From Planctomycetota bacterium (lineage in GTDB: Bacteria; Planctomycetota; UBA1135; UBA2386), in assembly GCA_027621295.1 (NCBI GenBank), contig JAQCBR010000011.1, forward strand, positions 1 through 56,141: a stretch of DNA of 56,141 nt, given 5' to 3'. The notes under the pieces were generated by a model. The model worked only from the letters and a program-made list of their open reading frames with translations. It was not told the origin of the DNA and made no database searches. The position numbers and the translations under genes are program-made. Position 1 is the stretch's first letter, and each line of letters begins with the position of its first letter. Below, piece after piece: positions 1 through 56,141 of the stretch.

Positions 1-462
1 GGCGGGGACGCCGCGGGTGACCATCGGGGACAGCTCTTCGGCTTCTTCGCCGTCCGCCTCGACGACCGTGCCGCGATCGTCCTCGACGATCCGGAGGCGC
101 ATGCCCACGAGCGCGCCCTCGACCTCGTTGGTCGCGGGCTCGCCGTCACGGCCCGGCATCTCCGACGTCGCGGTCGCCGTCCGGTAGACGCGCCACGTGC
201 CGCCGTCGGCCTGACCCTCATCGAAGATCAGCTTGGTCTCGCGCTTGGTCGTGCCGCCCGCGCCCGGGCCACCGAATCCGCCGCGGCCGCCGCCCATTGG
301 TTCACCGTCCACGAGGACTTCGCGCTCGCTCTGGTTCGACGATCGGGTCTCGATCGTGTAGCGGACGGGCTTCTGGGGCTTCTGGATCGAGATGTCGATC
401 TTGTCCTGGGCGGGGAGCGCGGCGCTGAGTGCCACGATCGAATACAGCGAGTAGCGGATCAT
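1..462 (-). CDS. Exported hypothetical protein, 3' end outside window
   Basis: The reading frame opens with ATG at 462 and stays open for 154 codons to the left edge, so the C-terminus is missing. The start MIRYSLYSIVALSAALPAQ is a short signal peptide with a likely cleavage after A-Q. The mature part begins with a strand-like stretch (KIDISIQKPQKPVRYTIET), then a glycine-rich loop around residues 58-70 (MGGGRGGFGGPGAGG), then an acidic segment rich in D and E. I do not recognise a family. It is divergent from the cytochrome/monooxygenase gene, with 220 bases between them. That gap holds no further gene that I can support. Confidence 0.6.
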   Translation of the reverse strand, partial: MIRYSLYSIVALSAALPAQDKIDISIQKPQKPVRYTIETRSSNQSEREVLVDGEPMGGGRGGFGGPGAGGTTKRETKLIFDEGQADGGTWRVYRTATATSEMPGRDGEPATNEVEGALVGMRLRIVEDDRGTVVEADGEEAEELSPMVTRGVPA

Positions 463-682
463 GATGCTTCGGATGCGAGGTGTGCGCACGGCCGGGGTGG
501 GGCTGCCAACGGTGGAGACCCCGACGCCACGGGAGTGTCGGTGCCGCGTAGATACGGACGGCAGACCCAGCTCAACACGGCACAGCGCAGAAAACCCGAC
601 TCCCGCGGGGTTTGGGACAGCAACGTTGCGAATCGGGTAGCGGTCCGGTGGAGCGGGTCTCGGGGGCGCCGTATGTGCCGCC

Positions 683-2188
683 ATGCTGATTCTTCGTGCC
701 TCAGGCCTGATTCCGGCGCTCCTGGGAGCGCTTCTGGGACCTGCGTCCTCCCAGGAATTGCCCCTCCCACTGCCGAGTTGGACCCGGGAGATCGGCCCCC
801 TGGTCCATCGGGCCTGCAGCCACTGCCATCGTCCGGGTCAGGCTGCGCCCTTCGCCCTGCTGACCTACCGGGACGTCCAGAAGCGGGGCCCGATGGTGGC
901 GGACGTCGTCGAGGATGGGTTCATGCCGCCTTGGCACCCGTCCCCCGACGGACCCCGGTACCAGGACGAGCGGCGCCTCGCCGACTCCGAGATCGCCGCC
1001 CTGGTGCGGTGGGTGGAAGGGGGTATGCCCCACGGTCCTGGCGAGCTCGACCCACCGACGTATCCCACGGGCTATGAGCTCGGCGAGCCGGACCTCGTCG
1101 TGGAGATGCAGGACGCGTTCGAAGTGCCCGCCAGCGGGCCCGACATCTACCGTAACTTCCTGGTTCCGCTGGGCTTGGACGAGGATCGATGGGTGACTGC
1201 CATCGAGCTCCTGCCGTCGGCGCGGCCCGTCGTGCACCACGTCCTCTTCCATCTGGACGGCTCAGGCAACGCACGCCGCCGAGATGGCCGGGACGGGCGG
1301 CCGGGTTTCTCGGGGATGGGCGGGATCGAGCGCCGCGAAGCCTTCGGCGGCTGGGCCGTCGGTCAGACGGCGCGACATCTTCCTGAGGGTTTCGCAGTCC
1401 GGATTCCGGCAGGTTCCGACCTGGTGCTCGCCACGCACTTCCATCCCTCCGGCAAGATCGAGCGCGAGAAGACCCGCGTCGCGCTCTACTTCGCCGACGA
1501 GACGGCGCCGAGGGCCTTCGAGTCGTTCATGCTGCCGCCGCTCTACGGCGCTCTTTCGGGCCTCGACATCCCGGCGGGCGATGCCGATTACCGTCTCGAA
1601 GACCGGTTCGAACTCCCGGTCGACGTCGAGGTGCACCACGTCTGGGCTCACGCTCACATGGTCTGTGCGTCGGTCCGGGCCGCGGCCACGAAGCCCGACG
1701 GGACCGAGATCCTGCTGCTCGACGTGCCGCGATGGGACTTCAACTGGCAGGATCGCTACGCGCTGGAGGAGCCCGTCGTGCTGCCGGCCGGATCGGTGCT
1801 CGAGGTCGTGATCCGCTACGACAACTCGGCAGAAAACCCCTCGAATCCCTTCGATCCGCCGCGGCGGGTCCGATGGGGGCGCGAGTCGACCGACGAGATG
1901 GGGGCCGTGGTGTTCGGCGGCGCTGTCGTCGATCCGTCCACTCAGGGGACTCTGGTCCGTGCCCTCGGCGAGCACGCGCGTCGGGTGGCCGCGGGCCGCG
2001 CGCGGGGTCGTGACGAAGAACCGATCTCCGCCGGACAGCTCACCGGGTTGCGCAGACTCGATCGGAACGGTGACGGCTTCATCGAGTCGGACGAAGTGCC
2101 TCCGCGGTTCGGGCAGCTCTTCCTGGCGATGGATCGCGACGGCGACGGCAAGGTCCGGATCGACGAACTGGAGGGACGGCGGCGTTGA
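683..2188 (+). CDS. Heme c / PHM-like copper monooxygenase with C-terminal EF-hands
   Basis: A 501-residue exported protein with three modules. A signal peptide ends near SSQ (about residue 24). A c-type heme site C45-S-H-C48-H49 follows, with MPPWHP as a possible axial-Met region. The central part carries all six copper ligands of peptidylglycine monooxygenase-type enzymes: H185-H186 and H252 for the first copper, and H323-x-H325 plus M406 (in TDEMG) for the second. The spacings (66, 71 and 81 residues) closely match those known for PHM. Two EF-hand loops (DRNGDGFIESDEV near 457, DRDGDGKVRIDEL near 484) end the protein. Predicted role: periplasmic oxidation of an unknown substrate, with heme as an internal electron carrier. 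The next gene, a redoxin, overlaps the stop codon. Confidence 0.85.
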   Translation: MLILRASGLIPALLGALLGPASSQELPLPLPSWTREIGPLVHRACSHCHRPGQAAPFALLTYRDVQKRGPMVADVVEDGFMPPWHPSPDGPRYQDERRLADSEIAALVRWVEGGMPHGPGELDPPTYPTGYELGEPDLVVEMQDAFEVPASGPDIYRNFLVPLGLDEDRWVTAIELLPSARPVVHHVLFHLDGSGNARRRDGRDGRPGFSGMGGIERREAFGGWAVGQTARHLPEGFAVRIPAGSDLVLATHFHPSGKIEREKTRVALYFADETAPRAFESFMLPPLYGALSGLDIPAGDADYRLEDRFELPVDVEVHHVWAHAHMVCASVRAAATKPDGTEILLLDVPRWDFNWQDRYALEEPVVLPAGSVLEVVIRYDNSAENPSNPFDPPRRVRWGRESTDEMGAVVFGGAVVDPSTQGTLVRALGEHARRVAAGRARGRDEEPISAGQLTGLRRLDRNGDGFIESDEVPPRFGQLFLAMDRDGDGKVRIDELEGRRR

Positions 2189-2769
2189 GCGGTCCCGTTC
2201 GGTCGTGTGGCTGGCTCCTCGGCGCCGCGGCGCTCGCCGCCTGTTCATCGTGTCTCTCCCGACCTCCGGAGGGTGTGAGGCACGGGACGGAGGCGGTCGC
2301 ATGGCGTACGGGCGAGGTCAACGTGGTCGTGTTCGTCACGCACGACTGCCCGGTGGCGAACCAGTCGGTGCCGGAACTCCTCCGCCTGGTCGACGAGTTC
2401 GCTCCGCGCGGCGTGATCCTGCGCGTCGTGCACGTCGACCCCGATGCAGGCTGGGATCAGATCCGCGAGCACGCTCGGGACTACGGACTCGAGGACCGCG
2501 TGGAGGTCCTCCACGACCCGGCACAGCGTCTCGCCGGTGCGCTGGGAGCCCGGGCGACGCCGGAGGCCTTCGTTCTCGATCGAGAAGGGGGCGTTCGCTA
2601 CCGGGGCCGCGTGGATGACCTCTACACCGCGCTCGGGCGGCGTCGCGCGGAGCAGGGGCGCCGACACGTTGCCGAGGCGCTCCGCGCCCTGCTCGCCGGA
2701 GAGGCGATCATGGTCGAGGAAACCGAGCCGGTCGGCTGCCTGCTACCCGTGCCACGTGCCGACGGGTAG
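2185..2769 (+). CDS. Redoxin/thioredoxin-fold lipoprotein
   Basis: 194 residues starting at TTG, whose bases overlap the TGA of the upstream monooxygenase by 4, so the two are surely co-translated. A lipobox-like LAAC (residues 17-20) suggests an anchored periplasmic lipoprotein. The fold shows VVVFVTHDCPVANQS, where C55 sits at the thioredoxin active-site position, but the second Cys of CxxC is replaced (CPVA). It therefore has one peroxidatic-type Cys, as in many AhpC/TSA-like redoxins. A conserved cis-Pro region (ATPEAFVLD) and a C-terminal EPVGCLLP with another Cys are present. Such redoxins recur beside heme/copper monooxygenase-like genes in planctomycetes (recalled, not searched). It may supply or remove electrons for its neighbour. 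Confidence 0.8.
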   Translation: MSGPVRSCGWLLGAAALAACSSCLSRPPEGVRHGTEAVAWRTGEVNVVVFVTHDCPVANQSVPELLRLVDEFAPRGVILRVVHVDPDAGWDQIREHARDYGLEDRVEVLHDPAQRLAGALGARATPEAFVLDREGGVRYRGRVDDLYTALGRRRAEQGRRHVAEALRALLAGEAIMVEETEPVGCLLPVPRADG

Positions 2770-2810
2770 GTGGTTCGTCCAAGCCTCGGGATGTCGACCT
2801 ACCGGTCGGC
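2758..2810. terminator. Inverted repeat across two converging stop codons
   Basis: GCCGACGGGTAG (2758-2769) pairs with CTACCGGTCGGC (2799-2810) at 11 of 12 positions across a 29-base loop. Each arm contains the stop codon of one of the two converging genes, so both proteins end in Ala-Asp-x-stop. It could act as a bidirectional terminator, but there is no T-tract. Confidence 0.35.
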
Positions 2811-3506
2811 GAGTTCGGCTCGGAGCCGGCCGCGCTCGTCCACCGCGTCTGCCCAAGCGATGTGGCCGAGCAGCGCTCCGCCCGCGGTCCGGGTCCCAGA
2901 CTCGATCTCGAGCGCCTCCGCGACGCCGGCGTCGGCGCGCATGGTTCGGAGGAAGCGCGCGACGTTCGGGTAGGCGCGCGCGTAGTCGAGGCTCTCCTCG
3001 CTCCACCGCGCCATCGCGAAGACGTAGGCGTCGAGGATGTTGCGATGGTCGAGCAGTACGTGCTCGCGTCCTTCGAGGTGCGCGTCGAGCTGGGCGACCT
3101 GACCGCGGACGGCTTCCCGAGCGTGGGCACGGACCGCTTCGTGCTCGGACTCGGACGGGTGGAAGCGTTGCGGCGCGAACACCGGGGAGTGGGCCGCATG
3201 GAAGCCGCTGTCGAGCCAGGACAGCCAGCGATAGAGCCGGTAGCGGTCGCGCGTCCCGGCGGCGGGGACGAGGCTCGACTCCGGGTGGCGGTCGCCGAGC
3301 AGCAGCAGGATCGCGGCGTTCTCCGTCAACGTCTCGCCCTGGTCGACGAGGACCGGGACCTGGCCCTGCGGGTTGACCGCAGAGCGGTAGGTGTCGCCCT
3401 TGCGCTCGTCCCGGGTGACCCTGCACAGGTGATGGGGGATGCCGAGCCACTGGAGCACTACGATCTCGGACAGGGAGCAGGCCCCTGGTGAGTAGAACAG
3501 GATCAT
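2799..3506 (-). CDS. Glutathione S-transferase
   Basis: 235 residues, usual length for cytosolic GST. The N-terminal thioredoxin-fold domain opens MILFYSPGACSLSEIVVLQW; YSPGACSLS with C10 is typical of beta-class bacterial GSTs. NPQGQVPVLVDQGETLTENAA carries the cis-Pro and the glutathione gamma-glutamyl contact region (E-N). The C-terminal helical domain contains RLYRWLSWLDSGFHAAHSP and a conserved N-capping-like segment near SLDYARAYPNVARFLRTM. It probably conjugates or reduces electrophiles with glutathione in the cytoplasm. It stands alone, converging on the redoxin gene and 12 bases upstream of the stop of the AGE epimerase gene on the same strand. Whether this organism makes glutathione is not shown here. 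Confidence 0.85.
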   Translation of the reverse strand: MILFYSPGACSLSEIVVLQWLGIPHHLCRVTRDERKGDTYRSAVNPQGQVPVLVDQGETLTENAAILLLLGDRHPESSLVPAAGTRDRYRLYRWLSWLDSGFHAAHSPVFAPQRFHPSESEHEAVRAHAREAVRGQVAQLDAHLEGREHVLLDHRNILDAYVFAMARWSEESLDYARAYPNVARFLRTMRADAGVAEALEIESGTRTAGGALLGHIAWADAVDERGRLRAELADR

Positions 3507-3518
3507 GATCTTCGGGAC

Positions 3519-4715
3519 CTAGGTCGGGTCGGGACGGTGGAGCAGCTCATCGCAGAGCTGCCAGCAGCGGAGCTGCATCCGAGGGATGTGGAAGCAGCTC
3601 TTCCAGTGGTTCCCCTTCACCGTCGACGAGAGTCGTCCGTCCCTGTGCAGGTAGCCGAACCACTCGCCATGCTCGGCGTCCGGGAAGCGCGCGTGCATCC
3701 AGTCGTCGACCTGCCGGTGCCAGGCTGCGTACTTCGGTTCGCCGGTGGCGGCGAACGCCATCAGCGTCGCGATCGTCGCCTCGTTCTGCGGCCACCAGAA
3801 CTTCATGTCGTGCCAGTACTCGGACGGGGGTCCGCCGCGGCAGTCGCGGAAGTAGAGGATGCCCTCGTGCTCCTCGTCCCAGCCCCACTTCCACATCCAG
3901 TCGAGGATGCGGGTGCCGAGGGCGGTGAGCCTGGCGTCGCCGCCGCGGTGGCGCGCCTCGTCGAGGATGAACCAGGCAGCCTCGATCGCGTGCCCGGGAT
4001 TGAGGAGCCGCCCGTCGAAGTGGTCGAGGAACTCCCCGTTCGGTCCCACGGTCTCGAGCACGGCTTCGAAGTCCGGGTGCATGAAGTCCCGCTCGATCTC
4101 GGCGATCGATCGATCGATCCAGGTTGCGCAGGCTGCGTGATCGGGTGCGGCCTTGCGCAGCTCCTGCGCGGTGACGATCAGGATCATCGGCACCGCGAGG
4201 CCCTTCTGTGGGCGCGTGACGGGATCGACCTTGGTCGGGAGCGCGCCTGGGGTGGTCAGCAGTTGCGTGACCTGCTCGAAGAGCGCGACGGCCCGTTCGC
4301 GGACCGCCGTGTCACCGGTGGCCCGGGCCAGCGCGGCGAGCGCGATGACGGTGAAGCACTCGGAGAACACGTAGCGCCGCTTCCGCAGGGGGCGCCCGTC
4401 GCGCGTCACCAGGAAGAACATCCTGCCGTCCGTGTCGAAGCAGTGGCGGTCGAGGAACTCCACACCGTGCCGGCAGCCCTCCAGCCATTCCGGCCGCGGT
4501 TCGACCTCCGTGTAGAGCGTCCCCATGAGCCATGCGAAGCGCCCCTGTGCCCAGACGCTCTTGTCCGTGTCGAGCAGGGTCCCGTCCCGGTCGCGGCAGA
4601 ACAGGAAGCCGCCGTGCTCCCGGTCGAACGCACGTTCCATCCAGAACGGGACGACGTCCTCCAGGAGACCCTGGCGGTATCGGTCGCGGGCTTGCTTCAG
4701 GTCTTCGCGCTGCAT
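3519..4715 (-). CDS. AGE-family sugar epimerase/isomerase (N-acylglucosamine 2-epimerase-like)
   Basis: 398 residues from ATG 4715 (MQREDLKQARDRYRQ), the usual length for the (alpha/alpha)6-barrel AGE superfamily. Family signatures are seen throughout: FWMERAFDREHGGFLFCRDRD near the N-terminus, LNPGHAIEAAWFILDEA with the catalytic His, and KGNHWKSCFHIPRMQL with the second His near the C-terminus. Members interconvert GlcNAc/ManNAc, cellobiose or mannose/fructose. The exact sugar cannot be told from sequence. The frame stays open far upstream, but that extension is Arg-rich noise lying over the divergent gene. The chosen start fits the family and is preceded by a TAGACT box 11 bases upstream. 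Confidence 0.88.
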   Translation of the reverse strand: MQREDLKQARDRYRQGLLEDVVPFWMERAFDREHGGFLFCRDRDGTLLDTDKSVWAQGRFAWLMGTLYTEVEPRPEWLEGCRHGVEFLDRHCFDTDGRMFFLVTRDGRPLRKRRYVFSECFTVIALAALARATGDTAVRERAVALFEQVTQLLTTPGALPTKVDPVTRPQKGLAVPMILIVTAQELRKAAPDHAACATWIDRSIAEIERDFMHPDFEAVLETVGPNGEFLDHFDGRLLNPGHAIEAAWFILDEARHRGGDARLTALGTRILDWMWKWGWDEEHEGILYFRDCRGGPPSEYWHDMKFWWPQNEATIATLMAFAATGEPKYAAWHRQVDDWMHARFPDAEHGEWFGYLHRDGRLSSTVKGNHWKSCFHIPRMQLRCWQLCDELLHRPDPT

Positions 4716-4726
4716 CGAGGGGCGGG

Positions 4727-4732
4727 AGTCTA
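4727..4732 (-). promoter_or_regulatory. Possible -10 box of the AGE epimerase gene
   Basis: TAGACT on the minus strand, 11 bases before the ATG at 4715, with a weak TTCGGC 17 bases further upstream. Similar TANNNT boxes lie very near other start codons in this window. Weak evidence alone. Confidence 0.3.
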
Positions 4733-4792
4733 GCTGCGCGGTCGTCTCGGCCGAAGGTCCAGCGCTTGCGCCGAGTCGGCGGACGCCGTTGG

Positions 4793-6223
4793 ATGCGCGC
4801 TGTGCGTCGCGTTTCCGACTGCGTGCTCGTGGGCCTCGCCGCGCTCGGCGGCTACCTGCTGCTCGCCCAGAGGACCTTCTACGGGGTCGACGGCTGGCGG
4901 CTGGTTCGCCGCGTGTCGACCGGGGACGTGCGGAGCGACATGCACCTGCTCTACAAGCCGATCGCGCATTGCTTCGCGCTCGTCGGAGAGAGCCTCGGGC
5001 TGTCGGTCTACGAATCGATGGTCCTCGCGAGCGCGGTCGGCACGGCGCTCGGCGTCGCGTTCCTCGTCGAGGCTGGGCGCCAACTCGGGCTGGATCGTCG
5101 CCGCGCGGTCCTGACCGCAGCCCTGGTCGGAGCGCTGCCCGGGGTGCTGTTCTTCGCGACCGTCGTCGAGCGGCACGGCCCGTTCTTCGGGTTCGCGGGC
5201 GCGACGGCGCTCGCGGCGGCATGTCTCGCCGCGCGGCCCGGGATCGGCCGTGGACTCTGGTTCGCGTGTGCGTGCACCGCGGCGTACGCCGCGCACTCGA
5301 CCGGGGTCCTGATGGTGGCGGCATTCCTGCCGTTCGCGTTCGTCCTCGCGTGGCGGAATCGGGGCGCGGAGCGGCCGCCGCTCGCGCCGTTCGTCACCGC
5401 GGCGGTCGGGACCGCGGTCGGCATGGTCGCAGCGCGCCGGCTCGGCGTGATGCTCGGCACCGTGCAGAACGAGGGCGACAACTTCGCGTTCTTCCTGCAG
5501 CACGCGGCGGTCCACGTCGGGCAGGTCGGCCAGCTCCCGGCGTGCCTGTGGAACGAGGTGCTGGTCGCGTTCTTCCCGGCGTCCTTGCTGTGGCTGTTCG
5601 CCCGGCCCCGGGACACGCTCCTGCTCGGGTCCGTCGCGGGGGCCATCGCGGTCTACGGGCTGTTCTCGTTCCTGATCCTCGGCTCGTTCGACGAGCGGGG
5701 GGCGTACGCGCTGCCGCTCGCCTGGCCGCTCGCGGCGGCCGCAGCGAGGGGCCTTCGGGTCGCGCAGATCGTGCGGGCCTTCCTCGCCGCCGGGCTCGTG
5801 TCGGTCGTCCTCGTGCTTCGTCATGACGACCGTCACCTCGACGCGTGGGACGAAGGGCTCCGCGCCCTCTCCGGGGCACGGGAGCCCTACCTCGTGGCCG
5901 CGGCCTGGGACGACTTCGAGTACGTGTTCCTGTTCCAGCCGGACGCGCGCTCCGGCAGCGGCTTCTACGACGCGTTCGACGCCCACGGTTTTCCGCTCGA
6001 GATGCTGCGCGGGAATGCGGCGCTCCTGCACGCGTTCCTCGGCGAGAGGTGCGCTTCGGGTCGCGTCCTGTTCGTCTCCGATCGCGGACTGGAGACGCTG
6101 CGCCAGCCGGCTGATCCGGGCAAGGCAGGGCCTGCAGTCGTCGAGGTGCTGGAGCAGGGCTTCGAGTTCGAGCGGGTCGACGCAGCGGGCTTCCACGGCT
6201 TCCGCCTGAACCCGAGGAGCTGA
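4793..6223 (+). CDS. Polytopic membrane protein, possibly a lipid-linked-sugar glycosyltransferase
   Basis: 476 residues from ATG 4793 (MRAVRRVSDCVLVGLAAL). About nine or ten hydrophobic segments are visible, including LVGLAALGGYLLLAQ (about 12-26), LVGALPGVLFFATVV, FACACTAAYAAHSTGVLMVA, VTAAVGTAVGMVAA, FFPASLLWLFA and LGSVAGAIAVYGLFSFLIL. A hydrophilic C-terminal domain of about 130 residues follows. The architecture resembles GT-C fold mannosyltransferase/PMT-like proteins, but I cannot point to a clear catalytic Asp-Glu loop, so the class is a guess. Its stop overlaps the start of the next gene by one base (TGATG), so the two are co-translated. It is divergent from the AGE epimerase, 77 bases apart, which hints at sugar metabolism. 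Confidence 0.6.
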   Translation: MRAVRRVSDCVLVGLAALGGYLLLAQRTFYGVDGWRLVRRVSTGDVRSDMHLLYKPIAHCFALVGESLGLSVYESMVLASAVGTALGVAFLVEAGRQLGLDRRRAVLTAALVGALPGVLFFATVVERHGPFFGFAGATALAAACLAARPGIGRGLWFACACTAAYAAHSTGVLMVAAFLPFAFVLAWRNRGAERPPLAPFVTAAVGTAVGMVAARRLGVMLGTVQNEGDNFAFFLQHAAVHVGQVGQLPACLWNEVLVAFFPASLLWLFARPRDTLLLGSVAGAIAVYGLFSFLILGSFDERGAYALPLAWPLAAAAARGLRVAQIVRAFLAAGLVSVVLVLRHDDRHLDAWDEGLRALSGAREPYLVAAAWDDFEYVFLFQPDARSGSGFYDAFDAHGFPLEMLRGNAALLHAFLGERCASGRVLFVSDRGLETLRQPADPGKAGPAVVEVLEQGFEFERVDAAGFHGFRLNPRS

Positions 6224-7569
6224 TGGTGGACCTCGCGTTCCATGCGCTCGAATACGGCGCCGACACTGCGCTCCGCCCCGTCGATCTCCGCTTCGTCGGT
6301 TCGACCGAGCAGGGCTTCGAGGTCGAGCGGAACGGCGCGGCCTGGCTCCGCGTCGGGCCCGGCTACCGGGTGCTGCGGACGCGGGCCTGCGGCGTCTGTT
6401 CGACGGATCTCGACCGACACTTCCTGCCGTTCCGGCTGCCGCAGGTGACCGGCCACGAGATGCTCGCGGTCGAGCCGGACGGCACGCGCGTCGTCGTCGA
6501 GATCAACGCGGGCCCGCGGGAGAGGGGGCTGCAGAGCGACTGCCGGGACTGTGCAGCCGGGCTGTGGCGTCACTGCCCCGAGCGGCTGGTGCTCGGCATC
6601 CACGACCTCCCAGGTGGGTTCGGGCCCTTCGTCCTGGCACCGGTCGGCGCCGTGGTGCCGGTTCCGGACGAGGTGGAGGACGAAGTGGCGCTGCTGGTCG
6701 AGCCGTTCGCGGCGGCGCTCCGCGCGGTGGACCGGACGGAGCTGCGGGACGGGGATCGGATCGCCGTGCTCGGGCCGCGGAAGCTCGGGATGCTGATCCT
6801 GGCCGCGCTGGCCGCGCGGCGGCGCGAACGACGGGCGGATTGGACGCTGGTCGCTCGCGTGCGCCGCGCGGAGCTCGCGGGGACCGCGACTGCGATGGGC
6901 GCCGACGAGGTCGTGGTCGAAGCGGCCTGCGCCGGCGTCGGGCTGGACGACGTGGTGTTCGACACGACCGCGAGTGCGCAGGGCTTCGAGATCGCGCTGC
7001 GACTCGCGAGGCGCGAGGTCCACCTGAAGTCCACGCACGGCCGTCCATCCGGCGGACTCGATCAGGCGACGGCCTTCGTCGTCGATGAACTGTCGATGCA
7101 GAGCCTCGGCGATCGCCGTCCGGGGCCCGGCATGACCTGGGGCTGGCTCGGTGCAGGGCCCGTCCCCGAGGGGTTCGCGCGCTCTGTGCCGGCCCGCGAA
7201 CCGAACGGCGGCTGCTTGAAGGGCTTCGAGGTCGTCGTCGTCGACGACCTCGCGGGAGCGGATACGGCGATCCGGCCGCAACCTGGCGTCGAGTCCGGAC
7301 TCGTCCGTCCGACCGGCACCATCCTGCTGCGCGAGCCGCGGGGCGGTGTCCTCGCCGATGCGGTGGTGCGGCGGGGCATCCGCCTGGCTTCGAGTCGATG
7401 CGGCGATTTCCGGACCGCGCTCGAACTCCTCTCCAGGGACGGGGAGCTGCGCGCGACCATCCGGACCCTGATCACCGGGAGATTCCCGGCGAGCGCGCTC
7501 GGTGCAGCCCTGGATGCCGCCCGGCAGCGGGACGCGATCAAGGTCGTCGTCGACCACGCGGACGACTGA
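6223..7569 (+). CDS. Zinc-containing alcohol dehydrogenase-like (MDR) protein
   Basis: 448 residues, longer than the usual 340-380 of the family. The catalytic domain shows RACGVCSTD (catalytic Zn Cys) and VTGHEM (GHE motif). A structural-zinc lobe (SDCRDCAAGLWRHC) has only three of the usual four Cys: the first position is Gln. The Rossmann part IAVLGPRKLGMLILAAL has GPRKLG in place of the usual GxGxxG. A C-terminal extension after about residue 290 includes MTWGWLGAGPVPEGF, which I do not recognise. It likely oxidises an alcohol or sugar alcohol with NAD(P), though activity is uncertain given the altered zinc and nucleotide motifs. It is co-translated with the upstream membrane protein. Confidence 0.72.
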   Translation: MVDLAFHALEYGADTALRPVDLRFVGSTEQGFEVERNGAAWLRVGPGYRVLRTRACGVCSTDLDRHFLPFRLPQVTGHEMLAVEPDGTRVVVEINAGPRERGLQSDCRDCAAGLWRHCPERLVLGIHDLPGGFGPFVLAPVGAVVPVPDEVEDEVALLVEPFAAALRAVDRTELRDGDRIAVLGPRKLGMLILAALAARRRERRADWTLVARVRRAELAGTATAMGADEVVVEAACAGVGLDDVVFDTTASAQGFEIALRLARREVHLKSTHGRPSGGLDQATAFVVDELSMQSLGDRRPGPGMTWGWLGAGPVPEGFARSVPAREPNGGCLKGFEVVVVDDLAGADTAIRPQPGVESGLVRPTGTILLREPRGGVLADAVVRRGIRLASSRCGDFRTALELLSRDGELRATIRTLITGRFPASALGAALDAARQRDAIKVVVDHADD

Positions 7570-7594
7570 CCGCGAGCGGTTCGGGCGCGACTCC

Positions 7595-9688
7595 CTACTT
7601 CTCCTCGATCCGTACGAGGCGCGCCGCGTCGATCACGAGGAAACCCTCCGGGCTGACGCGCTCCAACTCGATGATCACCGGTTCCTCCATCGAGACCGAG
7701 AGCTGGGTCACCTCGAGCCACAGTCCGTCGATCGGCGGCGTCCTGCGCTGGTCCACGTCTGCGTCGACGGACGTCGAGCCGTGGCGAACGGACGCCTTCC
7801 CGACCGCGCGGTTGGGGTGGGGCTGCCACGCGAGCTGCGCGCTGTACTTCCCGGGCTGGAGCACGAAGATCTCGAACGTGGCCTTCGCCGTGCCGGGCGC
7901 AGCCTCGCCGTCGTGGCTGTAGCCCGCGCCGACGAAGGGCTTTACCGAGTCGCTCTGCTGCCAGGAGCCGGTGAAGCGCGCGGCGCGGTCGTCGACGACG
8001 CTGCCGGTCAGCTTCGCCGGATCGAGTCCGGTCGGTAGGGGCTTCTTCTCCCCGACCCATGCGAGGGTCTGGTCGGCGGCGAGCAGCTCCTTCCGGAGCT
8101 CGTCGTAGCGGACGTCCTGGACGACGCCGTTGCCGGCCAGCGCGAGGTGGGCTGCGGTCGCCGCGCTGTGTCCGAGCACCATGAACACCGGCTCCATCCG
8201 CGCCGAGCCGAACGCGATGTGCGTGGACGACAGACAGACTGGCACGAGCAGGTTCGTGCACTCTCCGCGCCGAGGAACGATCGAGCGGTAGGAGATGCCG
8301 TACGGCGTGAAGCCGTGGACCTGCACGTCGCCCTCGTTGCGGACCCGCCCCTGTGCGTCGACATATCGCTGCACGTTGTGCGAGTCCATGCCGTAGGCGC
8401 CGAGCCCGACCGGGTCGTCGACGACCTCGAGTCCTCGGCAGTGCTTCTCGGCGAGAACGACGTCCGAGACCATGCGCCGAGCCTCGCGGACGTAGAGCTG
8501 CGGCGGCCAGTTGCCGGTCTCCACGAACTCGTCCTTCGCGAGCCCCCACTTGTGGAAGTCCTTCTGCACGTCCGCCGGCACCCTCGGGTGGTTGGCCAGC
8601 GTCCAGAGCAGCCCCTGCGTGTAGTAGAGGTGGTCCGCGAAGATCCGGGCCCGCTCGTCCCAGTCGGCCTCCGGCCAACCGTAGCTGAGTCCGATCGCGT
8701 CGGTCGATATCGCGAAGTTGTTGTTCGTGTCGGTCTTGCGGTTCGGCATCAGCACCGGGTGCCACGGCACGCGGCGGTCACCGGCGTCGAAGTTCCGGAG
8801 CAGCAGCTCGAAGTCCTTCTCGTCGTAGCCAGGAGGCTTCGGCCAGGGCAACCGATTGTCGGGTGCATCCGTCGTGCACAGTCGGAAGCAGTAGGCCTGG
8901 ACGCGGTGGTCGGCATCGCCCTCTTCGCCGGGCCCGTCGGCGGCGACGTAGCGGAGCAGTCCGCTCGACGGGTCGCCCGGGACGACGTACGGATCGATGT
9001 CGTGCGTGAACTGGTGCTTGGTGGCGTTCTGGACCTGCACTCCGTCGAGCGTCTCGCCGTGCTCGGCGTTCGCTTCCCGTCCGACCCGGTACGAGACGCC
9101 AGCCTTCGCGAGCAGGTCGCCCTCGTAGGTCGCATCCACGAAGCAGCGCGCGCGGTAGATCCGTCCGTCGACCGTCCGGATCGCGACGATCCTCCCGTCC
9201 TCGACGGTCACGCCGCCGGCGCCGAGATCGAGCCGAGCGCCGTGGACGACCGGGACCCCGGCCTCGGTCAGCATCTCCTCGAACACCTGGAGTGCGGCCT
9301 TCGGTTCGAAGGTCCACGCGGCGTCCTCGTTCGGCCGATGTCCCCGGCCCTTGAAGTCCGCGGCGGCCTCTTGGACCCAGGCTGCGTCGTCGCCGTAGTG
9401 GGTCCTGAGCCGCTGGTAGAACTCGCGGCTGATGCCGCCGACCGCCGCCTTGTTGCCGATGTCGGTGGCGCCGAGGCCGGATGTGCTGAGGCCCCCGACG
9501 CGGTGGGTGGGTTCGAGGAGCACGACGCTGCGGCCGTGCCGGGCGAGCTGCACCGCGCAGGCGATGCCCCCCGAGGTCCCGCCGTAGACCACGACCTCGG
9601 GATCGTCCGGTCCCCCGGGGGCCGGAGCTGCACACGCGAGCAGGGCGGTCGAGAGGAAGAGAGCGAGCAGCAAGCGGAGTCGTTGCAT
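7595..9688 (-). CDS. Secreted FAD-dependent oxidoreductase (FAD_oxidored type)
   Basis: 697 residues. The start MQRLRLLLALFLSTALLACA contains a lipobox (LLAC), so it is a predicted lipoprotein. The dinucleotide-binding fold begins VVVYGGTSGGIACAVQLARHG and runs into VVLLEPTHRVGGLSTSGLG, typical of the FAD-dependent family widespread in planctomycetes and linked to carbohydrate or xanthan degradation clusters. Further family blocks are FVDATYEGDLLAKAGV, PYGISYRSIVP and LVPVCLSSTHIAFGSARMEPVFMVLGHSAA. The last ~140 residues form a beta-rich domain (GKYSAQLAWQPHPNRAVG) like the xanthan-lyase-type C-terminal domains on such proteins. It is divergent from the Gfo/Idh/MocA gene across 67 bases, which suggests shared regulation. 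Substrate unknown. Confidence 0.85.
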   Translation of the reverse strand: MQRLRLLLALFLSTALLACAAPAPGGPDDPEVVVYGGTSGGIACAVQLARHGRSVVLLEPTHRVGGLSTSGLGATDIGNKAAVGGISREFYQRLRTHYGDDAAWVQEAAADFKGRGHRPNEDAAWTFEPKAALQVFEEMLTEAGVPVVHGARLDLGAGGVTVEDGRIVAIRTVDGRIYRARCFVDATYEGDLLAKAGVSYRVGREANAEHGETLDGVQVQNATKHQFTHDIDPYVVPGDPSSGLLRYVAADGPGEEGDADHRVQAYCFRLCTTDAPDNRLPWPKPPGYDEKDFELLLRNFDAGDRRVPWHPVLMPNRKTDTNNNFAISTDAIGLSYGWPEADWDERARIFADHLYYTQGLLWTLANHPRVPADVQKDFHKWGLAKDEFVETGNWPPQLYVREARRMVSDVVLAEKHCRGLEVVDDPVGLGAYGMDSHNVQRYVDAQGRVRNEGDVQVHGFTPYGISYRSIVPRRGECTNLLVPVCLSSTHIAFGSARMEPVFMVLGHSAATAAHLALAGNGVVQDVRYDELRKELLAADQTLAWVGEKKPLPTGLDPAKLTGSVVDDRAARFTGSWQQSDSVKPFVGAGYSHDGEAAPGTAKATFEIFVLQPGKYSAQLAWQPHPNRAVGKASVRHGSTSVDADVDQRRTPPIDGLWLEVTQLSVSMEEPVIIELERVSPEGFLVIDAARLVRIEEK

Positions 9689-9721
9689 CGTTGGGACTGT
9701 CTGGGATCGGCGAGCGCGCGG

Positions 9722-9749
9722 TGGACCGGAGCGCGCCGGATTCTAGGAT
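9722..9749 (+). promoter_or_regulatory. Candidate promoter of the Gfo/Idh/MocA gene, leaderless
   Basis: TGGACC (9722-9727) and TAGGAT (9744-9749) are 16 bases apart. The -10 box ends 6 bases before the ATG at 9756, so transcription would start at or near the start codon. No Shine-Dalgarno sequence is visible, consistent with a leaderless mRNA. Confidence 0.45.
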
Positions 9750-9755
9750 CCTGCC

Positions 9756-11090
9756 ATGGCTCCCCGGCAATCATCCGCTCCTTCTCGGCGCGCGTTCCTG
9801 AAGTCGTCGGCCCTGGCGGCTCCTTCGTTCTGGATCACGCACGACGTGCCCGGGAAGGACCTGGTCCGCCGCGGTCGCCTCGACAAGCTGAACGTCGCGG
9901 CGATCGGGTGTGGGGGCAAGGGCTACGTCGACGCGAAGGGCTGCGCCTCCGAGAACCTGGTTGCGCTGTGTGACGTCGACGAGCGCCGCGGTGCGAAGCT
10001 GTGGAAGGAGCACCCCGAGGCCCGCGTCTACCGTGACTTTCGCGAGCTGCTGGACCGGGAGAAGGATCTCGACGCCGTGCTGGTGTCGACGCCCGACCAC
10101 ACGCACGCGGTGGCTGCGGCTTGGGCGATGCAGCGCGGGCTGCACGTGTTCTGCCAGAAGCCGCTGACGCACTCCGTGGAGGAGGCGCGTGTGCTGACGA
10201 TGCTCGCGCAGCGCACGGGCGTCGTCACCCAGATGGGCAACCAGGGCACGGCGACCGACGGACTGCGGAAGGGTGTCGAGGTCATCCGCAGCGGTGCGAT
10301 CGGGGACGTCCGCGAGGTCCACGTCTGGACGAACCGGCCGATCTGGCCGCAGGGCGTGAACGCGCCGGCGGAGATCCAGCCGATCCCTGCGGGGCTCCGC
10401 TGGGACCTGTGGCTCGGCCCTGCCCGGCACCGCTCCTACAACGAGGCCTACTGCCCGTTCCGCTGGCGCGGCTTCTGGGACTTCGGCACCGGTGCGATCG
10501 GCGACATGGCGTGCCACACGCTGAACCTGCCCTACCTCGCGCTGCAGCTCGGAGCGCCGACGCGGGTCACCGCCGAGCAGGAAGGCAACACCGTCGCGTC
10601 GGCCCCGCTCAAGTCGCAGATCCGGTTCGAGTTCCCGGCTCGGGGCGCGCTGCCCCCGGTCGTGCTCACCTGGCACGACGGAGGGTACATGCCGGACGTC
10701 GAGGCCTACCTGCCGGGAGTCCAGCTGTCGAACAGCGGGAGTCTGATGATCGGCGATCGCGGGCAGCTCTACTCGCCGGGGGACTACGGCGATCAGTGGC
10801 GGCTCCTCCCGGAAGCGGACTTCGCGGACTTCGAGGCACCGGCGCCGTTCCTGCCGCGCACCGAGGGCATCTACAGCGAGTGGCTCGATGCCATCAAGGG
10901 CGGCACCCCGCCGATGTCGCGCTTCGAGCACGCGGGTCCGTTCACCGAGGCCGCGCTGCTCGGCAACGTTGCGATCCGGGCCGGCGTGCCGATCGAGTGG
11001 GACGCGGCGCGGATGCGGATCACGAACGCGCCGGAAGCCGAACGGTTCCTCCGCGACGAGTACGCGTACGGCTGGGAACTCGGCGGGTGA
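9756..11090 (+). CDS. Tat-exported Gfo/Idh/MocA-family oxidoreductase
   Basis: 444 residues. The N-terminal SRRAFLKSSALAAPSFWI is a twin-arginine signal, so the enzyme folds with its cofactor and is then exported. The NAD(P)-binding domain starts LNVAAIGCGGKGYVDAKGC; the family motif EKP is here QKPLTHSVEEARVL (about residues 133-146), so the conserved Lys is kept. The C-terminal domain has FWDFGTGAIGDMACHTLNLPY and FPARGALPPVVLTWHDGG, hallmarks of the planctomycete exported subfamily. Members oxidise or epimerise sugars and cyclitols. It is followed by an esterase overlapping by 4 bases, and is divergent from an FAD oxidoreductase, so a small carbohydrate-modifying cluster is likely. Confidence 0.9.
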   Translation: MAPRQSSAPSRRAFLKSSALAAPSFWITHDVPGKDLVRRGRLDKLNVAAIGCGGKGYVDAKGCASENLVALCDVDERRGAKLWKEHPEARVYRDFRELLDREKDLDAVLVSTPDHTHAVAAAWAMQRGLHVFCQKPLTHSVEEARVLTMLAQRTGVVTQMGNQGTATDGLRKGVEVIRSGAIGDVREVHVWTNRPIWPQGVNAPAEIQPIPAGLRWDLWLGPARHRSYNEAYCPFRWRGFWDFGTGAIGDMACHTLNLPYLALQLGAPTRVTAEQEGNTVASAPLKSQIRFEFPARGALPPVVLTWHDGGYMPDVEAYLPGVQLSNSGSLMIGDRGQLYSPGDYGDQWRLLPEADFADFEAPAPFLPRTEGIYSEWLDAIKGGTPPMSRFEHAGPFTEAALLGNVAIRAGVPIEWDAARMRITNAPEAERFLRDEYAYGWELGG

Positions 11091-11776
11091 GCGCGCGCGG
11101 GCGCTTCCTGACTCTCCGGGACACGGTGGCTCCGGGACTCGGACGCGCCGACGTCTGGCTGCCTCCGCGCCACGACCCGGCGGCGAGCTCTGCGTTGGCC
11201 GTGTTCCTCCACGGCTACGGGGAGCGCGGGCGTGACGGCGAGCACCTGCCGGTCGGGCTCGGGCCGGTGCTCGACGAGTTCCCGGAGCGGTTCCCCGGGA
11301 TCGTCGTGCTCCCGCAGTGCCCCGCCGACCGCGTCTGGGTTTCGATCGACAGGCCGTGGGCGCACGGGCTGCCGGGTGCGGAGGAGCACGTGGATGCGGC
11401 GGTCGCAGTGGCCCGGAGGACCTTCTGGATCGATCCGGCGAGGATCACGCTGACCGGCCTGTCGATGGGGGGATTCGGGACGTTCGTGCACGGCAGTCGT
11501 CGGACTGACGTGTTCCGGGCGTTCGCTCCCGTCTGCGGCGGGGGGCAGCCGGGGGACGCGGAGCGGATCGTGGCTGAGGGCAAGCCGCTGTTCGTCGCGC
11601 ACGGCGCGCTCGACGACGTGGTCGAAGTCGAGGAGTCGCGGCGGATGGTCGCCGAGGCCGAGGCGGTCGGCGCATCGGTCGTCTACCGCGAGTATGCGGA
11701 CCTCGACCATGTCTGCTGGGATCGCGCATACCGGGAGGCCGAGCTGGCGCGCTTCCTGTTCGAGGTCACGGCGTGA
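11087..11776 (+). CDS. Alpha/beta-hydrolase, phospholipase/carboxylesterase type
   Basis: 229 residues from GTG 11087, whose bases overlap the upstream TGA (GTGA). The alpha/beta-hydrolase fold is clear: oxyanion region FLHGYGERGRDG, nucleophile elbow GLSMGGFGTF, the acid in VAHGALDDVVEVEES and the catalytic His in YADLDHVCWDRAY. This matches the dienelactone-hydrolase/phospholipase-carboxylesterase group (feruloyl-esterase-like poly-hydrolases of this size). No signal peptide is evident. It sits in a three-gene run with the Gfo/Idh/MocA oxidoreductase and a small lipoprotein, all joined by 4-base overlaps. A role in removing acyl groups from plant or algal polysaccharide fragments is possible but inferred only from neighbours. 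Confidence 0.85.
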   Translation: MSARGRFLTLRDTVAPGLGRADVWLPPRHDPAASSALAVFLHGYGERGRDGEHLPVGLGPVLDEFPERFPGIVVLPQCPADRVWVSIDRPWAHGLPGAEEHVDAAVAVARRTFWIDPARITLTGLSMGGFGTFVHGSRRTDVFRAFAPVCGGGQPGDAERIVAEGKPLFVAHGALDDVVEVEESRRMVAEAEAVGASVVYREYADLDHVCWDRAYREAELARFLFEVTA

Positions 11777-12396
11777 GCTCGGGGAACGCCGCACGGGTTT
11801 CCGGAACGCGTGTGCGCCGGATCTCGATCACGTGCGCGCTGCTCCTGCTCGGCTTCTTCGCGCTGTCCGGGTGCACGTCGACCGTGAGACCGCCGCTCGA
11901 TGTGGGGGCGGACTCCGTGTCGGTCTGGTTGGTCCGAGACGCTCGACACCGGGGGTTGATCCTGCCGAGTGCGGACGGGCACCTGCTGGAGTTCGGCTAC
12001 GGGGAGTACGCGTGGTACGCGGAGATGAGGGACGCGTGGTATCGCGCGTTCCCGGCGGCGCTGTGGCCGACGACCGGCACACTCGGCGTGCGCCGGCTCG
12101 GGGCGACCCGCGGACACCAGCTCGCGACGGAGCTGTCCGGGGCGCTCTTGGACGAGCTCGTCGTCGCGCGTGTCGACGCCGAGTCGCTCCGCCAGCGGCT
12201 CCTGGATCGCTTCGCCGCCGGAGGGGACCCGCTGTGGAACGGGGTCTACGGCTTCGACTTCGTGCGGGATCAGGCAGGTTACTGGTGCCTGTTCAACTGC
12301 AACGACGCCGTCGCCGACTGGCTCGTCGCTCTCGGCTGTCGCGTCTCTTGGGTCCCGATCCGGCTGGACCTCGAGGTCGTCCGCCCCGAGAGCTGA
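11773..12396 (+). CDS. DUF2459-like lipoprotein
   Basis: 207 residues from GTG 11773, overlapping the esterase stop by 4 bases. The signal ITCALLLLGFFALSGC has a lipobox (LSGC, Cys near residue 34). The mature protein shows HRGLILPS, then LEFGYGEYAWY, and later CLFNCNDAVADWLVALGC. The layout (an H-x-G-L block, an E-F-G-x-G-D/E block, a late N-C motif) recalls DUF2459, a family thought to be distant papain/NlpC-like folds; the Cys-His pair could be catalytic. This link is from pattern memory and moderate at best. It is the last gene of the three-gene run and ends just before a strong hairpin. Confidence 0.65.
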   Translation: MSSGNAARVSGTRVRRISITCALLLLGFFALSGCTSTVRPPLDVGADSVSVWLVRDARHRGLILPSADGHLLEFGYGEYAWYAEMRDAWYRAFPAALWPTTGTLGVRRLGATRGHQLATELSGALLDELVVARVDAESLRQRLLDRFAAGGDPLWNGVYGFDFVRDQAGYWCLFNCNDAVADWLVALGCRVSWVPIRLDLEVVRPES

Positions 12397-12400
12397 TCCC

Positions 12401-12421
12401 GGGCGCGGGTGCACCGCGCCC
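12401..12421. terminator. Perfect 8-bp hairpin between converging genes
   Basis: GGGCGCGG (12401-12408) and CCGCGCCC (12414-12421) form a perfect stem with the 5-base loop GTGCA. It lies right after the DUF2459-like gene and before the stop of cysNC on the other strand. It lacks a T-tract, but position and strength fit a bidirectional terminator. Confidence 0.5.
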
Positions 12422-12451
12422 CGTGGGGCCACGCCGAGCCGTCCTCGACCG

Positions 12452-14395
12452 TCAGATCAGGCCCTTGGCCTCGAGTGCGTCCAGGATCTGTCGCGCGTTC
12501 GCCGTCGCGTCGAGCTTCTCGGTGTCGAGGCGGACGAGCGGTGCGGCCGGCGGTTCGTACGGTGCGTCGACGCCGGTCAGCCCCTCGATCTCGCCGCGGC
12601 GAGCGCGACCGTAGAGGTCGTTCTCGTCCCGCGACTCGCACGACTCGACCGACGCGTCGCAGTGGACCTCGTAGAACCTGTCTTCGCCGACGATGCGCTT
12701 GGCCTGGGCCCGGTCCGATTCGATCGGTGACACGAGCGCGACGATCGAGATCAGGCCGTGCTCGTTGCCGGACTTCGCCATCTCCGCGGCGCGTCGCTGG
12801 TGCTCCCAGCGGTCGGTGGCGGAGAAGCCGAGATCGCTGCTGATGCCGGCGCGGAGCTTCTCGCCGTCGAGCACCTGGGCGAGCTTGCCGCGCTCGAAGA
12901 GGGCCTTCTCGAGTTCGAAGGCGGTCGACGTCTTCCCGGAGCGGGGGAGTCCGGTCAGCCAGACGGTGAAGGGTCGCTGTCCGAGCCGTTCGCTGCGCTG
13001 CTCGGCGGTCACCGCACCGCGCTGTCCGCTCCGCACGTTGCTGCCCGCGTCGGCCGACGCGCGGCGACGGGCGAGCGTGCGCTCGGCGGGCGAACGGTCG
13101 ACGATCATCCCGCAGGCCATCGTCGCGTTGGTCAGCCTGTCGACCAGGATGAACGCACCCATGCCGCGGTTCTTGCTGTAGGCATCGACCGCCAGCGGGC
13201 GGACGACCTCGATCTCGACGCGGCCGATCTCGTTGAGCGTCAGTCGGTCGGCGTCCTCCTTGCGCATCGAGTTGACGTTCGTCCGGTAGCGCACCTGCGT
13301 GACCGTGCCGGACGTCGTGTTCGACGTGTGCTTGAGGACGTAGGTCTTGCCGGTCTCCATCGGCGTCTCGGACATCCAGACCAGCATGGCCTCGATGCGT
13401 GTCTCGAGGCGCGGCGTGTTCTGGACGGTCGAGAGCACGTCGCCACGGCTCACGTCCACCTCGTCGGTGAGCGTCACGACCACCGACATCGGCGCGTGGG
13501 CCTCCTGGATCGGACCGGCGAAGGTCTCGATGCTCTTGACCCGGCTCTGACGGCCGGAAGGCAGCGCGACCACTTCGTCACCGACGTGGACGATGCCCGA
13601 CGCGATCGTTCCCGCGTAGCCGCGGAAGTCGAGGTTGGGGCGGAGCACGTACTGGACCGGGAACCGGAAGTCGATCAGGTTGCGGTCGGACGCGATGTGC
13701 ACCGTCTCCAGGTAGTCGAGCAGCGCGGAGCCGCCGTACCAGGGCATCTCGGCCTGGGCACGCTCGACCACGTTGACGCCCTTGAGCGCCGACATCGGGA
13801 TGAAGTGGATGTCCTGGATCTGCAGCTTGCTCGCGAAGTCCTGGTAGTCCTCGCGGATGCGGTCGTAGACCTCCTCGCTGTAGTCGACGAGGTCCATCTT
13901 GTTGACCGCGACGACCACGTGCTTGATGCCCAGGAGCGAGCAGATGAACGAGTGGCGTCGCGTCTGGTCGAGCACGCCCTTGCGCGCGTCGATCAGGATG
14001 ATCGCCAGCTGGCAGTTCGACGCGCCCGTCGCCATGTTGCGCGTGTACTGCTCGTGGCCGGGCGTGTCCGCGATGATGAACTTGCGCTTGTCGGTCGTGA
14101 AGTAGCGATACGCGACGTCGATCGTGATGCCCTGCTGGCGCTCGGCTTCGAGGCCGTCGACGAGCAGCGCGAAGTCGACGTCTTCGCCGGTCGTCCCGTA
14201 TCGCTTGCTGTCCTTCTTGGCCGCGGCGAGCTGGTCCTCGTAGACCATCGCCGAGTCGTGGAGGAGGCGTCCGATCAGCGTGGACTTGCCGTCGTCGACG
14301 CTGCCGCACGTCAGAAGGCGCAGCAGGTCCTTGGTCCGGTACTTCTCGAGGTAGCCGTCGATGCCGAGACGGTCGAGTTCGGTCTGGATGCTCAT
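12452..14395 (-). CDS. cysNC: Bifunctional sulfate adenylyltransferase large subunit / APS kinase-like domain
   Basis: 647 residues. The N-terminal GTPase part has GSVDDGKST (31-39), DTPGHEQYTRNM and NKMDL, typical of CysN, the regulatory GTPase of ATP sulfurylase. EF-Tu-like barrels follow. From about residue 475 there is an APS-kinase-like domain: P-loop GLPRSGKT (482-489), DGEKLRAGI (510-518), DRWEHQRR (528-535), RDENDLYGRAR and LTGVDAPYEPP. The standalone CysC upstream keeps the canonical DGDNIRHGL and ENIRR at these sites; here N is replaced by K and H, so APS phosphorylation by this domain is doubtful. Its ATG overlaps the cysD stop by one base (TGATG). The operon is cysC-cysD-cysNC. 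Confidence 0.93.
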   Translation of the reverse strand: MSIQTELDRLGIDGYLEKYRTKDLLRLLTCGSVDDGKSTLIGRLLHDSAMVYEDQLAAAKKDSKRYGTTGEDVDFALLVDGLEAERQQGITIDVAYRYFTTDKRKFIIADTPGHEQYTRNMATGASNCQLAIILIDARKGVLDQTRRHSFICSLLGIKHVVVAVNKMDLVDYSEEVYDRIREDYQDFASKLQIQDIHFIPMSALKGVNVVERAQAEMPWYGGSALLDYLETVHIASDRNLIDFRFPVQYVLRPNLDFRGYAGTIASGIVHVGDEVVALPSGRQSRVKSIETFAGPIQEAHAPMSVVVTLTDEVDVSRGDVLSTVQNTPRLETRIEAMLVWMSETPMETGKTYVLKHTSNTTSGTVTQVRYRTNVNSMRKEDADRLTLNEIGRVEIEVVRPLAVDAYSKNRGMGAFILVDRLTNATMACGMIVDRSPAERTLARRRASADAGSNVRSGQRGAVTAEQRSERLGQRPFTVWLTGLPRSGKTSTAFELEKALFERGKLAQVLDGEKLRAGISSDLGFSATDRWEHQRRAAEMAKSGNEHGLISIVALVSPIESDRAQAKRIVGEDRFYEVHCDASVESCESRDENDLYGRARRGEIEGLTGVDAPYEPPAAPLVRLDTEKLDATANARQILDALEAKGLI

Positions 14396-15306
14396 CAGAA
14401 GTAGCCCTCCCGCTTCTTCTCCTCCATCGAGCCGCCCTCGTCGTAGTCGATGACGCGGCCCTGTCGCTCCGACGTGCGGGTGCGGAGCATCTCCTCGATG
14501 ATCTCGACGACGTTGGTCGCTTCCGATTCGACCGCTCCCGTCAACGGGTAGCAGCCGAGGGTGCGGAAGCGCACCTTCATCATCTCGGGCTTCTCGCCGG
14601 GCTCGAGGGGGATGCGGTCGTCATCCACCATGATCAGCGCGCCGTTGCGGCGGACGATCGGACGCTCCTTCGCGAAGTAGAGCGGGACCATCGGGATGTT
14701 CTCGTAGTGGATGTAGAGCCACACATCGAGCTCGGTCCAGTTGGAGATGGGGAACACCCGGATCGACTCGTTCTTCGCAACGCGGGTGTTGTAGAGGTTC
14801 CAGAGCTCGGGGCGCTGGTTCTTGGGGTCCCAGCCGTGGTTCCGATCGCGGAAGGAGAACACGCGCTCTTTCGCGCGGCTCTTCTCCTCGTCACGCCGTG
14901 CGCCGCCGAACGCAGCGTCGTAGCCGCCCGCGGTCAGGGCGGCCTTCAGCGCGTCCGTCTTCATGACCTGCGTGTAGCGCTGGCTGCCGTGGTCGAACGG
15001 GTTGATGTTCGCCGCACGTCCCTCCTCGTTGATCTGTTCGCGCAGCTCGACGCCGATCTCGCGGGCGAGGTTGTCGCGGTACTCGATCATCTCGCGGAAC
15101 TTCCACGTGGTGTTCACGTGGAGGAGCGGGAACGGGATGGGCGCCGGATGGAACGCCTTCTGCGCCAGCCGGAGCATGCACAGCGAGTCCTTGCCGATCG
15201 AGAACAGCATCACCGGGTTGCGGAACTCGGCCGCGACCTCCCGGATGATCTGGATGCTCTCGTGTTCGAGCTCTTCGAGGTGGCTGAGGTGATGCTTCTG
15301 GATCAT
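14395..15306 (-). CDS. cysD: Sulfate adenylyltransferase subunit 2
   Basis: 303 residues, the standard CysD length. It catalyses sulfate + ATP to adenosine 5'-phosphosulfate (APS) with CysN. The N-terminal block [19 protein letters not shown] is the family opening. The PP-loop [20 protein letters not shown] binds [18 protein letters not shown] and [17 protein letters not shown] are conserved family blocks, and the C-terminus [13 protein letters not shown] is characteristic. It overlaps the upstream cysC stop by 4 bases (ATGA) and the downstream cysNC start by one base, so the three genes form one tightly coupled unit. No sulfate transporter or PAPS reductase gene is in the window, so the product could feed either assimilation or sulfation. 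Confidence 0.96.
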
Positions 15307-15932
15307 CGTTCGCTCTCACGACCGGGGCTGCTGAGGAACCCGCGGCCCTGCAGGTAGGCGACGACCTGGTCGACGCTCTCGTCGATGGACATGCCTGCGG
15401 TGGGAATTGTCAGTTCGGGGGAGACGGGCGCCTCGTAGGGCGAGCTGATCCCGGTGAACTCAGGGATCTCGCCGCGGCGGACCTTCGCGTAGAGGCCCTT
15501 CGGATCGCGGCGCTCACATTCGTCGACGGGCACGTCCAGGAAGACTTCCAGGAATCGTTCGCTGCCGATCACTGTCCTCGCCTGGTCACGATCCGCGCGG
15601 AACGGCGAGATGAACGCCGTCGAGACGACCAGGCCGGCCTCGGTGGACAGCTTCGCGACCTCGGCGATCCGGCGGATGTTCTCCGTCCGGTCGGTCGCTC
15701 CGAAGCCCAGATCGCGGCACAGACCGTGACGGATGTTGTCGCCGTCGAGCACCTGGCAGAGATGGCCGAGCTGGAAGAGTCGCAATTCGACTGCGTGCGC
15801 GATCGTGGACTTGCCCGAGCCGGACAGGCCGGTGAACCAGAGCACGCAGCCACGTTGGCCGAGTCGTTGCTCGCGGTCTTCTCGAGTCACCGTCCCCTGG
15901 TGGAAGACGATGTTCTTGCTCTTCGGATCCAT
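15303..15932 (-). CDS. cysC: Adenylylsulfate (APS) kinase
   Basis: 209 residues from ATG 15932 ([19 protein letters not shown]), which matches the usual CysC N-terminus. The frame is open to 16046 with alternative starts at ATG 16010 (MSKERGHPG) and TTG 16046, so a longer protein is possible. It phosphorylates APS to PAPS. P-loop GLSGSGKS (35-42), DGDNIRHGL (63-71), DRTENIRR (81-88), AFISPFR (106-112), [15 protein letters not shown] and [11 protein letters not shown] are all canonical. It is the first gene of cysC-cysD-cysNC and overlaps cysD by ATGA. Having a full CysC beside a CysNC fusion whose kinase domain has drifted is notable. Confidence 0.92.
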
Positions 15933-16220
15933 GGTTTCGACGACCTTGCGGAGGACGGCATTCTGCACGCGCCGCGCCGCATCGCCAGGGTGCCCACGTT
16001 CCTTCGACATCGGCGGGGGGACTCGTGGAGTCGTTCTCACGCGCAATACTCACGGAGACCGAGCGGACCGAGGAGCTGTCGGGTCCGTTCACTCCGAGTC
16101 CGACCCAGCGCGGCAGCCTACCCCTCCTCGCCGACACGCGAGGAGATTCTCCAGTCACCCCCCCGGTTGCGCCGATGGAATCGACCCCGTCGGCCGTTCC
16201 GGCGCGGAGGAGCGTTCCCG

Positions 16221-16970
16221 ATGAAAGCCAACGAAGCCTGGAAGATCCGGCGCAGTCCGATCCTCAACCCCGTTCCCCGGCGCATCGACGCGCTCCGGAT
16301 CGACGGGGATCACCGTGAACGCGGCTACACGGGCACGGCGACGTTCGACGACGGCGATCGTCGGTTCACGGTGCAGCTCCGCGGGGCAGGCTCGATGGAC
16401 TGGAGCTACGAAGCTTCGACGGGCGAGCTGCGGATCGAGCGGGTGAGGGCGACCGACAAGACCACCGACATCGTGGTCTACCGCCACGAAGGAGCGGACT
16501 TCGGTCTCGGGGACTCGAGGATCGAGCGTCCGATCGGGTCGCTGTGCTGCAACGCTGTGTTCGGGGCGATCCGGCTGCGGCGCCAGCGCGGAGCATTCCG
16601 GCTGGCGGACGGGACGATGGACTTCCGGGTCGACTTCGCGCGCGAGAGCCACGTGCACTACGACGGGGCCACCGGGGCGATCGACGCGTCGCCGTCGGAC
16701 GGCTCCCTCGTGCTGGATGCGAAGACCAACCGAGCCGTCGACCCGGACGGCTCGGTGTGTCTCGAGGTGCGTCCGACCCGGGAGACGGCCGAGGTCGCGT
16801 GGTGCCAGGTCCGAGGGCCACGCCTCGGCGTGCGCGGTGGTCGTTCGATCCGTGCGACGGTGGCGGTCGATGCGCTGGCGGACGGCGACCTCGCCGCTTT
16901 CGTCGTCGGTGCGCGCCACGGGCGGTCGGTCGCACTCGAGACCGTGTTCGTGCGTCCGCGTCGAGCGTGA
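16221..16970 (+). CDS. Hypothetical protein, beta-rich
   Basis: 249 residues from ATG 16221, chosen because GGAGG lies about 10 bases upstream and the protein composition changes there. No signal peptide or membrane segment. The sequence alternates polar and hydrophobic residues (DRRFTVQLRGAGSMDWSY, SHVHYDGATGAIDAS, GRSIRATVAVDALADGDL), suggesting an all-beta cytoplasmic protein. Cys pairs are scattered (SLCCNAVFG) without a metal-site pattern. I do not recognise a family. It stands alone, divergent from the cys operon by about 290 bases as annotated (210 if cysC starts at 16010), and converges on the iron-oxygenase-like gene with 18 bases between stops. The gap 16011-16220 shows no other gene that I can support. 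Confidence 0.6.
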   Translation: MKANEAWKIRRSPILNPVPRRIDALRIDGDHRERGYTGTATFDDGDRRFTVQLRGAGSMDWSYEASTGELRIERVRATDKTTDIVVYRHEGADFGLGDSRIERPIGSLCCNAVFGAIRLRRQRGAFRLADGTMDFRVDFARESHVHYDGATGAIDASPSDGSLVLDAKTNRAVDPDGSVCLEVRPTRETAEVAWCQVRGPRLGVRGGRSIRATVAVDALADGDLAAFVVGARHGRSVALETVFVRPRRA

Positions 16971-16988
16971 CCGCGGGATCTCGGTCTG

Positions 16989-18098
16989 TCAGCGCCTCGG
17001 CGGCAGGCCCTGCATTTCGGGAACCGCGTCGAAGATGCCGAAGCTGAGCCCGAGGCTCGGCTGTGCGCCGACGCCGAAGACTGCATGCCATGCGCAGTGC
17101 TCGGGTCCGTGGGACGGCAGGATGAGCACGTCTCCGGGGCGCAGCACGAAGAGGCGCTCGGCTTCGGCGAGTTCCCGTGTGAGCTCCGGCGTCGCGTTGA
17201 GCAAACGGTAGAGGTCGGCGTCGGACGCGACGTCGAACGACGACGCGACGCCCTCGGCCGTCTGGAGGCGCTGCGGTCCGCCGATCCGGGCGGCGACGGC
17301 GGCGACGTGGACCGCGAGCTCGGCGCGCGGGCAGGCGAGCCAGACCGTCGCGCCGAGAAGTTGGGCGATGGCGACGCCGTGCTGGCCCGGGTCCGCGTCG
17401 TGATGGAAGACTGCGCCTCCGCCCGGCGCGTTGCTGTAGACGATGCACTCGCCGAGGCGGTGTGGAGCAGCGAGCACGTCACCCAGGAAGCCACGCACGA
17501 CCTCGTTGTCGGTCACGAGGCGGGTCTCGGGGAACATCCGCGCGGTCAGTGCGTCGGTCCAGGCCGCGCGCACTTCGGGCTGGAGCCAGTCCTTGGTTGC
17601 CTCATGGCCGAACGACATCCGGATGCGAAGCGAGGTGTCCGCCTCGTCTTCGGCGATCCACGAGAGCTTGGCCCAGAGGTCGCGGATGCGTCGCCCGTGG
17701 GGCGTGTCCGCCGCCGGGACATCGACGAAGACCTTCTCGATCTCTCGCGGTTCCTCGAGGTCGAAACTGCTGCCTGCGTAGAGGAAGGGCGCTGCGTCCT
17801 CCAACCGGGCTTCGACCTCGGGAAGGAGTCGGGCTCCCTCGCGGAAGCCCTCGAAGGCCTGCCACGTGGCGACGACATGGTCGTCCGCTACCTCGAGCGC
17901 ATCGCCGAGGACGCCGGGGATCAGCACGGGTTCGGACGCAGCGAACGCAGCGTCGGGTTCTTCTGGCGGCGTCGGCTCGACGTCGCCGAGGATCACCGTG
18001 CCGTGATCGATCCCCCTGCGCACGATCGGAAGCGTCGTGCGGCCCCTGGGAGGGACGTCACCGGGAGGCAGCAGGTGCCAAGGGCGCGGCGCGGGCAT
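16989..18098 (-). CDS. Putative JmjC/cupin-like iron oxygenase
   Basis: 369 residues from ATG 18098 (MPAPRPWHLLPPGDVPP). The frame runs on upstream, but that part overlaps the divergent globin gene in an Arg-rich, non-protein-like way. The second half carries VFHHDADPGQHGVAIAQLLG, an HxD-type metal pair in the context seen in JmjC/cupin-8 hydroxylases, and later PSHGPEHCAWHAVFGVG, a candidate distal His. YRLL and LFVLRPGDVLILPSHGPEHC resemble the 'P-G-D-x-l-x-i-P' turn that precedes the last metal ligand in such enzymes. Fe(II)/2-oxoglutarate dependence is inferred. It shares a 57-base divergent promoter region with a truncated hemoglobin, which could tie both to oxygen availability. Confidence 0.6.
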   Translation of the reverse strand: MPAPRPWHLLPPGDVPPRGRTTLPIVRRGIDHGTVILGDVEPTPPEEPDAAFAASEPVLIPGVLGDALEVADDHVVATWQAFEGFREGARLLPEVEARLEDAAPFLYAGSSFDLEEPREIEKVFVDVPAADTPHGRRIRDLWAKLSWIAEDEADTSLRIRMSFGHEATKDWLQPEVRAAWTDALTARMFPETRLVTDNEVVRGFLGDVLAAPHRLGECIVYSNAPGGGAVFHHDADPGQHGVAIAQLLGATVWLACPRAELAVHVAAVAARIGGPQRLQTAEGVASSFDVASDADLYRLLNATPELTRELAEAERLFVLRPGDVLILPSHGPEHCAWHAVFGVGAQPSLGLSFGIFDAVPEMQGLPPRR

Positions 18099-18155
18099 CG
18101 CCGGGGATCGTCGGGCGCCGTTGCGCCGGCCGCAACGGCTGGGTTCAGTGTCCGC

Positions 18156-18542
18156 GTGCAAGCTCCACAGGACCCGGTGGGATTCGTCGTCGCCGCTGTC
18201 GGCGAAGATGCGATCGCGAGGCTCGTCGCGGCGTTCTACCGCGATATCGCGAGCGACGACGTGCTCGGGCCGATGTATCCGCCGGATGATCTCGCCGGCG
18301 CGGAGACGAGGCTCCGCGACTTCCTCGTCGAGCGGTTCGGCGGTCCGCCGCTCTACACGTCCGCGAGAGGCCACCCGCGTCTCCGGATGCGGCACGCTCG
18401 ATTCCCGGTCGACGTCCGGGCGCGAGACCGGTGGGTCGCACGCATGGATGCTGCGCTGGACGAGGTGGCGTTCCCCGAGGACGTCGATCGCGCCGTCCGC
18501 GGCTTCCTGGCCGAGGTGGCGACGTTCCTCGTGAACCGCTGA
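18156..18542 (+). CDS. Group II truncated hemoglobin
   Basis: 128 residues from GTG 18156 (VQAPQDPVGF), matching the usual 120-135 residues of the family. Signatures: FYRDI with the B10 Tyr, PMYPPDDL, FLVERFGGPPLY, GHPRLRMRHARFPV with the proximal F8 His, and RDRWVARMDAAL with the G8 Trp that marks group II globins. Members bind O2 or NO with high affinity and may detoxify NO or deliver O2 to oxygenases. It is divergent from an iron-oxygenase-like gene 57 bases away and convergent with yjbQ. No Shine-Dalgarno stands out. Upstream in-frame sequence has no family similarity, so the GTG start is preferred. Confidence 0.9.
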   Translation: MQAPQDPVGFVVAAVGEDAIARLVAAFYRDIASDDVLGPMYPPDDLAGAETRLRDFLVERFGGPPLYTSARGHPRLRMRHARFPVDVRARDRWVARMDAALDEVAFPEDVDRAVRGFLAEVATFLVNR

Positions 18543-18573
18543 CGAGCGGGACGCGGCCAGCGGATCGGAACGC

Positions 18574-18987
18574 TCAGCCGCCGAGGTGGACGAGGAGTTC
18601 GCGCCGGTGCGGGCGTCGCCGGTGTTCGAACAGGAACAGTCCCTGCCATGTACCGAGGCCGAGTCGGCCGCCGAGGACCGGAATCGACACGGTGGTGGCC
18701 GTGAGCGCGGCGCGCACGTGTGCCGGCATGTCGTCGGGCCCCTCGGTCGTGTGCGTCCAGAGTGGGTCGCGTTCGGGTGCGATCCGCGCGAAGAAAGCCT
18801 CGAGATCGCGTGCGGCGCTCGGGTCGGCGTTCTCCTGGATCACGAGGCTCGCCGACGTGTGCCGAACCAGCACCGTGCACAGCCCGTCGCCGTGGAGATG
18901 GCGTCCGACGCATTCCTGGACGAGGGCCGTGATCTCGACGAGACCGCGGCCGCGCGTCGGGACGACGAGCGTCTCGACGTTCCCCAT
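18574..18987 (-). CDS. yjbQ: UPF0047 / secondary thiamine-phosphate synthase-like protein
   Basis: 137 residues from ATG 18987 (MGNVETLVVPTRGRGLVEIT), the usual YjbQ length. Conserved blocks: VLVRHTSASLVIQENADP with the family HTSA motif, THTTEGPDDMPAHVRAAL, and LGTWQGLFLFEHRRRPH. The H-H-E type cluster formed by these blocks is thought to bind a metal. E. coli YjbQ has weak thiamine-phosphate synthase activity, but the true role is unsettled. The start lies 2 bases after the stop of the upstream P-loop kinase gene, so they form an operon. The product is cytoplasmic. Confidence 0.92.
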   Translation of the reverse strand: MGNVETLVVPTRGRGLVEITALVQECVGRHLHGDGLCTVLVRHTSASLVIQENADPSAARDLEAFFARIAPERDPLWTHTTEGPDDMPAHVRAALTATTVSIPVLGGRLGLGTWQGLFLFEHRRRPHRRELLVHLGG

Positions 18988-18989
18988 CG

Positions 18990-19691
18990 TCAGTTGGTGG
19001 TCGATGCCCGGTGCGGCGGGATCACGCCACTCCGCTCCGCGCGGACCTCGCCGATCGCGTCGGACGAGGCCTCGACGTGCTTCAGGCCGGCGAGCGTGAG
19101 CACCCGGTCGACGCAGCGGACGCGTTCCTGCATCGACAGCGACTCGACCGGCACGTAGGGGACGCCGAACATCTCGAGCATCAGCTTCACCATGCCGTCG
19201 ATCCGCACGACCTCCTCCCACTCGAGGCCGGCGCGGACGCCGTCGGCGACCACCAGCTCACGGTGGGGTCGCAGGAAGAACACGATCCCCTTCCGCACCG
19301 ACTCCATGTAGGTCCGGAGCCGTTCGTCGCGGAACACCTCGGCCAGGATCGTCGAATGGTGGGCGGCGTAGGCGAGGTTGCAGAAGGCCCGGTCGGAGAC
19401 GAAGGGGCCGTCGACCCGGCGCTCGGCTTCGATCTGTCGCAGGAAGACCTGGGTCTGGTAGCGGTTGACGAGGTCGATGTCGGTCCTGAGCGACTCGAGC
19501 TTCGCCTCCATCTCGGCGAGCACGCCCCGTGCGACCTCCGCGATCATCGGGATGCCGAAGCGGTCGCGGACCCAGCGCGCCAGCGTGGTCTTGCCGGTCG
19601 CGTGCGAGCCGACGAGGTAGACGCGCTGGGGATGGGCCGGGTGTTCGGAGGCGCGCATGGCTCGGGAAACTACTTCGGGCAGCGGTCTCAT
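18990..19691 (-). CDS. AAA_28-type P-loop ATPase/kinase
   Basis: 233 residues from ATG 19691; ATG 19658 (MRASEHPAHPQ) would give 222 and is also plausible because the P-loop would then sit about 17 residues in. RVYLVGSHATGKTTLARWV is a Walker A (GSHATGKT). PMIAEVARGVL, YQTQVFLRQIEAE and PFVSDRAFCNLAYAAHHST follow the NadR/AAA_28 pattern, in which a family of ATP-dependent nucleoside or small-molecule kinases is grouped. FFLRPHRELVVADGVRAG holds a lid-like segment. The substrate is unknown. It is the first gene of a two-gene operon with yjbQ. Confidence 0.75.
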   Translation of the reverse strand: MRPLPEVVSRAMRASEHPAHPQRVYLVGSHATGKTTLARWVRDRFGIPMIAEVARGVLAEMEAKLESLRTDIDLVNRYQTQVFLRQIEAERRVDGPFVSDRAFCNLAYAAHHSTILAEVFRDERLRTYMESVRKGIVFFLRPHRELVVADGVRAGLEWEEVVRIDGMVKLMLEMFGVPYVPVESLSMQERVRCVDRVLTLAGLKHVEASSDAIGEVRAERSGVIPPHRASTTN

Positions 19692-19951
19692 TCCACTTGA
19701 GCCGCTAGATCTTGTGGTTGGAGGGGGCCTGAGGACCGCAGCCCGGTAGGCCGCTGGTTCCGAGGGCGACGAGCCTCCGGCTCTCGGGGCGACCGAGGCC
19801 GGATCGGTCGATCAGGACGGGGTTCCGCGTTCGCTCCACGGGGCGTTGGCACGGGTCGGTGGGCGCGGACCGTCCCGATCCTGGTCCACGGTGTCTGCCG
19901 AGGCCCTGGCCGAGGTCGAAGGAAGGAGGGCGCACCCGCGCACTCCATCCG

Positions 19952-21184
19952 ATGCGACCTGCTCGAATCCTCTTCTTGGCCCTGCCCGCGATCCTCGGCG
20001 TAACGCCCGGGTCGCCGCGCGCCCAGGAGCCGGTCGGTCCCCGGGTGGACGTGCTCCTGCCCGAGGCCCGGGTTCCGCAGCGGCGCGCGCTGGCGGGCGT
20101 CCGGCGGATCGTCGCGGGCATCGATGCGCCGGTGCCGATCCAGGTGGTGTGGCCCGAAGGCGCCGAGCCCGATCGGCGGGCCGTTCCTGAGGGGGTCGCG
20201 ACGAGCGTCGGGGACGCGGTCGGTGATCCGCACGGTGATCGCCCCTCCGAGGATGCGTTCGCGGTGTTCTTCGACGCCGACGGCCACGAGGCCCTGGTCG
20301 AGCCCTTCGACGACGCCGTGCGCTACCACGTGTTGGATCTCCTCGCGGGGTCCATGCCGGGTCGTCGGCTCCACGACTGGATCGCCCAGGTCGACGCGGC
20401 GGCCACGACCTCGGGGATGCGCGCCGTGCTGCGGGCCGCAGCGGAAGACCTGGCCACGCGACCCGAGCATCTAGCCCGGGTCGTCAACCGTGCGCTCGGC
20501 TGCTCGTCCGAGCTCCTGCGCGACCGATTCCTCGCGGGCCTCGGGGAATCGCTGTTCGAAGCGGCGCCGCGGTCCGAGGACGTGCAGGCGCTGGCGTTCC
20601 GGGTCCGCGATGCGGGCGGAGACGCCGACGGCGCCTCGCAGGCGGCGTTCGCGTGGATCGAGTCGGTCAAGGGGCGCCGCGACGCGAGCCGTGCGCTGGT
20701 CGACGTGCTCCGTGCGTCGAATCACGACGGACGCTACGACGAGGTGCTCGGGTTCGCGCTCGACATGGCGGCCCTCGCCGACCCCGGGGCGGCGGTCCTC
20801 CATCGCCTGGCCTTCGAGCACCGTCTGCGCGTCGGAGACGCTCGCGGTGCGCGGCGTGCGGGGGAGTCCTACGTGCGGGCCCTCGACGGTGATCCCGACG
20901 CGCTGAACGCGTTCGCCTGGAAGCTGCTGACGGAGCGTCCGTACCGGCCCGCGTTCGCCGGGCTCGCGCTGCGTGCCGCCGAGGCGATGACGAGCGCGTT
21001 CCGCTGGGAGACCTACTGGCGCCTGGACACGCTCGCGATGGCCTGCTTCGAGGCGGGGCGATTCGAGGAAGCGGTCCGTTGGCAGGAGCGGGCGGTCGAG
21101 CTGGCGAGCGAAGAAGCCCGCCCTCGCTACGAGGAGCGGCTCGCCGCGTACCGAGCGGCCGCCGCGCCCTCGCCGTCGCGCTGA
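19952..21184 (+). CDS. Exported TPR-like helical-repeat protein
   Basis: 410 residues from ATG 19952. MRPARILFLALPAILGVTPGSPRAQ is a signal peptide with cleavage near RAQ. The C-terminal 150 residues are helical and TPR-like: LDGDPDALNAFAWKLLTE, ALRAAEAMTSAFRWETYWRLDT and MACFEAGRFEEAVRWQERAVE, a classic A/B helix with the Ala-Gly pattern. The middle (ALAFRVRDAGGDADGASQAAFA) is also helical. The N-terminal 100 residues resemble nothing I know. Such planctomycete proteins often carry a thioredoxin domain, but none is visible here. Periplasmic. The 260-base gap upstream (19692-19951) contains no gene I can support. AAGGAGG lies about 24 bases before the start, too far to be its ribosome-binding site. 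Confidence 0.65.
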   Translation: MRPARILFLALPAILGVTPGSPRAQEPVGPRVDVLLPEARVPQRRALAGVRRIVAGIDAPVPIQVVWPEGAEPDRRAVPEGVATSVGDAVGDPHGDRPSEDAFAVFFDADGHEALVEPFDDAVRYHVLDLLAGSMPGRRLHDWIAQVDAAATTSGMRAVLRAAAEDLATRPEHLARVVNRALGCSSELLRDRFLAGLGESLFEAAPRSEDVQALAFRVRDAGGDADGASQAAFAWIESVKGRRDASRALVDVLRASNHDGRYDEVLGFALDMAALADPGAAVLHRLAFEHRLRVGDARGARRAGESYVRALDGDPDALNAFAWKLLTERPYRPAFAGLALRAAEAMTSAFRWETYWRLDTLAMACFEAGRFEEAVRWQERAVELASEEARPRYEERLAAYRAAAAPSPSR

Positions 21185-21260
21185 GGTTCCACTGCGGGGG
21201 CGCGGGGCGGATCGCATGCGGCCCGTCGCGCGGAGGTTCTCCTTCCGCCAAGATGCGGCG

Positions 21261-22469
21261 ATGCCCGACACGGTCGCTGACATCCTGCATGACCTGGAGC
21301 CGAGGCTCCGCGCGCTGCGGCACGATCTGCATCGTCACCCCGAGCTCGGGTTCGAGGAGCAGCGCACGCAGGGCATCGTGACTGCATTCCTCGAGGAGCT
21401 GGGCTACGCGCCGCGAGCGTGTGCGGGCACCGGGGTCGTGGCTGACCTCCGGCCCGGTGTGGCCGGCCCCGCGATCGCGCTGCGTGCCGACATGGACGCG
21501 CTGCCGATCCACGAGGAGACCGACCTGCCGTATCGCTCGATCCACGACGGAGTCGCGCACAAGTGCGGCCACGACGGCCACACGACGGTGATGCTGGGGG
21601 TGGCTGCTGCGCTGGCCGCGCGCAGGGACTCACTCCCGCCCGGCAACGTCCGGCTGCTCTTCCAGCCCGCTGAGGAGGGTGTCCGCGGTGGCGGTGCGCG
21701 CGTGATGGTGGAGGAAGGCGCTCTCGAAGGCATCGCCGAGGTGTACGGGCACCACAACTGGCCGAACTTCCCGAAGGGCGAGGTTCGCGTCGCCGCCGGG
21801 CCGGTGATGGCCCAGGAGGCCACGTTCCGGATCACGCTCGAGGGGTGGGGAGGGCATGCGAGCCAGCCGCAGGTGACCCGTGACCCCCTGACGGCCGGTG
21901 CGCACATGGTCACCGCGCTCAACAGCATCGCGGCGCGCGGGATCGGACATCACGGCGGCGCGGTGCTGAGCGTGACGAGCTTCCAGTGCGGGACGACCCG
22001 GAACGTGATCCCCGGTCGTGGGGTGCTCCTCGGGACGGTACGAGCTCTCGATGCAGCGCTCGGCGAACGCATCCTCGCGCGGCTCGAACAGGTCGTGGCG
22101 GGCGTGGCCGCGGCGCACGCGGTCGAAGCGCACTTGGAGGTCGGGCGAGGCTTCCCGATCCTGCCGAACGATCCCGGCTGCGCGGAAGTGGTCCACGAGG
22201 CAGCGGCGGAGATCCTCGGCGCCGAGCGTGTTTCGGCAGCCGGACTCCCGCTTGCTGCGTCCGAGGACTTCTCCTACTTCGCGCAGGCGGTGCCCGGGGC
22301 CTACTTCTTCGTCGGTGCGGGTCGGGAGGGCGAGGAGACGCCCGGCTGTCACCATCCGGACTTCGACTACGACGATGCGCTGATCGTGCCGACGGCGAGG
22401 ATCTTCGTGCGCATCGCCGAAGACCGGCTCCGCGCGCTCGGTGCGGCGGGCGCGCGCGAGACCTCGTAG
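21261..22469 (+). CDS. M20-family amidohydrolase/peptidase
   Basis: 402 residues from ATG 21261 (MPDTVADILHDLEPRLRALRHDLHRHPELG); an upstream ATG at 21216 is possible but adds a non-conserved tail. Family blocks: LRHDLHRHPELGFEEQRTQ, IALRADMDALPIHEETDLPY, KCGHDGHTTVMLGVA with metal-binding His/Asp, FQPAEEGVRGGG with the catalytic Glu pair, and SEDFSYFAQAVPGAYFFVG. This matches the M20D group that hydrolyses N-acyl amino acids (hippurate, N-acetyl-diaminopimelate, indole-amino acid conjugates). The binuclear metal ligands all appear intact. It is cytoplasmic, with no signal peptide. It stands alone and converges on the amidase gene. Confidence 0.92.
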   Translation: MPDTVADILHDLEPRLRALRHDLHRHPELGFEEQRTQGIVTAFLEELGYAPRACAGTGVVADLRPGVAGPAIALRADMDALPIHEETDLPYRSIHDGVAHKCGHDGHTTVMLGVAAALAARRDSLPPGNVRLLFQPAEEGVRGGGARVMVEEGALEGIAEVYGHHNWPNFPKGEVRVAAGPVMAQEATFRITLEGWGGHASQPQVTRDPLTAGAHMVTALNSIAARGIGHHGGAVLSVTSFQCGTTRNVIPGRGVLLGTVRALDAALGERILARLEQVVAGVAAAHAVEAHLEVGRGFPILPNDPGCAEVVHEAAAEILGAERVSAAGLPLAASEDFSYFAQAVPGAYFFVGAGREGEETPGCHHPDFDYDDALIVPTARIFVRIAEDRLRALGAAGARETS

Positions 22470-22521
22470 CCGACGCCGGCGCGAGCGTCGCGGCCGCGCG
22501 GCATCGCCGGTCGTGCGCGCG

Positions 22522-23550
22522 TCAGAGTCCCGCCGCGTGGTGACGCGCCCGGCGGAGCAGCTCCTCCCACGAGAGCGCAGGTCCCGGGTCGGTCTTGTTC
22601 GAAGTCACGTGGAGGTGGCCGAGCACGCCGCTGTAGGCGGCGAGCTCGTCTCCGGTGAGCGCATCGGTCCGCGGCGCTCCGGTCGTGGCATCACGCGGGA
22701 CGTCGAGGCGGATCGACGGCAGGATGCGTGACAGCGCACCGGTCAGGCGGGCGAGCGCCTCGTGCTGCTCCTTGGTGTAGTCGTGCATCCAGTAGGGCTT
22801 GCCGTGGATCTCGCCGGTGATCAGGCCTGCCTGCGCGGGCCGGGCCACGAACGACGGCGTCCTGATCCCCGTCTCGGGCATCCACTTCGGGAAGACCACG
22901 TATTCGCCGTCCTCGTCCTCTCCGTACCACGACCGCATGACCGGGTGGCCGGGCGCTGGGTAGGCGCCGATGTGGGCGACCTCGATCCCGATCGAGAAGT
23001 CGTTGGCCGTCCCCGCGTGCCACGCCCGCTCCTTCAGGTCGAGCGTCTGGTAGATCGTGCCGTCGACGTCGAGCATGAAATGCACCGACAGGTTGCGCTT
23101 GTCCTGCAGGATCTTGAAGCACTGTCGCGACGTGCCGCAGACGTCGTAGTGGATGACGAACTGACGAACGACCTGCGAGAGATCCTGCCGCGTCCATCCA
23201 GCCGCGCCCACGCGCTGGGCGACGTCCGCGGGCAGGTTCTTCCGCTCTCCGTAGCGCTTCTTGAGGACGGGTTTCCCGTCCTCGCCGATGGGTGCCGGTT
23301 CGAAGCGAGGGGTCTCGGAGTAGGCGTCGTAGCCGCCCTCGTCGGAGAACAGCACGACCGGCGTTCCGATGTCGTAGTACGCGCCGCAGACGACGATCTC
23401 GGTGCCGGCGCGTTCCGATTCCGGGCGTGGCGCGGGGGGCTCCAGCTCTCCCTGCACACCGAGACAGGCGAACGCGAGTCCCAGGATCGCGGCGAGCGCG
23501 ACGGTGTTCCGGATGCGGGGATCGAACGCTTGTTCGGAGACTGCGGTCAT
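22522..23550 (-). CDS. N-acetylmuramoyl-L-alanine amidase (Amidase_2)
   Basis: 342 residues. A membrane-like N-terminal segment TVALAAILGLAFACLGVQG (about 16-34, Cys inside a possible lipobox LAFAC) precedes the catalytic domain. Amidase_2/PGRP features: FVIHYDVCGTSRQCFKIL with the first Zn His, VHFMLDVDGTIYQTLDL, ERAWHAGTANDFSIGIEV, and GHLHVTSNKTDPGPAL with the second His and the conserved K/T-D-P-G. Zn ligands and the catalytic residue are intact. It cleaves the bond between muramic acid and peptide stem, likely for peptidoglycan turnover or recycling in the periplasm. Its ATG overlaps the stop of the upstream lipoprotein gene by ATGA, so they are co-translated. Confidence 0.9.
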   Translation of the reverse strand: MTAVSEQAFDPRIRNTVALAAILGLAFACLGVQGELEPPAPRPESERAGTEIVVCGAYYDIGTPVVLFSDEGGYDAYSETPRFEPAPIGEDGKPVLKKRYGERKNLPADVAQRVGAAGWTRQDLSQVVRQFVIHYDVCGTSRQCFKILQDKRNLSVHFMLDVDGTIYQTLDLKERAWHAGTANDFSIGIEVAHIGAYPAPGHPVMRSWYGEDEDGEYVVFPKWMPETGIRTPSFVARPAQAGLITGEIHGKPYWMHDYTKEQHEALARLTGALSRILPSIRLDVPRDATTGAPRTDALTGDELAAYSGVLGHLHVTSNKTDPGPALSWEELLRRARHHAAGL

Positions 23551-24113
23551 GCGACGCGGAATCGGCTCGTGATCTCGAAGGGCTGCCCGTCGAGTTCGAA
23601 ACCCCAGTGGACGGCGATGAGCTGGACCCGCCGGAAGTCGTAGCTGCCGGAGACCTCGAAGACCCAGCTGAAGCTGCGGATCGTGGGCGAGTCGCCGTCG
23701 TCGCGGGCTTCTGGGTCTGCTTGGATCGGAACGCGTGCGCGGACGCAGGGGAAGCGCCTCCCCTCGTCATCGACGATCTCCGCTCCCGAGAACTTGGGCT
23801 GGATGCGCCACCGACCCGCGAGTCCGTCGACGAGGGAATCGTCGCGGAACGTGCAGCGCATCTCATAGCGAGCGGTTCTCTCGTCGCCGTCGAGCGCGAT
23901 GACGGCCAGGTCCCAGCCCACGGAGGGGGGCGGCGACAGGGCCGGAGCGAAGCCGCGTTCGCCGAGCGAGCGTGGCTCGGTCCGCGCGTGGTCCGCGACC
24001 GGCGCGAAGACCCGGCTCGGTCCGAGGCCCGCGCACGCGGTCAGGGTCAGGCCGGCGAACGCCGTGCAGACGAAGTGCAGGTTGCGGAGCTGCGGTCGAT
24101 CCTGCGGGCGCAT
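23547..24113 (-). CDS. Hypothetical lipoprotein
   Basis: 188 residues. The N-terminus LHFVCTAFAGLTLTACAG carries a lipobox (LTAC, Cys near residue 27), so it is a predicted outer- or inner-membrane lipoprotein. The rest is beta-rich: WDLAVIALDGDERTARYEMRC, RFPCVRARVPIQAD and SYDFRRVQLIAVHWGFELDG. Two Cys in the C-terminal half could form a disulfide. I do not recognise a family. It is the first gene of a two-gene operon with the peptidoglycan amidase (4-base overlap), so a role near the cell wall is plausible. A TAGAAC box lies 9 bases before the start. Confidence 0.6.
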   Translation of the reverse strand: MRPQDRPQLRNLHFVCTAFAGLTLTACAGLGPSRVFAPVADHARTEPRSLGERGFAPALSPPPSVGWDLAVIALDGDERTARYEMRCTFRDDSLVDGLAGRWRIQPKFSGAEIVDDEGRRFPCVRARVPIQADPEARDDGDSPTIRSFSWVFEVSGSYDFRRVQLIAVHWGFELDGQPFEITSRFRVA

Positions 24114-24122
24114 CGGGTGTCC

Positions 24123-24128
24123 GTTCTA
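24123..24128 (-). promoter_or_regulatory. Possible -10 box of lipoprotein/amidase operon
   Basis: TAGAAC on the minus strand ends 9 bases before ATG 24113, and TTCCCG lies 17 bases further upstream. It would yield a transcript with almost no leader. Weak but fits the near-leaderless pattern seen elsewhere in the window. Confidence 0.3.
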
Positions 24129-24265
24129 GCAGCTGTCTCCGGGGGCGGGAACCTCGGGCCCCGGATCGTGCTGCTCGGGGGGAGTTCGCGGCGACAGTCG
24201 GCCGTCTCCAGCGGCTACGATCCCGCGCCGCCGCCGGAAGCCACGCGCGGCCCAAGACCCGTCCC

Positions 24266-25936
24266 ATGCAGAACCTCCGCACGCTCCTCGCTCCCTCCCT
24301 GCTCCTCGCTCCCTCCCTGCTCCTTGCCGCGCTGCTCCCCGGTCAGCGTGCCGCGACCGCCAGCACCGACCTTCCGGACGGAGCCCCGGCCGCGATGTCG
24401 AAGATCGACATCGAAGGACTCCGGACCCACGCGTTCCGCTTCGCCTCCGATGAGTTCGGAGGACGCTACACGGGAACGGCCGGTCAGGTGATGGCGGCCG
24501 AATACGTTGCATCACGTCTCGAGGAGCTCGGCTTCGAGCCGCTCGGCGACAGGCTGGCAGAGGACGGCAGGAGCTACTTCCAGTCATACCCCGTGCGGAA
24601 GACCTACCTGGACGAGACGAAGACCGGCCTGCGCATCGGCGGAGAGGAGCACGCGAATGGCTTCGGCGTGCTGGCCTCCCGGGCGGGTGACGGCGAGATC
24701 GACGTCGAGGGCAAGATCGTCTACCTCGGATACGGCGCGCGCACCGAGCTGCCGGAGCAGCTCGGGGAAGGCGAGATCCCGCTCGTCCTGCTGCGGACCC
24801 GCTCCCGGGCGGCGATGAAGACCGAGGCCCAGTTCATGATGGGGCTCGGCGCGTTCGGCAAGGCGCGCCAGATCGCATCGCGGCTCGTGCAGGCGGGGGC
24901 GCCCTGCGTGCTCTTCGGCGTGCTGCACGACGACAGCGGGATCGGGGAGATGCTGAACTACGCCGGACTCCTGCCGGGCAAGCCGCTCCTCCAGTTCGGA
25001 GGGGACTCCGGCATGGCGGGGATGGTCGCGCAGATGCGTGTCGACGTCCCGATGGTGTTCCTGTCGCGGGCACGGACGGTGGCCGCGCTCGCCGCAGCCG
25101 GTCAGGCGGTCGGTGACGACGGCGAGGTCGTCGCGATCGAGGGAGCGAGCGAGGCGGACGCAGCGGCGCGCGTGCGCGTCGCCGTCGCGACCGATCCCGA
25201 CGCCAAGGCGCTGAACGTCTGCGCGGTACTCCGCGGCTCCGACGAGGAGCTGCGGAACGAAGCGGTCGTGTTCTCCGCCCACATGGATCACATGGGGACC
25301 CGGGTCGACGGAGACGTGTTCAACGGTGCCGACGACAACGCGTCCGGCTCCGCGGCGTTCCTCGAGGTCGCCGAGGCCTTCGCCGCGGGCGAGCGTCCGC
25401 GGCGCTCTGTGATCTTCCTGTCGGTGTCGGGTGAGGAGCTCGGGCTCTGGGGCTCGAAGCACTACGCGGAGAACCCGACCTGGGACGTCGACTCCCTGGT
25501 CGCGAACGTGAACATCGACATGATCGGCCGCGTCGCAGAGCTGTCCGGCGCGAACGAGATCTCGATCACGCCGAGCTACCGTCACCCGAAGTTCTCGTCG
25601 ATCGCCCGAGGAGCAGCAGCGCTCGCGGAGCGCTTCGGCATGGGCCTGACGAACGGGGACCAGTTCTACGAGCGGAGCGACCACTACAACTTCGCGGTGC
25701 GCGGAGTGCCCGTGGTGTTCTTCTGCGACGGCGAGCACGAGGACTACCACCAGGTCTCGGACACCGCTGACAAGCTCGACTACGAGAAGATCCAGAAGGT
25801 CGCGCGTCTCGCCTACTGGATCGGGGACGAGGTGGCCAACGATGACGACCGTCCGCGCGAGATCGGTCGCCAGGAAGCCTGGCAGGAGCAGCCGGAGACC
25901 GAATCGGGAGCAGGCGGCGCGCGCCGCGGACGCTGA
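24266..25936 (+). CDS. M28-family zinc metallopeptidase
   Basis: 556 residues from ATG 24266. The signal peptide contains a duplicated LLAPSL (18-base tandem repeat). After it come RFASDEFGGRYTGTAGQVMAAEY, a PA-like insert (IVYLGYGARTELPEQLGEG) and the M28 core: FSAHMDHMG (first His-Asp ligands), FNGADDNASGSAAF (bridging Asp), VSGEELGLWGSKHY (catalytic and metal Glu), VNIDMIGR, and DHYNFAVRGVPVVFFCDGEHEDYHQ (last His). It is an aminopeptidase/carboxypeptidase-like exopeptidase, secreted or periplasmic. A TACGAT box 44 bases upstream could be its -10. The C-terminal tail is Arg/Glu rich and low complexity. Confidence 0.92.
   Translation: MQNLRTLLAPSLLLAPSLLLAALLPGQRAATASTDLPDGAPAAMSKIDIEGLRTHAFRFASDEFGGRYTGTAGQVMAAEYVASRLEELGFEPLGDRLAEDGRSYFQSYPVRKTYLDETKTGLRIGGEEHANGFGVLASRAGDGEIDVEGKIVYLGYGARTELPEQLGEGEIPLVLLRTRSRAAMKTEAQFMMGLGAFGKARQIASRLVQAGAPCVLFGVLHDDSGIGEMLNYAGLLPGKPLLQFGGDSGMAGMVAQMRVDVPMVFLSRARTVAALAAAGQAVGDDGEVVAIEGASEADAAARVRVAVATDPDAKALNVCAVLRGSDEELRNEAVVFSAHMDHMGTRVDGDVFNGADDNASGSAAFLEVAEAFAAGERPRRSVIFLSVSGEELGLWGSKHYAENPTWDVDSLVANVNIDMIGRVAELSGANEISITPSYRHPKFSSIARGAAALAERFGMGLTNGDQFYERSDHYNFAVRGVPVVFFCDGEHEDYHQVSDTADKLDYEKIQKVARLAYWIGDEVANDDDRPREIGRQEAWQEQPETESGAGGARRGR
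24283..24318 (+). repeat. Perfect 18-base tandem duplication in a signal peptide
   Basis: GCTCCTCGCTCCCTCCCT occurs twice in direct succession (24283-24300, 24301-24318), encoding LLAPSL twice in the hydrophobic core of the M28 peptidase signal peptide. Replication slippage is a simple explanation. Confidence 0.9.
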
Positions 25937-25960
25937 CGGGGCTCGGGCGGGTGCCCGCTC

Positions 25961-25992
25961 GCTCCCGCGTCGGTCCGTCCCGAATCGGGAGC
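25961..25992. terminator. 7-bp stem-loop after the M28 peptidase gene
   Basis: GCTCCCG (25961-25967) and CGGGAGC (25986-25992) pair perfectly across 18 bases, 25 bases after the peptidase stop. No T-tract. It may terminate that transcript ahead of the ArsR-type gene. Confidence 0.35.
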
Positions 25993-26032
25993 CCTCGTCA
26001 GGAAACGCGCATCCAAGGACGTCGGGGTTGCG

Positions 26033-26063
26033 ATCAGGACATCAGGATGTTGTGATATCCTGA
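26033..26063 (+). promoter_or_regulatory. Candidate operator and promoter of the ArsR-methyltransferase gene
   Basis: TCAGGAT (26042-26048) and ATCCTGA (26057-26063) form a perfect 7-bp inverted repeat with an 8-base centre. An extra ATCAGGA (26033-26039) lies one base before the next copy (26041-26047). The right arm contains TATCCT (26056-26061), a likely -10 box ending 6 bases before the GTG start at 26068. A repressor bound here would block its own transcription. The mRNA would be leaderless or nearly so. Confidence 0.6.
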
Positions 26064-26067
26064 CGCC

Positions 26068-27030
26068 GTGACGCCCCTCGAGACCCTCCAGAGCACGCTG
26101 AAGCTGCTGTCGGACGCCACCCGGCTCCGGCTGCTGTCGCTGCTTGCCCGCGACGAACTCGCGGTCCAGGAGCTGGTTTCGATCACCGGGCTCGCGCAAA
26201 GCCGGATCAGCAACCATCTTTCGCTCCTCAAGCGCGCCGGCCTCGTCCGCGACCGGCGGGAGGGGAGCTGGAGCTTCCACTCCCTCGTCGAGCCGACGGC
26301 GGCCGGTCCGCTGACGCCGGAGCTCTACCACGCGGTCCTCGAGCCCTACCTGCAGAGCAAGGACGGGCGCGCCGACTCGCAGGCCCTCGAACGCGTCCGC
26401 GAGCAGCGGCGCGAACGGAGCCGGAAGGCGCACGACGCCCTTGCCGACCGGTGGGTCGAGCTCGGTCAGGAGTTCCGAACAGGAGCTCTGCGGAGCGAGG
26501 CGCTCGGGGCTCTCGCGCCTGCCGGCTGGACGGTGGCGGACCTCGGCTGTGGTGCTGGCTTCTTGACCGCCTACCTCGCGGGTCGGTTCCAGCGGGTGAT
26601 CGCGGTCGACCACGCCGAGCGGATGCTCGCCGCCGCGCGTCGCCGGGTCGACGCCGCCAACGTCGAGTTCCGCCAGGGCGAGGTCGAGCGCCTCCCGCTC
26701 GAGGCTGGCGAAGTCGACGCGGCGTTCGCGAACCTCGTGTGGCACCACGTGGCCGACATGGACGGCGCGGCGCGTGAACTCCACCGGATCCTCAAGCCCG
26801 GCGGACGGGCGGTCATCACCGATCTAGCGCCGCACGACGCGGAGTGGATGCGGGAGGCGATGGGCGACCTGCGTCTCGGCATCCGACCGGATGCGGTGCT
26901 GGCGGTGATGGCGAGGGCTGGCTTCGTCGATGTCGCGCTCGACGACGTGCACGACGCCTACCGCGTCGAGAGCCCCGACGGTCGCTCCGCCGACCTGCCG
27001 ATGTTCCTCGTCCGAGCCCGCAAACCCTGA
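26068..27030 (+). CDS. ArsR-family regulator fused to SAM-dependent methyltransferase domain (SahR-like)
   Basis: 320 residues from GTG 26068. Residues about 8-70 are an ArsR winged helix (DATRLRLLSLLARDELAVQE, GLAQSRISNHLSLLKRAG). From about 150 a class I methyltransferase fold follows: VADLGCGAGFLTAYLAG (motif I), IAVDHAERML, FANLVWHHVADMDGA and LHRILKPGGRAVITDL. This ArsR-methyltransferase architecture is that of SahR-type regulators, which in Proteobacteria respond to S-adenosylhomocysteine and control methionine-cycle genes (recalled). No metal-binding CxC of classic ArsR is present. The gene lies 87 bases upstream of ahcY, the SAH hydrolase, on the same strand, and an inverted repeat covers its own promoter. 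Autoregulation and control of ahcY by SAH are therefore likely. Confidence 0.85.
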   Translation: MTPLETLQSTLKLLSDATRLRLLSLLARDELAVQELVSITGLAQSRISNHLSLLKRAGLVRDRREGSWSFHSLVEPTAAGPLTPELYHAVLEPYLQSKDGRADSQALERVREQRRERSRKAHDALADRWVELGQEFRTGALRSEALGALAPAGWTVADLGCGAGFLTAYLAGRFQRVIAVDHAERMLAAARRRVDAANVEFRQGEVERLPLEAGEVDAAFANLVWHHVADMDGAARELHRILKPGGRAVITDLAPHDAEWMREAMGDLRLGIRPDAVLAVMARAGFVDVALDDVHDAYRVESPDGRSADLPMFLVRARKP

Positions 27031-27117
27031 TCCAGCGGGGGCACGCCGACGCAGTGCTGCCCGCTCCCCGTTCTTCTGTTTCGCAACGAATCCCAACCCC
27101 AACGCAACAAGCAAGCG

Positions 27118-28581
<1,464 letters not shown>

Positions 28582-28590
28582 TCGCCGTGC

Positions 28591-28606
28591 GGACCGGCGA
28601 CGGTCC
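28591..28606. terminator. 6-bp hairpin with GCGA tetraloop after ahcY
   Basis: GGACCG and CGGTCC pair perfectly around GCGA (28597-28600), 9 bases after the ahcY stop. It is the first in a row of four inverted repeats and may help end the ahcY transcript. Confidence 0.4.
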
Positions 28607-28620
28607 GACGACGGTGGCAG

Positions 28621-28670
28621 TCGTCTCGTTCGGGCGGTGACCGGAAGCGGTCGCCGCCCTTCCGAGACGA
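28621..28670. repeat. 50-base compound hairpin downstream of ahcY
   Basis: TCGTCTCG (28621-28628) pairs with CGAGACGA (28663-28670). Inside it a symmetric TTC/TTC internal loop separates a 12-bp stem, GGGCGGTGACCG (28632-28643) with CGGTCGCCGCCC (28648-28659), closed by the tetraloop GAAG. One pair is U-G on the plus strand. Such a long, ordered structure is not expected by chance. It could be a terminator, a processing signal or a small structured RNA. Confidence 0.6.
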
Positions 28671-28698
28671 GAGCCTGCGCGCTGTTCGCGGCAGGCTC
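28671..28698. repeat. 8-bp hairpin abutting the compound hairpin
   Basis: GAGCCTGC (28671-28678) and GCAGGCTC (28691-28698) pair perfectly, with an inner CGC/GCG stem and a TGTTC loop. It begins on the very next base after the 50-base hairpin. A further GCCGC/GCGGC stem lies at 28729-28743, just before the transporter gene. Confidence 0.5.
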
Positions 28699-28768
28699 TG
28701 GCTCGCTCTGCGCCGAGCCTGTGAGAGCGCCGCGTGCAGCGGCGGCTCCCAGCAGCGACGATGGGGCG

Positions 28769-29230
28769 ATGAGCGGACTGCCCGTCGTCTACGCCCTGGT
28801 CGCGATCCTGGCCGGTTGCATCATCGCCATCCAGCCCGGGATCAATGCGCAGCTCGCCAAGCGGCTCGAGCACCCGATCCAGGCGAGCCTCGTGTCGTTC
28901 AGCTGTGGGTTGGCGTTGCTCGTCGTCGCCTGTCTCGGGCTCGGTCAGAGGCTGCCGCGTCCCTCGATGCTGGAGTCCGCGCCGGTCTGGATGTGGATCG
29001 GTGGAGGCACGGTGGGCGCGATCTTCGTGACGACCTCCCTGATCGCTGCGCCGCGCCTCGGTGCGGCCTACTGGGTCTCCCTGATCGTCGCCGGACAGAT
29101 GCTCGCGTCGCTGTTGCTCGACGAGTTCGGCTGGCTCGGGTTCGCGCGGCGGAGCGTCGGCTGGCAAGGATGGGTGGGCGCGGCTTTCATCGTCGCCGGC
29201 GTCGCGATGGTCTCCCTGCGTCGCGGGTGA
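28769..29230 (+). CDS. DMT-superfamily small membrane transporter (DUF606/YdcZ-like)
   Basis: 153 residues from ATG 28769 (MSGLPVVYALVAILAGCIIA). Five hydrophobic segments are visible: VVYALVAILAGCIIAIQ, ASLVSFSCGLALLVVACLGLG, APVWMWIGGGTVGAIFVTTSLIA, AAYWVSLIVAGQMLASLLLDEFG and WVGAAFIVAGVAMVSL. The GINAQLAKRLEHPIQASLVSF loop and the late LLLDEFGWLG block are typical of DUF606 half-size EamA relatives, which often work as pairs. Only one is here, so a homodimer or a distant partner is possible. The substrate is unknown. Its upstream region is the hairpin-rich stretch after ahcY, so expression may depend on read-through from ahcY or a hidden promoter. Confidence 0.85.
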   Translation: MSGLPVVYALVAILAGCIIAIQPGINAQLAKRLEHPIQASLVSFSCGLALLVVACLGLGQRLPRPSMLESAPVWMWIGGGTVGAIFVTTSLIAAPRLGAAYWVSLIVAGQMLASLLLDEFGWLGFARRSVGWQGWVGAAFIVAGVAMVSLRRG

Positions 29231-29273
29231 TCCCCGAAACTCCGCATCGCCGTGCCGTCCGTCGCTCTGCAGA

Positions 29274-30065
29274 TCAGCGGTTCGGCGGAGTGTCGGACGC
29301 TTCGCGGAACAGGAAGTCTGCGCGCAGGATCGTCACCGGCTTGCGCGGCTTGCCGTCGGCTCCACCCTGGGCCTCGAGCGTGGCCAGCACCGCCTCGCCC
29401 GTCTCCAGTTCGCCGAACACGGTGTGGATGCCGTCCAGCCAGGGTGCCGGACGCAGCGTGATGAAGAACTGGGAGCCGGCGGTGTTCGGCCCGGCATGGG
29501 CGGCGCTCAGGATGCCCCTTCGGTCGTGCTGCGGAGGTGGCTCCGGGATCTCGTCGCGGAGTGCGTAGCCCGGCCCTCCCTGGCCGTCGCCCTTCGGGCA
29601 GCCGCCCTGCGCGACGAACCCAGGCACGATCCGATGGAAGGTCAGGCCGTCGTAGAAGCCGGCTCGGGTCAGCCACAGTGCGTTCGTCACGTGAGCGGGC
29701 GCGAGATCGGGGCGCAGGCGGAAGCGGATCGCGCCATGGTTGGTCTGCAGCACCCAGATGCACTCCGCGCGCCGGGGCAGCGGCAGCGACGCGGGCGGCT
29801 CTGGCATGCGGGTCCGCCAGTCGGCGACCCCGCGGTCGATCGGGTGCTGCTGGAGATGTGCGTCGAGCGCCGCGAACACCGGCGATGGTGCGCCCGCGGG
29901 ATGGAGCGAGATCTTGTCCTTCGGTCTCCGAGGGGACGGGGTCGCATCCGCCAACTTCATGCCAGGAGTCGCCGGCGGGGGTGAGTCCCAGCGGCGTTCG
30001 GGCGGCGCCGCGCAAGAGGCGAGGGCGAGCGCGGCGAGGACGGTCGAGCGGGCGCGGTCTCGCAT
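29274..30065 (-). CDS. Cyclophilin-type peptidyl-prolyl isomerase, lipoprotein
   Basis: 263 residues from ATG 30065 (MRDRARSTVLAALALASCAAPP), a lipoprotein signal with LASC lipobox. About 80 residues of Pro/Ala-rich linker and a poorly conserved segment precede the cyclophilin domain. Blocks: IRFRLRPDLAPAHVTNALWL, GFYDGLTFHRIVPGFVAQGG with the catalytic Arg (FHRI), NTAGSQFFITLRPAPWLDG, and HTVFGELETGEAVLATLEAQ. It catalyses cis-trans isomerisation at Pro during folding of exported proteins. A longer reading upstream would run into tRNA-Leu, so that part is not coding. tRNA-Leu lies 42 bases upstream on the same strand. Confidence 0.92.
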   Translation of the reverse strand: MRDRARSTVLAALALASCAAPPERRWDSPPPATPGMKLADATPSPRRPKDKISLHPAGAPSPVFAALDAHLQQHPIDRGVADWRTRMPEPPASLPLPRRAECIWVLQTNHGAIRFRLRPDLAPAHVTNALWLTRAGFYDGLTFHRIVPGFVAQGGCPKGDGQGGPGYALRDEIPEPPPQHDRRGILSAAHAGPNTAGSQFFITLRPAPWLDGIHTVFGELETGEAVLATLEAQGGADGKPRKPVTILRADFLFREASDTPPNR

Positions 30066-30107
30066 GGGGCGGAGCCGGCTCGGAGCCGGAAGGGGAACAG
30101 CGAGGTG

Positions 30108-30193
30108 TGCGGGGAGAGGGGCTCGAACCCTCACTCCGGTTTCCCGGAAGCGGATTTTAAGTCCGCTGCGTCTGCCGATTTCGCCATCCCCGC
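30108..30193 (-). tRNA. tRNA-Leu (anticodon TAA)
   Basis: 86 bases. The minus strand starts GCGGGGATGGCGAAATCGGC, with a 7-bp acceptor stem pairing to CCCCGC plus discriminator A at 30108. The anticodon arm is GCGGACTTAAAATCCGC with anticodon TAA. A class II variable arm (TTCCGGGAAACCGGAGT) and the T-arm with GGTTCGAGCC complete the cloverleaf. CCA is not encoded. TACTCT 11 bases upstream of the 5' end may be the -10 box. Confidence 0.97.
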
Positions 30194-30313
30194 GCGGTCG
30201 GAGCAGAGTAGCCGTTGCCTGCGAAGGGATCGACCTCGCACCGCCGCAGTTGGTGCTCCAGCGGTGGAGCCCCGCGTCGAAGGGGCGCTGGGCAGCGGCC
30301 AACGAGCGGATCG

Positions 30314-30523
30314 TCAGCCGATGTGCGGTCGGACCACGTCCGCCGCGTCGCTGCCCTCATCGCCCACGCCGGTGACCTCGGAGAGCCGCCCGGTGAGCGC
30401 GTAGAACAGTGCCTTGACGAAGACCAAGGGGATGTAGACGCCGACGACGACGAGGGCTGCGCCCGCGATCAGGACGGTCATCAGCGTCCAGAAGACGATC
30501 GTGCTCAGGATCCGGGCAGCCAT
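30314..30523 (-). CDS. Small membrane protein
   Basis: 69 residues from ATG 30523 (MAARILSTIVFWTLM). A single long hydrophobic run, IVFWTLMTVLIAGAALVVVGVYIPLVFVKALFYAL, spans the membrane once or twice. A short hydrophilic tail (TGRLSEVTGVGDEGSDAADVV) follows. An ATG at 30544 would add seven residues, but those codons overlap a perfect TATAAT box, so the shorter start is preferred. I do not recognise a family. It lies between tRNA-Leu and the divergent DJ-1/PfpI gene. Confidence 0.6.
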   Translation of the reverse strand: MAARILSTIVFWTLMTVLIAGAALVVVGVYIPLVFVKALFYALTGRLSEVTGVGDEGSDAADVVRPHIG

Positions 30524-30533
30524 CGGCAGTTCG

Positions 30534-30539
30534 ATTATA
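30534..30539 (-). promoter_or_regulatory. TATAAT -10 box of the small membrane protein gene
   Basis: A perfect TATAAT on the minus strand (forward ATTATA), ending 10 bases before ATG 30523. AT-rich hexamers are rare in this GC-rich DNA. No good -35 was found at the usual distance. Confidence 0.4.
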
Positions 30540-30622
30540 ACCATCGGCCGACGGCCCCTTCGGACTGCAGGCTTCGCCGGCTGCCCCGCCGCGGCCGCGG
30601 CCGCGGGCTGGGAGACACCGAC

Positions 30623-31207
30623 ATGACCACGAATCCCCCTCGCGTCCTCGTGCCGATCGCCGACGGGAGCGAGGAGATGGAGTTCACGATCGTCGTGGAC
30701 GTGCTGAGGCGTGGCGGCGTCGAAGTCGTCACCGCCGGGCTCGCATCACCAGGGCTCGCCGTCGAGTGCAGCCGAGGAGTCCGAATCGTCCCGGATCGCG
30801 CGCTGGCAGAGGTGGTCGGGCCGTTCGACGCCGTCGTGCTCGTCGGGGGTCTCGGCGGGGCGGATGCGTTCGCTGCGAGCGAGATGCTTCGTGGAGCGGT
30901 GGTCGCGCACCGCGCGGCGGGTCGACTGACCGCTGCGGTCTGCGCCGCACCGCGGGTGCTGCTGGCCTACGGGCTCGGTGCGGGTTCGAGAATGACGTCC
31001 CACCCGAGCGTCCGGACCGCGTTCGACGGCGTGTCCGAATGGGTCGATGCGCCGGTCGTCGAGGATGGAATGCTGGTCACCAGCCAGGGGCCTGGCACGT
31101 CGTTCGCGTTCGCGCTGACGCTGCTGAGGCGGCTGCGTGGCGCGGACGTCGCCCAGCAGGTCGAGTCCGGTCTGATGCTCACCGGGCCGGTGATCGGTCC
31201 GGGCTGA
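30623..31207 (+). CDS. DJ-1/PfpI-family protein
   Basis: 194 residues from ATG 30623, with GGGAG about 10 bases upstream as a ribosome-binding site. RVLVPIADGSEEMEFTIVVD contains the conserved Glu that activates the nucleophile. LTAAVCAAPRVLLAYGL is the nucleophile elbow with the reactive Cys. The C-terminal TSQGPGTSFAFALTLLRRL is typical of the DJ-1/ThiJ group. Members act as glyoxalase III-like hydratases, chaperones or deglycases, and possibly oxidative-stress sensors via the Cys. Cytoplasmic. It is divergent from the small membrane protein gene, and a rho-independent terminator for tRNA-Cys lies after its end on the other strand. Confidence 0.92.
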   Translation: MTTNPPRVLVPIADGSEEMEFTIVVDVLRRGGVEVVTAGLASPGLAVECSRGVRIVPDRALAEVVGPFDAVVLVGGLGGADAFAASEMLRGAVVAHRAAGRLTAAVCAAPRVLLAYGLGAGSRMTSHPSVRTAFDGVSEWVDAPVVEDGMLVTSQGPGTSFAFALTLLRRLRGADVAQQVESGLMLTGPVIGPG

Positions 31208-31254
31208 GGGCGCGGGACGCTTTAAGCGAGCCTGCCGCTGGGCCGACCGAGTCC

Positions 31255-31284
31255 GGGGCGAGCGGGTCTGGGGCGAGCGGGTCT
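31255..31284 (+). repeat. Two 15-base tandem repeats
   Basis: GGGGCGAGCGGGTCT is repeated exactly (31255-31269, 31270-31284) and followed by a degenerate third unit. It lies in the non-coding gap between the DJ-1/PfpI gene and the tRNA-Cys terminator. Confidence 0.85.
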
Positions 31285-31297
31285 GGGCCGAACGAAG

Positions 31298-31325
31298 AAC
31301 GGCCCGGCGCTGGGGCCGGGCCGTT
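31298..31325 (-). terminator. Rho-independent terminator of tRNA-Cys
   Basis: AACGGCCCGGC and GCCGGGCCGTT form a perfect 11-bp stem with a 6-base loop. On the minus strand it is followed by CTTCGTTC, which is T-rich for this genome. It starts 7 bases after the tRNA-Cys 3' end. Confidence 0.8.
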
Positions 31326-31332
31326 TCGAGAG

Positions 31333-31403
31333 AGGTGACGGCGGGAATCGAACCCGCGTTCACGGATTTGCAATCCGTTGCCTAACCACTTGGCTACGTC
31401 ACC
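31333..31403 (-). tRNA. tRNA-Cys (anticodon GCA)
   Basis: 71 bases. Minus strand: acceptor GGTGACG pairs with CGTCACC, followed by discriminator U, as expected for tRNA-Cys. T8 and A9 are in place, the D-arm is GCCAAGTGGTTAGGC, the anticodon arm is ACGGATTGCAAATCCGT with anticodon GCA, and the T-arm is GCGGGTTCGATTCCCGC. CCA is not encoded. Confidence 0.98.
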
Positions 31404-31623
31404 GGAGCCACGGACGTCGTGGGGTCTCGGCTGGCCTCCGAGCGCTCCCGTCTCGGGAAGCGGCTCGCGGAGCGCCGTGGTCCCCCTCGGAGCCCATCGG
31501 GGCGGGCAGAGTAGGCACCCCGGTCGCGCCGATCAAGAGGGAGAGGGGCACCGAGGCGTTCCGGGAATTCGCTTAGACAGGTGGCGGTGCCCCGTCCGAT
31601 CCGGCATCCTCCCCCGCCCCGTC

Positions 31624-31860
31624 ATGGCGCCGCTGAAGAAGCAGATCCAGATCGAGTTCTCCCAGGACATGGTCAAGCAGCCCCTGGTCTACCAGCTCAA
31701 CCGGAAGTTCGATCTGATGATCAACCTCCGGGCCGGGCAGTGGACCGAGGAAGGCGGCTTCCTCCACCTCGAGCTGGAGGGTGACCAGGAGGAGATCGAC
31801 CGCGTGATGACCTTCCTGCGCGACCAGGGAGTCGACGTCCGCGAGATCGCCGCAGGTTGA
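31624..31860 (+). CDS. NIL-domain protein
   Basis: 78 residues from ATG 31624. The whole protein is one ferredoxin-like (beta-alpha-beta) NIL domain: KKQIQIEFSQDMVKQPLVYQ, KFDLMINLRAGQWTEEGG, and GDQEEIDRVMTFLRDQGVDV. NIL domains occur at the C-terminus of the methionine importer ATPase MetN, where they bind Met, and as small standalone proteins, sometimes linked with sulfur-amino-acid metabolism. It follows tRNA-Cys by 220 bases on the other strand; that gap holds a few short inverted repeats but no gene I can support. It likely binds a small ligand or helps a partner protein in the cytoplasm. Confidence 0.88.
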   Translation: MAPLKKQIQIEFSQDMVKQPLVYQLNRKFDLMINLRAGQWTEEGGFLHLELEGDQEEIDRVMTFLRDQGVDVREIAAG

Positions 31861-31954
31861 GTCGCGCGGCCTCCGGGCTCGGGCGTAGGCTTGGACGAGG
31901 TCGCCCCCGCGTGGTGCGGGACGCGCGAAGCCGCCCAGTCCAGATCCGCACGTC

Positions 31955-33667
31955 ATGCCGATCCCTGTCTCCGGCCTCCTGGGGATTCTCGCCGTCGCAC
32001 TCGCTCCGGCCCTTCCGCATGGAGGGGCCGTCGAGCGTGCAGCTCCGAACGACACCGTTGCGCGGGGCCCACACGGCTGCGTCGTCGCGGCGGAGCCCTT
32101 GGCCGCGAGGATCGGGCTCGATGTCCTGAAGTCGGGCGGCAACGCGGTCGACGCCGCGGTCGCAACGGCGCTCGCGCTCGCGGTCACGCACCCGCAGGCG
32201 GGCAACCTGGGTGGTGGCGGCTTCATGGTGATCCGCTGGGCCGATGGGAAGACGGCGGCGCTGGACTTTCGCGAGCAGGCGCCATCCAGGGCCCACCGGG
32301 ACATGTACCGCCGTGAGGACGGCTCGATCGATCCGGAGCGCAGCCTCTGGGGAGCACTCGCCGGCGGAGTGCCCGGCAGTCCAGCCGGGCTCGTGCGCGC
32401 GCTGGAACGGTTCGGCTCGATGGAGCTGCCCGAGCTGGCGAAGCCCGCGATCGAGCTCGCGAGGGACGGATTCGAGGTCGACGGATTCCTCGCCGACGCG
32501 CTCGTCGCCAAGGTCGGGGTCCTGGGGCGCTTCGACAGCACCCGCCAGGTGTTCTTCCGTGAGGGCAGGACGATCCAGGCCGGAGAGCGCCTCGTGCAGA
32601 GTGATCTCGCGGACACGCTGTCGCGATTCGCGGCGAACGGCCTCGAGGGTTTCTACGGCGGTGAGACCGCCGCACGCTTCGGCGCGTTCATGGCCGAGCA
32701 CGGCGGTTGGATCACTCCCGACGACCTTGCCGCCTACGCGGTCGTCGACCGCGAAGTGCTGCGCGGTAGCTATCGCGGCTACGACGTGCTGACCATGCCG
32801 CCGGCATCGTCCGGTGGAGTCGCGCTGCTGCAGATGCTGAACATCCTCGAGGGTTTCGACCTCGCGGACTCCGGGTTCGGCTCGGCGAAGACGCTGCACT
32901 TGGTCGTCGAAGCCATGCGTCGCGCCTACGCGGACCGGGCCCGGTGGCTCGGCGACCCCGCGTACAGCGCTGTGCCGGTCGAGGGTCTGATCTCGCGCGA
33001 ATACGCGGCGAAGCTCCGTTCGACGATCGATCTCGGCAATCTGTCCCCGGTCGAGCCGGGTGTGCCGCCCGGCGCGCCCGAGGGCAAGGACACCACACAC
33101 TTCTCGGTCGTGGATGCGGCGGGCAACGCGGTGTCGTGCACGACCACCATCAACTCGACGTTCGGTTCGGGTCTGGTCGTCGGAGGGCTGGGATTCCTGC
33201 TCAACAACGAGATGGATGACTTCGCGGTCGCGCCGGGTGTGCCCAACCAGTTCGGGCTGATCGGCTACGACGCGAACGCGGTCGAGGCTGGCAAACGGCC
33301 GCTCTCGTCGATGACGCCGACCATCCTGGTCCGCGACGGTCAGGTGCGGTTCGTGCTCGGCAGCCCGGGCGGTGGACGGATCATCAACACGGTGCTGCAG
33401 GTGCTGATGAACGTCGTCGACCACCAGATGCCGCTCGTCGACGCGGTGCGGGCACCGCGGGTGCACCACCAGTGGCGACCCGAGCACCTGTCCTACGAGC
33501 GGAACGCGCTCAACCCGGACTCGCGCGCGCTCCTCGAGGCGATGGGGCACAGCTTCGCAGAGGGGGCGTCCTCGGTCGGTCGATGCCAGGCGATCGAGGT
33601 GCGGGCCGATGGCGTCCGGATCGGGGTTGCCGACCCGCGCTCGGGCGGGGCCGCGTTCGCGTGGTAG
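31955..33667 (+). CDS. ggt: Gamma-glutamyltransferase
   Basis: 570 residues, typical of bacterial GGT. The signal peptide MPIPVSGLLGILAVALAPALPHG directs it to the periplasm. Blocks: GCVVAAEPLAARIGLDVLKSGG, VTHPQAGNLGGGGFMVIRW, the autocleavage/nucleophile site GKDTTHFSVVD with T380 as the new N-terminal Thr after self-processing, STFGSGLVVGGLGFLLNNEM, and RPLSSMTPTILVRDG with the SSMTP gamma-glutamyl pocket. It hydrolyses or transfers the gamma-glutamyl group of glutathione and related peptides. It follows the NIL-domain protein by 94 bases. TAGGCT at 31886-31891 may be its -10 box. Confidence 0.96.
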   Translation: MPIPVSGLLGILAVALAPALPHGGAVERAAPNDTVARGPHGCVVAAEPLAARIGLDVLKSGGNAVDAAVATALALAVTHPQAGNLGGGGFMVIRWADGKTAALDFREQAPSRAHRDMYRREDGSIDPERSLWGALAGGVPGSPAGLVRALERFGSMELPELAKPAIELARDGFEVDGFLADALVAKVGVLGRFDSTRQVFFREGRTIQAGERLVQSDLADTLSRFAANGLEGFYGGETAARFGAFMAEHGGWITPDDLAAYAVVDREVLRGSYRGYDVLTMPPASSGGVALLQMLNILEGFDLADSGFGSAKTLHLVVEAMRRAYADRARWLGDPAYSAVPVEGLISREYAAKLRSTIDLGNLSPVEPGVPPGAPEGKDTTHFSVVDAAGNAVSCTTTINSTFGSGLVVGGLGFLLNNEMDDFAVAPGVPNQFGLIGYDANAVEAGKRPLSSMTPTILVRDGQVRFVLGSPGGGRIINTVLQVLMNVVDHQMPLVDAVRAPRVHHQWRPEHLSYERNALNPDSRALLEAMGHSFAEGASSVGRCQAIEVRADGVRIGVADPRSGGAAFAW

Positions 33668-33829
33668 CGCCGGTCTGCGCGCGGCGGGGAATCCTTGCGG
33701 CGGTGTGAGACGATCGAAACTCCGGAGGGGCAGTCAGGTTCGCCGCACAGCGGTTCCGCACCTGATGCGAGGGCGTCGGGTGACCGCACACGACCTCTGC
33801 AGCGGCGCACGCCGCAGGATCCTCCCGCG

Positions 33830-35527
33830 ATGAAGTCTCCTGCCCCCAGTCTCTCTCTCCTCTCGTTCAGCGGAATCGTGCTGGCGACGAGTTCGCTCCT
33901 CGCGCAGACCCCGCTCTACACCGTTCCGGGTCTGGTCGACGGAGACCGTGACGGGTTCCGTGTGACGTTCGTCGGCGACCTCGACGGCGACGGCTACACC
34001 GACTTCGCGGTGGGGGCGCCGTACGCAGACCTCTTCGGTTTCACCGACGCCGGTCGGCTCCGGCTCTACTCGGGGCGGACGGGCCTGCGCTACCGGCAGT
34101 TCCGCGGCGATCACGACCTGGACGAGTGCGGCTATGCGGTTGCCGGCATCGGTGACGTCGACGGCGATGGCCACGATGACGTCGCTTTCACGCAGCGGAA
34201 GGGCCGCCTCCGCTACTTCGGCGAGGTCTGGATCACCAGTGGCTACACCGGGCGGACGATCTTCCGGCTTTTCGGCGAGAGGAACGCCTACGACTACTAC
34301 GGCAACGCGCTGGCGGGGCTCGGAGACGTCGACGGCGACGGCTACGGCGACTTCGCGGTCGGCTCTCCGGGACGCGACGACGGCGGTCACAACGCGGGCC
34401 TCGTCGAGGTCTACTCCGGCAAGAAGCGCACGTTGATCTGGGCGTTGACCGGCTCGGCGCCTCTCGAGGACTTCGGAGCATCGCTCGCGGGCGTCGGCGA
34501 CGTGGATGGCGACGGCTACGGGGACCTCCTGGTCGGCGCGCCGCGCTACGACGTGCCGGGCAAGTCGGACGCGGGCCGTGCGTCCCTCCACTCGGGTCGC
34601 ACCGGTGCGGTGATCCGGACGTTCGACGGGTTCTTCTGGGCAGATCGGTTCGGAGCGTCGGTGGCCGGAGTCGGCGACATGGACGGCGACGGTATCCCGG
34701 ACGTGGCTGCGGGCTCGCCGTTCGCGGCGGGTGGCCTCGGACGTGCCCAGGTGTACTCCGCGGCGACGGGTGCTCTCCTCCACGACTTCGTCGGCAGCCA
34801 GGTCGGTGATCAGCTCGGTGCGTCTCTCGCCGGTGGTGGGGACGTCGACGGGGATGGCATCCCCGACGTGCTCGTCGGAGCCCCGGGGTTCGACGGCGCC
34901 GGCGGGGTCGACTGCGGATGCGCGTATCTGATCTCGGGCGCGACCGGGATTCCGGTCGTGCTGCTCGACGGCACCGCGCCGGGCGACGGCCGCGGCTTCG
35001 CGGTCGGGAGCGGCGGGGACGTCGATGCGGACGGCTACGCGGACTACATCGTCGGCGCGCCCTTCCAGGACCTGTCGGGCACCGATCTCGGCGTCGCCGA
35101 GGTCTTCGCCCCGGGCGGCGCGGGGACGCCCGGCCGGATCTACTACCTCGAGAAGGGTTGCCCGGGCAGCGACGGCAGCCAGCCGCGGATCGAACTCGTC
35201 GGGCGCCCGGTGCTCGGCTCGTCCTACGAGGCGATCCTGCGTGGGGGTCTCGGCGACAGCCCGGCGGTCCTGAATCTCGGGCCGGCGTCGACCACTCCGC
35301 TCGGCTCTCTCGCTCCGGACTGCGTGCTCTACACGCGCCCCTACGACCAGCATGGCGCGATGACCGATGCCGATGGGCTGGCGCGCGTGGTGCCGTTCGC
35401 GACGATCCCGGTGATCCCCGCGATCGTCGGCGTCGAGATCGTCCACCAGTGGATCGTCGTCGATCCGTGGAACAATCCGATCGGCGTGTCGGCATCCGAC
35501 GCGGGCATCGCGGTCATCGGGCAGTAG
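33830..35527 (+). CDS. Secreted seven-bladed FG-GAP propeller protein with shared C-terminal module
   Basis: 565 residues from ATG 33830 with signal peptide ending near SLLAQ. Seven FG-GAP repeats are visible, each with an EF-hand-like Ca2+ loop: DLDGDGYTD, DVDGDGHDD, DVDGDGYGD (twice), DMDGDGIPD, DVDGDGIPD and DVDADGYAD, followed by VGAP/VGSP-type turns. This makes a seven-bladed beta-propeller, as in integrin alpha chains. Residues about 438-565 form a separate beta-rich module starting GCPGSDGSQPRIELVG and ending SASDAGIAVIG, which resembles the C-terminus of the metalloprotease at 51380-54091. Likely a cell-surface or secreted adhesion or matrix protein. Confidence 0.9.
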   Translation: MKSPAPSLSLLSFSGIVLATSSLLAQTPLYTVPGLVDGDRDGFRVTFVGDLDGDGYTDFAVGAPYADLFGFTDAGRLRLYSGRTGLRYRQFRGDHDLDECGYAVAGIGDVDGDGHDDVAFTQRKGRLRYFGEVWITSGYTGRTIFRLFGERNAYDYYGNALAGLGDVDGDGYGDFAVGSPGRDDGGHNAGLVEVYSGKKRTLIWALTGSAPLEDFGASLAGVGDVDGDGYGDLLVGAPRYDVPGKSDAGRASLHSGRTGAVIRTFDGFFWADRFGASVAGVGDMDGDGIPDVAAGSPFAAGGLGRAQVYSAATGALLHDFVGSQVGDQLGASLAGGGDVDGDGIPDVLVGAPGFDGAGGVDCGCAYLISGATGIPVVLLDGTAPGDGRGFAVGSGGDVDADGYADYIVGAPFQDLSGTDLGVAEVFAPGGAGTPGRIYYLEKGCPGSDGSQPRIELVGRPVLGSSYEAILRGGLGDSPAVLNLGPASTTPLGSLAPDCVLYTRPYDQHGAMTDADGLARVVPFATIPVIPAIVGVEIVHQWIVVDPWNNPIGVSASDAGIAVIGQ

Positions 35528-35568
35528 GCCCGACGAGTTCGCTCGATCCACGGGCTGGGCGGAGGGCG

Positions 35569-35574
35569 TATCCT
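35569..35574 (+). promoter_or_regulatory. Candidate -10 box of the RsmB-like gene
   Basis: TATCCT ends 7 bases before ATG 35582, the same hexamer and nearly the same distance as for the ArsR-methyltransferase gene. No -35 match is convincing. It predicts a transcript with almost no leader. Confidence 0.45.
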
Positions 35575-35581
35575 CTGCGCG

Positions 35582-36874
35582 ATGCTGGAGCCGATCGAGG
35601 CCTGCTGGATCGAGGTCGAGAGACGCACGGCGAGCGGTCGGGCGTCCCTGCACGACGTCCTCCGGGACGTGGTCGTGGAGCAGGGTTTGAACGACCGCCA
35701 GCGTCGTCGTCTCCGCGCGCTGCATCGCGCAGGCGTCGAGCATCGCGCGGCCGTCCGTTCCGCGCTGGACGCGGCGACACCGAACGGTGTTGCACGCCCC
35801 CTCGTGGATCTGGTCCGCGCCGTCGTCGTCCGGGTGCTCGCGGGTGATCTCGGCCCGGGCGACGCGTCCCGTCGTCTGCCGTGGGTCGACTGGGCGAAGG
35901 TGCGGACCCTTCCGCAGCAGGTCGGTGCTGATCTCGACGAGGATGGTCGCATCGCGGCGCGGACCAGCCTTCCCCGGGAGGTCGTCGCGCGCCTGCGGCG
36001 CGCGTTCGGCGACGATGCCAGCGAGATCGCGGAGGGGCTGTGCGGGACAGCTCCGCTCTTCCTGCGCACGAATCCTCGCTTCGGCGACCTCGAGACCATC
36101 CAGGCGGAGCTCGCGTCCGAGGGCGTCGACACCCGCGCCGTCGAGTGGTCGGCCGGTGCACTCGAGGTGCTCGGGCGGCCGGCGCTGTTCCGGACACGCG
36201 CCCATCGCCGAGGCGTGTTCGAGGTCCAGGACGCCGCGAGTCAGCTCGTCGCCCGCTTGGTCGCACCTCCCGAGGAGGGACGCGTTTTCGACGCCTGCGC
36301 GGGTGCAGGAGGGAAGACCGTGGCCCTGCTCGGGGCATGGCCGTCGATCGAACTCCTGTCGGTCGACGTCGATCGTGAGCGGCTCGCGACCCTGGGGCGG
36401 CGCGTGCGGCGCGGTGGCCACCGGATGCCCCGGGTTCTCCGGGTCGCGGCCGACGAGTGGCCAGCGGACGTGGACGAGTTCGCCCGTAGCGCCGACAGGA
36501 TCCTGCTCGATGCGCCTTGTTCGGGGATGGGCTCGTTGAGGCGTCACCCCGAGCTGCGCGAACGGTGGACGGCGTCGGGGCATGCGAAGACGCTGCACAT
36601 CCAGCGAGACCTGCTGACCCGGGCCACGCGCGTGCTCCGCCCCGGGGGACGCGTGGTGTACGCGACCTGCAGCGTCCTTCCCGACGAGAACGAGGAGCAG
36701 ATCCAGGCGGTGCTGGCCGACGACCAGGACCTGGAGGTCATCCCTGCTCGTGACGTCCTGGGCGACGCCGCTCGCCCCGCGCTCGGCGACGACGGCGTCT
36801 ACGTCCGCACCTTTCCGCACCGCCTGGGCGCCGACGGCTTCTTCGCTGCCGTGCTCACGCGGCGATCGCGCTGA
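35582..36874 (+). CDS. RsmB-like 16S rRNA (cytosine-5) methyltransferase
   Basis: 430 residues. The N-terminal ~140 residues are helical and NusB-like (RQRRRLRALHRAGVEHRAAV), followed by a short linker and the Rossmann methyltransferase: AASQLVARLVAPPEEGRVFDA, CAGAGGKTVALLGAW (motif I), LLSVDVDRERLATL, RILLDAPCSGMGSLRRHPEL with motif IV Cys, and VYATCSVLPDENEEQI with the catalytic motif VI Cys. This is the RsmB/Fmu group that methylates C967 (E. coli numbering) of 16S rRNA. The FG-GAP gene ends 54 bases upstream. It converges on the galactokinase-like gene, 16 bases apart. Confidence 0.92.
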   Translation: MLEPIEACWIEVERRTASGRASLHDVLRDVVVEQGLNDRQRRRLRALHRAGVEHRAAVRSALDAATPNGVARPLVDLVRAVVVRVLAGDLGPGDASRRLPWVDWAKVRTLPQQVGADLDEDGRIAARTSLPREVVARLRRAFGDDASEIAEGLCGTAPLFLRTNPRFGDLETIQAELASEGVDTRAVEWSAGALEVLGRPALFRTRAHRRGVFEVQDAASQLVARLVAPPEEGRVFDACAGAGGKTVALLGAWPSIELLSVDVDRERLATLGRRVRRGGHRMPRVLRVAADEWPADVDEFARSADRILLDAPCSGMGSLRRHPELRERWTASGHAKTLHIQRDLLTRATRVLRPGGRVVYATCSVLPDENEEQIQAVLADDQDLEVIPARDVLGDAARPALGDDGVYVRTFPHRLGADGFFAAVLTRRSR

Positions 36875-36890
36875 CGCGCGACGTCGGGGG

Positions 36891-38120
36891 TCACGGCACT
36901 GCGTCGAGGACGGCGACTCCGTCCACGATCGACAGTTCGTGGACGGCGTAGTCGTCGGCCAGTTCCGGATGACGGAGCGGGAACGCCCGGGCCACGGCGG
37001 CCCGGACGGCCGCGACGGCGTCGAGTGCGACGATCGCTCCGGATGCGCCCTTGTCGCCGCCACCGAGCATGCGCTCGCCGTAGACGTCGGGGATGCGGCG
37101 GACGATGTCGCACATCGACTCGAGTTCGGGACCGGAGATGCGGTAGAGGTCGCGAAGCCCGAATCCATCGGCACGGAACACGGCGCCGATCCCTGGCACG
37201 TCACCTCGCCGCCAGCACGAGAGGAGCTCCTGGAACCGCCCCTGGGCCTCGAACAGATACCGGAGTCGGTCGACCAGCTCCGGGCGGGTCGGCTGGAACC
37301 GCTTCCGGATCGCTTCGAACATCGGCTCGGTGCGGACGTCGGCGAGCGAGTCGATCGCGAAGCCGGCGTCGCGCGCGAGTGCGAGCAGCTCCTCGCACTC
37401 GGCGCGTCGGACCGAGTAGGTCGAATGCTCGAGCCCGGGACGGACGGTCCCGGTGTCGAGCGCGAGGAGTCGGAATTCGGCCGCGCCGTCACCGAGCGGG
37501 ACGTGTTCGATCGCGCCGGTCGAAGGGTCGACGTGGGTCCCGTGTCCGGCCCTCGCGAACACGATCATCGTCTGGTCGAGACTTCCGCAGGGTGAGCCGA
37601 CGTGGACGTTCTCGATCGCCTGGGCGAGCCGCACGGTGCGTTGGTCTCGCGCGGCGGTGCAGCCGTTCACCTCGCTCAGCGTCATGACCAGGTTCACGCA
37701 GAGCGATGCAGAACGGGACATCCCGCCGCCCGGGATGTCGCTGTGGATCGCGATGTCGACGCCCTGACTGACCGGCTGCCCTTCGGCGGCGAGCACGTGC
37801 AGCGCTCCGGCCGCGTAGCGGGCCCAGCCGCGCAGGGCGCAGACGTCCGGGAGATGCAGCGGGTCGAGGTCGACCAGCCCCTCGTCCTCGAAGCTCGAGC
37901 TGACGAGCCGGACGCGGCCAGAGGGGTTCGGGCGGGCAGCCAGCCACAGGAAGCGGTCGGTCCCGACCCCGAACAGCTCGGTGCCGTTGTAATCGCCGTG
38001 CTCCACACCGAAACAGAAGCGCGACGAGGTGCGTCGCACGCGCGCCTCACGGAGGTCCATGCCATGCCGCGCGGCAAGTCCGCGGAGCGCAGTCAGGGCC
38101 TCTTCGTCACGTTTCGACAT
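36891..38120 (-). CDS. Galactokinase-family GHMP kinase
   Basis: 409 residues from ATG 38120 (MSKRDEEALTALRGLAA). Galactokinase motifs: FGVEHGDYNGTELFGVGTDR (residues 37-56, matching GEHTDYNGG), IPGGGMSRSASL (ATP loop, in place of GxGLSSSA), SPCGSLDQTMIVF with the catalytic Asp D182, DTGTVRPGLEHSTYSVRRAE, and MLGGGDKGASGAIVAL (motif 3). Catalytic residues look intact, but the ATP loop has M-S-R where S-S-S is usual. It phosphorylates galactose or a related sugar at C1. It is divergent from lutABC across 142 bases and is not part of a gal operon, so the natural substrate may differ. Confidence 0.82.
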   Translation of the reverse strand: MSKRDEEALTALRGLAARHGMDLREARVRRTSSRFCFGVEHGDYNGTELFGVGTDRFLWLAARPNPSGRVRLVSSSFEDEGLVDLDPLHLPDVCALRGWARYAAGALHVLAAEGQPVSQGVDIAIHSDIPGGGMSRSASLCVNLVMTLSEVNGCTAARDQRTVRLAQAIENVHVGSPCGSLDQTMIVFARAGHGTHVDPSTGAIEHVPLGDGAAEFRLLALDTGTVRPGLEHSTYSVRRAECEELLALARDAGFAIDSLADVRTEPMFEAIRKRFQPTRPELVDRLRYLFEAQGRFQELLSCWRRGDVPGIGAVFRADGFGLRDLYRISGPELESMCDIVRRIPDVYGERMLGGGDKGASGAIVALDAVAAVRAAVARAFPLRHPELADDYAVHELSIVDGVAVLDAVP

Positions 38121-38262
38121 GCCGCGGGGATCATGCTCGGCCAGGGCCTGGGGTTCCACCGCGAGGATGGGGCGCGGCTGCGGTTCGGCCCCGCCTATCC
38201 GCCGGCCGTGCGGTCCGTGTGTGGGCTCGCATCCTGGATGTTGCTCGGCGAAGATCGCCGCC

Positions 38263-39000
38263 GTGCGAGTCGCTCTGCTAGTCACTTGTCTCGTCGACCA
38301 GATCGGCCCCGAGGTGGGCATGGCGACGGTCTCCGTGCTCGAGAAGGCGGGCTGTGAGGTGGTGTTCGAGCCGGGTCAGACCTGCTGCGGCCAGCCTGCC
38401 TACAACTCTGGGCATCGGGACCACGCGCGTGGCTGCGCCGAGGCCTACATCGAGAGCTTCGAGCGGTCGGGCTGTGAGGTGGCGGTCTCGCCGTCCGGGT
38501 CCTGCGCTGCGATGGTCCACCACTTCCCGCGGCTCTTCGAGGACGACCCGGCGTGGCGAGCGCGAGCCGAGGCGATGGCGCACGCCACGCACGAGCTCTC
38601 GGTCTTCCTCGTCGACGTGCTCGGCAAGGTCGACCTCGGCGCGAGCTGGTCCGGCCGGGTGACCTGGCACGACGCGTGCCACGGCCTCCGCGAGCTCGGG
38701 ATCAGGGATCAACCCCGCCAGCTCCTGCAGGCCGTGCGCGGGCTCGAGCTCGTCGAGCTCGGCGACTCGGACGCGTGCTGCGGATTCGGGGGGACGTTCG
38801 CGGTCAAGTATCCGGAGGTCTCGGTGTCGATCACCGACCGCAAGTGCGCGCGGATCGCCGCGACGGGAGCGGATGTGGTGGTCAGCGGCGACCTCTCCTG
38901 TCTGATGCAGATCGGAGGGCGGCTGTCCAGACAGGGGTCCCCGACCCGTGTCCGCCACCTCGCGGAGATCCTCGCGGCGACCGGGGAGTCGGAGTCGTGA
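38263..39000 (+). CDS. lutA: Lactate utilization protein A
   Basis: 245 residues from GTG 38263 (VRVALLVTCLVDQIGPEVGM). Two CCG-type cysteine motifs (PGQTCCGQPAYNSGHRD and DSDACCGFGGTFAVKYPEVS) define the CCG/LutA family that binds an Fe-S cluster or heterodisulfide-reductase-like cofactor. SGSCAAMVHHFPRLF and WHDACHGLRELGI are further family blocks. Together with LutB and LutC it oxidises L-lactate to pyruvate and feeds electrons to the respiratory chain. It overlaps lutB by 4 bases (GTGA). No lutR regulator or lactate permease is adjacent. Confidence 0.94.
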   Translation: MRVALLVTCLVDQIGPEVGMATVSVLEKAGCEVVFEPGQTCCGQPAYNSGHRDHARGCAEAYIESFERSGCEVAVSPSGSCAAMVHHFPRLFEDDPAWRARAEAMAHATHELSVFLVDVLGKVDLGASWSGRVTWHDACHGLRELGIRDQPRQLLQAVRGLELVELGDSDACCGFGGTFAVKYPEVSVSITDRKCARIAATGADVVVSGDLSCLMQIGGRLSRQGSPTRVRHLAEILAATGESES

Positions 39001-40493
39001 GCGGCGGCGCGCACCTTCCGATGGAGTCCTTCCCGGCGAACGCCCGGGACGCGCTCCGCGACGCCGAGCTCGGTCGGGCGCTGGACAACATGGCGGAGAC
39101 GATCGGTCAGCGGCGGCGGACCGCCGTCGCGACCATCGGCCCGGAGTCCTGGGAGGCCCTCCGCACCCACGCGAGGGCGATCAAGGACGCGACCCTGGCC
39201 CGTCTCGACGTCTACCTGGAGGAGTTCGTCCGGAACGCCGAGGCCCGTGGCACCAAGGTCCACTGGGCACGCGATGCGAACGAGGCCTGCGAGCTGATCG
39301 CCGGACTCGCGGAGGCCCACGGCGCCCGGACCGTCGTCAAGAGCAAGTCGATGACGTCCGAGGAGATCCGGCTCGGGGACCGGCTCGAAGGCGGCGGCCT
39401 CCGGTCCGTCGAGACGGACCTCGGAGAGTGGATCGTGCAGATCGCGGGCGAGGTCCCGTCGCACATCATCGTGCCGGCGATCCACAAGACGAAGGAGGGC
39501 ATCGCGCGGCTGTTCCACGACAAGGTGGGCACTGCGGCCGACGCGGATGCGGAGGCGCTGACCGCTGCGGCCCGCGAAGTCTTGCGGGACGCCTTCGCCG
39601 AGGCCGAGGTCGGGATCAGCGGGGTCAACTTCGCGGTCGCGGAGACGGGGACGTTCCTGATCCTCGAGAACGAAGGCAACGCACGGCTGACCACGTCGCT
39701 GCCCAAGGTGCACATCGCGCTGATGGGGATCGAGAAGGTGATCCCGCGGTTCGAGGACCTCGGCGTGTTCCTTCAGCTGCTGCCGCGCTCCGGCACCGGG
39801 CAACACCTGACGACCTACCAGACGCTGATCACGGGGCCGAAGAGCGACCCGGACGCGGAGGGGCCGGAAGAGGTGCACATCGTTCTCCTCGACAACGGGA
39901 GATCCCGGTTCCTGTCCCGCGAGGTCACGCGGCAGAGCCTCGCGTGCATCCGCTGCGGTGCCTGCCTCAACGTGTGTCCCGTCTACCAGTCGGTCGGTGG
40001 GCACGCCTACGGTTCGGTCTACCCGGGACCGATCGGTGCGGTCATCACTCCACAGCTGTCCGGCATCGGCAAGGCCCAGCATCTCCCGTTCGCGTCGAGC
40101 CTCTGCGGTGCCTGCCGTGAGGTGTGTCCGGTGCGGATCGACATCCCCGGTCTGCTGCTCGATCTCCGGTCGCAGGTGGTCGAGGAGGGCAAGGAGCCGG
40201 GCTCCGGTGCGGTCCGCGTGCCGGGATCGACGCCGCCCGGGCCGCGTCGGGCGGAGCGCGTGGCCTTCGCGTTCTGGGCGTTCGTGGTTGGGGGGCCGCG
40301 CCGGTTCGCGTGGGCGGGAAGGTTGGGCCGTCTGGGCCAACGCCTGATCGCACGTGGCGGCCGGATCGGGCGTGTGGGAGGTCTGCTCGGCCGTCTCGCG
40401 CCACCGCTCGCCGCTTGGACGGAGGCGAGGGACGCGCGGCCGCTCGCGCGGCGGTCGTTCCGAGAGGAGTTCCGACGGAGGCAGGGTCGATGA
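38997..40493 (+). CDS. lutB: Lactate utilization iron-sulfur protein B
   Basis: 498 residues from GTG 38997. The LUD domain shows RTVVKSKSMTSEEIRLGDRL, DLGEWIVQIAGEVPSHII, FAVAETGTFLILENEGNARL and IEKVIPRFEDLGVFLQLLP. Then come two 4Fe-4S-type motifs, CIRCGACLNVCP (near 319-330) and CGACREVCP, as in LutB. The C-terminal ~110 residues are Arg/Gly-rich with a hydrophobic stretch (AFAFWAFVVGGPRRFAW), a known LutB extension (DUF3390-like). It is the middle subunit of the LutABC complex. It overlaps lutA (GTGA) and lutC (ATGA), so all three are translated together. Confidence 0.95.
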   Translation: MSGGAHLPMESFPANARDALRDAELGRALDNMAETIGQRRRTAVATIGPESWEALRTHARAIKDATLARLDVYLEEFVRNAEARGTKVHWARDANEACELIAGLAEAHGARTVVKSKSMTSEEIRLGDRLEGGGLRSVETDLGEWIVQIAGEVPSHIIVPAIHKTKEGIARLFHDKVGTAADADAEALTAAAREVLRDAFAEAEVGISGVNFAVAETGTFLILENEGNARLTTSLPKVHIALMGIEKVIPRFEDLGVFLQLLPRSGTGQHLTTYQTLITGPKSDPDAEGPEEVHIVLLDNGRSRFLSREVTRQSLACIRCGACLNVCPVYQSVGGHAYGSVYPGPIGAVITPQLSGIGKAQHLPFASSLCGACREVCPVRIDIPGLLLDLRSQVVEEGKEPGSGAVRVPGSTPPGPRRAERVAFAFWAFVVGGPRRFAWAGRLGRLGQRLIARGGRIGRVGGLLGRLAPPLAAWTEARDARPLARRSFREEFRRRQGR

Positions 40494-41164
40494 AGAACGC
40501 CGCGAGACAGAGCGTGATGGGTGCGATCCGTCACCACCTGGCGACCGCGCGCGCGCATGAGACGCTGCCGCCGGACCGGGATGCACTGCCGGACGCTCCC
40601 GAAGCCCTTCCCGCGGTCGAGGGCGTCGAAGCCTGCGTCGAACGCTTCGCCGAGCGCCTGGGTGCGGTCGGTGGACGCGCGTGGCGGGTTCGAGGCCGAG
40701 AGGGAGCGGTCGAGGCGGTCGTATCGATCCTGACCGAAGCCGACGTGCGGCGGCTGGCGACTTCGGACGCTTCCCTCGTCGGTGCCGTGCTGCCGGATGT
40801 CCTCGCACAGGTCGACGGACTCGAACTCGTGGATCGGCGGGATCGCCAGGCCCTGTTCGCGGCCGGAGCCGGGCTCTCGTCAGGCCAGTGGGCGATCGCC
40901 GAGACCGGGAGTCTCGTCCTGGTGTCCTCGGAAGAGCAGCACCGACTCGTCTCGCTCGTGCCGCCACTCCACATCGCCATCGTGCCGACCACGGCGCTCC
41001 TGCCGACCATGGCCGAAGGGCTCCGAAGGGTGGGTTCGAGCGGTCCTGCCTCGACGATCACCTGGATCACGGGCCCGTCCCGCACGGCCGACATCGAGCT
41101 GACGCTCGTCGTCGGCGTCCATGGGCCGCGCCACCTGCACGTGGTCCTGGTCGACGACGAGTGA
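40490..41164 (+). CDS. lutC: Lactate utilization protein C
   Basis: 224 residues from ATG 40490, with GGAGG 10 bases upstream and a 4-base overlap with lutB. A single LUD domain: AGLSSGQWAIAETGSLVLVS, HRLVSLVPPLHIAIVP, STITWITGPSRTADIELTLV and GVHGPRHLHVVLVDDE are the family's signature blocks. It forms the third subunit of the lactate oxidation complex. The operon ends here; GACCC/GGGTC with a 5-base loop at 41168-41182 is a weak hairpin between this gene and the converging aldo/keto reductase. Confidence 0.95.
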   Translation: MKNAARQSVMGAIRHHLATARAHETLPPDRDALPDAPEALPAVEGVEACVERFAERLGAVGGRAWRVRGREGAVEAVVSILTEADVRRLATSDASLVGAVLPDVLAQVDGLELVDRRDRQALFAAGAGLSSGQWAIAETGSLVLVSSEEQHRLVSLVPPLHIAIVPTTALLPTMAEGLRRVGSSGPASTITWITGPSRTADIELTLVVGVHGPRHLHVVLVDDE

Positions 41165-41205
41165 CGTGACCCGGCTCGGGTCGGCCCAGCGTCGGCCCGG
41201 TGGGG

Positions 41206-42189
41206 CTAGCCGTGTCCGCGCACGTGGGGGCGCACGCGCTCCCGTTCCCAGGCAGCGAGTCGGTGGTGCATGGCAGCAGACAGCGGGGCTTCGTCGGACG
41301 CGCGTGCGTTGCCGACCACCTGGCTCGGCTTGGTCGCTCCGGGAATGATCGTCGTGACCGCCGGGTGGTCGAGGATGAACCGCTGTGCGAACACCGGCAG
41401 ATCCGCGCCCGCGGGAACGATCCCGCGCAGTTCGTCGACCAGCTCCAACCCGCGCGCGAACGGAAGGCCGGTGAACGTCTCGCCGACGTGGAACGCGGCC
41501 CCGTCCCGGTTGTAGTGGCGGTGATCGTCGGGCGTGAACTGCGAAGAAGCGCTCATCTTGCCGCTGAGCAGTCCGCTGGACAGCGGTAGGCGCGCGAGGA
41601 TCGCCACGCCCTGTGCCTCGCAGCGCTCGAAGAGTCGGTCCCTCGGCTCCTGCCGGAAGAGGTTGAAGATCACCTGGAGCGATGCACAGTCCGGCTCCCG
41701 CAGACAGATCTCGGCTTCGCGGAACGTCTCGATCGAAGCTCCGAATGCGCGTATCAGGCCGTCGGCCCGGAGCTGGCGCAGCACGTCGAAGACTTCGCCG
41801 CGCTCCAGCACCTCGAGCGGCACGCAGTGGAGTTGGACGAGGTCGACGCAGTCGACGCCGAGTCGACGGAGCGAGTTCTCGACGTGCCGACGGATCGCAG
41901 CCGGGCGGAAGTTGTGGGGCCAGCCGGGCTCGGGGAAACGACCGAGCTTGGTCGCGAGGAACGGACGCGCACCGGACTCGCGCATGAAGCGACCGATCCG
42001 ACGCTCGCTCCTACCGTGTCCGTAGACGTCAGCGGTGTCGAAGAAGTCGATGCCTGCATCCCAGGCGGCGTGGAGGAGCCGGGATGCGGTCTCGTCGGAG
42101 ACTGGGCCCCACTCGGCGCCGATCTGCCAGCAGCCGAGGCCGACCTCCGAGACCGGTGTCGAGAGCTTTGGGAACGAGCGGTGTTTCAT
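41206..42189 (-). CDS. Aldo/keto reductase
   Basis: 327 residues, standard AKR (beta/alpha)8 barrel length. SEVGLGCWQIGAEWGPVSDE is the family opening. The catalytic tetrad is visible: Asp and Tyr in IDFFDTADVYGHGRSERRIG, Lys in RPFLATKLGRFPEP, and His in CVDLVQLHCVPLEVLE. QRFILDHPAVTTIIPGATKP is the NADPH-binding end block. It reduces aldehydes or keto sugars with NADPH. It lies 22 bases downstream of the DUF1501 gene on the same strand, so it is the third gene of the PSD1-DUF1501-AKR operon. Confidence 0.93.
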   Translation of the reverse strand: MKHRSFPKLSTPVSEVGLGCWQIGAEWGPVSDETASRLLHAAWDAGIDFFDTADVYGHGRSERRIGRFMRESGARPFLATKLGRFPEPGWPHNFRPAAIRRHVENSLRRLGVDCVDLVQLHCVPLEVLERGEVFDVLRQLRADGLIRAFGASIETFREAEICLREPDCASLQVIFNLFRQEPRDRLFERCEAQGVAILARLPLSSGLLSGKMSASSQFTPDDHRHYNRDGAAFHVGETFTGLPFARGLELVDELRGIVPAGADLPVFAQRFILDHPAVTTIIPGATKPSQVVGNARASDEAPLSAAMHHRLAAWERERVRPHVRGHG

Positions 42190-42211
42190 CGTCAGGAGGA
42201 GCGGGCGTGCG

Positions 42212-43663
42212 TCACGCGAGGATCGGATCGATCCGCTCGCCGTAGACGTCGGTGAGCCGGATGTCCCGGCCGCCGAAGCGGTAGGTCAGACGCTCGTGGT
42301 CGACCCCGAGGAGGTGGAGCATCGTCGCGTGCAGGTCGTGCACGGTCACGCGGTCGACGACGGACTTGTAGCCGTACTCGTCGGTCGCTCCGTGGGTGAC
42401 ACCGCCGCGGATGCCGCCTCCGGCGAGCCAGATCGAGAACCCGAACGGGTTGTGATCGCGTCCGTCCCGGCCCTGCGCGAACGGCGTCCGGCCGAACTCG
42501 CCCGCGAAGACGATCAGCGTCTCGTCGAGCAGGCCGCGGGCCTCCAGGTCCCGGATCAGAGCGCCGATCGGCTGGTCGACGGCCTGTGCGTTGCGCGAGT
42601 GGCCGCCCTTCAGGTCGTTGTGCTGGTCCCAGCGGTCGGCGCTGACGCGGGGGCAGGTCAGCTGGATGAAGCGGACGCCACGCTCGACGAGTCGGCGCGC
42701 GATCAGGCACTGCCGTCCGTAGATGCGGGTGGGTTCGAACTCGTGCTCGAGTCCGTACATCCGCTGCACCGCCGCGGACTCGCCCTGGATCTCCATCAGC
42801 TCGGGGACCGCGAGCTGCATGCGCGCGGCGAGCTCGTGGTTGACGATCGCCGATTCGATGCCGTCGTCGCGGCCGAGTTGTTCGACGACGGATCTGTCCA
42901 GGCGGCGCATCAGGTCGAGCTTCTTGCGCTGGGTCTCGGCCGAAGCCTCGCCAGGCACCACGTTCGCCACCGGAAGCGCGCCTGGCTTGAACACCGAGCC
43001 CTGGTGGCTGGCCGGCAGGAAGCCCGTGTTGAAGCAGTCGAGTCCGCCGGGCGGTATCAGCCCGCCGTTGAGCACGACGAACGATGGCAGGTCCTGGTTG
43101 GGAGAGCCGAGGCCGTAGCTGATCCACGCGCCCATGCTCGGGCGGCCCTGCAGACCGTGTCCGGTGTGTAGGAAGTAGTTGCCGTTGGTGTGCTCCGAGA
43201 AGTCGGCAACCATCGACCGAACGACCGCGATGCGGTCCATGCACGCACCGATGTGTGGGAACAGTTCGCTGTACTCCGTCCCGCAGTCGGGGTGCCGGAG
43301 GAACTTCCACGGCGACCCGAGCGTGTTGCCGTTGTTGTTGAACTGGGTCGGCTCCATCTTCATCGGGAACGGCTTTCCGTCGTCCCGCTGGAGCCGCGGC
43401 TTCGGATCGAACGTGTCGACCTGCGACGGGGCGCCGTCCATGTAGAGGAAGATCACGCTGCGCACGCGTGGCGCGTAGTGCGGTCCTCGGGCGCCTGTGG
43501 TGGCCGCTGGAGCCCCCGTCGCCCGCATCAGGTCCAGGCAGGCGAGGCCGCCGAAGCCGTGGGCGGCGCGCGACAGGAGGTGCCGACGTGTCAGCGCGTG
43601 CTCGCCGAGCAAAGAAGACCCGGTCGGCATGCTGCGGAGAGATCGTTCCGAACGTCGGCTCAT
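42212..43663 (-). CDS. DUF1501-family Tat-exported protein
   Basis: 483 residues from ATG 43663 (MSRRSERSLRSMPTGSS), chosen because it forms an ATGA overlap with the upstream PSD1-type gene. LTRRHLLSRAAHGFGGLACL is a twin-arginine signal. The core has VRSVIFLYMDGAPSQVDTFD, PTQFNNNGNTLGSPW, NGNYFLHTGHGLQGRPSMGA, and LIVFAGEFGRTPFAQGRDGR DHNPFGFSIW in two adjoining blocks, all DUF1501 hallmarks. This family is distantly related to alkaline phosphatase/sulfatases and is almost always paired with PSD1-type cytochromes in planctomycetes. Its reaction is not known. Exported and probably periplasmic. Confidence 0.93.
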   Translation of the reverse strand: MSRRSERSLRSMPTGSSLLGEHALTRRHLLSRAAHGFGGLACLDLMRATGAPAATTGARGPHYAPRVRSVIFLYMDGAPSQVDTFDPKPRLQRDDGKPFPMKMEPTQFNNNGNTLGSPWKFLRHPDCGTEYSELFPHIGACMDRIAVVRSMVADFSEHTNGNYFLHTGHGLQGRPSMGAWISYGLGSPNQDLPSFVVLNGGLIPPGGLDCFNTGFLPASHQGSVFKPGALPVANVVPGEASAETQRKKLDLMRRLDRSVVEQLGRDDGIESAIVNHELAARMQLAVPELMEIQGESAAVQRMYGLEHEFEPTRIYGRQCLIARRLVERGVRFIQLTCPRVSADRWDQHNDLKGGHSRNAQAVDQPIGALIRDLEARGLLDETLIVFAGEFGRTPFAQGRDGRDHNPFGFSIWLAGGGIRGGVTHGATDEYGYKSVVDRVTVHDLHATMLHLLGVDHERLTYRFGGRDIRLTDVYGERIDPILA

Positions 43664-46600
43664 GGGATGAAGACGAACTCCTTGACGTTGGCGAGGACGT
43701 GCGCGAACGCCGCCCATGCGTCGTCTCCTCCCTCCGCGAGGAAAGCGGCTGCGGCCGCTGCCTCGTCGGGACGAGGTTCTCTCGCGAACGCCTCTCGATA
43801 CATGCGGCGGACGCGTGCCCCTTCGTCGAGCCCAGGGATAGCGAGGACGCGCTCCGACCACGCACGGGTCAGCTCGTGGACCAGGGGGGCGTTCATCATC
43901 GTCAGGGCCTGGGCTGGGACGTTGGACCGCCCACGGGCACCGACGGTCGAGAACGGGGCAGGAGTGTCGAAGGCCAGGAACATCGGCTCGAGGAAGTTGC
44001 GCCGCACCTCGAGGTAGACGCTCCGGCGGCCGGCGCCGTCGAGCGGGCCCGCACGGCCCGGTCGTCCACGCCCATCCATGAACGGCGTCAGGTGCACGGC
44101 GACCGGAGGTCCGAACGGCGTTCGGTCGAGGCGGCCCGACAGCGCCAGCAGCGCGTCGCGGATCGCCTCCCCCTGGAGCCGTCGTATGCGGCCGGCGTGC
44201 AGCAGTGCGTTCTCGGGATCATGCGCGGTCGCCGCCGGATCAGCGCCGCGGCTCGACATCGCGTAGGTCTCGCTGAGGACCATGCGTCGGATCGACCTGT
44301 GGATCGACCAGCCATCTTCGACGAAGCGGGTCGCGAGCCAGTCGAGGAGCTCCGGATGCGTCGGCGTCTTCCCGAGGACCCCGAGGTTGTCGACCGTCGG
44401 GACGAGGCCCGCGCCGAACAGGTGGTGCCAGAGACGGTTTACGATCACTCGCGCGGTGAGCGGGTTGTCCGGAGACGCGATGTGTCGGGCGAGCTCGAGT
44501 CGACCGCTGCCGGCGGCGGCGAACTCCCGGTCGTCGAGTGCGGACAGGAACCGCCGCGCGACCGGTGTTCCGAGGGTCCGATGGCTGCCGCGGATGTGGA
44601 CCCGCGGGGTGATCCCGGGGCCGTCGGTCGTCGCGCCGAGGACGGTGGGCGACGGGATCGCCGCGTCTGCGTCCCGGCACGCAGAGAGGGGGCGTGCAGC
44701 CGTGTCGGGAGCGACGCCGGGCAGGAGCCCGTGCTGTCCGAGCCAGCCGACCAGCGCCAGGGCTCCGGGACGTGCTGCGCGGCCTCGCCGTAGGTCTGCG
44801 AGCGCCGCTTCGAGTGCGGCCGCGTAGCGTCCTCCGAGTTCGCGAGCGGTCGTCGGCGGGTTCTTGCCCAGCCACCGGATCGGGGGCTGGGCGTTCGGCG
44901 ACGGCGGGGGGCGCCGTTCGTCCGACAGGATCGCAGCGCCCACGGCGAGCCATGCGTCCTCCTTGTAGCCGCCGCCGCGCGATGGATCTGCCGGGTCGTG
45001 TGCCGGTGCGTCGACCGCCTGCAGGTAGGCACGGTGGCCGGTCCACATGCGGAGGTCGAACGTGTGCCAGCGCAGGTCGCCGTGAGTGACGATCTGCTTC
45101 AGCGGGCCGTAGATCGGATCGCGGATCAGGTTGAACCCGTCGACCACGACGTTGATGCGGCCTTCGTCGCCCGCCGCGAGCACATGCAGGTAGCGGCGCT
45201 CGATCGCGAAGTCACGCGTGTGCAGCGTCCCGGCCAGCTTCGGGGATGCGGCTCCGGAGTGTGCGAGCGTCCCGGCGAGGATGCCGACGCGCGGTGACGC
45301 CGGGTCGGGCGTGACGGTCGGCACATCGGTGTGGACTCCGAAGGCCGCGCCCTGCGTGAACCAAGTGGCGCCGGGTTCGTCGTGGGCGTCGCGGGCAGGG
45401 TCGAAGAGCAGCTCGTCGTTCTCCCGAGTCTCGGCCTCGCCGGGAGATGTCCATGCGTGTTCACCGAGCTCGAGACCCTGGGCCATCGCGCGGAGTGGGT
45501 GCATCGGGTGCCCGACATCGAGCGTCGCGCCGTCCGCGTGGAGCGCTGCGGCGAAACGCTCCAGCATCGACCGATCGACCCGATGGGTCGCAGCGAGTTC
45601 CGAGATGCGTTCGCTGCGGAGACGCAGGGTTTCCGCCTTGGCGGCCTCGTCCGCCGGCGGCGGAGCGGGAGCGGGAGCCTCGATCGCGGCTTCGACGAGG
45701 GGCGCGAGCACGCTCGGTTCGACCGCGTCGAAGATGGCCGCGGCCGCCTTCTGTCGCGTGTCCAGGGCGGCGGACGCGAGCTCCGGTATTGCGCGGCTCT
45801 CCAGCGAGAAGAGCGTGTAGCGAGAGCTCTCCAGAACCCCGAAGAGTGCGTAGTAGTCCTCGGTCGAGATCGCGTCGAACTTGTGGTCGTGGCAGCGCGC
45901 GCAGGCGACGGTCACGCCCAGGAACGTCTTGCTGGTCACGTCGATCGCGTTGTCGATCCGGTCCGACAGCGCCTGTCTTGACTCGACCGGCGAATGGGTC
46001 TGGTCCATGAACCAGAACGAAGCCGTGCCGATCGGCGATTCGGGAAGGTCGGTCTCCGGATCACGTCGGGGTTCGGGGAGCAGGTCCCCGGCGATGTGCT
46101 CGTGGATCAGCTGGTCGTAGGGGACGTCGTCGCGGAACGCGCGGATCAGGTAGTCGCGGTAGCGCCACGGCTGCGCCATCGGGAAGTCGAACTCGTGACC
46201 CATCGTCTCGGCGTAGCGGACGAGGTCGAGCCAGTGGCGCGCGAAGCGCTCCCCGAATGCCAGGGTCGGCAGCATCGCGTCGACGACGTCGGCGCGGGCG
46301 AGCTCGTCACTGCGGGGATCGGACACGAAGGCATGGACCGCCTCGACGGTCGGCGGAAGTCCCGTCAGGTCGAAGGTGAGCCGGCGCAGCCACGCTTCGC
46401 GCGAAGCCGCGGGCGCTGCGTCGAGCCCTGCGTTCTCGAGCCGGGCTCGGACGAACCGGTCGATGGGGTTCTGCACGAAGCGCGTGTCCTCGACGTCCGG
46501 AGGTTCGACGGCGGCGGGTGCATCCCAGCACCAGTGGGACGCGCGGCGCGCGTCGAGGTCGAACGGGGCACGGTCATCGGTGCTGGTGGACGGAGCCGGC

Positions 46601-46965
46601 TCATCGGGCCAGTAGGCCCCGTCCTCGACCCAGTCCTCGAGGATCGCGAGCTCGTCGGCCGAGAGCTGCCCCTTGGGGGGCATGGCGAGGTCTGCGTGCT
46701 CGCAGCGTGCGGCCTGGATCATCAGGCTCTGGTCGGGCTCACCCGGGATCAACGCGGGGCCACGCGCGCCACCTCGGCGGATGAAGTCCCCGTGGTCCAG
46801 GCGAAGCCCCGACTTCTGCTTCTTCGGTCCGTGGCACTCGACGCATCGGGCCACGAGCAGCGGGCGCACGGCGCGCTCGAACCTGTCCGACCGCACGTCC
46901 TGCGCGGTGACCGTGGTGACGAACAGCAGCGATGCGGCGATCGCAGTCCGGCGACTGTGGTGCAT
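43660..46965 (-). CDS. PSD1-type planctomycete cytochrome (PSCyt1, DUF1549, DUF1553)
   Basis: 1101 residues from ATG 46965 (MHHSRRTAIAASLLFVTTVTAQ, signal peptide). N-terminal cytochrome c domain with ARCVECHGPKKQKSGLRLDH (CxxCH heme) and LAMPPKGQLSADELAI (axial Met region). DUF1549 block: FVRARLENAGLDAAPAASRE, TFDLTGLPPTVEAVHAFVSD. The middle has a ~350-residue insert with beta-sandwich-like stretches. DUF1553 block near the C-terminus: NPLTARVIVNRLWHHLFGAG, NLGVLGKTPTHPELLDWLAT, QGEAIRDALLALSGRLDRTP and QALTMMNAPLVHELTRAW. It is periplasmic, redox active and linked with polysaccharide degradation loci by context in other species. First gene of the PSD1-DUF1501-AKR operon. Confidence 0.95.
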   Translation of the reverse strand: MHHSRRTAIAASLLFVTTVTAQDVRSDRFERAVRPLLVARCVECHGPKKQKSGLRLDHGDFIRRGGARGPALIPGEPDQSLMIQAARCEHADLAMPPKGQLSADELAILEDWVEDGAYWPDEPAPSTSTDDRAPFDLDARRASHWCWDAPAAVEPPDVEDTRFVQNPIDRFVRARLENAGLDAAPAASREAWLRRLTFDLTGLPPTVEAVHAFVSDPRSDELARADVVDAMLPTLAFGERFARHWLDLVRYAETMGHEFDFPMAQPWRYRDYLIRAFRDDVPYDQLIHEHIAGDLLPEPRRDPETDLPESPIGTASFWFMDQTHSPVESRQALSDRIDNAIDVTSKTFLGVTVACARCHDHKFDAISTEDYYALFGVLESSRYTLFSLESRAIPELASAALDTRQKAAAAIFDAVEPSVLAPLVEAAIEAPAPAPPPADEAAKAETLRLRSERISELAATHRVDRSMLERFAAALHADGATLDVGHPMHPLRAMAQGLELGEHAWTSPGEAETRENDELLFDPARDAHDEPGATWFTQGAAFGVHTDVPTVTPDPASPRVGILAGTLAHSGAASPKLAGTLHTRDFAIERRYLHVLAAGDEGRINVVVDGFNLIRDPIYGPLKQIVTHGDLRWHTFDLRMWTGHRAYLQAVDAPAHDPADPSRGGGYKEDAWLAVGAAILSDERRPPPSPNAQPPIRWLGKNPPTTARELGGRYAAALEAALADLRRGRAARPGALALVGWLGQHGLLPGVAPDTAARPLSACRDADAAIPSPTVLGATTDGPGITPRVHIRGSHRTLGTPVARRFLSALDDREFAAAGSGRLELARHIASPDNPLTARVIVNRLWHHLFGAGLVPTVDNLGVLGKTPTHPELLDWLATRFVEDGWSIHRSIRRMVLSETYAMSSRGADPAATAHDPENALLHAGRIRRLQGEAIRDALLALSGRLDRTPFGPPVAVHLTPFMDGRGRPGRAGPLDGAGRRSVYLEVRRNFLEPMFLAFDTPAPFSTVGARGRSNVPAQALTMMNAPLVHELTRAWSERVLAIPGLDEGARVRRMYREAFAREPRPDEAAAAAAFLAEGGDDAWAAFAHVLANVKEFVFIP

Positions 46966-47003
46966 GGCGAGCGCGCCGCGACGCGGTGGTCCGCGGCGGG
47001 CAT

Positions 47004-47033
47004 TTTTTACGGGCCGGTCCGGGGTGTCACAAG
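47004..47033 (-). promoter_or_regulatory. Promoter of the PSD1-DUF1501-AKR operon
   Basis: TTGTGA (47033-47028) and TAAAAA (47009-47004) on the minus strand are 18 bases apart, 39 bases upstream of ATG 46965. The A/T run is exceptional in this GC-rich DNA. It lies in the 104-base divergent region shared with the SDR gene. Confidence 0.55.
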
Positions 47034-47069
47034 GAGGGGTGGCTATCGTCCCCCGGGCACCCAAGCACG

Positions 47070-47840
47070 ATGGCAGACAGACGCTCGATGTTTTCTCTCG
47101 AAGGCAAGGTCGCCCTGGTGACGGGCAGCAGCAAGGGGCTCGGCCGCGCGATGGCGACCGGCCTCGGGCGCGCTGGCGCGAAGGTGGCGTTCAACTACCG
47201 GAACGGCGAGGAGCAGGCGGAATCCGCCTACGCGGCCTACCGTGCCGAGGGCCTCGAGGGAGGGCTCTACCGCGCGAGCGCGATCGACGAGGCCGAGATC
47301 GCGTCGATGTGCGACGCGATCGAGAGAGACCTGGGTGCCATCGACATCCTGGTGGTGAATGCGACGCCGGACCAGCCGCAGCGGCCGATCGAGGACTACG
47401 ACTGGGCATTCTACCAGTCGATGCTCGACTTCTTCGTCAAGTCTCCCTACCTGCTGACGCGGCGCGTGCTGCCTCGGATGAAGGCCAAGCGTTCGGGCCG
47501 CATCCTGAACATCACGTCGGAGGTCTTCCACCGCGGCGTCGGGAACTTCAGCGCCTACGTCGCGGCGAAGGGTGCGCAGAACGGCTGGACCCGGAGCATG
47601 GCCACCGAGCTCGCTCCCTGGAACATCACCGTCAACATGATCGCTCCGGGTTGGATCCCGGTGGAGCGGCACGCGAACGATCCCCAGGAACAGAAGGATG
47701 GCTACCGCGCGCTGATCCCGATGGACCGCTGGGGAGTGCCCGAGGACGTGATCGGCGCGACGGTGTTCCTCGCGAGCGATGCGGCGTCCTTCGTCACCGG
47801 TCAGAACATCTGCGTGAACGGCGGCATGACCGTCGGCTGA
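47070..47840 (+). CDS. Short-chain dehydrogenase/reductase
   Basis: 256 residues from ATG 47070 (MADRRSMFSLEGKVALVTG); ATG 47088 (MFSLEGK) is a possible shorter start. Classical SDR motifs: TGSSKGLGRAMATGLGRAG (cofactor binding), VVNATPDQP in place of NNAG, the catalytic Ser in ILNITSEVF, and YVAAK (Tyr-Lys). C-terminal GWIPVERHANDPQEQKDG and NICVNGGMTVG are typical of the 3-oxoacyl-reductase-like/sugar dehydrogenase group. NADP preference is suggested by basic residues after the Gly loop. The NNAG change to VNAT may alter the active site. It precedes a sugar ABC importer, separated by 72 bases with a strong palindrome, so sugar or cyclitol oxidation is likely. Confidence 0.9.
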   Translation: MADRRSMFSLEGKVALVTGSSKGLGRAMATGLGRAGAKVAFNYRNGEEQAESAYAAYRAEGLEGGLYRASAIDEAEIASMCDAIERDLGAIDILVVNATPDQPQRPIEDYDWAFYQSMLDFFVKSPYLLTRRVLPRMKAKRSGRILNITSEVFHRGVGNFSAYVAAKGAQNGWTRSMATELAPWNITVNMIAPGWIPVERHANDPQEQKDGYRALIPMDRWGVPEDVIGATVFLASDAASFVTGQNICVNGGMTVG

Positions 47841-47849
47841 CGTCGGCGC

Positions 47850-47877
47850 GCTGTCGGGCCAGACATGACCCGACAGC
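47850..47877. repeat. 9-bp inverted repeat before the sugar ABC operon
   Basis: GCTGTCGGG (47850-47858) and CCCGACAGC (47869-47877) pair perfectly with a 10-base centre, 9 bases after the SDR stop and 35 before the binding-protein start. It may be a terminator, an operator for a sugar regulator, or an mRNA-stabilising hairpin. Confidence 0.5.
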
Positions 47878-47912
47878 CCTGAACCCGGAACCCAGACACC
47901 CACCAACCGGCC

Positions 47913-48911
47913 ATGTATCGCGTTCTCGCACTCCTCGTCTCCGCCCTGTTCCTGACATCCTGCGGAGACTCCCGGCAGGGGCAGCCGCGGGTCGCTTTCA
48001 TCACCAACTGCGTCGCCGACTTCTGGCGGATCGGGGAAGCGGGCGCCCGCGCTGCGGGCGCCGAATTCGGCGTCGAGGTCGACGTCCGCATGCCGCCGAA
48101 CAACGACCCGTTCGAGCAGAAGCAGATGGTCGAGGACGTGCTGACCCGTGGAGCGGTCGGCATCGCGATCTCCCCGATCGACCCGGCGAACCAGCTGGAG
48201 CTCCTCGATGCGGCCGCCGCCCGCGTCCCGCTGGTGACGCACGACTCCGACGCGCCGGACAGCGGTCGTCGCTGCTACGTGGGCATGGACAACTACGAGG
48301 CGGGTCGCATGGCGGCCGAGCTCGTTCGTCAGGCCCTCCCGGATGGCGGCACCGTGGCGCTGTTCGTCGGCAACCTCGCGCAGGACAACGCGCGCGGTCG
48401 TAGGCAGGGAGTGATCGATGGCCTGCTCGGCCGGGAGCGGGATCGGGCACGATTCGACGCGCCGGACGCCGAGCTCGAGGGCCAGGGCTTCCGCATCCTC
48501 GGGACGCTGACGGACAACGCGGATGCGCCCCGTGCGAAGTCGAATGCGGAGGACGTGCTGAGCCGCGTCCCGGACCTCGATGCGATGGTCGGGCTGTTCG
48601 CCTACAACGGGCCGATGTGCCTCGAGGCGCTCCGGCAGGTGGGCAAGCTCGGTGCCGTGAAGGTCATCGCCTTCGACGAGGACGCGGCCACGCTGCGCGG
48701 GATCAGGGACGGCCACATCGTGGGGACCATCGTCCAGGACCCGTTCCGCTACGGCTACGAGTCGGTGCGCATCGCCGCCGCGCTGGCCGCGGGTGACAAC
48801 ACGGTGCTGCCGCCGTCCGGATTCGTCGACGTGCCCGCGCGGCGCGTCGATGCCCGGAACGTCGATGCGTTCGAGGCGGACCTCCGCGAGAGGCTGGGCG
48901 GCGGGCGGTGA
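47913..48911 (+). CDS. Sugar ABC transporter substrate-binding lipoprotein (ribose type)
   Basis: 332 residues. MYRVLALLVSALFLTSC is a lipoprotein signal with LTSC lipobox (Cys 17). The periplasmic-binding-protein type 1 fold is shown by RVAFITNCVADFWRIGEAGA, AVGIAISPIDPANQLELLDA, VPLVTHDSDAPDSGRRCYVG, DNYEAGRMAAELVRQALP and VIAFDEDAATLRGIRDGH. The aromatic and Asp residues that bind the sugar ring in RbsB-type proteins appear conserved (FW near the N-terminus, D-S-D). The sugar is unknown. The next gene overlaps by GTGA, giving a coupled binding protein-ATPase-permease operon. Confidence 0.92.
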   Translation: MYRVLALLVSALFLTSCGDSRQGQPRVAFITNCVADFWRIGEAGARAAGAEFGVEVDVRMPPNNDPFEQKQMVEDVLTRGAVGIAISPIDPANQLELLDAAAARVPLVTHDSDAPDSGRRCYVGMDNYEAGRMAAELVRQALPDGGTVALFVGNLAQDNARGRRQGVIDGLLGRERDRARFDAPDAELEGQGFRILGTLTDNADAPRAKSNAEDVLSRVPDLDAMVGLFAYNGPMCLEALRQVGKLGAVKVIAFDEDAATLRGIRDGHIVGTIVQDPFRYGYESVRIAAALAAGDNTVLPPSGFVDVPARRVDARNVDAFEADLRERLGGGR

Positions 48912-50413
48912 CCGGCGCGCGGCTCGTCGCGCAGGGGATCGCGAAGCGTTTCCCCGGAGTCGTCGCCCTCGACGGGGTCGGGCTCGAGGTCGGCGTCGGC
49001 GAGGTGGTCGCCGTGTTGGGCGAGAACGGTGCTGGGAAGAGCACGCTGATGAAGATCCTGGCCGGGGTCCAGCCAGCTGACGAGGGTTCGCTCTTCCTGG
49101 ACGGTCGAGAGATCCGCTTCACCAGCGTGCGGGACGCCGAGCGTCAGGGCGTCGTGCTGATCCACCAGGAGCTCAACCTCTGCGACAACCTGTCTGTGGG
49201 GGCATCGATGTATCTCGGTCGGGAGCCGCGCCGGGGGTTCCTGGTCGACGAGGCGGCGATCGAGGACGGTGCGCGCCGTGCGCTGGCGAGATTGGGTGTG
49301 GCGATCGATCCAGGTCGGAGCATCGAATCGCTGTCGTTGGCGCAGCGGCAGCTCGTCGAGATCGCGCGCGCGATCGCGATCGAGGCGCGGGTCGTCATCA
49401 TGGACGAACCCACGTCTTCCCTCGGCGAGGACGACGCCGAGCGGCTGTTCCGGGTCGTCGACGAGCTGCGACGGGACGGCGTCTCCGTCCTCTACATCTC
49501 GCATCGACTCGGTGAGATCACGCGGCTCGCGGACCGGGTCGTCGTGCTACGCGACGGACGCTTCGCCGGAGAGCTGACCGGCGCTGGCATCGAGCGCGAC
49601 GCGATGATCCGGTTGATGGTCGGCAGGGATCTCGGGCAGTTCTTCCACCGCTCCCCGCACGAGCCAGGAGAGGTCGTGCTGGAAGTGGTGGGGCTGCGCA
49701 CACGGGAACACCCGGGCGCATCGGTCGATCTGACGCTGCGCGCCGGTGAGGTGGTCGGGCTGGCTGGCCTGGTCGGAGCCGGGCGAACCGCGATCCTGCA
49801 CGCGATCGCCGGCGTGGACGCTGGCTCGGGTGGCGAGGTTCGCATCCGCGGCAGGTCTGCGGGGCTCCCCGCGCATCCGGCGGACGCCATCGCGGCAGGG
49901 ATCGCGCTGGTTCCCGAGGACCGGAAGGCGCACGGCGCTCTGCTCGATCTCGACGTTCGGCAGAACATCGGGCTCGGGCGGCTCGCAGCCGACTCGAGGC
50001 GAGGATTCGTCGATCGTGAGAGGGAGGCCGAGCTCGCGTCGGCCAAGATCGAGGAGCTCCGGATCAGGACGCCTGACGACAGGCAGCAGGTCCGCTACCT
50101 GTCGGGTGGGAACCAGCAGAAGGTAGTGCTGGCACGATGGCTGGCGACCGAGCCCGCAGTGCTCCTGCTCGACGAGCCGACCCGTGGGATCGACGTCGGC
50201 GCCAAGGAAGAGATCTACGGCCTGCTCGACGATCTGGCGAAGCGGGGAGTGGCTGTCCTGTTCGCGTCCAGCGAGCTCGACGAGGTGCTCGGGCTCAGTG
50301 ACCGTGTACTCGTGGTCCGTGACGGTCACGTGCAGGGGGAGTTGTCCGGCGCTGCGCGCACCGAAGAAGCGGTGATGCGGCTCGCGACGGCGGAGAGGGG
50401 TGTAAGTCCATGA
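48908..50413 (+). CDS. Sugar ABC transporter ATP-binding protein (RbsA type)
   Basis: 501 residues from GTG 48908, with two ABC domains in tandem, as in RbsA/MglA. Domain 1: Walker A GENGAGKSTLMKIL, signature LSLAQRQLVEIARAI, Walker B VVIMDEPTSSLGEDD. Domain 2 (from about residue 257): a degenerate Walker A GLVGAGRTAILHAI, signature YLSGGNQQKVVLARWL, and Walker B VLLLDEPTRGIDVGAKEEIY. The RTA in place of KST in the second Walker A is normal for the family. Energises uptake of the sugar held by the binding lipoprotein. Overlaps by 4 bases with both neighbours. Confidence 0.96.
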   Translation: MTGARLVAQGIAKRFPGVVALDGVGLEVGVGEVVAVLGENGAGKSTLMKILAGVQPADEGSLFLDGREIRFTSVRDAERQGVVLIHQELNLCDNLSVGASMYLGREPRRGFLVDEAAIEDGARRALARLGVAIDPGRSIESLSLAQRQLVEIARAIAIEARVVIMDEPTSSLGEDDAERLFRVVDELRRDGVSVLYISHRLGEITRLADRVVVLRDGRFAGELTGAGIERDAMIRLMVGRDLGQFFHRSPHEPGEVVLEVVGLRTREHPGASVDLTLRAGEVVGLAGLVGAGRTAILHAIAGVDAGSGGEVRIRGRSAGLPAHPADAIAAGIALVPEDRKAHGALLDLDVRQNIGLGRLAADSRRGFVDREREAELASAKIEELRIRTPDDRQQVRYLSGGNQQKVVLARWLATEPAVLLLDEPTRGIDVGAKEEIYGLLDDLAKRGVAVLFASSELDEVLGLSDRVLVVRDGHVQGELSGAARTEEAVMRLATAERGVSP

Positions 50414-51396
50414 AGAAGAACCTCGGCATCCTTCTCCTCCTGCTGGGAGTCTCGGCGGTCACCGCGGCCATCAGTCCCGCGTTCCTGGGGTTCGAGAACA
50501 TCGAGAATCTGATCCGACGATCGGCGCTGTTCGGCTGGATCAGCGTCGGAGCGGCGTTCGTCATCCTCACCGGCGGGATCGACCTGTCGATCGGATCGGT
50601 GATCTGTCTGGTCGGCTGCCTCGCTCCGTGGCTGCTCGTGGACCTGGGTTGGTCGCCCTGGGTGGCGCTCCCTTCGCTGCTCCTCCTCTCCGCGGGGCTC
50701 GGGCTCGGGCACGGGCTCCTGGTCACGCGGCTCGGACTCCAGCCATTCGTCGTCACGCTCTGTGGACTCCTCCTCTACCGCGGCGCGGCGCGGGGGCTGA
50801 CCCAGGATCGGGCGCTCGGATTCCGCGGCGAGTACTCGGGTCTCCGCGAGCTGGCGACCGGTCAGTGGGACGTTCCGTTCGTGCCGGGATTCCAGGTGCC
50901 GGTGCCCGCGACTCTCCTCCTGGCGCTGGCCGTCGTTTGCGGGGTCGTCCTGGGGCGCACCGTGTTCGGGCGCCACCTCTACGCGCTCGGTCGGAACGAG
51001 GAGGCCGCTCGGTTCGCCGGTGTGCGGACCGAGGCAGTCACGACGGCCGCCTACGTGATCTGTGCGACGCTCGCTGGGTTGGGCGGGCTGCTGTTCGCCT
51101 TCGACGTGGGGTCGGTCCAGGCGAGCTCGTTCGGCAACTTCTACGAGCTCTACGCGATCGCCGGAGCCGTGCTGGGCGGATGTGCGCTCCGCGGCGGTGA
51201 GGGAACGGTGCTCGGAGTGCTGCTGGGCGCAGCGCTGATGCAGGTTCTGCGCAACGCCACCAACCTGATCGGGATCCCGACCCAGCTCGAGTTCGCGATC
51301 ATCGGCGCAGTGATCCTGTCGGGGGTCGTCCTCGACGAGGTGGTGAAACGCGTGGCGGCTGGTCGGCGCGCGCGGACGACTACGGGCGGCCGATGA
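50410..51396 (+). CDS. Sugar ABC transporter permease (RbsC type)
   Basis: 328 residues from ATG 50410, overlapping the ATPase stop by 4 bases. About nine to ten membrane segments: LGILLLLLGVSAVTAAI, GWISVGAAFVILTGGIDLSI, LPSLLLLSAGLGLGHGLL, TLLLALAVVCGVVLG, and others. GAAFVILTGGIDLSIGSVIC and RNEEAARFAGVRTEAVTTAAY (EAA-like loop contacting the ATPase) are characteristic of the RbsC/AraH family. It forms the channel as a dimer. Its last 17 bases overlap the end of the converging metalloprotease gene. Confidence 0.95.
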   Translation: MKKNLGILLLLLGVSAVTAAISPAFLGFENIENLIRRSALFGWISVGAAFVILTGGIDLSIGSVICLVGCLAPWLLVDLGWSPWVALPSLLLLSAGLGLGHGLLVTRLGLQPFVVTLCGLLLYRGAARGLTQDRALGFRGEYSGLRELATGQWDVPFVPGFQVPVPATLLLALAVVCGVVLGRTVFGRHLYALGRNEEAARFAGVRTEAVTTAAYVICATLAGLGGLLFAFDVGSVQASSFGNFYELYAIAGAVLGGCALRGGEGTVLGVLLGAALMQVLRNATNLIGIPTQLEFAIIGAVILSGVVLDEVVKRVAAGRRARTTTGGR

Positions 51397-54091
51397 GCAT
51401 GTGTCCGGCGTTGCTGAACGCGAAGCCGAGCTGGTTGGCTCTGGGGTCGGCGATCAGGGCCTGGGCGTAGATCGATGAGCCGACGATCGTCGGCGTGTTG
51501 GGGAGCTGGAGGTTCCAGTTGAGCGTCCCGTTCGCGCCGCTGACTCCCTGGAGCGTCGCATGGAGCGGCGCCAGGAGGACGCAGCCCGGCGCTCCTGCCG
51601 AGCTGAGGTCCAACGGCAGGCTGACGCCGTACCACTCGATGTCCCAGCCGCCGAGCGCGAGGACCAGCTGACTGGATGGCGCGGCGTGCCGGAGTTCGAT
51701 CGTGAAGGGCATGCCGATCTTCGGTTCGCCCTGGGCCGCCAGGACCGGGACTGCGCCGGGCTGTCCGGCGCCTGCGCAGATCCAGCGCCATGCCGGATAG
51801 CGGAGCGAGGTCCGCTGGCTCCAGGTGCCGCTGGTGCCCGAGCGGCGCCAGAAGATCGGAAGGTCGGGGTCCTGTCCGGCCTGGAGAACCGCCGGATAGA
51901 CGAGGTTCGTGTCCGACTGACCGATCCAGAGCGCGTCCCCCGTGACGTAGCTGAGCGGTGCGTCGAGGACGGCGCGGAAGAAGCCCGGTGTCGACCCCAC
52001 CGTCAGCGTCCCGGTGCGCACTGGTTGGAGCGCTGGCTCCCCGGTGCCGGGCGAGCTCTCCAGGTAGATCGAGATCGGCGTCGATTCGGGTGCGGTCGTC
52101 GCGGAAGCGGTGAAGAGTTCGATCGCCGTGAGCGTGCCCGCCTCGCTGGCGCGATGCCCGTAGAGGTACTCGTTGTTGAAGGAGCGCGCGACCATCACGC
52201 CGCCTGTTCCGTTGAGCTCGGCGCAGTGTGCCGGGCTCACCGCGGTTCCGGGGCAGCCTCGACCGTAGGTCGTCCACAGCCCCGCCCCCTGGCAGCGTTG
52301 GATCGGGGTCGGCAGGTTGCGGCCGATCGCAGCGGCGATCAGGTCATCGCAGTTCGGCGTCCCGTTGTTGAGGTTGCCGTCGTCGTCGTCGAGGAAGAAG
52401 AGCTCGCGCACCGCGTCGGGCTGCGTCGTCGCGTTGGCGATGAGCGTCGGGATCACGATCTGCTCGGCGAGGCTTGCTCCTGCCGCCTGGCCGTGGGTCG
52501 CGATCAGGAGATTCCGCAGGTCCCAGGCGAATCCCATCCAGGTCTGGCCCTGTTGGTGCACGGTGCCGGTGACCGGGTAGGTCGCGGAGTTGGTCGCGGT
52601 GCGGACGAAGCCGCCGGTCGTCGTGAAGTTCCTGCCGACGATCGGATCTCCGAGCCGGTAGGTCGCGAGGATGTCACCCCATCCCTCGCTCAGTCCATCG
52701 ATCTGGGAGATGCCGCCGAACGCATCGTCCACGGCGTGTCCCCACTCGTGGTAGATGACCGAGTCGTAGGCGGTCATGTTGCAGCTGCCGCCCGCGGCGT
52801 AGAAGTTGATCGTGTTCGCCACGTAGTGCGCGTTGCAGCTCGAGGCGATGTTGACCGTCGCCTGGATCTGGTCCAGGTCGTAGCGGTTGGTCGGAAGGTC
52901 ACCGGTGAGTCCGCGGACCCAGCGGTTGATGGCGTCCACATGCCAGAACGTGGTCGTCTGTGCGACGTCATGCTCGGCAGGTGAGGGGCCCAGCAGCTGG
53001 ATCTGGACGGGTGTTCCCGCCGTGGCCTGGACCGTGGCCTGGACCGGGGTGCCCTGCTGCGTCGCGATCCCTCCCGCCACGTGCTCACTGCCGCCGGGCC
53101 CGATCGCCACTTGGACGGTCACCGTTCCCGTCCCGGCGTAGGGGATCGAGAAGTCGCCGTTCGTGTCGGTGAACGTCGAGCCGATGCCTGCGGCCGTCAC
53201 GAGGATGCCTCGGACCGGTTCGTTGGTGGCCGGTTGGGTCGGGTCCCCGCGGAAGAGCCACGCATGGACGTTGCCGGTGATCGCCGTGCGCCGCGCTCCG
53301 GCCGAGCGTCGCTCGGCCAGGGCTCGTCCAAGGTGGCCTCGGGGCATGGGCGGAACCCGCCGCTCCGCGTCGCCCAGCGGATGGGGCGCATGTCCGCAGC
53401 GTTGCACCAGATCTCGATACTCGAGAACGTCCCCGGTGCTCGCATCCACGAACACGTCGCCCACCCGGCAATCGGCGCCGATGCGGTCGTCGACGCGGAC
53501 GAGCCACGCCAGGCGCGGTGTGGTCATGGTCGCGTCGTCGGTGCGGGCGTGGATGACCAGTTCGGCATGGATCGTGTCCGCGATCCGCGGCCTTGCGCGC
53601 GCATGCTCGTGCGCGACCGCCCACGCGTGGGTGCGATCGATCGATGGGATGGTGCCGAAGTCGTCCGGGATCGGTACGGCCTTGCTGCCGAACATCGATA
53701 CGACGCCCGATGCGTGGAGCCGAACGTCGACGCGGCCGCCGATGACTTCGAGTCCTGCGTGGCGCTGCTCGAAGATGAGCACGTGGAGATCCCTGATCCG
53801 CTGATTCGTGACCAGCGGATACACGGAGCGGCCGAGGCCGAGGACGTCCGCATACCGCCTCAGGACGTCTCGACCGAGCTCCTCGGCGTGCCCCGGACCG
53901 ACGACGCGCGGAGCAACCCGCAGGCCATCGCCGTAGATCGCCTTGGGAGTGCCGGTCGCCTGGTTCCACACCGCATGGAAGGTCTCGTTCGCGCGGTCGT
54001 CACGGAACGATCGCCAGGAATCAGCCGGTCCCTGCGCCAGGGCGGTTGCGCACAACGCCAGCGCGATCGCGCTGATGAGGAAGGACGGCAT
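51380..54091 (-). CDS. Secreted M36-like zinc metalloprotease with shared C-terminal module
   Basis: 903 residues. Signal peptide MPSFLISAIALALCATALAQ. An FTP-like propeptide (TPKAIYGDGLRVAPRVVG, LEVIGGRVDVRLHASGVVSM) is followed by a carboxypeptidase-regulatory-like beta domain (GIGSTFTDTNGDFSIPYAGTG). The catalytic part has YHEWGHAVDDAFGG with H448, E449 and H452, and SEGWGDILATYR with the third ligand Glu, as in fungalysin/thermolysin-type enzymes. A beta-sandwich region follows (CPGTAVSPAHCAEL). Residues about 776-903 form a module ending FAFSNAGHMLIG, similar in length and layout to the C-terminus of the FG-GAP protein. Likely secreted and activated by propeptide removal. It overlaps the converging permease end by 17 bases. 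Confidence 0.88.
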   Translation of the reverse strand: MPSFLISAIALALCATALAQGPADSWRSFRDDRANETFHAVWNQATGTPKAIYGDGLRVAPRVVGPGHAEELGRDVLRRYADVLGLGRSVYPLVTNQRIRDLHVLIFEQRHAGLEVIGGRVDVRLHASGVVSMFGSKAVPIPDDFGTIPSIDRTHAWAVAHEHARARPRIADTIHAELVIHARTDDATMTTPRLAWLVRVDDRIGADCRVGDVFVDASTGDVLEYRDLVQRCGHAPHPLGDAERRVPPMPRGHLGRALAERRSAGARRTAITGNVHAWLFRGDPTQPATNEPVRGILVTAAGIGSTFTDTNGDFSIPYAGTGTVTVQVAIGPGGSEHVAGGIATQQGTPVQATVQATAGTPVQIQLLGPSPAEHDVAQTTTFWHVDAINRWVRGLTGDLPTNRYDLDQIQATVNIASSCNAHYVANTINFYAAGGSCNMTAYDSVIYHEWGHAVDDAFGGISQIDGLSEGWGDILATYRLGDPIVGRNFTTTGGFVRTATNSATYPVTGTVHQQGQTWMGFAWDLRNLLIATHGQAAGASLAEQIVIPTLIANATTQPDAVRELFFLDDDDGNLNNGTPNCDDLIAAAIGRNLPTPIQRCQGAGLWTTYGRGCPGTAVSPAHCAELNGTGGVMVARSFNNEYLYGHRASEAGTLTAIELFTASATTAPESTPISIYLESSPGTGEPALQPVRTGTLTVGSTPGFFRAVLDAPLSYVTGDALWIGQSDTNLVYPAVLQAGQDPDLPIFWRRSGTSGTWSQRTSLRYPAWRWICAGAGQPGAVPVLAAQGEPKIGMPFTIELRHAAPSSQLVLALGGWDIEWYGVSLPLDLSSAGAPGCVLLAPLHATLQGVSGANGTLNWNLQLPNTPTIVGSSIYAQALIADPRANQLGFAFSNAGHMLIGRP

Positions 54092-54112
54092 GAGAGTGAC
54101 GCGAGGAGGAGA

Positions 54113-54193
54113 GATCGGGTGGGGAAGGCCCGATCATTTCGCCCCGGGCTCGCCCGGCGCGCCATCCCCTGGGTCCCGAGACGGGACCCGGGG
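54113..54193. repeat. Three consecutive hairpins between DUF3500 and metalloprotease genes
   Basis: GATCGGG/CCCGATC (54113-54119, 54129-54135), CCGGGC/GCCCGG (54144-54149, 54152-54157), and CCCTGGGTCCC/GGGACCCGGGG (54167-54177, 54183-54193; one G-U pair on the plus strand). The last, 11 bp with a 5-base loop, is a likely terminator of the DUF3500 transcript. The first lies near the metalloprotease start and could be an operator or leader hairpin. Confidence 0.5.
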
Positions 54194-54204
54194 CCGCGCA
54201 GCCG

Positions 54205-55287
54205 TCAGCGGCCTCGGTTCGCAGCGTCGCCGTGCGCGGCGTCGCGGTGCGCGCGCAGCAGGTCGCCGCCGAAGCCTGCGGTCAGGTCGTGCAGCACCAC
54301 GTGGCTGTGGTTCGCGCCGTCCTGGATGTTGTCGTACTCGAGGACGAGGGTGGGGCTGTGGAGCCGGTAGTAGTGGGGGCGTCCGGGCTCTGTCGAGCCG
54401 ATCCAGGCAAAGTGGAGGCCGTCGTAGCCCGGCGCACGCATCCTCATCAGCTCGGTGCGCCCGAGGTCCGGGTGGAGGTCGCGCACGAGCTCCGAGAGGA
54501 TCTCGAGGAGCTGGACCTTCTGTGCCTGTTCGAGATCGCCGAACGCGATACCGCGTGGCTCGCCAAGGATGTCGGCGGTGCGTCCGGGACCGGTCAGGAT
54601 GTCGGCGGGCACCTTCTCGTCGAGGATCGCCTTCTGCCGCTGCTCTTCGGAGAGGTCGAGCACGAAGGCGCGAGCCATGTCCTCCTCGGCGGCGAGCACG
54701 CGTCTACCCATGTAGGGACCCGTCCGGACTTCGTGCGGATTGGACCCGAGGAAGCGCGGAGTGCTCGTCACCGTCTCCGGCGAGATCACGGTGAAGTTCC
54801 AGGAGACGTGGTGACCCTGGAAGCGGAAGCCGAAGGGCTTCTTGTCAGGCGCGCCGAAGACCGCGATCGAGTAGCGCTCGGGGTCACGCCTCTCGTCGAG
54901 CTTGCCGGCGCGGACGGAGGCGTCCCTGAGGAACGTCTCCAGTTCGACGATCGCCGCGGTCTTCAGGCTGCCCTGGCTGCTGAGAGCAGACTCGAGGAGA
55001 CGCCATGCGAGCCTGCGCTGGTTCAGGTCGAGCGTGCCGATCCGAACGCCGGGGTAGATCCCCGGCACGAACTGCCAGTTGGTCCGCTCCGGGCCGTCGA
55101 AGTCCAGGTTCGCCGCCGCCCGTTGTTCCTCGTCGAGCGCGTCGAGGAAGGCTCCGGCAGCTGCGGCGATGCGAGCCCCGACGGGCGGGCGCTGGGCCTC
55201 GCCCGGGAGGCTGGCGAAAGCGGCCAGCGGGAGCAAGGCGGCCAGCGCCAGAACGGCGCGGCTCGAGGGCGTGCGCGGGACTCCCAC
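54205..55287 (-). CDS. DUF3500-family exported protein
   Basis: 360 residues. Signal peptide VLALAALLPLAAFASLPGEAQ. DUF3500 blocks: FLDALDEEQRAAANLDFDGP, TNWQFVPGIYPGVRIGTLDL, AVFGAPDKKPFGFRFQGHHV, SWNFTVISPETVTSTPRFLG, and HYYRLHSPTLVLEYDNIQDG followed by ANHSHVVLHDLTAGFGGDLL. Two His-rich sites (QGHHVS and NHSHVV) suggest metal binding. The function of the family is not known; it is common in planctomycetes and marine Bacteroidetes. It lies 3 bases after the stop of the partial gene at the right edge, so the two are likely co-transcribed. Confidence 0.93.
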   Translation of the reverse strand: MGVPRTPSSRAVLALAALLPLAAFASLPGEAQRPPVGARIAAAAGAFLDALDEEQRAAANLDFDGPERTNWQFVPGIYPGVRIGTLDLNQRRLAWRLLESALSSQGSLKTAAIVELETFLRDASVRAGKLDERRDPERYSIAVFGAPDKKPFGFRFQGHHVSWNFTVISPETVTSTPRFLGSNPHEVRTGPYMGRRVLAAEEDMARAFVLDLSEEQRQKAILDEKVPADILTGPGRTADILGEPRGIAFGDLEQAQKVQLLEILSELVRDLHPDLGRTELMRMRAPGYDGLHFAWIGSTEPGRPHYYRLHSPTLVLEYDNIQDGANHSHVVLHDLTAGFGGDLLRAHRDAAHGDAANRGR

Positions 55288-55290
55288 GGT

Positions 55291-56141
55291 TCAGCGCCCC
55301 TGGTTCCGGGTCTGCCGGTTCTGACGGAGTCGGTCGAAGTCCTCGGCCGTCGGGTACTTGGTCGGCAGGCGGATCCACGCCTTCACGGTCTTCGCGTTCC
55401 AGTCGACGTCCTCGAGCGACTGCTCCTCGCCGATCTGCGGCGGGCGGTAGCCGACGTTGATGCCGACTGCCATCGCCTCGAGCAGGCGGTTGAGCTCGTA
55501 CGCGGTCATCGACGCGTCGGAGTCGAAGTAGTCGAGGGTCCGGAGGTAGTTGATGATGCCGAAGATCGCGGGCCAGCCGATCTCCTCCAGTCGGCTCTTC
55601 GCGCGGATGCCAGCGACGCCGCCGTCGGCCAGAACCTGCAGCGCCTCGGAGATCGACGCCTGGGTCTCGCTGCTGACCTCGGCCGGATACTCGAGTGCGT
55701 CGAGCGACTTCGGATCGAAGACGTCGGCGCGGGTCGTGATCTCGGTCTTGGCCGGGCTCGGAGCCGGCTTCGCAGGCTCGGGCTTCTTCGGCTCGGGCGT
55801 CTGTGCGGCCTCCTCGGTGGCGGGCTTCTCCGCCGCCGGGGTCGTGGCTACCGGGTTGGTCCCGGAACCCGTGTCGGTGTTCTCGGCCGGCGTGGACTGG
55901 GCGGCCGCCGGAGTGGTGCCGGCGTTGGAGCCGGTCGAAGCCGTCGTGCCCTGCGCGGTCTGTGCCTGCTCGGCCGGCTTCGGGTCGTCACCGCCCGACA
56001 TCAGCACGGCGACGACGACCGCCACGACGACGACGATGCCGCCGATCAGCAGGGCTGGGTTGCCCTTCTTCTTCGGTGCCGCCTCGGCAGCTCCTCGCCG
56101 ACCGCCTGCCGCGCGCCCGCCCGAGGCGCCCGCGGCACGGC
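55291..56141 (-). CDS. Membrane-anchored protein with Pro/Ala/Thr-rich linker, 5' end outside window
   Basis: At least 283 codons are open to the right edge with no ATG in the last 116 bases, so the N-terminus is missing. From the edge: a low-complexity Ala/Gly/Arg stretch, PKKKGNPALLIGG, then a membrane segment rich in Val and Ile (GGIVVVVAVVVAVLM). A linker of about 90 residues is rich in Pro, Ala, Thr and Glu (EPKKPEPAKPAPSPAKTEI), then a compact helical domain of about 140 residues (SISEALQVLADGGVAGIRAK, GWPAIFGIINYLRTLDYFD) with HEAT-like character. I do not recognise a family. It is a bitopic protein whose C-terminal domain lies outside the membrane, co-transcribed with the DUF3500 gene. 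Confidence 0.65.
   Translation of the reverse strand, partial: RAAGASGGRAAGGRRGAAEAAPKKKGNPALLIGGIVVVVAVVVAVLMSGGDDPKPAEQAQTAQGTTASTGSNAGTTPAAAQSTPAENTDTGSGTNPVATTPAAEKPATEEAAQTPEPKKPEPAKPAPSPAKTEITTRADVFDPKSLDALEYPAEVSSETQASISEALQVLADGGVAGIRAKSRLEEIGWPAIFGIINYLRTLDYFDSDASMTAYELNRLLEAMAVGINVGYRPPQIGEEQSLEDVDWNAKTVKAWIRLPTKYPTAEDFDRLRQNRQTRNQGR

Follow-up and report, generated by a model that had tools for sequence, protein, structure and literature searches.

A row of GC-rich hairpins behind ahcY in a Planctomycetota genome is probably a U-less 3'-end unit of the ahcY transcript

We analysed a 56,141-nt stretch of DNA (hereafter the window) from a Planctomycetota bacterium (GCA_027621295.1, contig JAQCBR010000011.1), in which ahcY and a ydcZ-like gene follow each other on the + strand. 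The gap between them (28582-28768) measures 187 bases, has a GC content of 74% and is largely filled by inverted repeats. The genes and the predicted structures are as follows.

27118-28581, + strand: ahcY, encoding adenosylhomocysteinase (TIGR00936, 607.7 bits against a cut-off of 497.6; PF05221 and PF00670)
28582-28617, + strand: hairpin H1, -24.1 kcal/mol, starting directly after the ahcY stop codon (+1)
28621-28670, + strand: hairpin H2, a compound hairpin and the dominant element, -40.3 kcal/mol, starting at +40 after the stop
28670-28699, + strand: hairpin H3, a AGAGCCTGC/GCAGGCTCT stem that abuts H2, with A28670 common to both
28700-28719, + strand: hairpin H4, a GGCTCG/CGAGCC stem, -8.9 kcal/mol
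28725-28748, + strand: hairpin H5, a GAGCGCCGC/GCGGCGGCTC stem with its core at 28729-28743, -15.6 kcal/mol
28671-28748, + strand: a long imperfect hairpin, the alternative that replaces H3-H5 in the minimum-free-energy structure
28769-29230, + strand: ydcZ-like gene for a putative inner membrane exporter (PF04657, E 9.7e-41, residues 8-146)

The last bases of ahcY are CTACTGA (28575-28581). For ydcZ, the ATG at 28769 was also the start chosen by a codon-usage gene finder. The ydcZ frame stays open upstream through H2-H5 as far as a GTG at 28637 (28637-29230, 197 aa), but this long form is unlikely because the Pfam domain begins at residue 8 counted from the ATG. TA dinucleotides are missing from the gap, and a promoter scan confined to the sigma-70-like type gave no match there, which makes it unlikely that ydcZ or a small RNA has a promoter inside it. 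Upstream of ahcY, the gene at 26068-27030 combines an ArsR-type helix-turn-helix and a methyltransferase domain in one protein.

According to the folding model, H1 and H2 form with near certainty, whereas H3, H4 and H5 are unreliable as individual hairpins. The inner stem of H1 (GGACCG-GCGA-CGGTCC, 28591-28606) has a predicted pairing probability of 1.00. In H2, a 3x3 internal loop separates an outer stem of 8 bp from an inner one of 12 bp, which includes one G-U pair and is capped by a GAAG loop; the two stems pair with probabilities of 0.92 and 1.00, respectively. The values are far lower for H3 (which folds at -17.3 kcal/mol over 28670-28697), for H4 and for the core of H5, each of which reaches 0.34, or 0.08, 0.21 and 0.08, respectively, if only bases up to 80 nt apart are allowed to pair. 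The core of H5 comprises 5 bp and extends with a bulge to 28725-28748. H3-H5 and the long hairpin, which is closed by GAGCC at 28671 pairing with GGCTC at 28744, are mutually exclusive, and both are populated in the ensemble. While 3 nt separate H1 from H2, H3-H5 follow at 0-5 nt and are only partly populated. The original prediction had described four separate stems, the second and third directly adjacent. All four are present where it had placed them, and the adjacency was confirmed; the separateness holds for the sequence and only in part for the structure, in which the last stems compete with the long hairpin. A fifth stem, H4 (28700-28719), was absent from its list.

The gap was compared with dinucleotide-shuffled copies of itself, a check of folding energy that the original prediction had proposed. 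It proved more stable than all 500 shuffles on either strand, with a minimum free energy of -123.3 on the + strand against -98.6 +/- 4.5 in the shuffles (z -5.5, 0/500 as low) and of -117.4 on the - strand against -89.3 +/- 4.7 (z -5.9, 0/500 as low). Among 1245 segments of 187 nt taken from the 56 kb, the one beginning at 28582 has the lowest minimum free energy, tied with the one beginning at 28576, and only three segments, all overlapping it, have a lower z.

We extended the comparison to 422 kb of the same genome, made up of the window and 20 further stretches; this sample includes two 2-kb overlaps (L126/L127 and L128/L129), so that a few gaps are counted twice. The summed hairpin energy of the ahcY-ydcZ gap (-94.2) ranks first in the 422 kb. 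One shuffled copy of the sample reaches -89.9, and the number of hairpins alone is therefore unremarkable at 74% GC. H2, on the other hand, takes second place when the 199 intergenic gaps no shorter than 30 nt are ranked by their best hairpin. The rare part of the array is thus the -40.3 kcal/mol hairpin H2; to find several hairpins in a row is only mildly unusual in DNA so rich in GC.

Strong hairpins after stop codons are a general feature of this genome. Gene ends were taken from our own codon-usage gene finder, which called 348 genes in the 422-kb sample, and not from annotation. Of the 99 stop codons with enough room behind them, 31 were followed within 70 nt by a hairpin of -18 kcal/mol or lower, compared with 15.3 in shuffles. 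Coding controls match their shuffles, both for the last 70 nt of genes (31/348 vs 28.1) and for coding middles (21/348 vs 25.4), and a weaker enrichment is seen directly upstream of start codons, where such hairpins occur in 18 of 180 stretches of 70 nt (10.7 in shuffles). When gaps were sorted by the orientation of the flanking genes, hairpins of -20 or lower had their largest relative excess in convergent gaps (8 of 19, with 2.2 expected), followed by co-directional gaps (30 of 132 vs 15.5), and hardly any excess in divergent ones (12 of 48 vs 10.4). None of the 31 strong post-stop hairpins is followed by a U tract, defined as at least five T in the next 10 nt. Many transcript ends in this genome appear to be marked by GC-rich hairpins without U tracts, the ahcY array being among the strongest. 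An all-against-all BLAST of 217 intergenic stretches from the 422-kb sample revealed no recurrent 3' element, the top matches being mostly self-palindromes or overlaps between stretches.

The ahcY array follows the same pattern. H2 is succeeded by GAGCCTGCGCGC, with one T in the next ten bases, and since no U tract follows, it is not a canonical intrinsic terminator. Correspondingly, a search for canonical Rho-independent terminators gave 0 terminator-like matches in 27000-30800; the array shares with them the GC-rich hairpin after the stop and differs in having no U tract. It comes closer to the hairpin clusters of Gupta and Pal (2021, PMC8355165), who, in the part of their report drawn on here, proposed from RNA-seq of 13 genomes that closely spaced hairpins (with less than 15 nt between them) in the vicinity of the stop act as terminators, with poly-U not required and with clusters favoured at high GC. 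Like these clusters, the array comprises several hairpins spaced by less than 15 nt, at high GC and without poly-U. The first of them lies less than 20 nt from the stop, and both H1 and H2, only 3 nt apart, begin inside the 80-nt limit set for such clusters. Unlike them, it is predicted from sequence, and H2 (8 + 12 bp) is longer than the short stems that the report presents as typical. A further parallel is found in the Streptomyces terminators of the TERMITe atlas (PMC12207403), where they are described as poor in U and as forming the most stable hairpins. The ahcY hairpins are likewise long, GC-rich, very stable, poor in U and located after a coding sequence, whereas the Streptomyces terminators, as that source describes them, still have 3-4 U among the first 10 nt, and their 3' ends have been mapped. 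The original prediction had argued that the array holds more structure than one terminator needs. We do not consider this a strong argument, because clusters of U-less post-stop hairpins are known from the literature as proposed terminators, particularly in genomes of high GC (PMC8355165).

Assistance by Rho is possible, since the window's own genome (G000) carries two Rho-like genes, which score 477 and 458 bits, both under the TIGR00767 cut-off of 509.

G000:C262:5950-7203: Rho-like gene, with a TGA inside the matched frame
G000:C148:12466-13578: Rho-like gene

A search at the DNA level through 154 genomes of the order gave no sequence homologous to the gap. The two foreign matches at E <= 1e-4, of 26 and 50 bases, lie in long open frames (L119, L120), and none of the relatives searched belongs to the same genus. 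With no conserved hairpin sequence, there is no direct way of showing selection on it, and conservation of hairpin position was tested in place of the sequence covariation that the original prediction had proposed. ahcY is present in 29 of the 34 family genomes. The family sample comprised 30 ahcY places, of which 27 were used together with the window, which replaced L089; L115 and L118 were dropped, their C-terminus being missing. A hairpin of -20 kcal/mol or lower lies within 80 nt of the ahcY stop at 20 of these 28 loci, compared with 4.4 in shuffles and a maximum of 9 in 200 rounds of shuffling; the other 8 loci have none. In four of the 28 (L092, L096, L107 and L108), the hairpin is a copy of a dispersed REP-like element with the core GTTGGAGCCGACGCCCGCAACGGGCGCGGCTCAAC, a further copy of which follows an ahcY end in G025. 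After removal of the copies of this element, a hairpin is found behind ahcY at 17 of 24 loci, behind panB at 0 of 19 and behind an NHL-repeat gene at 0 of 24, a contrast that is weakened because panB and the NHL-repeat gene may sit inside operons or close before other genes, so that these controls may understate the hairpins of a typical transcript end. Both controls are orthologues from the same genomes, named from their sequence and not by a family search, with 80 usable nt at 23 of 28 panB loci (30 found, two partial ones left out) and at 29 of 30 NHL-repeat loci.

In other lineages, 39 of 58 ahcY loci carry a hairpin of -20 or lower, compared with 3.8 in shuffles. These 58 were drawn from 80 loci, 22 being skipped since the C-terminal pattern was missing or the sequence short; the U-tail count among them (2/48) is not meaningful because the A/T tracts of low-GC loci were counted as stem. 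Beyond the post-ahcY hairpin, the sequence differs among the family relatives. What is conserved in the family is the position of a hairpin after ahcY, not its sequence. Together with the post-stop enrichment in the sampled part of this genome, this kept position supports the suggestion of the original prediction that the array is an element of the ahcY 3' end, acting in processing, stability or termination. Comparing hairpin strength at one gene's 3' end with that at other genes of the same genomes also provides a usable test where covariation is impossible.

The REP-like element behind some of the relatives' ahcY genes was found in 14 of the 154 genomes, 13 of which belong to the family of 34 and none of which is the window's. 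It was listed at 95 places, of which the weakest (for example in G008 and G129) may be chance matches. Its covariance model is based on 23 copies and has 19 pairs, 3 of them with changes on both sides. The copies lie at the following loci.

L096:2935-3020: element copy at one of the four ahcY loci
L141-L150, L154-L163, L165-L170 and L205-L264: further loci with element copies in relatives

Five of the 95 matches were not placeable on a locus. An open frame of at least 60 codons ends just upstream of 77 of the 90 placed copies, the other 13 having no upstream frame of 60 codons, and 62 of these 77 frames end in a Tyr codon. Terminal Tyr is rare elsewhere: of 325 complete genes from the window's genome, 1 has it, as do 4 of 85 other genes at the same loci. 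In 62 copies, the distance from the stop to the element (model start) is 13-17 nt, and these have in common the motif CTAYTRR over the last codon and the stop, with C at -4 in 92% of cases compared with 58-65% at the preceding third codon positions. Wherever their ends could be located, the panB and NHL-repeat orthologues almost always close with Tyr-stop, with or without an element, and their motif is therefore independent of it. These observations agree with insertion of a REP-like palindrome directly behind CTAYTRR sites; an element placed at a fixed distance from CTAY-stop genes would give a well-defined insertion-target rule. The bases before GAGC in the element are mostly GTTG, GTAG or GCTG, and thus resemble the GTAG tag that marks one REP superfamily; the cited source reports this superfamily in Planctomycetes and also close to gene 3' ends (PMC3733652). 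RAYT-type transposases are present in some of the carrier genomes, not in all. In L107, the first 200 nt after ahcY also contain a long run of CT dinucleotides downstream of the element copy.

The element does not explain the window's own array. One could imagine that dispersed extragenic palindromes (REP/BIME) were inserted by chance after ahcY here as well, given that such a copy forms the post-ahcY hairpin in the four relatives, that the GTAG-tagged palindromes likewise lie near gene 3' ends (PMC3733652), and that the window's ahcY ends in the same CTACTGA site at which relatives carry the element; yet the hairpins at this site are unrelated to it. Unlike the REP/BIME palindromes as described in that source, the array is single-copy. 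Its only full-length match in its own genome is the query itself, the 40 others being short (15-44 bases), and the seven of these that we inspected are all located inside long open frames or at their margins. Moreover, the covariance model of the element finds nothing in this genome, and neither does a search for a Y1_Tnp (RAYT-type) transposase (PF01797, 0 matches in an assembly that is 90% complete). We regard a chance insertion of this type as largely refuted and extremely unlikely.

Two further suggestions of the original prediction, a small RNA and a leader of the transporter gene, fared poorly. At gathering score, Rfam 15 gave nothing in or near the array, and two tRNAs only in the whole window. 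The best sub-threshold match was a microRNA family (E 0.014, 24.8 bits against a gathering score of 95) and the best bacterial small RNA by bits was Cupriavidus-1 (E 0.79, 19.7 bits against 45.5). We took the sub-threshold matches, mir-1181 and Cupriavidus-1 among them, as chance in GC-rich palindromes. A discrete small RNA from the 3' part of ahcY, either transcribed from a promoter of its own or released by processing, would agree with the compact and strong structure of about 180 nt that ends just before ydcZ. However, we consider it very unlikely, in view of the lack of an Rfam family at gathering score, of a sigma-70-like promoter match and of any TA in the gap, as well as of sequence conservation in the 154 genomes of the order.

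A structured leader or riboswitch-like attenuator of ydcZ, in which H3 and a pairing of the left arm of H3 with the right arm of H5 would be the alternative states, appears highly improbable too. Although H3-H5 and the long hairpin do offer such alternatives just upstream of ydcZ, no Rfam riboswitch was found at gathering score, with sub-threshold matches at chance level. In addition, ydcZ occurs in 4 of the 34 family genomes, and its closest relative (G021, 63% identical) is separated from a preceding esterase-like gene by 14 nt, in which there is no array.

A role between the two genes is somewhat easier to envisage, if still rather unlikely. ahcY and ydcZ would then be made as a single transcript, with no termination, in which the hairpins protect the ahcY part so that AhcY greatly exceeds YdcZ. 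The REP sequences between malE and malF act as such intercistronic protecting elements. The two genes are co-directional, and with neither TA nor a sigma-70-like match in the gap, ydcZ may need read-through; this promoter argument is possibly blunted by promoters of other types, outside the scan, or by a ydcZ promoter inside ahcY. Against an intercistronic role, the family keeps a hairpin after ahcY even though the downstream sequence differs and ydcZ, looked for at the level of whole genomes, is mostly absent.

Considering all the above results, we believe that the array is probably a clustered, GC-rich, U-less hairpin terminator or 3'-end stabiliser of ahcY. It belongs to a kind already described for GC-rich bacteria, yet is unusually strong. 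RNA polymerase leaving ahcY would transcribe H1 and then H2 within the first 89 bases past the stop codon. The two hairpins would stall the polymerase, so that most transcripts would end there, either intrinsically or with the help of Rho, and they would also block 3'-to-5' exonucleases and thereby yield a stable ahcY message. H3-H5, or the long hairpin replacing them, may serve as a back-up, and the remainder getting through would account for a low read-through into ydcZ. The structure of the array, its position, the post-stop enrichment in the genome and the retention of a post-ahcY hairpin in the family were computed here; that transcripts end at H1 and H2, and how their effect is split between termination and protection, we infer. 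Counting against a 3'-end function are the missing U tract, the unreliable formation of H3-H5, the eight family loci that have no such hairpin behind ahcY, and a folding excess that is as large on the - strand as on the + strand. In its favour, H1 and H2 taken singly are more stable on the + strand (-24.1 and -40.3) than on the - strand (-22.5 and -37.3), and the G-U pair of H2 would become an A-C mismatch on the other strand.

A more elaborate version of the 3'-end function can be proposed, which we regard as improbable. Gene-specific selection would keep an exceptionally strong hairpin at the ahcY 3' end despite full sequence turnover between genera, and the array would in addition work as a tunable valve. 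H1 and H2 would set the 3' end of ahcY, while switching of H3-H5 between three hairpins and one long one would set the read-through into ydcZ, thus tying export to the methyl cycle. In its simpler form, as a terminator or stabiliser, the ahcY array would be a clear example of how transcript ends can be marked without U tracts in a very GC-rich lineage.

Among the other hairpins of this genome, a CGTTAC(G/C)G-like tail was seen after three strong post-gene ones, too few to judge.

L136, gap 5352-6100, - strand: post-gene hairpin with the tail
L136, gap 7946-8219, - strand: post-gene hairpin with the tail
L132, gap 13495-13655, - strand: post-gene hairpin with the tail

Finally, a GC-rich inverted sequence at 46966-47087 of the window is followed by TTTTTT, a canonical-looking U tract of a type that is rare in this genome.
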